Shown in pieces: positions 1-64,000 of a stretch of DNA of 64,000 nt (position 1 is its first letter; every line of letters begins with the position of its first letter). A program made the translations under genes and the position numbers. This stretch comes from Centroberyx gerrardi (Eukaryota > Chordata > Actinopteri > Beryciformes > Berycidae): assembly GCF_048128805.1 (NCBI RefSeq), contig NC_136000.1, forward strand, positions 17,610,354 to 17,674,353, in the 5' to 3' direction. Under the pieces are notes generated by a model. It ran no database searches, had not been told where the DNA came from, and saw nothing but the letters and a program-made list of their open reading frames with translations.

Positions 1-1347
1 GGCCAGGATATTATTCTACCACATTTACTGGTTTAAAGATATTGCACTTGCATCCCTTCTACTAAGAATCTATTAATCTCATTGTGATATTAATGTTAAG
101 ACAAAAACGTCATGGTTTTGTCTTCAGTGTGTGGTGTGGTGGCATGTGTGTGCATGTGTGCGTATAATGATTAGATAAGAGGAGTAGGACACCCTCCTAC
201 TGAAGATGTGACTCATGTGCTCCCATAAGTCATGTGACACGAGTCCTCATGAATAATTAATGAGGCCTTTGCAGTGTCCTTCCTTGTGTCATACTCCAGG
301 GGTGACTTGGTCCTCGAGGGACGCGGTGTGATTGATCCTCTGTGATTCCAGGGACAAAGGACATCCAAGCACAAACCCCCTAGACCCAGGAAACTCAAGT
401 AGGTTTGGGCTGTTTGAAGTCTCAGACGGGGCTACTCATCACATGATTGTGCTTTCTGATGCATCCACAAAATTGCACTTCTTCGTTTTGTGAAAGTGAT
501 GAGTACATGCTGAGAAACACGGGATAAATAAATTGATTCATAAACTAGCCTAACTACCCTGTCTGGCTATGAGGAAACACTTTTGAGTCATTCATTTGTG
601 AAAAGCTTTTGTTTCAGCATTGTTTGTATGTTTTTTGTTGATCCCACTACTCAAACAAGACTAGAACTTTTTGATTAAACTGTGTAGCACCAGTACCAAA
701 AAACCAAGAGCATGAGGACCATGTTTTCTGAGACTTTCCTGGGACTACATAACTATAATTAAGTACCTCTAAATGTGATGAAACACATGCATCGTTTTAA
801 GGCAATGTACGGCAATGTATGTAAGGCAATATCTCCTTCAGCAAGTTTAGGGATTGGCAACTAGGACAAAATCAATATGTATTCCACAATGGGCTAAAAA
901 GAACAAAAGCATAAAAACTACTGTTGGTCCTAACTGTAACTGTAACTGTAACTGCTTCAAAATGTTTCCAGTGTATTGTGACCTGGCAGGCAAAAACACT
1001 GACATGAAAGTATTTGGCGCAACAGACAGCTTTTATTCATCCCAGACGCCAGGAAATGAAATCAAACTTGCTCTCTTGCTGGCTGATAGCTCCCCAAACT
1101 CCAAGAGAGTAACGCTTCTAAAGGAAGTTTAACAGTACTTGGAAAATATCCATCTAATTATCTTATTCACTCCATTCTTTCATGTTTTGCTTTCGTGAAT
1201 AACACACTATTCCCGTTGAAAATGCAACTGGGAAATTGTCACTTGATCACTTTCCTTCCCAGAATTATCTCTCGTTTTTCTATGACATTTCTGTTTGTCC
1301 TGCTCAAAGGCTGGCACCAATTTTGTGCTAATCATTTTATGAGGCCC

Positions 1348-1350
<3 letters not shown>

Positions 1351-1396
<46 letters not shown>

Positions 1397-1430
1397 CTGT
1401 GTGTCTGTGTGTGTATGTGGACGTTTGCAT

Positions 1431-1482
<52 letters not shown>
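1351..1482. repeat. Compound TG microsatellite
   Basis: Two nearly pure TG runs, 1351-1393 and 1433-1482, are separated by an imperfect TG-rich spacer. The poly-Cys/Val and His/Thr open frames over it are repeat artefacts. Confidence 0.95.
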
Positions 1483-1485
<3 letters not shown>

Positions 1486-2225
1486 ATTTAACACAGCAGT
1501 ATGCAGGATTTACAGTAAGTGACCTGGAGAGAAACTGAGAAATGACCATTATGGTCCTGTTGTGTTCCCTGTGCCTGCAGAGCCCCCTCTCACACATAGC
1601 CTCAGGGTTGTGTGTGAGCCTCTCTAACCTCTTTTTTGCCTCAGAAACACAGTGGAAACATGCTGAGCGCAGCCCCTTCTCTCTCCAAGGAGCAACACCA
1701 GACTCCTTGCTTCCAGAAATAGCCACTTCCAAATGAAAAATACAAAGATTTCAAAACACTTTTTCCCAGAAATGCATTGAATCATAACAATTTGGGAGAA
1801 ATAAGCGGAAGCAGATAAAATAGTGATGAATGTTTGAAAATGTGTCTGACACTGTAAAAACACTATAAAACTGTCTACAAAACCAGAAGGCCTGTAATTC
1901 AGTGTGTAATAGGTGTCTTTGTTTGCAGTACTCATAAGTACTTATAAGGCATACACAGAAAGTAAAAGTGTCTACCTGATATAATTATGCAATCCTCACT
2001 GAGAGGAGGTGAAGCCTCAATGCTGCAGTACATTAAACTAAACATTTTGATATGTGATGTCTTAGGGTATAGCAAGGATGACAAAAAAAATTGTAGTATT
2101 CATAATAAATACATTTTTTCCTGACTTTTTCTCTTAACACCTAACCAGAAAAGGTGAGTTTTTATTGCAAAAAGTGGATCCTGTAAGCCAATGAGGGAAA
2201 ACACAATTGCCTTGATGTAAATGTC

Positions 2226-2271
<46 letters not shown>

Positions 2272-2498
2272 CAGGAAAAGGAGAAACGGTTAATTAGCTT
2301 CTGGTGGACCACCGGCACTCCACCCTGAACTGGGGGCCTTAGGGGAGTGGTCCGAGTGACGTCCAGTGCTAAAGGCTTTGCCAGACAAATCCAGTAAAAG
2401 AGTATCGCCACCTCCATTAGGTCATGTGGTGCAACTTTATCGCTAACTCATCAAGTACTGTAGAACACAGTAAGTATTTCTCAATCATTTAGTCATAG

Positions 2499-2646
2499 TA
2501 ACAGTAATAGTAGTGGTAGTAGTAGTAGTGGTAGTAGTAGTGATAACAGTAGTAGTAGTGGAAGTAGTAGTAGTAGTAGTGGTAGTAGTTGTAGTGGTAG
2601 TAGTAGTGATAACAGTAGTAGTAGTGGTAGTAGTAGTAGAAGTGGA

Positions 2647-2678
<32 letters not shown>

Positions 2679-2966
2679 TAGTAGTGATAACAGTAGTAGT
2701 AGTGGTAGTAGTAGTAGAAGTGGAAGTAGTAGTAGTAGTAGTAGTGGTAGTAGTTGTAGTGGTAGTAGTAGTAGTGGTAGTAGTAGTGATAACAGTAGTA
2801 GTAGTGGTAGTAGTAGTAGAAGTGGAAGTAGTAGTAGTAGTAGTAGTAGTACTAGTAGTGGTAGTAGTAGTAGTAGAAGTAGTACTAGTAATGGTAGTAA
2901 TAGTAGTAGTAATAATAGTAGTGATAGTAGCAATAGTAGTAGTGGTAACATTAGTAGTAGCAGTAC
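2499..2966. repeat. TAG/GTG trinucleotide array (about 470 bp)
   Basis: Almost the whole stretch is built of TAG or AGT triplets with interspersed TGG, TGATAACAG and AAG variants. Higher-order units recur: a block ending in a TGATAACAG variant appears at least four times, so the array expanded as larger units as well as single triplets. Opposite-strand poly-Leu and poly-Val frames are artefacts. Confidence 0.9.
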
Positions 2967-3296
2967 TAATGTGGTAGTTGCTGCCTGGTCATTACTAAGA
3001 ACCATCTTGACCATGACTCAGAGGGGAGGAGGTTGATTAGCAGTGACAACTGGGTCGGGTTTGATTACAGCACAACAGGAGGGGCACAGAGGAGGTGCTG
3101 TGATATGAACACAGCAGCATGGAACACATCCCCAAACGGGTGGTCCCACTTCAGGACAATAGAGTCATGATGAGCAGTGATGTTGCTGGCTCCAGATGCA
3201 CAACTCCCTGTCAGTCTGTCTGTCTGTCTGTCTGTCTGTGTGTCTGTGTGTCTGTCTGTCTGTCTGTCTGTCCTTCTCTCTCTCGCTCTGCCTAAA

Positions 3297-3327
<31 letters not shown>

Positions 3328-4245
3328 CACCAAATAAGTGACACCCTATGAGATAGCTAAAAGTAATGTCCCAACACTGGAACACCCTGCAGAGAATAAG
3401 TAGGAGCGATAGTGACAACATCCCAGGTCATATAATAAATGAATGTCCCAGCAAAGATCAGCCCAAATAAACTTAAAAACTCGGAATCAATGATGTTAAA
3501 TGACAGAACCAAAGATATAAATACATGAAAAAAAAATGTTTATACACCTGGTAAGTATTAAGTAATGTTTACAGAGAGGTCAGTGGACATGAGGGGGTGT
3601 CAGTTTGGGGATGCAGTAGATTATTGCTTCAGTCAAGCTGGAAACTATTATATTTTTGCTCTCAAAGAATGAGAAACATATTTATTATAATTATTATTTG
3701 TAAGCTGTGGGATAGTGGTACCCTGAATGTGTACAGAGGAAGCTGGATGTGCTGCTTGGATGTGTTGTGCAAATCTGGATGTGCCATGTCAAAATGCAGT
3801 GCTCTCCGCACTTTCACAAATTATTGTTGAAATGCCTTGGAGCTACACACTTAATCCCTAGTTAAGTTACTCCGTGGCCACTGATACTAGACTCCGGTAG
3901 GGCTTTGGTTGAATTAGGCAGGCCAGGTGAAAAAGTGTGTCACTCTCTTTCCTCCTCCAACTATTCCTAACCCCTTTGTGAAAAAGACCCAATTCTTAGT
4001 CAGCTTCCCTAGTAAAGTGAATATTCAACGATAACAAAATTGTTGGGTTTTTTTTTTTATTACGTTGTTCTTGAATCACATGCACAAAACCACTTCACAA
4101 AGCTCATAAAATAACTTGTGTGAGTTGTGTGTCTGTGTGTGTGTATGTGTGTGTGTTTCCGTCCGGTGAGCAGAATATGTCAGGCTGGTAGTCACCAAAG
4201 TGTACCGTGTTTTCAACTTGCCTCCCCCCTGCCCTGTAATACCAA

Positions 4246-4314
4246 GGGATTGGGGGTATGAGATGGGGAGAGGGAGAGGTTTGTGAGGGGGTGGATGAGG
4301 GGGAACGGGGGGTC
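4246..4314 (+). promoter_or_regulatory. G-run cluster upstream of leptin TATA box
   Basis: Within about 70 bases the + strand carries at least seven runs of three to six guanines, ending about 40 bases before the TATA-like motif of leptin. This spacing could permit G-quadruplex formation. Only the runs are seen; function is inferred. Confidence 0.4.
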
Positions 4315-4334
4315 AGAGAGAGGTGAGTAAGAGA

Positions 4335-4383
4335 TGAGTCAACAGCCCTCCACTATAAGATACCCTGATGGAGCCTAACAGTG
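4335..4383 (+). promoter_or_regulatory. Leptin core promoter (AP-1-like site and TATA box)
   Basis: A TGAGTCA motif (AP-1 consensus) at 4335-4341 precedes a TATAAGA element at 4354-4360. A transcription start about 25-30 bases downstream would give a short non-coding exon ending at 4407 with a good donor (CCAAG|GTAAGG). This matches the usual leptin gene layout, in which the first exon is untranslated. Confidence 0.55.
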
Positions 4384-6555
4384 GCATACACACAGAGATC
4401 GGCCAAGGTAAGGTCCACTCTCCTCTCCATCTCTTGTCTCCATCTCCATCTCCTTTACTCTGAGCTTTAACCTTCCATCTCTGTTTCACCATCTCACAAT
4501 TACCTCACCATCTTCACTATCGCGCTTTCTCTTTCTCCATTTCTAACGTCTAACTTCAAATGACTTTTCTCTGACCACATCAATTTGTTTTAATTGTGCA
4601 TGTTGGAATGTTTGGAGTTATTTGTAAGAGTTGTGTAGCATGTAAGCGGCAGGTGTTGCGGATTAGGTATTGTTTTCCTTGTCTGGTTTTAGATTGTCTT
4701 GTAGCTCCAGCAGATCTCACACAAATATAATCTTATATTATATTTATTATCTAAAATCTAGTAGGAGTACAAGAACCTTTAGCCCAGTTTTTGCAGAGCA
4801 TGTATCAGAATCTGGGCGAGCAGGGGCGGCGAATAACAAAATCAGTGATCTTTGTACCGATTACACAGTCAGAAATTCACATGGTATCCCTTTTCCAAAT
4901 ATTGACTAGCATAAACAAATATACTGTGGAAATTACTGGAAGGAAGCTGAGGTGTACAAAATGGTGACATCCAGAAACAAACTTGTGCCTGCTGCCTTAG
5001 TGAGTTGACACATTTAGAGTTAAAATATTTAAGAAAAAAGAAAGTTAGATAAAGATGGAGAACTGTCAGCAACAGGAGAACACTTACCCGCATGACTTGA
5101 TCTCTAAACATGTCCCGTATCATCTTTCTCCTAGGAATACCAGTGCTTTTGTGCTGTGCATCCTGGGCATACTACAAATATGGACTACACACTGGCCCTC
5201 CTCCTGTTTTCCCTGCTGCAGATTTTCAATGTAGGCTCAGCAGCTTCTCTGTCAGGGGAAGCAGTGAACATGAGGACCAAAATCAAATTTAATGTTGGAC
5301 AGCTGGTGTGGAGGATAGACAGAGACTTCCAGGTAATAGATATATTTACTGTAACATACTCTGCAAAAAATCAGACGTGTTCACACAAGTTCATGTGTTG
5401 GAATGAATCATTTTCTCTCTCTCTCTTGCTGCAGGTCCCTGCTGGCCTGACTATCAGCTCCCCTGCAGATAATCTAGATGGCCTTTCCTCCATAGTGATG
5501 GTTCTGCAGGGCTACGAGAGCCTGCTCTCTGAAACCCTTGACGGGCTCCCCCAGCTGAAGCAGGAGGTGTCTTCGTTGAGGGGATACCTGGACCACTGGA
5601 GGCAGGGGCACTGCAGCGAGCCGCGGCCGAAGCCCCCCATGCAGGGGCGGCTGGCGGAGCTGCAGAGTCGAAAACAATATATTCACACCGTGAGCATCGA
5701 GGCTCTCATGGGACTGAGGGAGTTCCTCAATCAGCTGCTGAAGAACCTGGACCGTCTTGAGACTTGCTGATCCACTGGGATCAGGAACAATGGTGTTTTT
5801 CAGTTGTTGAGTTTGGGACAAGATTTGTCAATCATGTCTGGGTCAGTGGCTAAACTTAATCAAGTTTGTGAAGCAAAAAGAATTTGCAATTTGACTTAGC
5901 ATCCCACCATTGGCCATTTTGAACATTTTGCAATGTATTTTCGAGCAATATCTTCTTTGTCCTTGACATATTTATATTATATATTTATTTATATATTTAG
6001 CAGAAAATGTATTTTTTAACAAACATGGCCTTTTCATAAGAATGTTTGCAGCGAATGTGTAGCCTACTTTCAATAGGAATGTTTACATGCAAATTGATCT
6101 ATGCTTTGCACGGCAAAAGATTTATCAGATGCTGATAGACTGGCAATATGACACCGGTGTTTTGGGAACAAAGAGCACTGTGCTGTCAGGATACCCATAT
6201 TCATTCACTCATGAGGCTGAATCAGCTGAGTAAGCTTGTCTGTAGCCAGAGCGAATGTCACTATGAGCAGTGACGTCATCCTCAGAGATTCCTGAAAGCC
6301 AGGTAAAACATGCCAAGAAAAGCAGACGTTTTTGAGAACTGTTAGAAAACTGTTAGAGAAGGAAAGAGCAAAGGCACAGTGTGATCTTCAGTCTTTATCA
6401 GTGCAATATCATCAGCCTCTCTACAACAGAATACTGTTGATGTCCATTCTATTTATATTGCATATTTTTGTACAGTGGAAAATGTTTTTGTAATCATTGG
6501 ATAAAAAGTATGTATACAAGCCTATTTAACTAAAATAAAGTATTTTTTTGTAATA
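4384..6555 (+). CDS. lep: Leptin (teleost, probably the A paralog)
   Basis: Secreted class I helical cytokine hormone that signals through the leptin receptor to JAK/STAT. Proposed gene: non-coding exon 1 about 4384-4407; exon 2 5135-5332 with the start at 5180; exon 3 5435-5770 to stop. The phase-0 junction gives 162 residues, the usual leptin length. Residues 1-21 (MDYTLALLLFSLLQ...) are a signal peptide. The exon 3 opening (GLTISSPADNLDGLSSIV) is a leptin hallmark. The only two cysteines, Cys111 (GHCSEP) and the C-terminal Cys162, match the single conserved leptin disulfide. An upstream in-frame Met at 5156 would put eight polar residues before the signal peptide, so 5180 is preferred. The neighbours rbm28, prrt4 and impdh1 are those of mammalian LEP. 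The A-paralog assignment is inferred from synteny. Confidence 0.93.
5967..6000 (+). promoter_or_regulatory. AU-rich element in leptin 3' UTR
   Basis: Overlapping ATTTA pentamers in a pure A/T stretch lie about 200 bases after the stop codon. Such elements commonly destabilise cytokine and hormone mRNAs; that role is inferred here. Confidence 0.45.
6534..6539 (+). terminator. Polyadenylation signal of leptin
   Basis: AATAAA lies about 760 bases after the stop codon and is followed by a T-rich stretch, consistent with the end of a roughly 0.8-kb 3' UTR. Confidence 0.6.
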
Positions 6556-6971
6556 TACACGTGTATCAGTGATGTAGTGTAATGAGTGGGAGAAACAGGG
6601 GAATGGGGTGAAGGCTACAGGAAATGCGACACGTAGTCCAAGTTAATGTATAACGTCATTGTGGGTGTCCGTCTCTTGACGGACAATGATGCTCTGGCAC
6701 ATTCACGGTTCATGTGTGGGAGGTGTTTTTCCAATGTCATCAGTTTATCATTAACTTATCATGTTATTTTTTTCTGAGAAAAGCCCATGCAATGGCAACT
6801 ATAGTGCAATGAAATGACTCACATACACATCTGTAAATCCTGCAATAAATTTACATTTAATATACAAATGTAAAGACTAACAATCGAAAACAAATCCAAG
6901 TGTTTCGATATCATTTAATAAAAAATAATTAAAAAAACACCCATTTACATGAACGAAAACAATGGCATTCG

Positions 6972-7305
6972 GTCACACTTCATTTGGATAGTCCACGGTT
7001 GATACTCAACTTAAAGTGATCGTTATATCGTTATAAAGCAACTACAATGTGACTGAAAAGTTTTAAGTGATACTAAGAATTGTGTGAAAAGTAGTCTATA
7101 GATATTCAATGTCTAGGTGAATCTTAGGGTTTGGGTTAATGATAGAAATAGAGTCAGGTAAGGGTTGGGTTTAGGTTTAAAAATGGGGTCAGGGTTAGGG
7201 TTTCATAGTCTGTGGAGATGCACCAATTAGGCAAGTAACACTTTGTTGAACATCTACCTGATAGTTAGTTGAGTATCAGCATTGGACTATCCAATGTGTT
7301 ACATG
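6972..7305. mobile_element. Small inverted-repeat element (MITE-like), about 330 bp
   Basis: The ends are imperfect inverted repeats of about 35 bases: the left end contains TTGGATAGTCC then TTGATACTCAAC, and the right end carries their complements. The middle has degenerate GGGTTAGGGTTT units. It sits between the convergent leptin and rbm28 genes. The family is not identified. Confidence 0.55.
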
Positions 7306-7499
7306 GAATTCTGACATTATTTGGTTTGTTTCAGTGAAATAAAACACAGTATGAATTGAAACAATATGAGCATGGATTCGAGAATTTTAATCAAGAAGTC
7401 TAATGAAGATACTGATGGTAAGTACGGTTTAGAATGGGCATCAAATACTAATGAACACAAAATGGATGTTAATTTAATAGAACCCTCATACAACTTCCA

Positions 7500-7544
7500 T
7501 TTATTCTAAAAAAATTAACATGTTCAATTTAGTGGGCCTTTATT
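7500..7544 (-). terminator. Candidate polyadenylation signals of rbm28
   Basis: Two AATAAA hexamers on the minus strand (7539-7544 and 7500-7505) lie about 155 and 195 bases past the rbm28 stop codon. The first part of the 3' UTR is a GU repeat. Confidence 0.4.
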
Positions 7545-7651
7545 CTAGCAGTCGTACAATATAAGCCCTAACGACCACAAATTCTGTTTTACTCTGTGTA
7601 CTTATTGTAAAACCTGCATACTGCTTAGCACTTAACTCTTAATTATCAGAC

Positions 7652-7694
7652 ACACACACAGACGTACACGCACACACACACACACACACACACA
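7652..7694. repeat. CA/GT repeat in the rbm28 3' UTR
   Basis: The repeat begins four bases after the rbm28 stop codon, so on the mRNA the 3' UTR opens with a UG-rich run. Confidence 0.85.
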
Positions 7695-7697
7695 GAG

Positions 7698-10600
7698 TTA
7701 ACTGTTGAACCACTTGTTTCTTTTCATAGTGGTAGTCTTGTCGCTGTTAGCCATCAGTTTCCTCTTGTATTGCTCCACCAGGCTGTCGAAGCGGTCTTCC
7801 TCTCTGCTCCTGAAATGCCTCTTTGTTGCTTTAACCTTCTGGAAAACAAAGACAGAGTAGTATAACAGGGCAGCTCTGATGTGGTTCATATTATATACCG
7901 TTAACAACAAAGTACTTTCATAAAAATTTGCATGCAGTGGTGCCGCTTCAAACAAAAAACAAACCAAGTTGGACTGGCAGAGCTAAGTTGGAAAAACACT
8001 AGTGAGGTACACAATCATCTCCCACTTGTAGATTCCTATCCAAACAACACATTTTAATATTGTCAGTAACCCAAATCTAAATATCCATTTTATCCATCTG
8101 TTATCAGTTACATGATGATGTTAGCTTTGTTGCCTTGTCGATATTTGTCTGTCTCCACTATCAACAGACTGTGAAATGGAAATAATTCATAACAGGCATA
8201 AAGAGAGGCTGGTAGCAATGCTATCCAGTCAGCTGCACCCTGTACTCAGATGGCCTGTGTCTATTATTAATGTGGCGGCACATAATAACATTTTCCTATA
8301 AGAAATATTCACAGGTATTGCATCTGGTGATGTGAATCAATTTTAAGAAATCACTGATATAAGAGTAAACCTTGGGATTGCTTGTTTTTTATGTATTTTT
8401 TACTAAAAAAAAAACACAACAGCTCTGATGAATACTTGATTACTTCCGATTGGCTGAGAGGAGTTGTTTTTTTCCAGAAATGCCTGGCCAATATGCCTAT
8501 ATTTCTGAAACAGAGCTGACAAAGTGTAACCACCATTTTAAATTAATATTTCTATTGCTTTTGATCTTGTCAAGTCCTTACTTGTGTTGTTGTAATTCCA
8601 ATGTAATTTCACTTGGTGTCGCCAAAGCATCAAATTTTATATTGACTACACAAATGGGTAATGCATGGATGTGCTGTGCCTTCGGTAAAACTGTAAAATT
8701 GTTAAAACAGTTAAACAGTTTTGTGTTTCGCTTTGGTCCAGTCCATTTTTGTACCTTTATATCAGGCCAAGTTGGCAAAAGCTAGCAGAAGCAGTAGTAT
8801 GCAAACAGCACTTGGCTTCACCTCTGGTAATGTAATTACCAGAATGTGCAACACCTGCCCGCTTTATTTGATTTTTTTTTAGTTTTCCATTAATGTCTGG
8901 GCTTCCTAGGACTTGTGTCTCCTTTGCACTATATGATCAGGGATGTAGTAAGGACAACGCTAAAGAGTCAGAAGTGATGGGGAGAGAGCAGGAAATAACA
9001 ATTAGAAACAAACAGAAACCCTGTGTGGGTAAAAAAAACAACCTGAAATCCTGTGGGAAAAAAACAAAAACAAAATCACATCCCTCATGATATGTGGTTA
9101 GGTTCACTCTTTCCAAAAACAAAAGCCACATTTAGGATACCTGGGTCACCTGCAGCAGTCTCATCTTCCTCTAATGCCATATCGGTGTCACCCTCTTTTT
9201 CTGGCACAATGCCACTAATTAGGGTTTCCCATTATTGAGGTGAGACATCCGTCAGGAGGAGAGAGCTCCAGTGTCCCCTCGCCCCCGCCAGTGACACTGA
9301 GCACAGCTTCCACCATTTTTGTTTTTAGTTTTACAAAGGGTCCGGCTCTCAGAGCTGCAGCTGTGACATGCTGCCACTCAACATGGTGATACTCAAACTA
9401 ATTTCTCTTTTTCATCTTGCTCCTACCTCCGCACATCTCCATGCATATCAATATTCATGAAGGGACGTTTCATTATCCATCCTTTGGTTAAAAGTATAGA
9501 GGTCTATTATCTTTCTTGCATTTCTATTTTCCAAATTAAAAGATAAAAACAGATTACATTGTGTACCTGGGTTCTGGGCTGTGTGGATTTTTCCATCATC
9601 TGTCGTCCCTGTCGCTCTTTCCTGCTGGGTCCGGCCCGGGCCTTCTTGGGTGGCGGGGCAAGTTGCTTTCCTTTATCACGCATTCTGCACAAGACAAGAA
9701 TTCACAATCTATAATGTGTTTGTTGTGTGTGCAGGTCAAATTGTTATAGATTACATATGAATATCCTCAAAATGTAGATGGTCAAATTAATTTTGGATTG
9801 TGGGTTTAACTGCTTAAGCACTAAGTGATATGCAATGCATAGCAGACAGTAATGCATGAGTAATGCAGGAGACTAGTAAAAGTAATAATAGCACCAATAG
9901 AGTACCTGATCTTGGGTCCCCGGTGGGAGGGAAAGGGCAGAACCTTCTTCCGTTTCTTTCCATCTTCCAGGTCTACGTGTTCCACCTCAGGGTTTGTCTG
10001 GAAGCCAGAGAAGTATCTGCCTTGCTTCTGGTTCTGAGGAAAAGCTGATACACACACAGAGAGGAAAGAGAGAAGTAGAGGAGTAAGAAGAGAAGAACAA
10101 TGCTAACTAGAAACAAATGCCTCTGGACTTCAAATTAAATTCATTGTTACAGCCAATGGTATGACGACACCAATATGCTTTTTCCACTGCACTAGTGTGC
10201 CATACTGTCAGAGTACAGTATGTTTTTCCCATTATATTTTGTTAACGGTTAAGTATGATGGGGGCACAGTAAAAGACAGACAGATAAGACAGATACACAA
10301 GTGTGCTGATACAGCACACTTATGTATCTGATACCAGCCTGTTTTCAAAGGGTGCTTTGTATAATTGATCAATATTATAATGGTTGTCTAAGGGAAGCCC
10401 CTAAAATTAATTGATTCTAATGCAACATTTTCATTGGACTTCACCTAAGTTTGTATGCATTATTATTACCATTATTAATAATAGTAATATCCTGGGTCTC
10501 AATGGAGAGTTTTAGCCTCCCATGGTCTAAATACTGTTTGCTTTTCTGCCCTGCCATGAATAAAATTCTGGGGGAAACACTCAATACTGCAGATTTTTTT

Positions 10601-13518
10601 GGGCATAAAAATGGTCATAAATATTGAAAATTGGCACAAAATAGCAGCTATCAGCAGCTACAATCAAAGGAATATTGCTATTGTTATCAACCATATCGGT
10701 CAAAGCCTAGTGTGATGTCCAACTGCCTAATGTGTTCCTAATATTGGCAATAAACTAAAAGAAAGGGAATGGAAAGAACAAAATCATTTTCATACCTCTA
10801 TCCTTCCTTGTCTGCTCTGACGGTGTTTTAGGTCCACCTCTCTTCAGGCCCGTTGCATCTCCAGGTGTTCCAGGCTTCGCTCCACCTTTTAAAGGTCTAT
10901 TTCTGAAAAACTCCTGGAAGAAACATGCACACAAGAATGCTTTCCATTTAGAATATAGCATTTTTCAGAATGAATAGAAGTTACAAGTTGTAAGTGTCGC
11001 ACCTTATTTTTTTGTTGGCGTAGTTCTTTTATTTTGAGTTTCCTTCCATCCTCCAGGGAGAACTCAACAATAGGCCTCTGCAGAATGACATAAAATGCAG
11101 AGATGCTTCAGTAACACATGATTGCTGATTAACCAAGAAAGGAAATAAGTAAATGTTAATTAAATAACACAGTCTGCCAAACCAAATACATACCACACAC
11201 AGACACCCACCAATATAGAATCTAAGGTCTAAAACTTTCAAGGATAAATAAACATAACAGCAGGGAAAATAAACATGTCCTTGACACATTTACCCCACGG
11301 ATGACCACAGTACTGAAACAGTCGATTGCAGAAACCTACCTTGAGCGAGCCGAAGATGTCAGGGTTGTTGTTGAGGTGACGAAGCGCACTGAGAGCGTGC
11401 TCGTGATCCCGGAACTGGACAAAGCCATAACCCAGTGACTGTCCCAACGCCTGGCCCTTCTCCGGCTTCCTGTCGTACATCACCCTACACTAAAGAGGGA
11501 AACCGGGGGACACATACTGCATGAACTAGCATGGCAACTCAACAGCACCCCCTAGTGGGCAAAGAGATAGATGTCTTTAATTCTATGATGGCCTAATGCC
11601 ACTTGGACAAAACTATTTCCAGGCATGTTTAACAAAGCTGTTATGGGCAGGAGATTGATGTCGTTAATGAAATGTCTAGCAGTGAGCCGTATTGTTCCTC
11701 ACCTCAGTAATGTGGACTCCTTTGCTTCCTTTTACTGCTTGAAGGCAGAGGGCTTTTAGTTTTTTATTGTCCACTGACTTGGGCAGGTTGTGGACGCACA
11801 ATCGGGTCTTTGACACAAACACATTTATGTCCCGAAGCTTGGTCCTCTTTACTTCTTCAAACTGAGGGAAGTAAGCAACACAAGATAGAAGAGTCAATAC
11901 AAGAGTCCTCCAAGTGTTGGTGATTGGAAAGCTAACTATTGTGGAATACAAAGCGTAGAAGGAACTCACTCTGACTCTCTTGGCCATGTCTGCTTCAGGC
12001 ACGCCCTCTGCAGCTTTGGTTCCGGTACGGATCACTAAGAGAAGGTGACGCAGTCAGGAAGAGAATGAAATACAAAAGGAAGGACTCAGAGGCAATTCAA
12101 GTGGCGGTCAAGGGGTTTTCTGATTGACAGTCTGCTGATCTGCAGCAGTGTAAATACTGTAAAAAGGACATCAGCCAATTGGACTTCTGGGAACTGAGAC
12201 ATGACCTTGCAAATGAATCATGGTATTGCGATTAACTTGAGGATTAACTCTTGCCTGGCTAGCAAGGCAGCTTCAGTGTATTTTTCTGAGGCAAAAATGT
12301 GAGCCATTTACATCAGGTAGCCACCACATGCATTGCATTCTTTTCGTGATTGCTGGAAAAATGGCATATTTACTACCCTCTGTTAGTGCAGGATCTTATT
12401 TGCATTAAATCCATATAAATATATCATTTTTTTCTATTTTCAAAACAATTTTGAGTGTAACAAAGTGTCAGCAGGGGGGAGAGTATGGTCGCTGGAGAGG
12501 ATTGAGAGAGGTGAATATAAGTGAGTGAAAGAATGTAATAGGTAGTGAAGTGGGAGGAGAGGAGAGAAAGTGTTGTGTTTACTCACATCCCTCCCTGGCC
12601 AAGTACAGGTTCCTGGTGCCCGATTCTACTTTCACCTTGTTGTCCTTCAGCTTGGCAGCATCCTCCCTGCTTACTGCTGCCACGATCACCAGCTTTCTAC
12701 CATCTACACGGATACCGCCGCTCTGAATCGAACACCCAACGTTACAACTTAGTAAGCAACATGAACTCATTGTATGTAACAGGACAACAGATATGAGCCA
12801 AGAGGACAGTATACGTGTACATATAAATTACAGATATATTGGAATATTTCTAATCAATGATTTTAAGTAAGAATTCATGTTAATCATGGTGCATCTTACC
12901 TCTGCCTCATCCTGCGCTGCAGCAATGCATTTGTCTGCAGCCTCTTTACTCTTAAACTGGGCAAATGCACAACCTGGCAAAATAACAAACCCAGAGATTG
13001 TTGGTCAACCTGTTTTCTGAAAACAAGAGAGAGACAAAAGTTTGACTCAAAGCACCGCTGACTGACCTTTTGAGTGGTCTGTGTCTGGGTGGAGAACAAT
13101 CTTGATGTAGTTGAGTTCCCCGTACTTCAGAAGAATCTCCTCAAGGCCTTCTTCCTCAGTGTCAAAGGACAGGTTCCTAAATCAGCCAGAGGCACAAACA
13201 AGATCTGTGAATGCTAGGAAACAGGTTGAGGATGAAAGGATGACGAGTTAAGAGGAGTGGAAGAGGGCAGAGTAAGGTGAATGACAGCAGGTTTAAGAAT
13301 AAAGTGAGAAGAGAACTGCCAACCTGATGAAGACCGTTTTGCCCTCTTTTACATCTGAAGGGAGAGGTTTCCTTGGGGTTTTCTTACGCTCTGGAGAGAG
13401 AAAGCAGTGAAGCCAGCTGTGTAAAGAAAATCCTTATGCAAGAAAAAATGAATTTTTCAAGTGCATTTCATGCAAAAATACATATATAAAAAAAAAACAA
13501 GCAGAGAATTATACCTAA

Positions 13519-13556
<38 letters not shown>

Positions 13557-14822
13557 CATCGTCCTCATCAAGATCATCATCGTCTGATTCAAAGCTACTC
13601 TTGTCATCGTCTTCTGCCTCCTGGGACACAGCATCCTCCTCTTCATCTTCGCCTTCTTCTTCATCTTCATCTTCATCATCATCCTCCTCACTGTCTTGTT
13701 CTTCACCATCATCGTCATCTTCATCTTCCAACTGGGACTCCTCCACCTGCTGCACAGCTGGTTTAGAACTGACCCTGTGGATAGGATTGGCACAAAATTG
13801 TTTTTCATCGTTTCAAACAACGCATGTTGTTTCAACAGACACATGATAACTGGTGTATACTAATTTGAGATTTGTACTTTTTCTTCTGAGGCGGTGCTGC
13901 TGCTTGTTTCTTTTCTCCTTCCTCTTCCTCAGAGTCACTTTCTGTGTGCGTTTGTTTTGCAGTTGCCTCCTCTGTCTTCTTAGGTCCTATGATGTAAAAA
14001 AAAAAAAGTTAATTGTAATGATCTGCATTAGGGCTGAAACGATTCCTCGAGAAACTCGAGTAACTCGATTACTAAAAATCATCGATGCAAATTCTTTGCA
14101 TCGAAGCTTCGTTTAATCCATATAACTATATACACGCTCAGTGTTTCGCACGGATGATTATTACTGTTGCACAACGCGCTGGAGAAAGAGAGAGAAAATA
14201 GCGAGGGGCGAAGAGAAGAGACAGGCCAGAGAAAACGACAGAAAGTGTCCAAAGTTTCGGATCCAGTGTTGCCAACTTGGCGACTTTGTCGCTAGACTTA
14301 GCGACTTTTCAGACCCCCCTGGCGACTTTATTTCTCAAAAGCGACTAGCGACAAATCTGCCGACTTTTTCTGACCATGGGAAGCAATGTTAATGTGTTGA
14401 ATCCCAAAGCATTTGGCAATAAATTGGTTCGGCTGATGCTGGTTTTCTCTACTTGCTTGTCTAATCCAGAGAGGTCTGACGGTCACAGCGCTTCCCACAC
14501 AGTGTAGCTCCTTCCCTCCGCTGAGAGCAGGGACTGTAGGATAGGGTCCACTTGTAATTGCTACCGGCGTACGCCGAAACTGGCCGGGGGGGCGGAGTCA
14601 GCACTTAATATTAAAACGGGATGAGATGAAGGCTAGTAAAGAATGCACGTTAATTATGGCTATATGTAATGACTAGTTAAGAACGTAAATCAATATGGTG
14701 GCTAGTTATGATGTCCCTAAGTTAGCTAAGTTTTGCTCAAGAAAATAACCACAGAAAATAAAATGCTGCAGTCAATTTGTGAAAGCCTGAGCTTCATTCA
14801 TGTTATTATTATGATAGTCACA

Positions 14823-14872
<50 letters not shown>

Positions 14873-17074
14873 CTCCCCTCACAGTGATGCATAAAATACC
14901 CCAGAAAGCAAAATATCAGGTGGTGTAAGTAGCAATTGGAGCCTAAAATGCACCAGTCCAATACAGCAGGTATATTCAGTTTAGTTTGATTGCAGTGAGT
15001 AGGGTCAGCAGGTGTAGGGCAACCCTTCAACATAGCAAATAAATGTACATTAGCCAGTCTTATGAACTTGTATGATATTTAGGCCTAGTAATAAATATCA
15101 ATAATAATTATTATTTCACCTCGTTTTCAGTAAATCACAGTGTCGTATGGACAGCTTCGTGCGGACAGCTTTTCTCTTTTGTATATTTACTATTGCTCTT
15201 TAATAAAGCAAAAGTATTTCTTATCCGATTACTCAATTAATCGATGGAATAATCGGTAGAATACTCGATTACTAAAATAATCGATAGCTGCAGCCCTAAT
15301 CTGCATCTTGATGTATACATATTGTCAAATGTCCACAAGGCTATTAAAAAGCATTTTCTGTTGGGGATAAAAAAAGAGATACTGTTGTTTACTCTTGCAG
15401 ATGTACAACACTGCCATTACCTGCACTGGAAGATGGTTGTGTGGCAACAAACTTGTCCTTCGGCACTGCCCAGTCAACTGCCACCTGTCGACCTGTGAAT
15501 GAACAATTCAAACACTCATCAATTCAATTCAATTCAATTCAAATTTATTTGTATAGCACCATCTCATACAAAAGCAGTTCAAAGTGCTTTACATAAAAAC
15601 AGAATAAAACAGCAGAAATGTGCAAATAAACAGAAACATCCATGCATACATACACATAAAAACACATATAGCCTACATACACACATACAAACAAACATAA
15701 TGTAGTGTGTTCATTTAAGAAAATGCTCGAGTGAAAAGGAAGGATCAAAGCAGATCAAAACTGCCCTATAAAAACTGTTCTTTTTTCAACAGTGAACAGT
15801 TATAATATTGTATTATGTATTAGTAACAGTCTTACTAATACAATATCAGTAGAAGTGTCTCACTCACTAACCTTTGATCTCCTTCAGGTTGGTAGCGTTC
15901 AGCGCTCTCCCTGCCTCAGACACGTTCTTAAACAGGACAAACGCAAATCCTCGCATCTTCCCGTCTGTACAAAGAATGGGCAAAATAAAGTAAATGTAGA
16001 AAGGAAACAATCAACTTACTCAGAGGACATGATAATCCTTTGCTCACTTTTACATCCACTGACAATTCAAACCATTGTTTCAAAAGATGTGTTGTTCATT
16101 TTTACCCGGTTTGAGGGGGATTTTGGCCTCGAGGACTGTTCCAAACTTGGCAAATGTTTGCTTCAGATCCTCCTCGGAGCACTGTGACACAACACAAACT
16201 GTAATGCACTACAGGTCAAGTAAAGAGCTATAGCCTACACCATGCCACCTTGGCAGCAAGTAAGTAATTGTGACAATATTATTAAGTCAAATTCAGAGAA
16301 TGGGTGAACGGTTGCTTCTTAATTGTTACATTTTGCACCTTAAAACTGAGATTCCTGATGATGAGTCTGGCTTTCAGCATGTTTTTCCGGATTCCTTTCG
16401 CTTCCTTCACATTTCCCTTTGGTGCTGGAGCTGGAGCTGGAGCTGGAGCTGGAGCTGGAGCTGGTGCTGGAGCTGGAGTGGGCTCCTTCGGTGCTAAATG
16501 GAAGACAGAGCCACGACAGGGACCTATGATTAGTTATCAAGACTTCTCCCATTCACTAGTCTTATGGGGTTTCTGGACATGCATTCATACACACCTGTTT
16601 TCTTTTTGTCATTTACTTTCCTCTTGGCCACTGACAGCGATATCCTCTGTCCGTCGTATTCTTTTACTTCTTTCATGGCGCGCTGTGCGTCCTCCTCCAT
16701 GGCATAGGTGACATAGCCAAATCCGCGACATTTGTCTGTGCCTGGGTGTATGGACAAGTATGTCAATATTAATCAGTGATTTCTGTTGCCACAGCAACCA
16801 TTCATTAAGATGCCTCAATAGCTCTGCTCTGTATTAATAAGCCTGTGTCGCCCTGCGTGCTCCATCTCCAGTAAACTACGTTAAGCAACACACATATTAG
16901 TTGATATTGTACAAGCTGTTTTCTGCGGCTGAATGATTACGGTTCTCACTTCTCACCTTTCTCGTTGACCACGAAGCATTGCTTTACAGGACCAATTTCG
17001 GAGAAAATCTCCTCAAGACGTTGATTTGAAGCCGACGTCGGCAGAGAGCGGACGAACACAGTGATCGCTGGCAT
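7698..17074 (-). CDS. rbm28: RNA-binding protein 28 (four RRMs)
   Basis: Nucleolar RNA-binding protein, ortholog of yeast Nop4, for 60S ribosome assembly and spliceosomal snRNPs (family knowledge). Twenty coding exons join in frame to 793 residues (human 759): 17074-16957, 16741-16595, 16493-16339, 16181-16106, 15964-15872, 15492-15421, 13986-13878, 13774-13515, 13390-13324, 13176-13067, 12973-12900, 12722-12587, 12034-11970, 11861-11703, 11489-11340, 11077-11003, 10913-10796, 10044-9906, 9684-9567, 7838-7698. RRM1 is at about 4-80 ([15 protein letters not shown]), RRM2 about 130-210 ([17 protein letters not shown]), an acidic region 221-343 with a pure Asp run, RRM3 about 360-450 (VFIRNLSF, GCAFAQF), RRM4 about 505-595 (LCVHNLP, GYGFVQF), then a basic tail ending KRNKWFNS as in the family. 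A low-complexity Ala-Pro tract lies at about 90-110. The start has G at -3. Intron 6 carries a hAT element. Confidence 0.96.
13515..13774 (-). repeat. Acidic low-complexity exon of rbm28 with GAT triplet run
   Basis: This single exon encodes an almost uninterrupted Asp/Glu/Ser stretch ending in about eleven consecutive Asp codons, nearly all GAT (13520-13551). It matches the acidic linker between RRM2 and RRM3 in vertebrate RBM28. The GAT run is a coding microsatellite and may vary in length. Confidence 0.85.
14029..15298. mobile_element. Non-autonomous hAT-type transposon, 1,270 bp, in rbm28 intron 6
   Basis: The element starts TAGGGCTGAAACGATT and ends AATCGATAGCTGCAGCCCTA, inverted ends rich in ATCGAT/ACTCGATTACT. 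It is bounded by an exact 8-bp target duplication, ATCTGCAT, at 14021-14028 and 15299-15306, as made by hAT transposases. No transposase frame is present. Inside are a GTTGCCAACTTGGCGACTTT segment, probably a second repeat, and a CA microsatellite. Confidence 0.85.
14821..14869. repeat. CA microsatellite inside the intron 6 hAT element
   Basis: A nearly pure run of CA dinucleotides with one TA interruption near its left end. Confidence 0.9.
15518..15690. repeat. Dispersed repeat tail (retroelement-like)
   Basis: An ATTCA pentamer run leads into TTTATTTGTATAGCACC and CAAAGTGCTTTACA. Both resemble the 3' tails of dispersed retroelements that are common in fish genomes. No coding part remains. 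It lies in rbm28 intron 5. Confidence 0.5.
16412..16493 (-). repeat. Hexanucleotide repeat coding Ala-Pro in rbm28 exon 3
   Basis: On the + strand GGAGCT is repeated with two GGTGCT variants (about 16419-16475). Read on the minus strand in the rbm28 frame it encodes alternating Ala-Pro in the linker between RRM1 and RRM2. Human RBM28 has a Lys-rich linker here from memory, so the tract looks lineage-specific. Confidence 0.8.
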
Positions 17075-17284
17075 GGCTCACAAACTTCGCTGCCTAGCTA
17101 ATGTTAGGCTTATCGGCTCGGAAACAATAATGAACTCACAAGCTAAAGCGTAACTTGTTAACAGTATTGTCTTCGCAGTTCGTTTCTTAATATTCAATAT
17201 CAGAATCTCAACCTATAGTGAGACGAATACATGTTTTAAAAACTGTTTAACTTCAACATCACGACCAAGTTAGATTGTCGCATG

Positions 17285-17335
17285 TTTACATGTGGGGGCA
17301 GCCATCTTCAGCATTCAGCGGAAGTCGTCATCGAG
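17285..17335 (-). promoter_or_regulatory. Probable rbm28 promoter (YY1 and ETS motifs)
   Basis: On the minus strand AAGATGGCTGC (17299-17309), a YY1-type motif usually found just downstream of housekeeping start sites, lies about 225 bases before the rbm28 ATG. A CGGAAGT ETS consensus (17319-17325, + strand) and a CGTCATCG ATF-like motif (17325-17332) lie just upstream. There is no TATA box. This fits a ribosome-biogenesis gene; binding is inferred. Confidence 0.5.
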
Positions 17336-19902
17336 CCATTCGATTTTTTTTTTCTTCTTCTCTAAATTTCTGACGGACGCATCCAGCGATAAAGGTGCAT
17401 ACCGCCACCTACTGTACCAGAGCTTTACACAAACATCATTCTATTTATTTATTTATTGGCTTATATTTCCATATTTCGCCCATTAGTAGGATCCGTTCCA
17501 CATTTCATTTGGGTTGTGAAGCGCTTTAAGCTGCATTCGCATGCATGAAATGTGCTATACAAATAAAGTCTGATTGATTTAAATCCATCAGTATAAATGG
17601 TCATATACTTATATAAATGTATCTTCACATGGTTATAAGTATCCAATGTTATCTATTCCCATTCCACTCTCTTTTTCTCTATCAGCTGTAGATCCACCTT
17701 GGAAACTGGAAGTAACCATGGATGAGCATTGCCCCATACTATACTGTACATGATCTAGCTCATTTAGGTGATGTTCTTCTTCATATTCCATCCAAATCCT
17801 TTAGCTTTACATTGTATACTTTCCAAGCAATCACATGATACCCTCATGACATTCGTTTTTGTGGGCATTTATAGTTTTTACCCTATAATACTCATGAGTG
17901 CCCCGAAGCTAGAAACATTTTTTAAAACATACTTAACATTTCAAATGATGAATTTTCTATAAATGGCCCTGGGGGAAAACACATATTGCACCACATCAAG
18001 TTACCATCACTTTTAATTCAAAACAACACACAAGGCTGACAAATGTTTTGACAAAATTCTGTGTGCATATTAAGTACAAAGATTATTAAATCTAGGAAAT
18101 GTTCAAGTTACAAAATAGGCTGGCAACCTCCCTGTGTGTTATATGGACTAACAAATTTCACCTGTGTTTCATTTGGCATGAGGGTGAGTAGATGATGACA
18201 GAATTTTCATTTTTGGGTGAACTATTCCTTTAAGGCACAGGTTGTCTGTGTATGGTGTAATAAGCAAAAAATCATAATTGCACAGCATTTTCCATGGCTG
18301 TCTCAGTCACAAGAGTACATGAATACAACACAAGTGCAGCTCTTCATCACAAGTTGGGTCATACTGTAAGATGCTTGATACATATTATTATATTATGCCA
18401 TGAACTCAACCAGTATTGGAGATTCTGGAGCATCATATGGTGTTTTGTTTGTGTTTGGTAATGAATTAGTCAGTAAGGCCTTATAATAATAGTACTACTT
18501 TTCCCTTTAATGACTAGTGTAACAAATTATGTAAATTTCAGTAATAATATTTCAGTTTAAAAAAAAAGTTGTTACTTTTGTTATCACAACCTCTAAACAT
18601 CAAATTGAAGTAGAATTATCCAAAAACTATCTCAGCCTATTTCAACATTCAGTTGACACTTTCCCACAGTAAGCCTGCATAGATCAGAAATGGCAGAAGA
18701 GTTTACTCTCTCTGAGTGCAAGTATTCCCATTGCTTTGATTTTACTGAACAAAAGGATGACAAGAACATTGCTACATCAACAAACTATTTGGTTCGGCTG
18801 ATCATTCACAGGAGAAGAGCACCAGAGAGGTAACCGAGTTATCCCAATTTTTGAAGGTAAGAGACGATGTAATCGTCAATTTTGGGTGTGTAACAGAAAC
18901 ATGTTGTAGCCTAATGAATGGTGTAACAAATTACAGCTCCCACTGAGTAACAAGTAAAACAACAACATTACTTGTTTTGAGTAACATTGAAATACAAACA
19001 TTGAAATATAGCATAGACCTGGTAGAAAGACACCCTAACTAACCCTAACCCTTGTCACAAAATGTACCTAGGGATGATCTGATTTGGATAGTTTACACCT
19101 ATAACCCTATAAACTAAAATTACCACACTGATACTGATCTATTCATCTATAATATTTCATGCCTCCATGTAAGGATGACAAGTTGCAGTGTACTTCCATC
19201 AAAAGACACATTCAATAACGAGTGCTGGCTAGTTGTACATGTGACATGCCAGGATTCATTTCCCTGAGTGTTAACTGTAGAAGTGCCAATCTGAAAACTT
19301 TAAATGTGCAACTTAAATATTCTGTTTACATTATGTATGACTTTTAAGGCATTTAGTCTACGTTCCCATCCAGAGCGACTTAGTGAAAGCAACAATTCAA
19401 TAATCTTAATTTCATAGATGACTCACATTACAAGCAAACAACAGTTCGGAGTGAAGGGCTCAGCAGCGCCTCAACAATACATGTAACAAATATTCCTGTG
19501 AGTGACACATAAAAGAATGAGGATTTTTGTTTTCTCCAAATAATCAAGATAAGGCCATTTTTAGAGGAAGTAAAAAAGAGGAAAATCAGAATAGATTATT
19601 CACTTAGCACATCGTGTAAAATCCAGTTTAGCATGTTAACTATGTCGTATAGTTAAAGCGTTAATCCTCAAGTTCCTTGTTTTTCCTTTTGGCAACATCT
19701 TTGGTGTTAAGTGGTCATTGATTTTTCCCTGGAAAGACCTATCTGACAGCAAATGTAAATGCAAATGCAAAAGTTGTATTAATTAGCTATAGAGAGTAAC
19801 AAAACGGACATGTAAGTCACAGATGATTAATTTAAAAATATTATTAAATGTGTTTTTCCACAGATAATTGCCACTGCTACCTTAGTGCATTATTATTCTA
19901 TT
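17336..19902. other. Intergenic region between rbm28 and the DUF829 gene
   Basis: No gene was seen. Two dispersed-repeat ends are recognisable: 17510-17580, a 3' tail with GAAGCGCTTTAAGCTGCATTC and CTATACAAATAAAG; and 18177-18240, one terminal repeat with TTTGGGTGAACTATTCCTTTAA, a motif very common at the ends of fish DNA transposons. No matching left end was found for the second. The rest is A/T-rich unique-looking sequence. Confidence 0.5.
17510..17580 (+). repeat. Retroelement 3'-tail fragment
   Basis: The stretch ends with ATGTGCTATACAAATAAAG followed by TGATTGATTT, typical of 3' tails of dispersed non-LTR elements and their SINEs in fish. Only about 70 bases remain. Confidence 0.45.
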
Positions 19903-19908
19903 TTTATT
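19903..19908 (-). terminator. Polyadenylation signal of the DUF829 gene
   Basis: AATAAA on the minus strand, about 67 bases past the stop codon. Confidence 0.5.
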
Positions 19909-19974
19909 TACACATACAGTAAAATGAGCAAGACCCAGCTAATTTTGCTGTATCGAACTTGTCAGTGAGGGACG

Positions 19975-21963
19975 TCACATCTTGGCCTTCAGAGGGGTGA
20001 TGCTGAGGGTCTGGAGGAACGTATCCAGGGTGCTCAGATACTCTTGCGGGTGCTTCTTCATGTGACCCGCATGTGTTGAATCATCCCACTTCTTTGCCGT
20101 GACGTCCATCCCACGTTCCCGCCACAAGTCGATCAGCTCCTCCATAGCTCGCGGGTCGCTCATCGGATCGTTCTCGCAAAAGAAGAACAGTGCAGGCGCA
20201 GTGACAGGAGTGTTACGGAACACATCGATGCTCGTGTTAAAGTAATCCACCGTTTGCTGTTTGAAGATTCCAAAGTATGCCAGGCTGACTCGTTTCACCA
20301 GTTTCTCCCAGTTAGGAAATACAGTCTTACCTAGACCTGGGCAGAGAGGAGAAGAATCACACTTACCATAAGACAAATCATTCACTCCTAATTGGATTCA
20401 GCATTTCATGCAAGAATATAGAATCATTTTGAATCCAGTCAGCATGATGGTGCATATTTAATACTTTATAAAGTGAAATAACTGAATGTGTGAAATCATG
20501 TCAATCATTTAACCAACCTATAGCCATCTTCTCTAGTGAGCCCACCACCAAGCTATCATAGACATGGCCTCTGATCCTCTGTGTGAGCCCCTGGTATTTC
20601 TCCGTGTCCTGGGACACGTGCACCAGCAGCTGGGCAAATGTGTAGCCACCAACAGAGAAGGCATGCACAAGCAGTGGGCGTGACACAAAGTGCTCACTCT
20701 GGAGCACCTCCAGTATCCTCTCTCCATATTCCAGCCCCCAGCGTGGCCACAGGAACTCTTTCACCTGGCGTAAGAAAGACAAAGAAAAGGATGAAGGACT
20801 GCTCTCCTTTTTGCTTGTCGACGTGACGTGAAAGACTTGAAGTCAAGCAGCTTAGAGGTGCGTAGAGCACGGTGCGTTGATCCTCTAATGCAAGCCTCAG
20901 TGAAGCTAGATGATCATGAACGCAAGTGCCGTATAATAAAGATGCAAAACCATGTTCAAAAATGCCAAAAAGCCAAAATCCACAGATACAGTAATTAACT
21001 GTGACAAATCCATAACTGTTAACATAAAAATCGGAATATTATGAACATTTTCTAGTAAAATATGTCAGCCCTACACCCACATGAGCATGGCCACATTTAC
21101 ATGCATCCCCACACACACATACTGGCTTTGTATTGCCACAGGCTTCATTTTGACCTACTGAGCTAATTGTAGGAGGACTAGTTCTTTTTGTGGCTGAGCC
21201 GGCCTTGTCTATGCTTGGATCTTATCACAGTTTGAATTGTGGTTCTCTGATTCTACTTTTAATAAGAACTACTCAGTTTGCATCGTATGACATGAACAGG
21301 CAAACTCCCATTTCACTCACATGATCAGATATGCTAACAGAGAGTGAAGTAAAATAGAGAATTATCTCACTTTCAAATGTTTCAGTAGTTCACTACATCT
21401 AATAGCTAACTTAATGGCAGAGCATCCACAGCTGGGAAAATGGGTTAAAAAGTAAGGGAGAAATGGCAGCGTTAGCATATAATATATAACTCATAATAAA
21501 AAATATATAGTCTGTCAGTATCAAAATAACAAAATATTTAAGCTAAAGGTTAGTTAATTTTCCAAAGTTTATTTACCAGAAGTGGCTGATTGGCTGATGC
21601 ATTCAAGACAACCACTGAATAATCCAGCTATATACATGTCTTAAACTAAAAAAAAAGTCTCCAGTCCCCAATATCAGTTTTGATCTGGTGATTTGTGCAG
21701 CCTCAGATTTATGCTCTCCTTACCTCACTCTCCACCATGAGCACATCAAAGCCAGTGCGGAAATAGATTTCACAATACTTGGACACAGCTTGGGGCCGTG
21801 AACCCAGCCATGGCAGCATCAGCAGAAGGGGTTTGGTGTGTACAGGGGCTGGGGTCTGATGTTCTGAGCTGGCAGGTGCTGCCTCATTCAGGTAGAGAGT
21901 GATGTTCTTACTGAGGCGCTGCGTAGTAATGCCTCTGCTGATGATGGCTGCCCGGGCCAGCAT
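19975..21963 (-). CDS. TMEM53-like DUF829 alpha/beta-hydrolase-fold protein
   Basis: Three coding exons (21963-21724, 20764-20518, 20336-19975) join in frame (phases 0 and 1) to 282 residues. The pattern is that of DUF829/TMEM53: an N-terminal beta strand (LLLMLPWLGSRP, about 48-59) with a KYCEIYFRTGFDV segment, a nucleophile elbow HAFSVGG (compare FSNGG of TMEM53), an acidic strand FFFCENDPMSD, and a late histidine in DSTHAGHM. Ser, Asp and His thus occur in catalytic-triad order. Unlike TMEM53 I see no hydrophobic stretch long enough for a confident membrane helix, and the basic, Ser/Thr-rich first 30 residues could be a mitochondrial presequence (inference). The substrate is unknown. A non-coding 5' exon is likely, because acceptor-like AG sites lie just before the ATG. 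It sits between rbm28 and prrt4. It could be a TMEM53 paralog rather than the ortholog. Confidence 0.85.
20765..21723 (-). other. Intron 1 (coding) of the DUF829 gene
   Basis: This 959-base intron holds nothing I recognise beyond A/T-rich sequence. Confidence 0.6.
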
Positions 21964-22268
21964 AGTGACACCTACAGACCCACTGGGGGCAAGGCACTGG
22001 TGAGAGGATCTGCAGAAAAGGAAAAAACAAGGAGAATACAGAGCTGAATGACACCAGGTGCAAAAATTATCCCCAGTTTGTCCATGCTAAAACATCTGGC
22101 AGAATTGAGATCAATGTTAGCATTAGTCAAAGCACTCTGAGTTATGATAACTAGTTGCCTTGTCATTTGACTCTTCGACCCGCCTACATCTGTTGGGATG
22201 TCTAGCTCGCTCTTGATGTTTTACAGGCGTCGACCAAAGAAGACCGGCCAGGTAACTACGGTGACAAC

Positions 22269-23041
22269 CAGGCACGTGCAGAGAGGGGGGCTATGGGTGC
22301 TTGGGCACCTGCCCCTTTTCCCTTAATTGAACAAGATGCCCCTTCTGATCTAAATTTATTATTTTATTTTAGGCATTTTCCGAATAGTTAATAAATTGTA
22401 GCGATACGAGCGAAAGTATTTGAGCAACTGCAAAACACAAATGAATTGTTTGCACAGTGTATTGCCCCTTTCTCTGTCCTTCTCACATGTGGACGTCCCC
22501 CCCCCCCCCCCCCCGTATTTTTTCATTTTACATATTATATAGTGAGTGGCTGCAAGACGCCCTCAAAAGCAAGAAGGGCGAAAGTAAAAGAGAAAGTAAA
22601 GCAGAAGGCAGCTATGGGACTCAAGACAACAGGTGAGAGGCAGACTGGGGAGTCAGACGGTGGCAGGGCTAACTTAGCTTCATCATGCAAGGAAAAAAAT
22701 AGATTTATCCAATATCTATCCAATAAAGATTGTTACATTTTGTTTAGAGTCTTCAGCTTGTACTATTATGATAGAAATATAATAAGATAATTGAGTATTT
22801 TTTATTTTATTTTTTTTTTTAGCACAGGCAGACAGAAATGCAGAGAGTTGAGGGGGAGAAAGAAGAGGACAGTGAGACAGAAAGACAAGAGATGAAAGCA
22901 AATATAACAGATGAGTAAAGTAAAGGGATATAACAACACCGCATCGCTGCACTCCTAAAACACAGAGATTCTTCCACAGACTGACACTGTAGATGCCCCT
23001 TTTTTCATTTGAGCACCTGAAGAACTCTCTGCACGTCCCTG
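22269..23041. mobile_element. Non-autonomous hAT-type transposon, 773 bp
   Basis: Inverted ends (CAGGCACGTGCAGAGAG at the left, CTCTCTGCACGTCCCTG at the right) are flanked by an exact 8-bp target duplication, GTGACAAC, at 22261-22268 and 23042-23049. Subterminal regions also mirror each other (GGGCACCTGCCCC versus GAGCACCTGAAG). There is no transposase frame. It contains a poly-C run at 22498-22514 and lies about 300 bases upstream of the DUF829 start codon, possibly in its promoter. Confidence 0.85.
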
Positions 23042-23709
23042 GTGACAACGGAATTTTCCGTAGCCAACGACAAAATATATGACTATTCTGAAGAGAGATT
23101 TAGTTATCCTCCCACCTACAGTAGAGACTGACAACAAAAATCTTCTCAGACGGCGGACGAAACTTTTAAAGCCTGTCCTTGACGTGCTCAGCCATGTAGC
23201 AAACGAAGATAATTACTTTAGAAGACAATTACAGCATACGCTTAAAAACTTTAAAAAAAAAACCGTCTTAAGACAATGTCAAACGCTGAAAAGCCAGTTT
23301 CCTTGGCCACTAGTCGCTGTACGCTTGGCCAACCCATCGTTAACCTGCTACAAACCTGCTGTTACTTTATTGCGGCCAGTGTTCGTTCTTGTCAGAGATG
23401 CAGATGGTCTTTAAATCCTCGAGCACATTGTTGACAGTGAGTGAAGATATCTGTAAACAAAACCGGTTGGTGATGAATCGACCTTTCGCCTGCTTTCTTC
23501 TTCTTCTTCTTCTTGTATTTATTTATGGCGGTTGGCACACAATGTAAAAGGGCGCATTACTGCCACCCACCGACCTGGAGTGCAGCCTGGGGATTTACAC
23601 TCATACACACATCATAAAATATTATTTAAAAAATAAATGTTTTTAAAATGATCAAATGAATCGAATATAATCAAATATTTATTTATTTATTTCTTCATTT
23701 ATTGAGAGC

Positions 23710-23745
<36 letters not shown>

Positions 23746-25789
23746 AATCGCAACTAAAAAAAGACTATAATAAAGAAATAGTTGTGAAAGTCTCAATGCT
23801 ACATAAACGTGTTTATGTTTTTCAGCCATGCCAAGGCACCACTAGTTTGCATCCCTCTGATCTGGCTCTGTGCTGGCTCACTTATGCTGGTTGTTGCTCC
23901 ATGGAAGCATGGATAGATTATCTCAGGTCCCCGGAGCAGGCACTTTATTTGTTTGCTTGCTAGTGTATTTTTGTTTATTACATTTTAATCATGTGTTTAT
24001 TTGTCCAGCAAAGAAACATATTTCCTCAGGGTTTAACTTGTACCTAACATTGTTGACAATAAACATGCTGTAGATGGAGCAGTTTCCATTAAAAACAGAA
24101 ACAGGCAGACACACACACACACACACACACACACATAAGAGGTGTAACAAGGGAAAAGGTGGCTCAAAAAAGTTATGTTTAATATAATTTAATAGGCTTT
24201 CCTAACATGGCCATATGAGCTTAGTTGGCTCATCACATTATTAGTTTGCTTATATAACTTTACCCCCACTCCACCCCTCCCCTTGCCCTAGCAAGTCTTT
24301 GTCTTGTCTTTGTTTTTGACACTGTGCCCCTGTTTGCTAAGTTGTGCAGCCTTGTTTCTGTGTCTTGTCCTGACTGTCCACATTTCCAGCTGGACCCCAG
24401 TCCCTGCTGACTCTGTCTTGTTGGAGGATGACTTGTGTAAACAGAGACCAGTTGCCCAATGACTTTGGATAGCAAGTGTGAGGCGGCAATAATTTGGCCC
24501 TGTCCCTCACTGAGCTCATATGTTTGGCCTGCCATTGTTCCTTTCCAGTCCCCTTAGTTACGGCTGGGTTGGTGCTTTCCTGTGTCCTCATCGGACAGCG
24601 GGTTGATCACGCCCCTCGGGAAGTTCCTATCTTCACTATTGACTGTCTAAATAGTCTGAAATGGCCTCCTCTCTCTTCCTTCATCTGTGCTGATGTGAAT
24701 GAATGATGAGCGGAGGCATTTTTACCCTGTGAGCAGGAACTGATGCACAATGCACAGGCCAGATGAGATTTAGGAGACTGTTGGTAAACCACTCCATTCA
24801 TTATTGCCCTGAAGCTAATGCATTGCTGTCAGAGCCACACATTAGACTGGACATGCTGCGGCAGATTTAGTGTCTTCATAATTAGTGTACACTGTCATGT
24901 TTTAATATTATAAATATGTATTTGAAAAATGGGGGGGGGGGGGGGGTAATATGATGCTGTGCACTGTTTTTTTTTTGTTATTTTTTCTTTAGATAGTAGT
25001 GTATCCAATTTGACACAATGCTTGCAATAATATTCCTGGCTTCATGACTTCTAACTCAGCAGTGGGTACTGAAGAGTTTACAAGCACATAACATGAGACT
25101 GTGCTTCAGACTCTGCTGTGACTCTAAATGCATCTGAAGGTATGTGGATCAGTGTCTATTTTAGAAGCATCCAAGGGAATTGAATTAGGCCATGAGGCTG
25201 CTGGATTTCCCCCACTGGGTAAAAAAAAACAAAAAACATCTGAGCAACCTGATAACATTGGAAGGAGGATAATAAAGAGAGCGAGTAACACAGCGTCGTC
25301 AAAGAGTGATCGCTGCTGTCACAGCCTTTAGCCACCATAATTGACATGGCTGCTGGGTCATGTGAATGGCAATCAAGGACTTTAGGTCAGCAATTCCTCA
25401 CTGAAACAGTGCATCCACTCTAACATCAGAGGTATGTACACATGGACAAGTAGTAACCACTATCATGCATTATGCATTACACATGCACATATGCATTTAA
25501 ATTTACAGTGAGTTGCATTATGCCTATAACAATATTTGATATATTCTGTTCAAAGAGAACATTCTGAATTGTTTTTTGGATTCAACATCATGTTCTGGCA
25601 CATTGCAAAATGAGCTACTGGTTTGATATTTACTTTGAAAGGGAGGCAGGGCACAGCACCAGCTGTAAATTACACTCAATACCATATATTGATCTGTTCG
25701 TTAGTTTAGTGCAGGGTACTGCCTGCCTGCCTGCTGGTTGATGAGCCTGAGCCTTCTTCCCTATGACATATTTATGCTCTTTTCTTCCC

Positions 25790-25885
25790 TTCCTTTCCCT
25801 TCTCTTATCTTCTCTTCTCTTTTCCTCTCTTCTCTTCTCTTCTCTGCTCTTCTCTTCTCTTCTCTTCTCTTCTCTTCTCTTCTCC
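25790..25885. repeat. CTCTT pentanucleotide repeat
   Basis: Units of TCTTC/TCTCT recur across about 95 bases with few interruptions, giving Lys/Arg/Glu-rich spurious frames on the minus strand. Confidence 0.85.
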
Positions 25886-26576
25886 CCCCCTCTCCACTGT
25901 GTATGTGGGTCTGTGTAGTACCCCATTTTTGTCCTACTCTGGCTGCCATCCCATAAAACTGCCAACTCCAATAATCAATTTCCCCAGTGAGATGTAACCA
26001 CAAGAACCCTGCATCCATATCGCACATCACATCATACATCACACATCACACATCACACATATCAGAGAGAATGTATGTGTGTGTGTGGGTGAAAGAAAAA
26101 GAGCAATAGGGAGGCAATCATGAAAGGAGTTCCTATGCAAATATGAAAGAGATGATACTGAGTGTGATTCATGCGATGCCACAGCAGTAGAATGGGATCC
26201 CGCAAGCAGACAAACGGGAAAACTCACTGGCGGATCTGTGCAGCGGCAGAGTGTGGGACAGTGGGGGTTGTTTGGAGGAGGTGGGGTCTGTCCCATGTGT
26301 CGGCTGTCTGATGGAGAGAAGAGGGGCACCGCACAGTGAGTATGAAAGGACACAGAGTGCTACGCAGAGAGACTGCAGGCATGCAGCAACACAGAGCAGC
26401 ATATGTGTTTAAACTTGAGAGAGGCTGCAGCAGAGTGGGCTATTGATGAGGTGAGAGCGCCAAAACGAGACGGACTGGAGGGAAGAGAGAAGCAAGAAGC
26501 GTAAGACTCTGCTTTTCTACTCTTGTGTGTCTTTGGGTGCTTTTTTTATTTATGTGACTGTGTACTCTTATGTTTG

Positions 26577-26597
26577 TGATGTGTGTATGTGTGTGTG

Positions 26598-26639
<42 letters not shown>
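26577..26639. repeat. TG microsatellite
   Basis: TG dinucleotide run with one CG interruption, upstream of prrt4. Confidence 0.9.
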
Positions 26640-26642
<3 letters not shown>

Positions 26643-26953
26643 TTGGACTTTGGTCTAGGGTAAAGAGTAAAGGAAAGCATGACACATTTTTTTAAAGAAA
26701 ATTCAGTAATGACCTCAATGGAATGTTTATTCTACAGTACATTTTTGTCCTCATCCCACATAGAGATGCCAGCAATTTATAACAATATGTTTGATTGTGG
26801 TTGTGCTGATTGTGACTTGAACATGATTTATTCTCCAGGTGCGTTAAGCATGAGATCTCCTGAGACCTGAGGTCACAGATACGTCAGCCATGTGATTGGA
26901 CAATCCCCTCACAACCTACAGCATGTGACAGAGGAGCGCACAAGACCCCCACC

Positions 26954-29900
26954 ATGCTCTCTTTGTGGAATCTCTATCTTCTCCTCTCCCTCTCCTTGCC
27001 TCTCTCGCTTCATGTCGTAGCCTTAACCGGAGAAAATGTCAAGGAAACCCCACAGCCAGACACTGACACAGTGGCGCAGCATCTCACACCGCCCCCCCAG
27101 AGCCCTCACAGACCCAGTTCAGCACCTGTGCATCCTGTGTTTGTACCCAAGATGACTGACTTCCTGGCTCTGCCTTTGAGTTGGCCCTTACCATCACCTG
27201 ACGAAACTGACAGGCAAGGGGTCATCGGGGAATATGCTGATATACAGGAGGGTACGGAGATGTCTCTTTTGTATCCTAGTGAAAAATGGTTCATGACATC
27301 CAGTCCCACAGACAGTGCTACAGAGGTTGCTACTTCCAAGGAGAATGCCACACTAATAGGGTCTTCATTAGCAGGTGTATCACCAAAAACTACCCAGGAA
27401 CAAGCACTTCAGTATGGGCCAGCGGAGGGCAGTACCTGGGACACGTATGGTGCTACACCGCACCCTACACAGACTGGAGAGAATCAGCCAACTTCCCCAG
27501 CCAAGGAGACTAATGATAGCCAATTACCTGTTCTTCAGTTTGGCCCCCTTCCATCAGACAGTCCAGACTTGGACACCTCTCCAGCGCTGTCTACTGGACC
27601 TGGGCCCAGTCATGAGCACCCTACTCCTCCACTAGCCACTGGCAGTTGGGGATGGACTACAGGCCCCTCTGTTACCCCACAGGGAAAGATACAGGAGGGG
27701 ACTGACCTAATGGAAGACACTGTAGATGGGTTATATGATTTTACAGATCATATGATACATAGAGGAGCTGTTGGCACAGAGGCAGACAAAGGTAAGAGTC
27801 CCATGAATTTTCCTTGGTTTGGAGAATCCATAATTTCACAAACGCTACACTAATAACACTTTGTTGTTGTTGTTGATGTTCACTTTGTTGTTATGAATGC
27901 TAGAATTCTGGTTTCGTTGGCAGTGTTTTATTTGATTCAGAATTAGAGTTTAGCTTTAATTCTGTTTATAAAAAAAACTGCAAGACTCCAAGTCAATGTG
28001 TCACTGCAGTGTTTGTGATATGTATTCTGCTGGCAAACACAGTTGTTTTACATTCACAGAGTGGTTTGCATCACTTCACTCCCCTAAGCTTTCGTTCTCC
28101 TCCCAAATATCTCTCTCGCTCTCCTCTATGCCTCTCTCCCCTATCTTTGTCTCTCAATCCTTTTATTGTGTATTCTCCCACTTAATCCTCCATTCTCTCT
28201 TTTAATGTAGAAAATAAACATTGCATTCCCATTGCAGTCCATGTGCATTAGCTACCATGCAAAGACTATTGGTTCCAAGGACTGGTGGACTGGACCATTG
28301 GATAACATGACGCACATACACACACCTGCATACTGTATACACACACACACACACACACACACACATGCATACAGACACTTGTCAAAGCAAATGATGTGTT
28401 GTGTCCATGAGCATGGGGGAGACTGACAGAACTGTGTTAAAAATGTCAACCAGCTCTGGCTGCCTGCACATTTAGTACCATGGTGGTCTGGTGCAGGCAG
28501 GGTTCAGACCTAAGGCTCTAACACAGTTTTTTAGCCCAGGACCCAAATTCAGATGAATAACTTTGCGATTGACACCAAAGCTCATTAAAAACCGCTGGTA
28601 CTTTTGTCACAAGGCGTTGTACTGCAGATCGACCCACGAACAGAGCTACCTTTTTAATCTTTTTAGTCTTAACCTATAGTTTAAGAAACACTTTGTTTAC
28701 GGTTGCAGCATTGACACAACCACTTCTACCACTGGGAGACCAGAAATAGGGCAGATTCCATTTTTAACCAGTAGGTTCCCTGATTTGATTTTGGTTCTAT
28801 ACAGCAGCTGTGTTATTACTCTGGATGTCTTTCCACCTTGAGAATAAGATGCCTACATTATTTATTGGTTACACAATCGCAGTCACATATGGAGGTTACG
28901 CATTAACTGCTTCTACTATTCCTTTTTAAAAATGATGCAACATTACTGATAGCAAAGCACTACTTGACCATGCTTATTAATAGTCACACAAAATGAGAGC
29001 AGCAATGAGGTCAATACTAGCTAATCTACACACATCTCTATCTCTCTCTCTCTCTCTCTCTCATGGACACACACCCACCCACCCACACACACACACTCAC
29101 TTGCTCCTGCTCTCACTCTCTGTGACCCAGTTAGAGATTCCCAGTTACAAGCCTGCTCTGTTTTATTATGGATTAACACACATTTCACACACTGCAGATT
29201 CTCCCTCACTCTCTTTTTATACAGTATACTAAGTTTGTTGGCATAGACAATATACTTTGACCTACATTTATTCTTAAGATTCTTCAGTTGTTTTGAAAAG
29301 GTAAATCAATGTCATCATTATCATAATTGATAATAGACAACACAAGACCAAGAATGTCCTGTAATAAGGTTATGTGTGCCTTAAATAGAAATGTCATGCT
29401 TCAACATCAGTATACACAATAGCAAATTCTGTCCATTCTGTCCGCAGTTTGCACCACAAAAAAAGCATAAAACCTTTTTAAAATACATATATTTTCTTAT
29501 CAAATGTTTGAAAACATTAATAATGAAAGATGATACAACATCTCAAAGATCTTAGTAAGTCTTAAACTATTCAGTGAGCATCAAACTCACTCTTTAGGTA
29601 TATTCTTTTCTGCATTTTTAGCCCATTAAAAGGAACAGGATTAATAGTTTAGTATTTTAAATTCTGTCTTTTGATTGTTGACAATCTACGGTATTTGTTT
29701 TACAGATGGATCCCCAGAGGAGGAGCGGCAGGGCTCAAAGACCAGTGGTGCACTCTCTCTCCCAGACTGTACCCCGGAACCTAGTGCCACACCCTGCAAA
29801 ATCTCAAACCAGTCCTGGACTCCCATCTACCCAGATGATTTCACATCCAACGAATCCCTGCACCCCTCTCTGGCCTTCAGCCCGCCCCTCTTCGTCCCTC

Positions 29901-31828
29901 TGTATTGTGACTGGAACTCTGCTCTTGCTACATGGGGATTGGCCTGGGAAGCACACATCTATGGCCTGGGATCTGTCTTCACTGTGTTTGGCCTAATCTC
30001 TGTTGTCTGCTTGTTAGGCCTGCCCCTGCGTTGCCCCCCAGGAGGCCCCTGCTTCACCCTGCTGCACCTGTTCCTCCTGGCATTTGCGGGGATCCGAGCT
30101 TTCTGTCTGCTTTACGATGCCTATAGTCACCAAGACCGTCTTCCCCCTCTGGGCTCTCTCCTCCTCTCTGAGCTGCCCTTCCCCTGCTTGATCTCAGCCT
30201 TCTCCCTGGCCTTCGTCCTTCTTTCCCTGCGCTCACGCACGCGTCTGTCTCTCCCACTCTCCCTTTCCACCTCCTTCTCAGCCATGCCCAGACCCTGCCT
30301 ATTACTCTGTATGTCCCTGCTACACTTTGGGGTCTCTCTGGGGTGTGTCGGCCTACTCCAGCTCCTACACAGCCTCCCTGCCCTTCTCCTCCTTTTCCCT
30401 CAGGGCCTGTTTGTGTGCCTCTCCATCTTCCTCTCATGCTCCTACCTCATCTTCTACTGCTTCATACGAGCCGACACCAAACACATCTACAGGCTGAATG
30501 ACAACGGAGAGAGCGGAGGATCCCCTGAGGTGATGCGACCTGCAAGTTGCCCGTTTGCCAAGGTGGAGGACTGGGGCAGGGCAGCAGGTGCCGGAGTAGG
30601 GGCTTCGCTGTGTTTGTTAGGGTGCGGAGGGCTACAGCTCTATGGGATCCTGCACACCCTTGGTCTGGGTGGGGTCAATGGTTATGGCTTCCAGCCCTGG
30701 CCCTGGTGGGGCTACCAGGTAGGCTGCAGGCTCTGTGAGGTGGGGGTGTGTCTGGGCCTGTCACTCATTGCCGCACAGCCTCTATTCTGTCACACAAACT
30801 CCTCCATCAGGACTATCGCTCATCCCCGGCCAGGATCCTGGTCCCGTCTATCCTGCGGCTCCCCCTCAAGAGGGCCAACGCTGCCCTCAGAGGAAGAAGT
30901 AAATTCTCCTGGCCTACCCTCTCACTATTCCTGGTCCCAGGGCAAGCAGGAAAAGCTGGTGGTCTGTGAGGTCATCACTAAGGGACAGTCAGAGGCTCTT
31001 CCTCTTTGCTCAATGGTGGACCCCCCTCGAAATGGACTAGAGTCTGCCCCCCGTCCCATCCAAACCCGGATCTCTTTTCTCCCACTGCCTACACCCCCTA
31101 GTCCACCACATAAGGCTAAAAGTGGGGTTGAGTCCTCACTGGATAGCCTGGGTCTGGACACTGACTCTACTGCGGACCTGCGCCCCCCATCTCCCATAGA
31201 CCTGTCCCGCAGCATCGACCAGGCCCTGTTCAGTGAAGCTCTGTTCTCCCACAGTCTCTTTGGTCTGCCAAGGCCACTCCACGCCTCTTCCAGCCTTTCC
31301 TTGAGCTCTCCTAGCCAAGGTACCTCACAGCAAGGCCCCAGCTCCGTGGAGACTGTCCTTTACCGAACCTCTTCCTGTGGAGACATGGATCAAGAGAACC
31401 CCCTGTCCAACTCAAGACCCTCCCAGGCACATGGCTCTCTCAAGTCTCCATCATCTCCGGAGCAGTGGAGTTGGAAGGGGAGTAACTCTGGCTCATTGTG
31501 CCAAACTTCCCTGAGTAGCTCATCCCAGGGCCTGTGCTGCAGTTCCAGGGAGACGGGGAAGATGCGCTCTCATCCCTGGGCCAACAAAGGGCAAAACTTT
31601 GCCCAGAGCAGTCTTCCACGGGCAATCCCCCACCTGCCTTACCACAGGCGTTACCGAACCCTGAGCTTAGCCTCCCAGGACAGCCAGGGATTTGGCCGGC
31701 TGGCAGGGACTGAACACCTGAGTGAAAGCAAACAGCTGGAACAGGATCTGGCCGTACAGGCAGAGTTTATCAGCGTCTGCAGACAAATTGATGCTCTGAG
31801 TGTTTGCAGTGACACCATTGAACTGTAG
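26954..31828 (+). CDS. prrt4: Proline-rich transmembrane protein 4
   Basis: Two coding exons, 26954-27791 and 29706-31828, join with phase 1 (G|AT gives Asp) to 986 residues; human PRRT4 is about 899 from memory. Residues 1-24 form a signal peptide (MLSLWNLYLLLSLSLPLSLH). Residues 25 to about 350 are Pro/Ser/Thr-rich, consistent with a mucin-like ectodomain. About 360-660 is a block of several hydrophobic helices (for example VFGLISVVCLLGLPL, LLHLFLLAFAGIRAFCLLY) with an embedded cytosol-like loop (FYCFIRADTKHIYRLNDNGES). A long Ser/Pro-rich tail follows, ending with the conserved-looking ICRQIDALSVCSDTIEL-type segment (FISVCRQIDALSVCSDTIEL here). The large second exon holding all membrane segments is typical of PRRT3/PRRT4. 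Molecular function is unknown. Its position beside impdh1, in divergent-to-convergent order as in human 7q32, supports PRRT4 over PRRT3. Confidence 0.88.
27792..29705 (+). other. prrt4 intron
   Basis: A 1,914-base intron between GTAAGAG and TTTTACAG. It contains a CA run at 28337-28365, a TC run at 29039-29061 and a CA-rich segment to about 29098; no other feature was seen. Confidence 0.7.
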
Positions 31829-34800
31829 GAGGCTGTAAAGGTCCAGTTCTGGTTGGAATGAACATAGCATTGTAAAAATACAGAAAATAGTAGATGCAGA
31901 TAAACTTCAGAGGGAGAAATTAAATGTACATCATACTAGATATACAGATGAGAATAATTAACTGAACTAATGTAAAGTACAAACTGAATGGACAGTGATA
32001 TTTATTGATACACAATGCAAAACCAACTCGTAATTTTTAATACTGTACATTATACACAACATTCAAAATGAGATTTCAAAGCTGACTTCATTATCATCAC
32101 ACTGTTTTCAGAGTCTTCATTATGCTTTCCTCTCTGCAGTAATATTTCTGTTTTTAGGCTCATCAATGCTTATTGCTACCTGCTGGGTAACATTTAAGTA
32201 AATGCTCATCTGAGTGAGACGGTCATGAACGTCAAGGAGGATGATTATTGCTTAAAGAATATAAATCCTATCAAAAAATGGTCTCAAGCAGCAGTGTTAA
32301 TACTTGTATATTTTTCAAGCTGAACATTTTGATATTTGAGGCGATCCTGCTGAGTGAAGCTCCAGGAGATTATGAAAGGAATATAAAGGAGCACACTCCT
32401 CAGTGGCTTAGAGACAAACAATATGGGCTAAAACAAAGTTGTATTATACATTTTCTATCTATGCACCCCAGATGTTTTTTAATCATGAATCTTTGTGCTC
32501 ATTTCAAAATGTCTCCCCACCTGACCACCAGCAGTCAAATATTGACAGTATCCTTCAGTTTGTACAAAGGAGATGGTCAAGAGTACTTGGGTCAGTAATC
32601 CACATTCTGCATGTATATTGTTTTTTTGTGTGTTTGTTTTTTTTGTTTGTTTGTTTTTTACAGAATTTACTTGCATACATGAATAGTGAAAACAGAAAAT
32701 ATGTCACATATACAGAGTTGTAAATATGATTGTGATTTAGGATTGTATTATCCCATTGCCAAAATAATGTACAAGACACATTTCCATCTACAGTGGTAAA
32801 CAACATGAGGAAATATCAAAATCTGATTTTGGGGATAGAACTGAAGTGACAGTCTGATTGCAGTGGCTTCTATTTTGACTCATAAAGGCATTTTTGAGAG
32901 AGGAGATAACTGGAGTGAGGTGAATATTGTAGTGGGTAAATGTGGACTATACTGCCCTCTGTTGGTTTGATTTGGAATGAGAAAAAGTCACCTACACATA
33001 GGATTCAGGATCACCAGCAAGCATTTACGGTTTTACAAACGGTTTTTGTTACGGTTAACAAAAATGTTAAAATAAAAGCCCATGTTAAAATTATCTTTAT
33101 TCCAATTCATCCAACAATATTTACAGCTAATGTAATTTTGAAGCCGTAAGGTGGATGTTGGAAGGAGACAATTTCTAGGTCAACCCCCAACTAAGAAATT
33201 ATTATGTAACTGTCAAATACTTTTGTCAACCAATGAAATAGTCCATTTAAGTAGCAATATTGTAAAATTGCCCACATGACATTACTGCAAAATGACCTCT
33301 TAAGAGCCAATGTTTATCAAAGACCAGTGTATGTAAATATTGCTTTAATATAAGGTGTTTATACCTTCCCAGGAAATCATGCAAATCACATTAAAAATTG
33401 ATTAACCAAAAACATCTTGTTGACTACAACTCTACAGACCAATAAATCGAGCCTGGTCAATCAGTCAAGTGACTACCTACTCCACTGACACCACAGCTCT
33501 ACTCCATTGACTCACCATTTAACTTCTCAAATACTGAGCCTGAAAACAAGAAAAAAAACTATAATATCTTATGTATTATGTACAGTCTATAGCCATGTTA
33601 ATAATGATGCATCTCTACAAAGTGGGATTATGGAAGATCGAGGTGGAACCATTTGTAATTTTTATACATTTACATTTAAAAGTGAAAGGTAAAACCAAAG
33701 AATTATCCAAAATATACTTTATACTATGTATACTATACTTGGTTGTGGATACTCTGTTGTAATACAACATAACTGTATCAACTTATTTTTACAGCACACA
33801 ATCATCCTGTCATCAAACTAATTCTGAGTGTTTTCTACTCTAAATTAAGTAAATCCAGAATATGATTACACTTGATTTCCCCTTTAAGGCGCTCTGGTCA
33901 CATATGTGTATATTTGAGTTAAGGCTTATGCTTAGCTTTAGTCCCCTCTGCACTAGCACATGCACAGATCTCACCATAAAATACAGCTGAGATACGGATT
34001 ACAATACAGAAGTGACATGCAAGCTAAGCCATCAAGATTTACAGGGTGCACCCACAGCGTCCTTTTCAACAGACACACATTTCCATCATGTAACCGAATT
34101 TTTCACCCATTTGAAACACTGACATTGAATTTGCCTAAACTAGAAAAGTAACCAGGTACTGGGGGAAATCCAATGCTGAGACACCACAGAGAAGCCAGTG
34201 AGAACATACAGTAATTGTACTACACTGAGGAGCCTTATGCACAAGCTGGCAGGCTAGGAAGATGTGATCAAGAGTACAAATAATTCAAGGTTAGCTTTGA
34301 ACATCGGCAGAGAGCTGCAGCGTTGCCAGAAGCTATTTAACTTTATTTCTTTCACTTTCCTTTTCTGAGAAAAAGACAATTGTTAAACATAAATTTAAAA
34401 TGATGCCCAAGGCTGTAGCTGTCTGGATTCCTGCAAATAATATATTTTATTCAATATGTAAAATATGCAGAATATGAAAAGATTGGGCTGTACCCCTGCA
34501 AGGTCTCCCTGTATGTTCTCCCCCATCAGGGTGCAACTCAGAGCCAACAGGGAGACACGCCTCTTATTAGCTCAGCAGTGGTAAGCTGGTGCTAAAGTGT
34601 TTAATGACATATGTTTGCTCGGCCGCCCATGTTACTTAGAAAGGGATCAGCAGAGCAGTTTCAGCCAAGGCTAAACTGCCCTGTGTTGTCTTAGCTCACC
34701 TAGACAAATACATAACCCCCACTACACCTTGAACAGTGGGAGAAAGAAAGATTTCATGTAGCGTGCATTCATGTGACTCTCTTCTATGACCCTGCACATC

Positions 34801-35042
34801 TGATCTTTGAACTTTAGTCTCCAGATTAAAGTGTGTTCTAACATTTATCCTCGAAGGAGATGAGACAAACAAGAAGAAGAGAGGAAGAGAAAGAGGAGCA
34901 GAGTCAGATTTTAGAGTGGTGACATTGTACGGTTACAATGGCGTCCTGTTAGTAGTTTGATCACATGCGTCCGGTGTATCTGCTGGTAGCCGCTGGCGTC
35001 GGGACATTAGGTGCTGATCGAGTGTTTCCTCTCCCTCCTGCC
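31829..35042. other. Convergent intergenic region, prrt4 3' UTR and impdh1 3' UTR
   Basis: No gene was seen. prrt4 probably ends within it (AATAAA at 33071-33076, + strand) and impdh1 from the other side (AATAAA on the minus strand at 34446-34451 or 34342-34347). The rest is A/T-rich sequence without recognised repeats. Confidence 0.4.
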
Positions 35043-42608
<7,566 letters not shown>

Positions 42609-42693
42609 CTCAGGGAAATCCAGGGCTACGACCTCCTCGGGCTCCACCGCCTCACACACACACTTTAAGCACTTCTGACTTCTGACATACACT

Positions 42694-44640
42694 CAAACGC
42701 AATCACACACCCTCACACCCAAAGTAAGTAGCAGCCCGAGTCTCCACACAGACACACGATGGGACACTCAAATTGCTTTCGAATGACAATCACTCATAAA
42801 CACCTGATGCTTTGAACGCACGTTCACATGAACACCTTTCACACACACCTGACATGGCAGTGAGCTGCCTTGCCTATCTGTTTTGTCCCCAGTGCAACAA
42901 GTGACCCAAAATGGCCAAAATACAAAATTGCACACTCTTTAAGTTTGCAGTCTCACAGATGTATGGTGTCGAACAGGTGAAAATTCTCTCAGTACCGCAA
43001 CGGTCCTCTCAAAAAAGTGGAAGCAGCAGTATCAAAAAGTCCCTCAAAATAGCATTGTTTTACCTAGAAGAAGTTCCCATTGCAGTTTTTTCAGCTTCTC
43101 TGAGGACACATGCCTGGAGATTGAGGCCACTAAGGCCCTTGGGCAGGGGGACAGAGACGACCTGTGGATGAAGTCCACTATCTTGGCATAGCACACTTAG
43201 TTATCTCCTGGATGTTCCCCAGCTGGACGCATGCAGGGCATCAGCAGCCACCGGGGAGAGCAGTCAGGGCCTTGCTTAGGTGCTAGTGATGTATCCCCCT
43301 GGAGGCCCAGAAAGCAGTGCTGCTTGGTTATTCCTGAGGCTGGGAGCCTCTCTCCACTCTGTTCTCCCGGTGCCTGCTGAGCTTAACTCTGTTTCTGACA
43401 GTAGCAGACGTCACTCTCCCACAAAGAGGATTGGGAGCATTAATGCAGGACGGGGTGGGGTGAGATGGGGGTGTGTGTAGGGTGGAGTGAGGGAGTAGGA
43501 CTGAGAAAAAGAAGGAGGGGTCAAGATGACACTTAAACACACTTTCCCTTCTGAGGATTACCACCGTGTGAAGGTGTGTTTTCGTGGCGTGTGCTCAAGG
43601 AGACAGAGCTCTAAATGAAACAAACAAAGGTCAAATCCCAGGATACTGTTTGGCATCTTCTCTCCTCTAAGACAGAGAGGAGAGGGAGAGAGAGAGACCG
43701 AGAAGGAGAGAGAGACAGAGAGGCAGAGAGACTGTGTGCATTGTGTGAAGAAAGGCCAACTTTCTAAAATGTGAGACGTGAATATACTGATTTTTCATTC
43801 ACAAATCCAAGAATGGATGGATTCCCAAAGCAACTGTGCTTCTCTGACCTCCCATAATAACAGTTTCTCAGTATATTACCATTAGAACTTACTGTGAGAA
43901 GCTTTGAATAAACAAAACTCACAGCTCCATTTTTAGAAAACTGTTGTTTGTATTTAATATTGTATTTAGTTATCTGCAAGAGAACATAGAGACTGGAACA
44001 AAGGAAAGATGGTTTGAAAGAGCAGGATATATATTCTGTAAGTAGAATGGATCTAAGTTGTTGTTTTTTTAGTTTCAATTCGTTTGGACCTTCACTCAGT
44101 GTCAGTGCAGGGAAAGCCAAACCTGTATGCTAGACTGAGACAGGAGAGTAACTTTGTTGCCAGAGATGCCCTGACAACATCATCTGCAGGTGACTGACGG
44201 ACTGACTGCTTGTGACAGTTACTGAGGGATTGAACCAGAAAAGCCTCTTACCAGTCTCTCTCTCTCCCTCTCTCGCCCTCTCTCTCTGTCTGTCTGTCTC
44301 TTTGTCTTCTCTCTCTCTCTCCGTCTGTCTCTCTTTGTGTATCTCCCTCTCTCTCTCTCGGTCTGTCTGTCTCTCTCTCTCTGTCTGTCTCTCTCCTCCC
44401 CCATCTACTGGTAGGCTGGAGAAGCAGCACCACCCGCCCCCCCCAATCCCCCTGGATTTTCACAATGGCAAAAATGTGCATGATGCACATTACAATTTAC
44501 TCTGATAACTAAGCCGCAGACACTGGCACAACGCCATCACACTGCCTTGTGAACTGGAAAAAAAGAATCAAATTAAATGAAAGAAAAGATAATGTGAGGT
44601 GATAGAATTTTCTTTGAAAGTCAACCAGTATGTCAAATAT
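42694..44640. other. Intergenic region upstream of impdh1 / downstream of the kinase gene
   Basis: No coding gene was recognised. impdh1 5' UTR and promoter presumably lie in the first several hundred bases. A GA-rich stretch (about 43660-43730) and a TCTC/TCTG tract (44250-44400) are present. I looked for the small HILPDA gene, IMPDH1's human neighbour, and did not see it. Confidence 0.45.
44250..44400. repeat. TC/TCTG low-complexity tract
   Basis: Alternating TCTC and CTGT tetramers for about 150 bases. Confidence 0.85.
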
Positions 44641-44641
44641 G

Positions 44642-44647
44642 TTTATT
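44642..44647 (-). terminator. Polyadenylation signal of the kinase-CARD gene
   Basis: AATAAA on the minus strand, about 280 bases past the proposed stop codon at 44927. Confidence 0.45.
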
Positions 44648-44926
44648 ATGAGGCACAGGATATGGCGTAATATAAAAAAAAAAAAAACATTTAAAATTAC
44701 AAAAATACCTTGAGTTGCTGTAAAACATACGTTGCAATGTAGAAAGATATCAACAAAATACATTTTATGAATAAAATACACAGCTTTCTATTCCACAGTG
44801 GATTTCATTTCCTTAAAAAAATAGAACAGTGATAATTTTGGATTGATTAGAAGCAAGCAGTTGAGTATTTGATACCTGTGATCATTAGCCAAATGTCCAA
44901 GTAGGCTAATCATTGCTTTTTTCTGA

Positions 44927-47900
44927 TCATCTGGAATTAGCCTGAGGGAAGAAAATATAGTCAAATGAATACCTTTAATAACTTTGTCCAGGATCAGAGT
45001 ATCATGTTTGACCACGTAAAGGAGAGTAAATCTTACCAAGCCTCTCATTAGGTGCCGTTCATGTTTTATGAGAGCGTCGTAGAAGGCCGCTTTGACCTTT
45101 TTCTGTCCTGACCGTAGTGAGCTTGTATATAGCACCCTCACTTTATCCTGGTTTGTCTCTTTAGCTTGAATCTGTGCATAGGTCTCAGGGTGGACCATGT
45201 CTCCAAGGTAGTCTGCTATTGCCATTACATTGGCAATGTCCTGAATTAACTTTGCCCTGTGATCATCCACGAACTTTGCTGTTTTCAAATGAAGAAGAGA
45301 GGAATCAAAGCAAGTACACCAAGGCAAACTACCGGATCTAATTGTGAATGTGACCCGTCATAAATGCCATAGCAATAGCAAGTTCATTTATGTTGTCTTT
45401 GTTAAGATATTGAGAATGTACGCACTGCCAAAAAGCACTTTAGTTCATTTTCACTTCAGGGACACAGAGGATCAGGTCATGGACAACTCACCTTTCTCTG
45501 TATCACTCAGTTCTACAGTATGCGTAGCAACAGAGTCCTGCTGGCAAAAGAAAAAAAAGCTATTTCAGTCTATATTACGTAATTATACCATTGCACTATT
45601 AAAAGTATTATATGATACTCGTTAGAGCAGGTGTTCTCAAATCCCTATTCCTACCAAGGACCCTAAACAGATTTTCATTTTTAGGTTTCCTTTGTGACTG
45701 AATGATGTGTTGATGATAATAAAGGATGGAGAATGTGGTGTCCGTTCTCATCAAAATATCAATGCAATATTTAATTGAGCAAAATTAATTAATTATCAGA
45801 GAAATCAAGGTATTCTTCATGGTGCTGGGGGCCACCTGGTACCCCCTTACAGACATTGCTTTGAACTTCCTATGAGGCAAAAGTCAAAGTGCATTACCTG
45901 TTTGGAAGAACCTTTAGTTTTTGGAAAACTGGCATGATCCACTGTATCCATTGACTGTGCTGCCAAAAGAAGTAGAAGGTTCTGCATTTTGTTGTATTGT
46001 GGACATTATGGAATAATGTATCAGATCCATATTAAACTTAATCCTGACCCACAGGTGATGTTAAAAGAGGTACCTGGTGGCTGAGCATGAAAACTGGATG
46101 GTACACGTGCGCTTGATGGCAGATGATCGACTTCTGACTCCTGGAGAAACAGAGGATATTATAAAGACATTAGTGGGTGTAGATCAGGGAGAGAAATGAA
46201 GCAATTAAAATAGGTTAATCTAAATTATGAATCATGAGTAATCCAGCAATATATTTCATTTCACCAAATGAATTTATGTACCGATTTTGACAAGACTTGA
46301 GTGACAGCATTACGAATTCTGTCCTTGTGCTTCAAGTACACGCGCTCGGTCACTGCACAGCACTCTGAAACAAAAGCCACAATATTTTTCAATTTAAAAT
46401 ACACACTGGAAATCACAACGTGCAAGAACGAACACTGCGGCTGTGTAAAGACTGCAGGTGTAGTAAGCGCTACAAAACCTGCACACTATCAAAAATTAAG
46501 GACGGAAGGTTTCTAAGTGCATAGTGCAGTGTGGCAAACATTTAGGTGACCATCTACATAGCGATTGCAGCGACAGACACTCACGTTCAAAGGTAGGCCT
46601 CTCAGACGGCTCGTGGACCCAGCACCTCTTCATGAGGTCAACCAGCTCTCCTATCCCGTCTGCCTTCCTCTGGTCGATTTCCTCACAGGGAGGTCTGTCC
46701 CCCAGAGGGATCCGCAGCGCCACGCGACTGTAAGGGGCCGCTACATGAGATACAGTGAAGACATGCTGTACATTCAGAACACACGAACACAGCTGAGTGT
46801 GTGTGTATATGTGTGTACTTTGTGTGTGTGTGTGTGTGTGTGTGTTTACAGGATGATAAAATACTCAGACTACCTTCCTATCCTGACTCCTATTTTAACG
46901 CTCTAATTTTGACCTCTGTCTTACACCAGAACATTTTTCCTGCAACTTCTGTCAGCATGCTTTTCACAAAACATGACTTTGCAGCAACATTGTGTTGCAG
47001 GTTTTATAGATAGACATACAGTATCTACCATTAGAAAATATAAAAAATTTAACCACAGTAGTAGTCCCACTTTTTACTGCATGCTTGCTGAACTACTCCC
47101 AGAGGAATTGTTTGGGAAAATGAGGCTTTGCTTGCTTTACAGGCGCCAGAATTTACAAGAAATGGCCTGATAACTAGTTGGTTGAGAGACATCAGAATTT
47201 GGTTTTAAAAATACTCATTTGGCTCTACAGTAAATCGAGTAACAATGATCTGCAACTGCTGTCGCCTTGTCCAGTTTTCATCCTCTGTAAAGTGCATGCA
47301 TGTGAGTCTGTGCTTCTGTGTAAACTAAAATAGTTTAATTTAGTTGTAAAGTGATAAAGCATAGAAACAAACAATATAAAAATCGGTGACAAGAAGAGAA
47401 AGTATGATAAGAAAACAAGATGCAATCTGTACAGAGGAGATAACCCAACCAATAAAAAAACAACAAAAAACAGATGGCAAGACATAACTGCATTGGATTA
47501 AAGATCTAAAACATAAATGACAAAAGAAACAACATGGTGGAAAACAGAACAACAATAGGATCCATAAAATGACAAGGGAAATGAGAATAAAAATACATTG
47601 AAATAGCCATTATTTACCTGGATAGGGATCTTTACCAGTAAGAATGGACCAGAGAAGTATACCATAGCTGATAAAGAGAGAAAAAGATTTTCTTAAATTA
47701 ACATCTTTCATACATTTAAGGCTACTTTAAGACAGTTCATAGCGTTCCTTTGAGAGCTGACCTGTACGTGTCGTAGGCACGGACAGGTTCGTATGATGGA
47801 TCAAAAGCCTCAGGAGGCATGTAGGCGAGAGAGCCTCCTTCCTCCCCTGCTGTAAATCTGCTGCTGTTCAAATCACTGGTGGAAACCCTGGACAGGCCAA

Positions 47901-48651
47901 AGTCTGTTAGCTACAGAGTAAGAGGAAAAACATGACATGGGAAAATTAGAGAGATTTAACAATTAATTCAGTCAGTCCTGTATTTAAAATAAATACCAGA
48001 ATTTAGGTTAATGTCGGTCTACCTTGGCATTGAGGTCCTCATCCAGCAGCACATTACTGGGCTTCAGGTCCTTGTGCAGAAGAGGTGGTGTCAATTTGTG
48101 GAGGAAGTTCATGCCTAGAGCCACCTGGTGGGCCAAGCGGAAGGCCAGGGGCCAGGGTGGAGGGCCAGACAGGGCCTGCTGCAGGGACTGCAGAGAGTCC
48201 CTTTCCATGAACTCCATGACTATACCCAGTCGCACGGAAGATTCCCCTGGGGGAAAGCCACTATACACTCCTAAAAGCCTCAGCACAAAAGGGTTGGAAG
48301 CCTGCTCCATGTGATTAGCCTCGTGCCACAGGGCTCCATCTTTAATGGAGCTGGAATGAGGTAGGGGGCAGTTTAGGAGGAGAGAGAGAGCAGAAGGAAC
48401 GTTGCTGCTTGAAAGACTCATTTTGAAAAGATGTTTATGAAGCAAATGAATAGTGTGAATTAAGTAAGCCTAATTACAGAGAATCCAGACAATTACCCAT
48501 TTCCATGATGAGGCACCTTAATGGCCACATTAAACCCCCAGTCCTTATGCCTGGCCCTGTAGACCTTCCCAAAGCCCCCTGCACCAACCACTTCCCAGTC
48601 CTGCAGGCTGTCATCACCAATCGGCACGGCCTTGTGGCTCGGCAGTGCCAT
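44927..48651 (-). CDS. RIPK2/RIPK3-like protein kinase with C-terminal CARD
   Basis: Eleven exons join in frame to 451 residues: 48651-48497, 48350-48023, 47910-47762, 47667-47618, 46740-46585, 46364-46282, 46140-46074, 45959-45898, 45540-45492, 45278-45037, 44941-44927. Kinase about 18-285: G-loop GAGGFGKVY, VAIK Lys45, catalytic loop HKDLKPSN (Asp146; Lys replaces the usual Arg), DFG 164-166, YMPPE 191-195, SERPTF near the end. The LTPPLLH and YMPPE segments recall RIPK2; RARHKDWG, FVLRL and LKPSNVLLD recall RIPK3. A 60-80-residue polar linker follows. A CARD-like helical domain occupies about 367-447 (FVDDHRAKLIQDI, VHPETYAQIQAKETNQDKVRVLY), closer in my reading to ASC/NLRP1-type CARDs than to that of RIPK2. 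Kinase-CARD proteins couple CARD receptors to NF-kB or cell-death signalling; that role is inferred. The last exon adds only four residues. An acceptor just before the ATG implies a 5' UTR intron. Confidence 0.85.
46799..46846. repeat. TG microsatellite in intron 4 of the kinase-CARD gene
   Basis: Two TG runs separated by ATATGTGTGTACTT, about 60 bases upstream of exon 5. Confidence 0.85.
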
Positions 48652-49129
48652 CTCTTGCTGAAAAAGGGTACAGCACTGGTAGCCTCAAATCTAGCAAAAA
48701 AAGATGGAAATAATTATAAAGTAATTAATATGGCAATATTCCACACCCAAGCCACAAAATATAAATATAAATGTACAGTGACTGCTTACATTGTATTCTT
48801 GTAATGCATTGTAGGCCTACACTGCTTACTGCTTACATTGTATTCTTGTTTTTACACTGAGGTTATGGCAGCTTTGTTTATGGGGTTATTGACACAAAAC
48901 ATTTCTATTCATGCACTATGGCAATGTAGTGTTACAGTTAGGTTTTTTTTACAATTGATTACAAGCATTTTTCAATACTAAGTTCACATTTTCAAAACTC
49001 TTCACACAGGTAGCACAAACTGTGAATCATTTTTCATTGCTTTGACACAAAATGAATTCAATGACCACAATTTTCAAAATACTGGAATTCATTTCTCACT
49101 CAAACTCAACCACCAGCAAAACTTCACTG

Positions 49130-49332
49130 TAAATTCTAATATGTTCAGTTTACGTTTAAGTATTATTCCGGCATTCAATTTAAATAATTTCTGTTACTAA
49201 GTAATGTGAATTTCCTAAATACTATTTATTTAAACGTGTTTAATCTGCAAATTCGAGCTATGGCTACTTGAGAAAAGTGAGGCAATCAGTTTCCAAACTT
49301 TTTTCAAGTAAACTGAACATGTTAGAATATGT
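49130..49332. mobile_element. Small inverted-repeat element
   Basis: ATTCTAATATGTTCAGTTTAC at the left and GTAAACTGAACATGTTAGAAT at the right are near-complementary over about 22 bases, bounding about 200 bases. Confidence 0.45.
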
Positions 49333-49435
49333 TGCCACAATTAGCTTTAAGTTTCAGTGGGTAAGCAATCACAAAGTTTAACTACCTTGAAAACTGCGCA
49401 GGACTTGCTCATCCCAAACGAGCCTAAAGCAAGAC

Positions 49436-50382
49436 TAGGGGTGGGCGGATCGATCCCAAAATATCGATACTACATATACTACGTCTCGTTTTTGAAGATC
49501 GATTCTAGCGTCAATAAGATCGATACCAGTTCCAGTTTCAGTTTCTCTCTTCTACGTTGTACCCATTTCATCAAAGAGTAGAACTGTCTGTGCAAACAAC
49601 GTTCCGTTGTCGTGAACACATCTTAGTGCATGCATGCACTCTTTGCTTCTCCACTGCTGTTGTCGTGTCCTGTGCACTCAAACAACGAACATACGCGGCG
49701 CGCACCCTGAGAACCATTGCTCTAACTGAAGGAAAGAAGAATGGTTGAGGGTAGTTTGTGCTTTTGTTTAGTTATTTGCACTTTGCTTATTTATAAAAGT
49801 TGTGAAAGTTTTAAAACATTCATTGTTCTCCACAAATAATTGTGTGCACTTTGTTTATTCAAAAAACTTTTTTTCATGTTTGCACATTCAATTTACAATA
49901 ATAAAAAAAATATTTTTGTTATTTGCCTTTAAAAACTGTCCTGTGTTTTAACATGCATGTGATTAAGTAATTAACAGTGGAAAGCAAAAAAAACTGGCTT
50001 CATTCATTTATGTAGCACTTTTTTACAAAGTGCTACATAAATGAATGAAGCCAATTTTTTTTTGCTTTGCTTGCTACATACATGCTTCAGTTGGGAATCA
50101 AACCCGGGTCTCACAGGTGGCAGGTAGAAATTCTACCACTCACCTTACAATGATTGCTAACCTTTGGCAAATAATTTAATGGTCATGAAAATGTATTCAG
50201 ATTTAGCCTATTGATGATGCATTCACCTCATAAATCATGACACACTGCTCTCCCCTACATGAAAATACATAAGCCGCTTTTAATAATAAAAAGTATCGGT
50301 ATCGGTATCGATATCGGTGATTCTGGCCCTGTATTACTTGGTATCGGATCGAAACCAAATTTTGCAGTATCGCCCACCCCTA
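49436..50382. mobile_element. Non-autonomous hAT-type transposon, 947 bp
   Basis: The ends read TAGGGGTGGGCG at the left and CGCCCACCCCTA at the right, with subterminal TATCGGTATCGATA-type motifs. The exact 8-bp target duplication AGCAAGAC lies at 49428-49435 and 50383-50390. Inside are a hairpin around 50000-50050 (TTCATTCATTTATGTAGCAC and its complement) and a tRNA-Gly-like segment. Confidence 0.88.
50084..50153 (-). pseudogene. tRNA-Gly-like pseudogene inside the hAT element
   Basis: On the minus strand GTGAGTGGTAGAATTTCTACC then TGCCACC and CCCGGGTTTGATTCCC follow the order of tRNA-Gly(GCC): D-arm with A box, anticodon loop containing GCC, and T-arm B box. The 5' and 3' acceptor halves do not pair well and several positions differ, so it is degenerate or SINE-derived. 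Confidence 0.6.
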
Positions 50383-50572
50383 AGCAAGACTTCTTCTTCT
50401 TTAATGGCGATTTATGTCCAGTGTGGTATTATCGCCACCTAGCCTAGTGCTCGTTATTTCTTTATCTTAAAAGTAACAAGTTAGACTTTCTGTATGGAAG
50501 TATATTCGGGATACATTACAGTAATGTAAAATAAGAAATTGCGCTTACTGCTGTAATGAGCATGCGCAAGTA

Positions 50573-51400
50573 CTTACAGTTTTTTCTGATTGTTTAGGCA
50601 CTATCTTTGAAACTATAGCCTATTTTTGCAAAACTCTACACACTAACCACAAAACCTTACACCAAACCAGCAAAACATTATACATCTCTTGCAAAAGCCA
50701 ACAATTCTTGCAAAACTCTTCAAATTCTTTTAAAAAATTGTGTTTTTGCGTCAATACAGTACACACAAACCATCATTTGAATAAGCACACGAAGCACCAA
50801 CTACACACTGACAGTATGAATGAAAAACACTTGTGGCTTTTGCTTTTTCTGTGTGCAGGGCATAGCAGTTTGCAATACTGTAAAGTTTTGTCATACATGT
50901 AGTAACGTAAACACACATACAAATAAGGGGAAAAAGTTTTTTTTTTTTTTTCTTACAGTAAGAAAAAAAAAAAACTTTTCCCCCTTATTTGGATTGATAG
51001 TGTGTTATGTTCGGAATACACATCCATACTTTACACATTTGGATACCTGTGTGTATGTGTGTTTACGTTACTACATGTATGACAAAACTTTACAGTATTG
51101 CAAACTGCTATGCCCTGCACACAGAAAAAGCAAAAGCCACAAGTGTTTTTCATTTATACTATCAGTGCGTAGTTGGTGCTTCGTGTGCTTATTCAAATGA
51201 TGGTTTGTGTGTACTGTATTGACGCAAAAACACAATTTTTTAAAAGAGTTTGAAGAGTTTTGCAATAATTGTTGGCTTTTGAAAGAGATGTATAATGTTT
51301 TGCTGGTTTGGTGTAAGGTTTTGTGGTTAGTGTGTAGAGTTTTGCAAAAATAGCCTATAGTTTCAAAGATAGTGCCTAAGCAATCAGAAAAAACTGTAAG
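50573..51400. mobile_element. 828-bp foldback palindrome element
   Basis: The left arm 50573-50925 and right arm 51046-51400 are near-perfect reverse complements for about 350 bases (outer ends CTTACAGTTTTTTCTGATTG and CAATCAGAAAAAACTGTAAG). The spacer contains a second hairpin (about 50923-50999) made of a T-run and an A-run around CTTACAGTAAG. Open frames on the two strands translate to nearly the same peptide because of the symmetry and are not genes. Confidence 0.85.
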
Positions 51401-51489
51401 CGGTAGAGCTTCGACTACAACTGACACTGACATAGTTAAGTGGTGTATATACTAAGGGTTATATACTAAAATATTTAATCCAAAATGCA

Positions 51490-51620
51490 CTTTGCTCCGG
51501 TAGCCTACTGGTTAAAACGCAGACTTTATAACCGCAATGTCAGCGGTTTTAATCCGGCGGTGGACTGTTGTTGCATGTCGCCCCCCATCTCTCTCTCTCC
51601 CTTTATTTTTCCTGTCTTTG
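51490..51620 (+). repeat. tRNA-derived SINE-like sequence
   Basis: A-box-like GGTAGCCTACTGGTTA and B-box-like GGTTTTAATCC are spaced as in a tRNA, followed by a GTTGCATGTCGCCCCCCATC body and a TCTCTC tract, as in fish SINEs. Confidence 0.6.
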
Positions 51621-51624
51621 AACG

Positions 51625-51699
51625 TTGAACGTTCACATTTAGACCATATTTCACCGGTGTAATATCCCGGTGAAATATGGTCTAAATGTGAACGTTCAA
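51625..51699. repeat. Perfect 33-bp inverted repeat with 9-base loop
   Basis: Arms 51625-51657 and 51667-51699 are exact reverse complements. ACGTCTTTTCA-type motifs just to the right suggest it is part of a further DNA element running to about 51810. Confidence 0.9.
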
Positions 51700-52300
51700 T
51701 CAACGTCTTCAAATAGTCTTTCACTTTTGAACCTGTTTTGAACGTCTTTTCACCGGTGACCATAGTCATTTTTTAGACGTCTTTTCAACGGAAAAAATGC
51801 TCACTGGGAGGAAAAAATGGAAATGATAATTAAATTTGCCATTTAACATTTCATTTTCATGTTCTTCATGTTAGTGCTGGTGTGCTGCATGTTGGTGCAG
51901 AGAGCTGTATGAAGAGTTTTGAAAAAGTGAACTCAGTATTGAGAAATGCTTGTAACCAACTGTAAAAAACTGTAATCATATACGTCAGACTCAGCACGGA
52001 GTTTCCTTCCCATTTCCAATAAGACCGTTCATTTGAGTTCTTTCCAACAGCTCTCTCTTATCTCCCTCTCATTATATTGTTTAAAGCTTGTTGGTACTCA
52101 CCATATCATAATCCCATGTGTTGTACAGTAGATTATAATGTCCATATAAAGGAGTGTGTTAGTACATACCAGTCAAACAACCTCTAGAGCTGTGGCGGAA
52201 CAAGATTTGACAAGACAGTTTCCTGCCTCTGAGAACGTATCTGAGGTTGAGGGGTGGAGTTATGTCGTCATGTAACACTTCAGGTTTCACTGCTTTCACT

Positions 52301-52425
52301 CAATATATATATATAGTATATATATATATATATACTATATATATACATATATATATATATGTATATATGTATATATATAATTTTTTTATAATTTTTTTTA
52401 TTATTATTATTATTATTTTTTATTT
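52301..52425. repeat. TA-rich palindromic run
   Basis: About 80 bases of TATA dinucleotides with internal symmetric CTATATA interruptions, then T-rich ATT triplets. Confidence 0.9.
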
Positions 52426-52429
52426 GAGT

Positions 52430-53524
52430 ATAAATTGTACAACAATATATGGCAAATCATACATCAATAGTAGTAGGCTCTTTAGAAACGGAGCACACAA
52501 TGTAAACAGAATTATAACATAAATAAAAAATTTAAAAAATATATAATAGAATATAGTAGCTAAGGGGTCTCTTCTAATAATTTTAAGGCATCAATAATGT
52601 TCAGTAGTTTTGTTCCTTTTTTCTTTTCCATATACTTCAGTGATTTGCAGTACAGTGATAGTTCTCTCATAAAAACCATCAATAAGTATTGTGTCTTATT
52701 TTGTATTTTTTGCGTGAATTTCTTGTCGAATCGCTTCCACCGGAAGTGTCTACACAATTTTATTTTGTATTTTTTGCAGGCAGCCCTGCAGGCAGACCCC
52801 TCTCGTTTTTTTAATGGTAAGAGTCAGAGATTGATGTAAATTGCATGTCATCTATATCGATCTCTGTCCAGGTTTGGATTTCTATTTGTGTGCTCTACAA
52901 AGGAAGTATGCAGCAACTTCTATTTTTGTTGACAGTGAGATAAAGAATAAACAACCTAAGCAAACAAATCACCACATTTTCAAACATCCTCTTGTAAGTC
53001 ATTTGGCCGGGCAGTAAAGCTCTGAGCCGTTGCTGCCTTTTGCCTTTGTAGGACAGCAGTGTTGGTGAGACATTTAACAAATAACCCACTCACACTGGGT
53101 TTGGCAGCAACAGAATGCGTGTAACAAAATTACAGTAGCTTGATTACAAAAACAGAGTAGCTGTAATCCATTACAGATGCTGAAAAAGCACAGTAATCAG
53201 ATTACACTTTTGAAAAAAAAAAAGTAGCTTACTTCGTTGCACTGCTGAGAAACATCTTACAAATGTAAGCATAAAGCTGTGACGGAGTACATTCCGAAAG
53301 TTACATATAACTGCATATGTGTGCATACACACACACTACTCACACACTACACCCACACACACATATACTTGCACACAATGGAGGTGATTACAAGTCTGAG
53401 CCAGAACCACTTGACTACACTGAGCTTTGCAATCATTTCAGTAATAACATTCATCATTAATATAAATACATGCTCATTTGTAATACAGAATTCCAGTATC
53501 TGACCTGCTTCTCCATATCTCATT

Positions 53525-53602
<78 letters not shown>

Positions 53603-54100
53603 CTCATGCACACACGACACAAAAGCCATGCTGAGACTGTTTCTGTCTAAATTATTAATGTCCAACGCTGCTCTTACTTCTCAAATGTAAAGAGCGCAGT
53701 CTGGAGCGCAGGTGCTTGTGGATATGATGGCTGCGGTGGATCACACACACGCACAGCCCCACCCACACACACACACACACACACACATACACACCTTTCA
53801 TTAAGTGAGCAGAGGTGTATTTACCCACATCCCATGCTCCTTTGCTGTTTCTGATGCGCTCCCTGCCGGCATCGATAGGCGCGGTCTGCTCTCGCTCTCT
53901 CCATCTCCATTGCTCTCTCCCCTCCCTCCTCTCCACCCACCCTCATTTACGCTCTGCACAGCGTGGCTGCTCTCTCCACTACATCTCTCTCTTTATCTCT
54001 CCTCCTTGCTGTCCTTACCTCGTCCTCTCTTCTCCCAAAACTGTCTTTCATAACACTCTCTGTTTCCCTCGCTCATATTTCTCTCTCCCTCTCCTTGTCT
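52430..54100. other. Intergenic region, probable frmd4 upstream flank
   Basis: No gene was recognised. It contains a TC run followed by a CA run (53531-53600), a CA run at 53760-53787 and C/T-rich sequence toward 54100. Confidence 0.45.
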
Positions 54101-54599
54101 CATGCTGATATATGAGGCGGGGGGATTAGTGTAAGGGGGAGCCCTCTGCGCTGGAGCAGCCTGGATCTCTGAGTGGAGAGACGAGGTGAGCTTCTGTCTC
54201 TCCCGCCCCGGTGAGGAGTGCTTCTGATGCGGGCTGGGACCTCTGGAGGAGCGGCAGGACAGTCTCAGGAGGGAACGGACAGACAGAAGAGCCACGTGCG
54301 CGCCTAGAGAGTGTCTAACAGCCTGATGTGCTTTGTGTTGTGAAGAGAGCAGCCTGGGAAGGGAGACGAGAGGCAGCAACAGAGGGAGGGGAGCGTTTAC
54401 CAGGGGGTGCAGGAGTCACAGGGGTTTTGGGGGAGGAGGGCGGGGAGTGTATCAAAAGTGAAGAGGAGGACAGGAGGGGGGGTCTGCTCCGCTCTCAGAT
54501 CAAAGGACTGGGAGAGAGGGAGTGTTTTTCGCTCAATCTGAGGAGTAGGAGAGAGACTGGGGAGTCACAGGCTCTCCAGAGTCTGTGATATTACAATTA

Positions 54600-54621
54600 A
54601 AGACCAGAGGGTGTCTGCTGC

Positions 54622-54660
<39 letters not shown>

Positions 54661-54857
54661 GTTGCTAAGGACACAGAGTGGGAGGACCGGTCAAAGGACT
54701 TCATCCGGAGAGAGAGGAGGTTGCTCGCTGAGAGGAAGAGGGTGGAGGAAGACGATAACGGAGAGGGTCCCGCGCCGTTCCGTGTCTCACGAATCTACAG
54801 GAGGATCCCATCATGGCCGTCCAACTCATGCCGGAATCAGCCGTGTGTTTGCTTATG
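54600..54857 (+). CDS. frmd4a: FRMD4A-like FERM-domain protein, first coding exon (partial)
   Basis: The 45-base coding part 54813-54857 encodes MAVQLMPESAVCLLM, followed at once by a strong donor (ATG|GTGAGT), phase 0. Human FRMD4A starts with a closely similar peptide (MAVQLVPDSALGLLM, from memory), after which the FERM domain begins in the next exon. The protein is a FERM scaffold that links cytohesin/ARF6 to the Par polarity complex at epithelial junctions (family knowledge). The 5' UTR probably includes the purine-rich sequence upstream, with a GA run at 54626-54657. No later exon was found up to 64000, so most of the gene lies outside. The call rests on 15 residues plus the splice site; frmd4b-type paralogs are possible. 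Confidence 0.65.
54626..54657. repeat. GA microsatellite in the putative frmd4 5' UTR
   Basis: Pure GA run within the purine-rich leader about 160 bases before the start codon. Confidence 0.85.
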
Positions 54858-57016
54858 GTGAGTGTTGGAGGGGTACAGTATGTTCCTTGTATAGACACAT
54901 GCACTGTCTTGGTCTCTGTCTCTGGTCTGTTTCTCTCTCTTTCTCCTTCTTTCTCTGTCTGTCTCTCATCTCTCTCCGCTCGTGGTAAATGCCCCGCAAC
55001 TAAAGCAGGTGGTGAGCTGTCATCTCATTAAAAAGGATGGTGCCTGTTTGCTCCTCCCCTTTACTACTGTCTGTCTACCATCCTGAAACCCTCCACTGAC
55101 TTCCTACAGAGAATCGGCAACCACTTCCCGCACAGCAGAAACGTGTGTCTTTCCCCATTCACTGCAGAAAACTGTACCTGGAGCTTTGTCTAACTGCTCC
55201 ACGTGCACAACCAGACCCTGCTGCAGTGGTCAGCTGTGGCAGGAGTCCCACACACTATGGGAGGGAGAGGGGTGGGGGTGCTGAACATGGTGTCTGCATA
55301 TGTGTATTGGAGACGTGTGTAATTAAGTATTAAGTGCATGTATTTTTTAATGTGTGTGTTTGTGTCCACAGTGTGAATAAGTTGCTGAAGGGACTGTGTT
55401 CTGTGCGTGATCAGTGTGTGGCCATTTCTGCCTGCCAGACTAGATCGGGGTAAAATGTGTATTTAGACAGGGAGCAATGGCAAGAATGAAGATTAGATGA
55501 TAAAAGCACTAAATACAAGCACAAAAGAGGTGAAACGATGCAGTGAGATTCTTAAAGCAAAAGTGTCTGCCATAGCATAAAGTGAAACATCTGCAAAGCA
55601 CACCCAATAAAAAGAGATTAATCCACAGTGGCTGTATTTTGTGGGCATGGTCAAGACTGTGAATCAGTTCAATTACACATTATAGAGAGAACAGTTTTGC
55701 TGCAGCCCATGGTAAGGTATTTATAGGACCTTGTTAGTGTGGAGCACATTTCCTCAGTGACATGACACAGATTGGCTTGGCTTGGCCTGGTTCAGATCTG
55801 GCCATAGAGAGCAATGAGATAGAAACACAGAACACAGAACGTGCTGAAAATCCACTGAATTTCCCTCTGTCCGGCCCGAACAGTGAAACAATGGCAGTAT
55901 GGCTTTGCTGCATGTGTAGAATACAGATAAGGCACGGACTCCTCTCATTGTAAGCTTCAGTGAATTGAATGCTCAGAGTAGTGCACCCTGCGTGGAGGGA
56001 GACTTTGTATGGGAGAGCGTGTTCTGCTCATTCTCATTCTATAGTGCTGGCGCTCTGCAGTCCCAGGGGGAGTCATGCATCGCCGCACTACCTGCTATCT
56101 CCACCTGTCATGGCTGTCTGTTACTATGGCGATAGGCCATGCACCCCACTCAGGGGAGAGAGGCGGCAGAAAAAGGAGATGGGGTGGAGGAAGAGTGCAA
56201 GAGATGACGGACAGGGCAGAGGGAGGAAGCAGGTGAAAAGGGAAGAGTGACTGACAAGGGCAGGAATGGGGAGGAGGTAGAGAGAATGGAAGAGAGGAGG
56301 AGGAAAAGTGGAAGGAGGTAGAAAGGTTTTATTTTCACAGAGGGTGGCATGCTAGAACAAACATCATCACCTTTGGGATTGTTCCCAACAAAAATAGACT
56401 CATTCTCAAGACGTTTTCTCAGCCCTGTATGGCTTGGGGATGTGAATGGGTTCAGCTGCTGAGCACAGTATCATATCTGTCTGGCAGACAGTTACTTATT
56501 CCCCTGACTCCATTTTACACTGCCTCTGCATATGTTAGCATTAGCATAGAGGGCGTTCCCTTACAAGTGCTCTCACTGTCAGAGCTGACAGCCCTAAACT
56601 GCCTGGCTGTCAACCCAGACAGCACAGGAAAACTAGCTTACTGTCACAACTGTTTACTATTACTGTTAAGTTATGATTTGGAAAATATTCTATTTTCTCA
56701 CCATTCAAAACCACTTTGTGCTCAGTCAGTTGGAGATAAGCAACGCAATTCAATGAGGACATCACTCTTCGGCTCTCTTGGTGTTTCCTTTGGTAGAGAT
56801 CTGTTCATGCCCACTGAGCTAACCAACGGCAAGGAATAACATGACCGAACTCTGTTTTATGGTGAATTTTCCTTTAAATATGCACTGAACTAGAAAGGCG
56901 TCAGATAACTAATTTAGGAACTCTGTGATTTGTCCATGAAATCCATGGCATTTGTATTCACATTGACATGTTCAGAGCTTCAACCTAGCTTAATTATTGA
57001 TGGGAGTTTATGCAGC

Positions 57017-57053
<37 letters not shown>

Positions 57054-57423
57054 CGTGTGTGTGTCTGTCTGTCTGTCTGTGTCTGTGTGTCTGTGCATGA
57101 GCCTAGATTAATATTGATAATGCTTCCTTCCTCTGTGTCTATTAATATTTCAGGTGTAGAAGTGATTATCTCCTGCAGTAATTGGAACTGGTTTTAATAA
57201 CTCACACTGACAGCACAACAAATAACCCACATCACCCACAACCAACAACCACAGGCAAATCATACAGATAGATAGATAGATAGATAGATATGGACAAACG
57301 AAAAGACAGATTAAGAGATAGATATACATATGCATGCATAGATGCAAACATACATACATACATATAAGATAATAAAACTGTATCTGTATCTATTTCTCTC
57401 TCTCGCCCTCTCTCTGTGCATTT

Positions 57424-57441
57424 GGTGTGTGTGTGTGTGTG

Positions 57442-57488
<47 letters not shown>
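57424..57488. repeat. TG microsatellite
   Basis: TG run with one CTATG interruption, in the putative frmd4 intron 1. Confidence 0.9.
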
Positions 57489-57491
<3 letters not shown>

Positions 57492-57878
57492 GTATATGTA
57501 TGTGTAAATCTGCTACCAGATTTGGCTATGTTCACTGTGAGGAGCCAGCTTGTTTTTACTTCTGAGAGACTGTGTAGAAAAGCAGCAGTTTCTTTCTCTC
57601 TTCCTTTCCTTCGTCCCAGTTCCACCTCTAGGGAGTCTCGTGGAGAGGTTAAAGATGGCACTAATAAAATCACTGTAGTGCATTTTACACAAAAATTTCA
57701 TTCGCTCGAATGAAAATGGATGTGACTTCAGTCACGCAGACTCTGGGGGAAGAAAAGAGGTACCACAGGTAACCATCAGTTCAGCGTCTGCGTGGAAAAC
57801 TGCAGGAGAATTCAACAGATGTATTCCATTCACTGTTTCATTGTTACATTTTCACTGTAACCTGTTCAACCCCCCTCT

Positions 57879-57921
<43 letters not shown>

Positions 57922-60330
57922 GACATGCACACATGTATACACTCAGCAAGACTCTCACCAAGCTAATTCAATTGTTTGGCAGGAAGTGACCTTATTCAAT
58001 TACCACAAACAGGAAAATGACGTTTGCTTGTGCTTCGGCACTCGTCTGTTGTGGCTGATACAAATAAATAAATGTAGCAAATTGTGTTTTAGTTCTCCTC
58101 AGGGCTCCATTGGTCTGGAACTAATGTGATTGGCCCAGACTTATAGTAGCTCAGCTATAAAACAGAATGGTCTCATGCCTGTCATACAGACTGGGCCAAG
58201 TGGGGGAGAGCGCCGCTCAATAAGATTGAGAGTCAGGGCCAATATCCTCATATTGTTATGAATGGGCTGTGTCAGAGTAATATGACTGGAAGGGGAATAG
58301 ATGAATGAGTGTGGGGGGATTTTTACTCTATTTTATGCCCTCCATTTTCATTGATTACATTATCAGCCATGGTACCTTTTAGACACGTAATGAGGTGCTA
58401 CCTTGTTTATCATAAGATTTGCACTGCAAGGCTCACAAGCTTGAAAAAGAATAATGAGGGGATTTCCTAGCAGTTGTGTCAGTGTGGAGATGATCTCATA
58501 GCTGATGCAGCGTCTCTCTCTGCCGGCCCATGTGCTGCCTGGTCTGAAGAGCTTCTGTTCTAGCTAAGGATCTGCAGATCAATAACAAGTCTGTCTCCGG
58601 CTAAGACCCACACAGACATGTTGTCATCTGATATTGGAGCAGATACTGGGATCACAAGCTAGTTGGAATCATTGGACCTCGACGGGGCATGCTGAAGCTT
58701 TACCGCTGAGATCTCTATCACAGAGATGTGTGTGACATGGCTCTATCTGCTACAGACAGTTTAAATCAGAGACTTACACTGCAGCATCTGCCTGCCTCAG
58801 AGATGTGACAGCATCTACTTTCATCCTGTACAGTTATTTATGTGATTACACATGGGTCATGATGATGTCATTCCTTTTTTGTTTAAACTAATGTGTGTGA
58901 GCTCGTGATCGTGGGGGGGATTCCTTCCTACTTAAAATCAGAAGTGGGCCAGCTATAGACTCTGCTACCACGCTCATCACTGAGCTGCTTAGCTCCGAGA
59001 AGAGTCTGGACACCGTGGGCGTCACCCTGAAGTGCAAAATTAAATGGCAGCAAAACCGTAGCAGAAATTAAATATGGGTAGTGTGGGGAGTTGCTTTAAA
59101 TCTGTACCTTGCTAATGAGTGTGGGAGGTAAACAACTCCGTCTACAGGATTGATTGAAGCCAACGAGATCTCACAGTGGCTATAAATCAGTGGGTTTAAT
59201 TTTTTGGCGCAGCTAATCCTTGTTTTGTCATAAATTCAACGGGTGCTGGTGCAGTGTCACATGGAATTACGGCTATGATTAGAGAGGGGGGGGGGGGGGG
59301 GAACTACTTTATATGACGCTGAGGGAAATGGGAGCTCAATTTATCTGCCATGTTCTGCTCTGGCTCAGCTTTTTTGAAAATCTCTTGTTTTGTTTGAGTG
59401 GTTGTCTTTTTCCCACGTGCAGGTTTGCAGTTGATCAATATGGATATTGCTATCTGTTCCATTGGGTCCTTGCGAACATAGTTGAGAGAAAGCAGGGCAA
59501 GTGAGTATCTTGACACGCCGAGAAGCTAAGCGGATTATCGTCATGTTGCTAGAGGGCTCTGCTCTGCATACGGAGCACCAGTGGGGGAACGGCGGCGTAC
59601 AACCCCACTGTTCCTTAGCGATACGGCACCGCGCGCGTTCTACTTCATTAGATGCCTTCTCTCTGTTTCCCACATGTGAGAGTGTCCGTGTGGTAGGTGA
59701 CATCACCGCACACCTGCCGAAGCAATTACCACGTCTGGTAGCCTATGACGCGTGGTCTGCACTTTGTTGTGTGAAGTCATGTTAGCGATAATGGAAGGGC
59801 TGTTTATACTTGGCGAGCAACCAGCGAATAACCTATGACCACATGGAGAGAGAGAGAGGCGCGACCCCATACCAAAGACCTTACATTGCCCTTCATGTTG
59901 GCGTCCATGTCTCTTCATTACTGTCCTTCATTCAATTATGCTGTCACTGAGGATGGAGACCAGATGACTCAGTGTGATCGAGCCAGAAGATTCATTCAGT
60001 GCTAATCAAATCACTTGATGACGTGATGCAGTGTGTCTATGCGCTTGTGTGTGCGTGTGTGTGAGTGTTAGCGTTAAAAACTCAGTCAGAACATGGAAAA
60101 AGATAGGTAATTATCAGTGTCTGGATTTGGAATATAATTTGCCCATTTCATTTTTCATTCCAGATTTGATGCACACAACAACAGAGTGTACTGTATGGAT
60201 GGAGGAGGGCTGAACAGTGTGGGGGAGGGTTGGTGTATCCTGGAGCAGAATGACATCATACTGAGATAATTGATTACTGCCCTGTAACAGCAGCAGACGG
60301 GTAGAAGCTGATAAAATTGTGTGCATGTAC

Positions 60331-60372
<42 letters not shown>

Positions 60373-60582
60373 GGAGTAACTGTGGCGTACTTTGTACTTC
60401 TGGCACAGCGAGTTGGCCAAATAGGTGCTTGCACAATAGATATGAATCGATGCAGAGTGTTACAGTAATTCACATCTCATAATCTTTCCTGTCATTTCAC
60501 AAGCACTGTCAGACGCATGTCTGTTCTAATTGGTACCCTCAATGCACATACACATACACAGAACTATGTACGCCCACAGAAC

Positions 60583-60614
<32 letters not shown>

Positions 60615-60772
60615 GAGCTTCATATTACTGCCAATACCAAATGTAATCAATCTCCAGGCTCTCCTGCTGAACCAATTTATCCCCTGTATAGATTTCTAAC
60701 CCCCATGATGATTAGTTGGAGTTAGAAGTACAGGCACAGATGGCATTTCATTTTTGCTATTTCTCATGAATA

Positions 60773-60805
<33 letters not shown>

Positions 60806-63800
60806 TCTACTCTCTGTCTACCACTTACTGTTCCTGTCCTGTTTCCTGCTTTTGTATCTGCCTCAGAGTGTGATCTCCATGAACCGTTTTAAAACTAGAA
60901 GCAATATATTTGTGGCGGAGGTTAGGTGAAGTGAACGAGTGAATGAGTGAGGTGAAGTGAGTTGGACTTGCATATTTGGATTTCTGCTTATCTGCAGTAT
61001 GCTACTTTTTATGTAATGAAAAAACTAATGATTTTCCAGTTCATCATTTTCCTAAAGCTGTGTGAAAAGCCTGGAGTCGGACTGCAGAACAGTCATGCCT
61101 GAGTGATGTTAGCAGTCGGTTCTGCTGATGTCAGCATTCCAGAGCCATGGATCTCTCTGTCTCAGAGTTGCTGCAGGGGGGAAAGAAACATTTTTACTTC
61201 AGGACAGAAAACGCATGCCTTTCATTGTGTGTCAGTTGTGTTTATTCTGTTGTTTCTCTGTGCAAAATGTGACAATGAAATTACTGGTGTAATTCAATGT
61301 ACTGGATTGTTTGTATTGTGTCAAACGGCTAAATTTTGACTATTTATGGCTTAGTGTGGTTTATAAGGGCTTATAATTGCCAGAATAAAGGCTGTTGAGT
61401 ATAGTAAAGTGATTATAATCCTAAACAGCTTAACTGAGAGGAAATCTTGGAGAGCAGTGAAGATAGCAGACAAACCTGCATACGTCTGCACTCCTTCAAG
61501 CTGGATCTTGTAGAAGTAACCCCCATGATAAAAGGAACAGCAACCGCAATGGAAAACTCAAAAATGTTTTTGGCAATGCAATACAATGAAACATTATCAA
61601 TAAACTCTATTCTAGTGAATAAAGGGAAAATCCGCTGTAAAGCATTATCATATAATTCCTATGATCTTAAGCAGTTGAACATGAGCAAGTCTTTCCCAAA
61701 GCTATAACAGCAGGGCCAAAACTAATTGCTCGTCATTACTGTTCTTCCGCTGACAGAAAATTGGAATTTGACATTTTAGACATAGTGAAAGCGTCCTTGG
61801 TGGTTTCATAGTTAACAGGTACACTTTTTGGTTTGTGTTTGCAGAAGTAAAGGCTTGTAGTAACTAATGTAGCCTAATAACTGCAGCATAATGTAATAAC
61901 TTGTCAAAACAAAATAAAAATGTCCATTGTTACCTGATATAATAATAAAGGTCAGACTAATTGTTGAAGTAGAAAAATACAAAGCAATATACGATCCCTA
62001 TAGAGCTCCTTTAACAAGGACATTGGGGAAAAAAGAACAGAATGAAGCCAGCATTGCCTCTCACTTAGAGAAACACTTCAGTGAAGCCTCTAAATCCTAA
62101 CAATTGTAACACACAGTAGCCCATTTGTAACCCAAGTGGCGAAATTAATAGAAAAATTTGGAGAAAAATTCACAGAAAAAATCAGTCCTCTACTGTCTCG
62201 CGGATGCGCAGGTGTAAAAAGCATGTGAACATCTCACGAGTAGGACATGACTGTTTGGCTAGCGGCGGTTCTGAGATCAGTGGCTAGTGGCTACCAAGTC
62301 AAACTCAGGTAATAGTGTCTCAGATATTACACAGTAGGCCTATTAGTTTAGTAGCAGGAGTTTTAACTTGTAGCTATAAACACAGGTTAAATATGTCATA
62401 GCATAATGTTGTTGTAGGCTACCAATAAGTCAAAAATATATAATTTGTGGCAGGCATGATGATGAATGCCTCATGTCTGGAATGTCATGCAAAATGTTGT
62501 TTGCTCTCTTTTTTTTTGTAATAAAAAGTTACATTTTAAACTGGAAAAGCTACACATTTCGAGATTCCTGTTTAGCTAGCTGCTATTAAAACTATCCCCG
62601 TATTCAGAAAAGCTTGTGATGTGTTTTTCACATAAGGAACTCTATCTTATCAATCAAGACAGATCAATCAGCAACATGCCAACAACAGAAGCAATACAAT
62701 GTAAGTGAATTGCCCATATAAAAAGTTGTTCCTGGTTTAAAGGGCAGATTAGCTAATCAGTGTAGTCAGGGTTCAGTCGTTTGCCATTATTCCTTCCATA
62801 GTTTAGATACACATTAACTGGCAGCTTGGAGCATTAGCTTATAACATCACAGATCACAATATGACTGTCAAGACATATTGATTGATTAGTAATCATTAAT
62901 GGATGATTTCATCTTTCAACTATAAATAGGCTAATACTCTGATTGACAGTCTCAGTCAGTCTTGTTGGCTGAGCGGACTGTAGTGATGTATTTTGCTGAG
63001 CGGTTGGTTTTGCAGTTTGAGCCGATGCAACATGTCTGACTTTATCTAAGTGATGCAGGAATCAACTTTGACGCTCTAAAAACTCTTTCTAGCAGGCTAC
63101 ACTGTACACAAATAAGATGTGTATTATTTGTTAGAATTATTACATTTGCACTTGGTTTTCAAACATAGAAAGTGGAGCAGAGCTGACAACGAGACCCCTG
63201 AGAGTAGTGTAAGTCGAGTAGTAATTCAATAAGAAAATAGGTCTGAATGAAAGATGGGGTTAATACTTAAATGTTGTACTGGTCAACTTCTCCGAAGAAA
63301 CAGATGGCGAGCTTGAAACTAGCAAGCTAGTTTTCACTTGTTTTACATTTTGACAAGTAACAGTATTATCTGGGTGTTATTACATTGTCAGTTGCCACAA
63401 GGTTGAATGTAAAAACTATCTTTGAGTCCACAAAGTCCTGGACACAGCTCCAGGTTATATGCTGATTGGTTCTCTGTTTTCCAGCTTTGAAAGTTGTTCA
63501 TGATCACCGTATTGATTGGCCTGTCTAAGATCAAAGGAACATCAAATGGAAATTCTGCTTCAGGGTGGATTTGGTTATAATCTTTGTGGAATTGTGGAAG
63601 ATTACAAAATTGTGGAGATTGCGGAAGATTAGAAATGTTACTGTTTTTTTTTTGTGTTTTTTTTTACTCTGCAGCCCCTAAGAATTTCACTTTCTGCAGA
63701 GAGTGAAAGAGGAAGAGAAAAAGTGGAAGCCAGAGAGCAAGAGTATAGGAACAAGCAAGAAAGATGGCTCTCATTCCTCACCACATGCATAAATGTATAA

Positions 63801-63810
63801 GGGCTGGTGT

Positions 63811-63812
<2 letters not shown>

Positions 63813-63852
<40 letters not shown>
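63813..63852. repeat. TG microsatellite
   Basis: Pure TG run in the putative frmd4 intron 1. Confidence 0.9.
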
Positions 63853-63855
<3 letters not shown>

Positions 63856-64000
63856 CAGTTTTATCGGAGTGTGCATTTGACCAGAGCACACCATTAAATC
63901 CTCTGAGTTGTTTACTCTGCAGCCTGTTTAAGGACTATTGATGAGCTGCAGAGGGGAAGGCACCTCAATTCTAATTGACTTCACCACAGTATCTGCTCGC

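Follow-up and report, generated by a model that had tools for sequence, protein, structure and literature searches.

To which signalling assembly does a RIP-family kinase belong when its C-terminal CARD does not resemble that of RIPK2? RIPK2 is linked through its CARD to NOD receptors, RIPK3 through its RHIM to necroptosis. A gene model in a 64,000-nucleotide stretch of the Centroberyx gerrardi genome (the window, from whose first letter all positions are counted) appears to combine in one gene the layout of RIPK2, a RIPK3-leaning kinase, and a CARD of inflammasome type. The best explanation, and one that is on balance probable, is that the gene is real and of vertebrate immune type, and that its product is a RIP kinase, probably active, whose inflammasome-type CARD would bring it to CARD assemblies.

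The gene was rebuilt from the raw minus strand (48651..44927) as 11 exons with a CDS of 1356 nt, giving 451 aa plus a stop (Table 1). The phases are consistent across all exons and 10/10 introns are GT-AG, reproducing the exon count, phases and length proposed by the sequence-only reading. Pfam places a PK_Tyr_Ser-Thr domain at aa 20-282 (E 2.8e-43) and a CARD at aa 368-449 (E 3e-6; 27.6 bits against a cut-off of 23.9), which bears out the claim that a RIP-family kinase and a CARD are joined in one gene model. Exons 1-6 are supported by homology because a single continuous, small-gapped RIPK3 alignment spans aa 11-302. Exon 10 is supported by CARD homology, while linker exons 7-9 have phase and splice-site rank only. 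The ranks were obtained with a weight matrix applied to the minus strand of 44700-48800, which holds 239 AG and 232 GT dinucleotides. The acceptors of exons 7, 8 and 9 rank 9th, 6th and 3rd of 239, and their donors 12th, 7th and 1st of 232. The weakest donor is that of exon 6 (51st), the exon 1 donor is 22nd, and the weaker acceptors are those of exon 5 (24th) and exon 10 (19th). Exon 6, which ends in phase 0, cannot be spliced in frame directly to the CARD exon, which has to be entered in phase 1; one linker exon or more must therefore lie between them. The C-terminal end of the protein, encoded by exon 11, may be wrong. The frame of the CARD exon (44788-45357, minus strand) is open across the last intron, a possible unspliced read-through form of 529 residues; 5' of the CARD exon the open frame contains no Met. 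Other poly(A) hexamers occur on the minus strand, but the ATTAAA lying between kinase and CARD (45770) is not informative because two further hexamers (47334, 48341) fall inside the kinase part.

Table 1. Parts of the kinase-CARD gene, in positions of the window
Feature	Position	Strand	Content
Exon 1	48497..48651	-	Start codon; glycine-rich loop GAGGFGKV (aa 23-30); VAIK with Lys45; aligned to RIPK3
Exon 2	48023..48350	-	Alpha-C Glu62; insert of RIPK3-like length before the hinge; catalytic loop HKDLKPSN (Asp146)
Exon 3	47762..47910	-	DFG (Asp164), activation segment, PPE; aligned to RIPK3
Exon 4	47618..47667	-	SYGILLWSILTGKDPYP; aligned to RIPK3
Exon 5	46585..46740	-	C-lobe end of the kinase; Ser232 at or adjoining the RIPK3 MLKL-site serine
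Exon 6	46282..46364	-	Post-kinase stretch aligning with RIPK3 (to aa 302-303); weak donor
Exon 7	46074..46140	-	Linker without homology; splice-site ranks
Exon 8	45898..45959	-	Linker without homology; splice-site ranks
Exon 9	45492..45540	-	Linker; donor ranks best in the region
Exon 10	45037..45278	-	Almost the entire CARD (aa 367-447), ASC/NLRP1/GBP type
Exon 11	44927..44941	-	Final four residues (ANSR) and stop; least certain exon
AATAAA poly(A) hexamer	44642-44647	-	About 280 bases beyond the stop codon

The N-terminal domain is a RIP-type kinase with its catalytic residues, Lys45, Glu62, Asp146 and Asp164, all present, and catalysis is therefore expected, as a prediction from sequence. 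The HRD arginine is replaced by lysine, likewise in RIPK1. In a phmmer search of solved structures (best 60 of 2514 matches), the kinase found RIPK3 first (6.1e-58 and 2e-54), followed by RIPK4 (2.6e-51), RIPK2 (8.9e-47) and RIPK1 (2.8e-34). The top 32 of these 60 are chains of these four kinases, and the RIPK3 score exceeds that of RIPK2 by 37 bits. The order was identical when five comparator sequences were scored locally (197.5, 186.1, 180.7, 162.4 and 118.6 bits). Identity is 110/281 to human and 112/284 to mouse RIPK3 (both 39%), 103/286 to RIPK4 (36%), 97/283 to RIPK2 (34%), and 87/279 to RIPK1 (31%), thus a modest lead for RIPK3.

The indels divide. By alignment count the segment leading up to the hinge, with 14 residues, comes closest to that of both RIPK3 chains (13) and is longer than in RIPK1 and RIPK2 (8 each) or RIPK4 (6), which speaks for RIPK3. 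The Lys45-helix C loop speaks against it: in both RIPK3 chains this loop is seven residues shorter, and here it matches RIPK1 in length and falls one or two residues short of RIPK4 and RIPK2. Exclusively matching sites number 17 with both RIPK3 chains, 16 with RIPK1, 13 with RIPK2 and 11 with RIPK4; such single-site matches do not decide the affinity. The best tree, of six rows and with a long RIPK1 branch, groups the kinase with RIPK3 at a support of 69/70. The AU test gave p-AU 0.0528 for a RIPK2 sister, 0.049 for a RIPK4 sister, 0.061 for a RIPK1 sister, and 0.312 for the set joining the kinase with RIPK2 and RIPK4. Placement in the RIPK3 clade is thus favoured, with support of 69/70 and one contrary indel, and placement in the RIPK2 clade is disfavoured. 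The kinase is best described as RIPK3-leaning, perhaps an early side branch, though this is not proven. The sequence-only reading had called it RIPK2/RIPK3-like; membership of the RIP family stands, and the label can be sharpened to a lean toward RIPK3 over RIPK2, with tree support (69/70) that is not decisive.

In agreement with the sequence-only reading, which saw no RHIM core in the linker, a search with a wide pattern over all three minus-strand frames of 44700-48800 turned up no RHIM-like tetrad. The whole window holds 36 such tetrads per 127,996 six-frame residues, so the chance expectation for the region is about one, and the negative, though clean, carries little weight for the non-coding part. 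A RHIM in a skipped or unspliced exon was considered and rejected on the same count. RIPK3 of lamprey is likewise reported to be without a RHIM (PMC7179693; this and the other papers are cited from partial text).

These features bear on a first alternative, which is tentative but has to be taken seriously. The gene could be a RIPK3 paralog with a swapped tail, in which exon shuffling brought in an inflammasome CARD and the RHIM was lost; through this CARD the kinase would be drawn to ASC specks and there phosphorylate MLKL or another RIPK3 substrate. The kinase scores, the pre-hinge insert and the post-kinase alignment with RIPK3 agree with this, and a CARD lying almost wholly in a single exon suits shuffling, but the clade support is 69/70 and the kinase lacks the short Lys45-helix C loop of both RIPK3 chains. 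The serine that would matter most is placed ambiguously. MAFFT aligns Ser232 with human RIPK3 Ser227 and mouse RIPK3 Ser232, the MLKL-site serine, whereas phmmer sets Tyr231, instead of Ser232, opposite human Ser227. Flounder RIPK3 cuts both ways: changes at K46, D146 or S231/S232 weaken MLKL activation and killing, and the protein without its RHIM-bearing tail neither interacts with MLKL nor kills (PMC10825024). An MLKL output would therefore need the CARD to substitute for the RHIM. Furthermore, MLKL is reported missing in zebrafish and pufferfish (PMC10825024), and zebrafish seems to possess a gene laid out in this way (PMC9573974); the MLKL output would thus not be general, if the zebrafish gene is an ortholog. 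The preferred explanation, a probably active RIP kinase recruited by an inflammasome-type CARD, overlaps with this alternative, which adds an origin and a substrate.

The type of the CARD is clearer than that of the kinase. Its top structure matches are the GBP-CARD 4irl (1.3e-10), presumably zebrafish Gbp4 itself, ASC 5gpq (8.3e-7) and NLRP1 7crw (9.8e-7). All 19 of its solved-structure matches at E<=10 are to GBP, ASC or NLRP1, and none is to RIPK2, NOD1 or caspase-1. When the RIPK2 CARD was used as query, NOD1 came next, and caspase-1, ASC and others followed far below. The CARD is identical to GBP (4irl) at 33/80 positions and to human RIPK2 at 17/81. Profiles were built from five inflammasome-side CARDs (ASC/NLRP1/GBP) and from three RIPK2/NOD1 rows; the CARD scored 75.3 bits with the former and 11.0 bits with the latter. 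Left-out controls scored 67.3 bits (zASC), 54.0 bits (zGBP), and 106.5 to 127.5 bits (mammalian ASC or NLRP1) with the inflammasome profile, and NOD1 scored 33.4 bits from the RIPK2 rows. The inflammasome profile gave 33.5 bits on human RIPK2 and 31.0 bits on NOD1; the CARD groups are therefore related but separate. In the CARD tree the domain pairs with the GBP CARD at 83/92, but the profile scores are preferred because none of the tree's branches is starred and those of NOD1 and caspase-1 are very long. By these sequence comparisons the CARD is assigned to the ASC/NLRP1/GBP group and not to the RIPK2/NOD type, in line with the ASC/NLRP1 resemblance proposed from the letters.

The partner of a CARD is not fixed by its sequence type. 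The residues of the ASC interface, with roles taken from PMC7801473 and PMC7830601, were aligned by eye. Several are altered (Arg125 to Asp380, Glu130 to Met385, Asp143 to Pro397, and Trp169 to Ser). Arg119, Asp134, Glu144 and Arg160 are retained, here and in RIPK2 too, and Asn128 is retained here but differs in RIPK2. Since RIPK2 keeps most of the same charged residues, the interface residues are no proof of ASC binding and were dropped as such. Zebrafish Gbp4, which bears a CARD, is reported to act through and need Asc (PMC4932187).

A second alternative is doubtful: the gene is RIPK2B, an old RIPK2 duplicate in which the kinase has drifted and the CARD has been altered beyond recognition, yet which still serves NOD-type receptors. 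The order of kinase and CARD is that of RIPK2, and the long Lys45-helix C loop is shared with RIPK2 and RIPK4, but the kinase has its 37-bit lead with RIPK3. The AU test does not quite reject the RIPK2 sister, nor the set with RIPK2 and RIPK4; the CARD, with its low RIPK2 identity and its 11.0 against 75.3 bits, and with no NOD1 where the RIPK2 CARD finds NOD1 next, argues the other way. In print, RIPK2B with kinase and CARD is described from many vertebrates with loss in therian mammals (PMC12119088), and a zebrafish kinase-CARD protein is filed under RIPK2 (PMC9573974). Gene neighbours, however, differ: IMPDH lies beside this gene, and ripk2, on chromosome 2 in zebrafish, has mmp16 and a cngb gene as its named neighbours (PMC7179693). 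The sequence-only reading had asked whether both domains fall squarely within the ripk2 clade; the CARD does not, and for the kinase such a placement is disfavoured (p-AU 0.053).

It is very improbable that two adjoining genes, or a pseudogene, were joined on paper: the linker exons are without homology, the exon 6 donor is weak, an ATTAAA lies at 45770 and the model is a prediction from sequence, but all exons lie on one strand with no stop or frame break, the linker splice sites are strong, no Met opens the frame preceding the CARD exon, and a zebrafish protein has the same layout (PMC9573974).

The surroundings of the gene were also surveyed. On the strand of the kinase gene and some 6 kb from it, Pfam found IMPDH and CBS domain pieces (35.8-38.7 kb), in agreement with the impdh1 neighbour named in the sequence-only reading; DUF829 pieces lie at 20.0-22.1 kb. 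A leptin-like piece at 5135-5767 (plus strand) is below the Pfam cut-off (15.2 bits vs 25). Human 7q32 has a leptin-IMPDH1 neighbourhood, which is not known to include a RIP kinase. Zebrafish ripk3 is on chromosome 7 (PMC7179693). The interval that separates the kinase gene from the IMPDH pieces includes 119 open codons without a Pfam match (42336-42692, minus strand), possibly an exon of an unnamed gene. An inverted repeat (50573-50921 and 51052-51400), located upstream of the kinase gene, has 349-base arms that are 98% complementary and a 130-base spacer, and may be a mobile-element palindrome. A second inverted pair (48945-49009 and 51905-51969) has 65 bases at 91%. A long low-complexity repeat at 2464-3033 is rich in serine codons, with several frames open on both strands.

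The gene is probably known as a database entry, because its layout fits published relatives. Zebrafish is listed with two RIPK2 plus one RHIM-bearing RIPK3; the second RIPK2, XP_005166455.1, is a protein of 513 aa with a kinase at 21-264, a CARD at 424-503, and 27.2% identity to human RIPK2 (PMC9573974). Matched by layout alone, the present gene is probably this second "RIPK2", though the zebrafish protein is longer (513 vs 451 aa), and the printed RIPK2B, likewise a kinase with a C-terminal CARD and likewise matched by layout alone, may be the same gene. If so, the gene is neither new nor fish-only. The suggestion of a fish-specific paralog was not borne out, given the many vertebrates from which RIPK2B is printed (PMC12119088), a point that is relevant if the two are the same gene. 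CARD type and kinase affinity are not discussed in the published accounts of the second RIPK2 and RIPK2B, as far as the available parts of these papers extend. Among the literature matches listed (titles and abstract starts, with subscription journals thinly covered), none described a RIPK3-like kinase with an ASC-type CARD. The available text of a teleost inflammasome review has a word starting with "ripk" once, as RIPK1 (PMC9978379), and that of PMC11747288 gives lancelet kinase-Death proteins only.

Each known system thus shares a part of this architecture. Like RIPK2, the protein has an N-terminal RIP kinase and a C-terminal CARD, but human RIPK2 is longer (540 vs 451 aa; PMC9573974), its CARD is of another type, and the present kinase scores higher with RIPK3 and RIPK4. 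RIPK3 is the top kinase match, with a comparable pre-hinge insert and an alignable post-kinase stretch, but it carries a RHIM where this gene has a CARD, and its Lys-helix C loop is shorter. The CARD-bearing GBP of 4irl has the closest CARD, preceded by a GTPase rather than a kinase.

Under the preferred explanation, the CARD would join, or be templated by, assemblies of ASC, NLRP1-like receptors or CARD-bearing GBPs. Crowding at these assemblies would let the kinases phosphorylate one another and become active. The active kinase would then supply an output beyond caspase-1 alone, most likely inflammatory signalling of the NF-kB/MAPK type, with MLKL-type lysis as a second possibility. The plan would be that of RIPK2, whose CARD recruits its kinase to a sensor, though the socket would differ. 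A bolder version seems rather unlikely to us: the kinase would be RIPK3-derived with its RHIM replaced by an ASC-type CARD, so that a kinase of necroptosis type would be recruited and fired by the inflammasome speck itself, with none of RIPK1, ZBP1 and caspase-8 as an intermediate, and the "second RIPK2" genes of fish would be this bridge, misnamed.

Together, a RIPK3-leaning kinase and an inflammasome-type CARD would make up a third wiring beside those of RIPK2 and RIPK3. Where such genes are called RIPK2 on account of their domain order, a CARD with a different partner set may go unnoticed. If the link is true, the kinase-CARD gene is a natural connection between inflammasome and necroptosis, and may wire two cell-death systems together.
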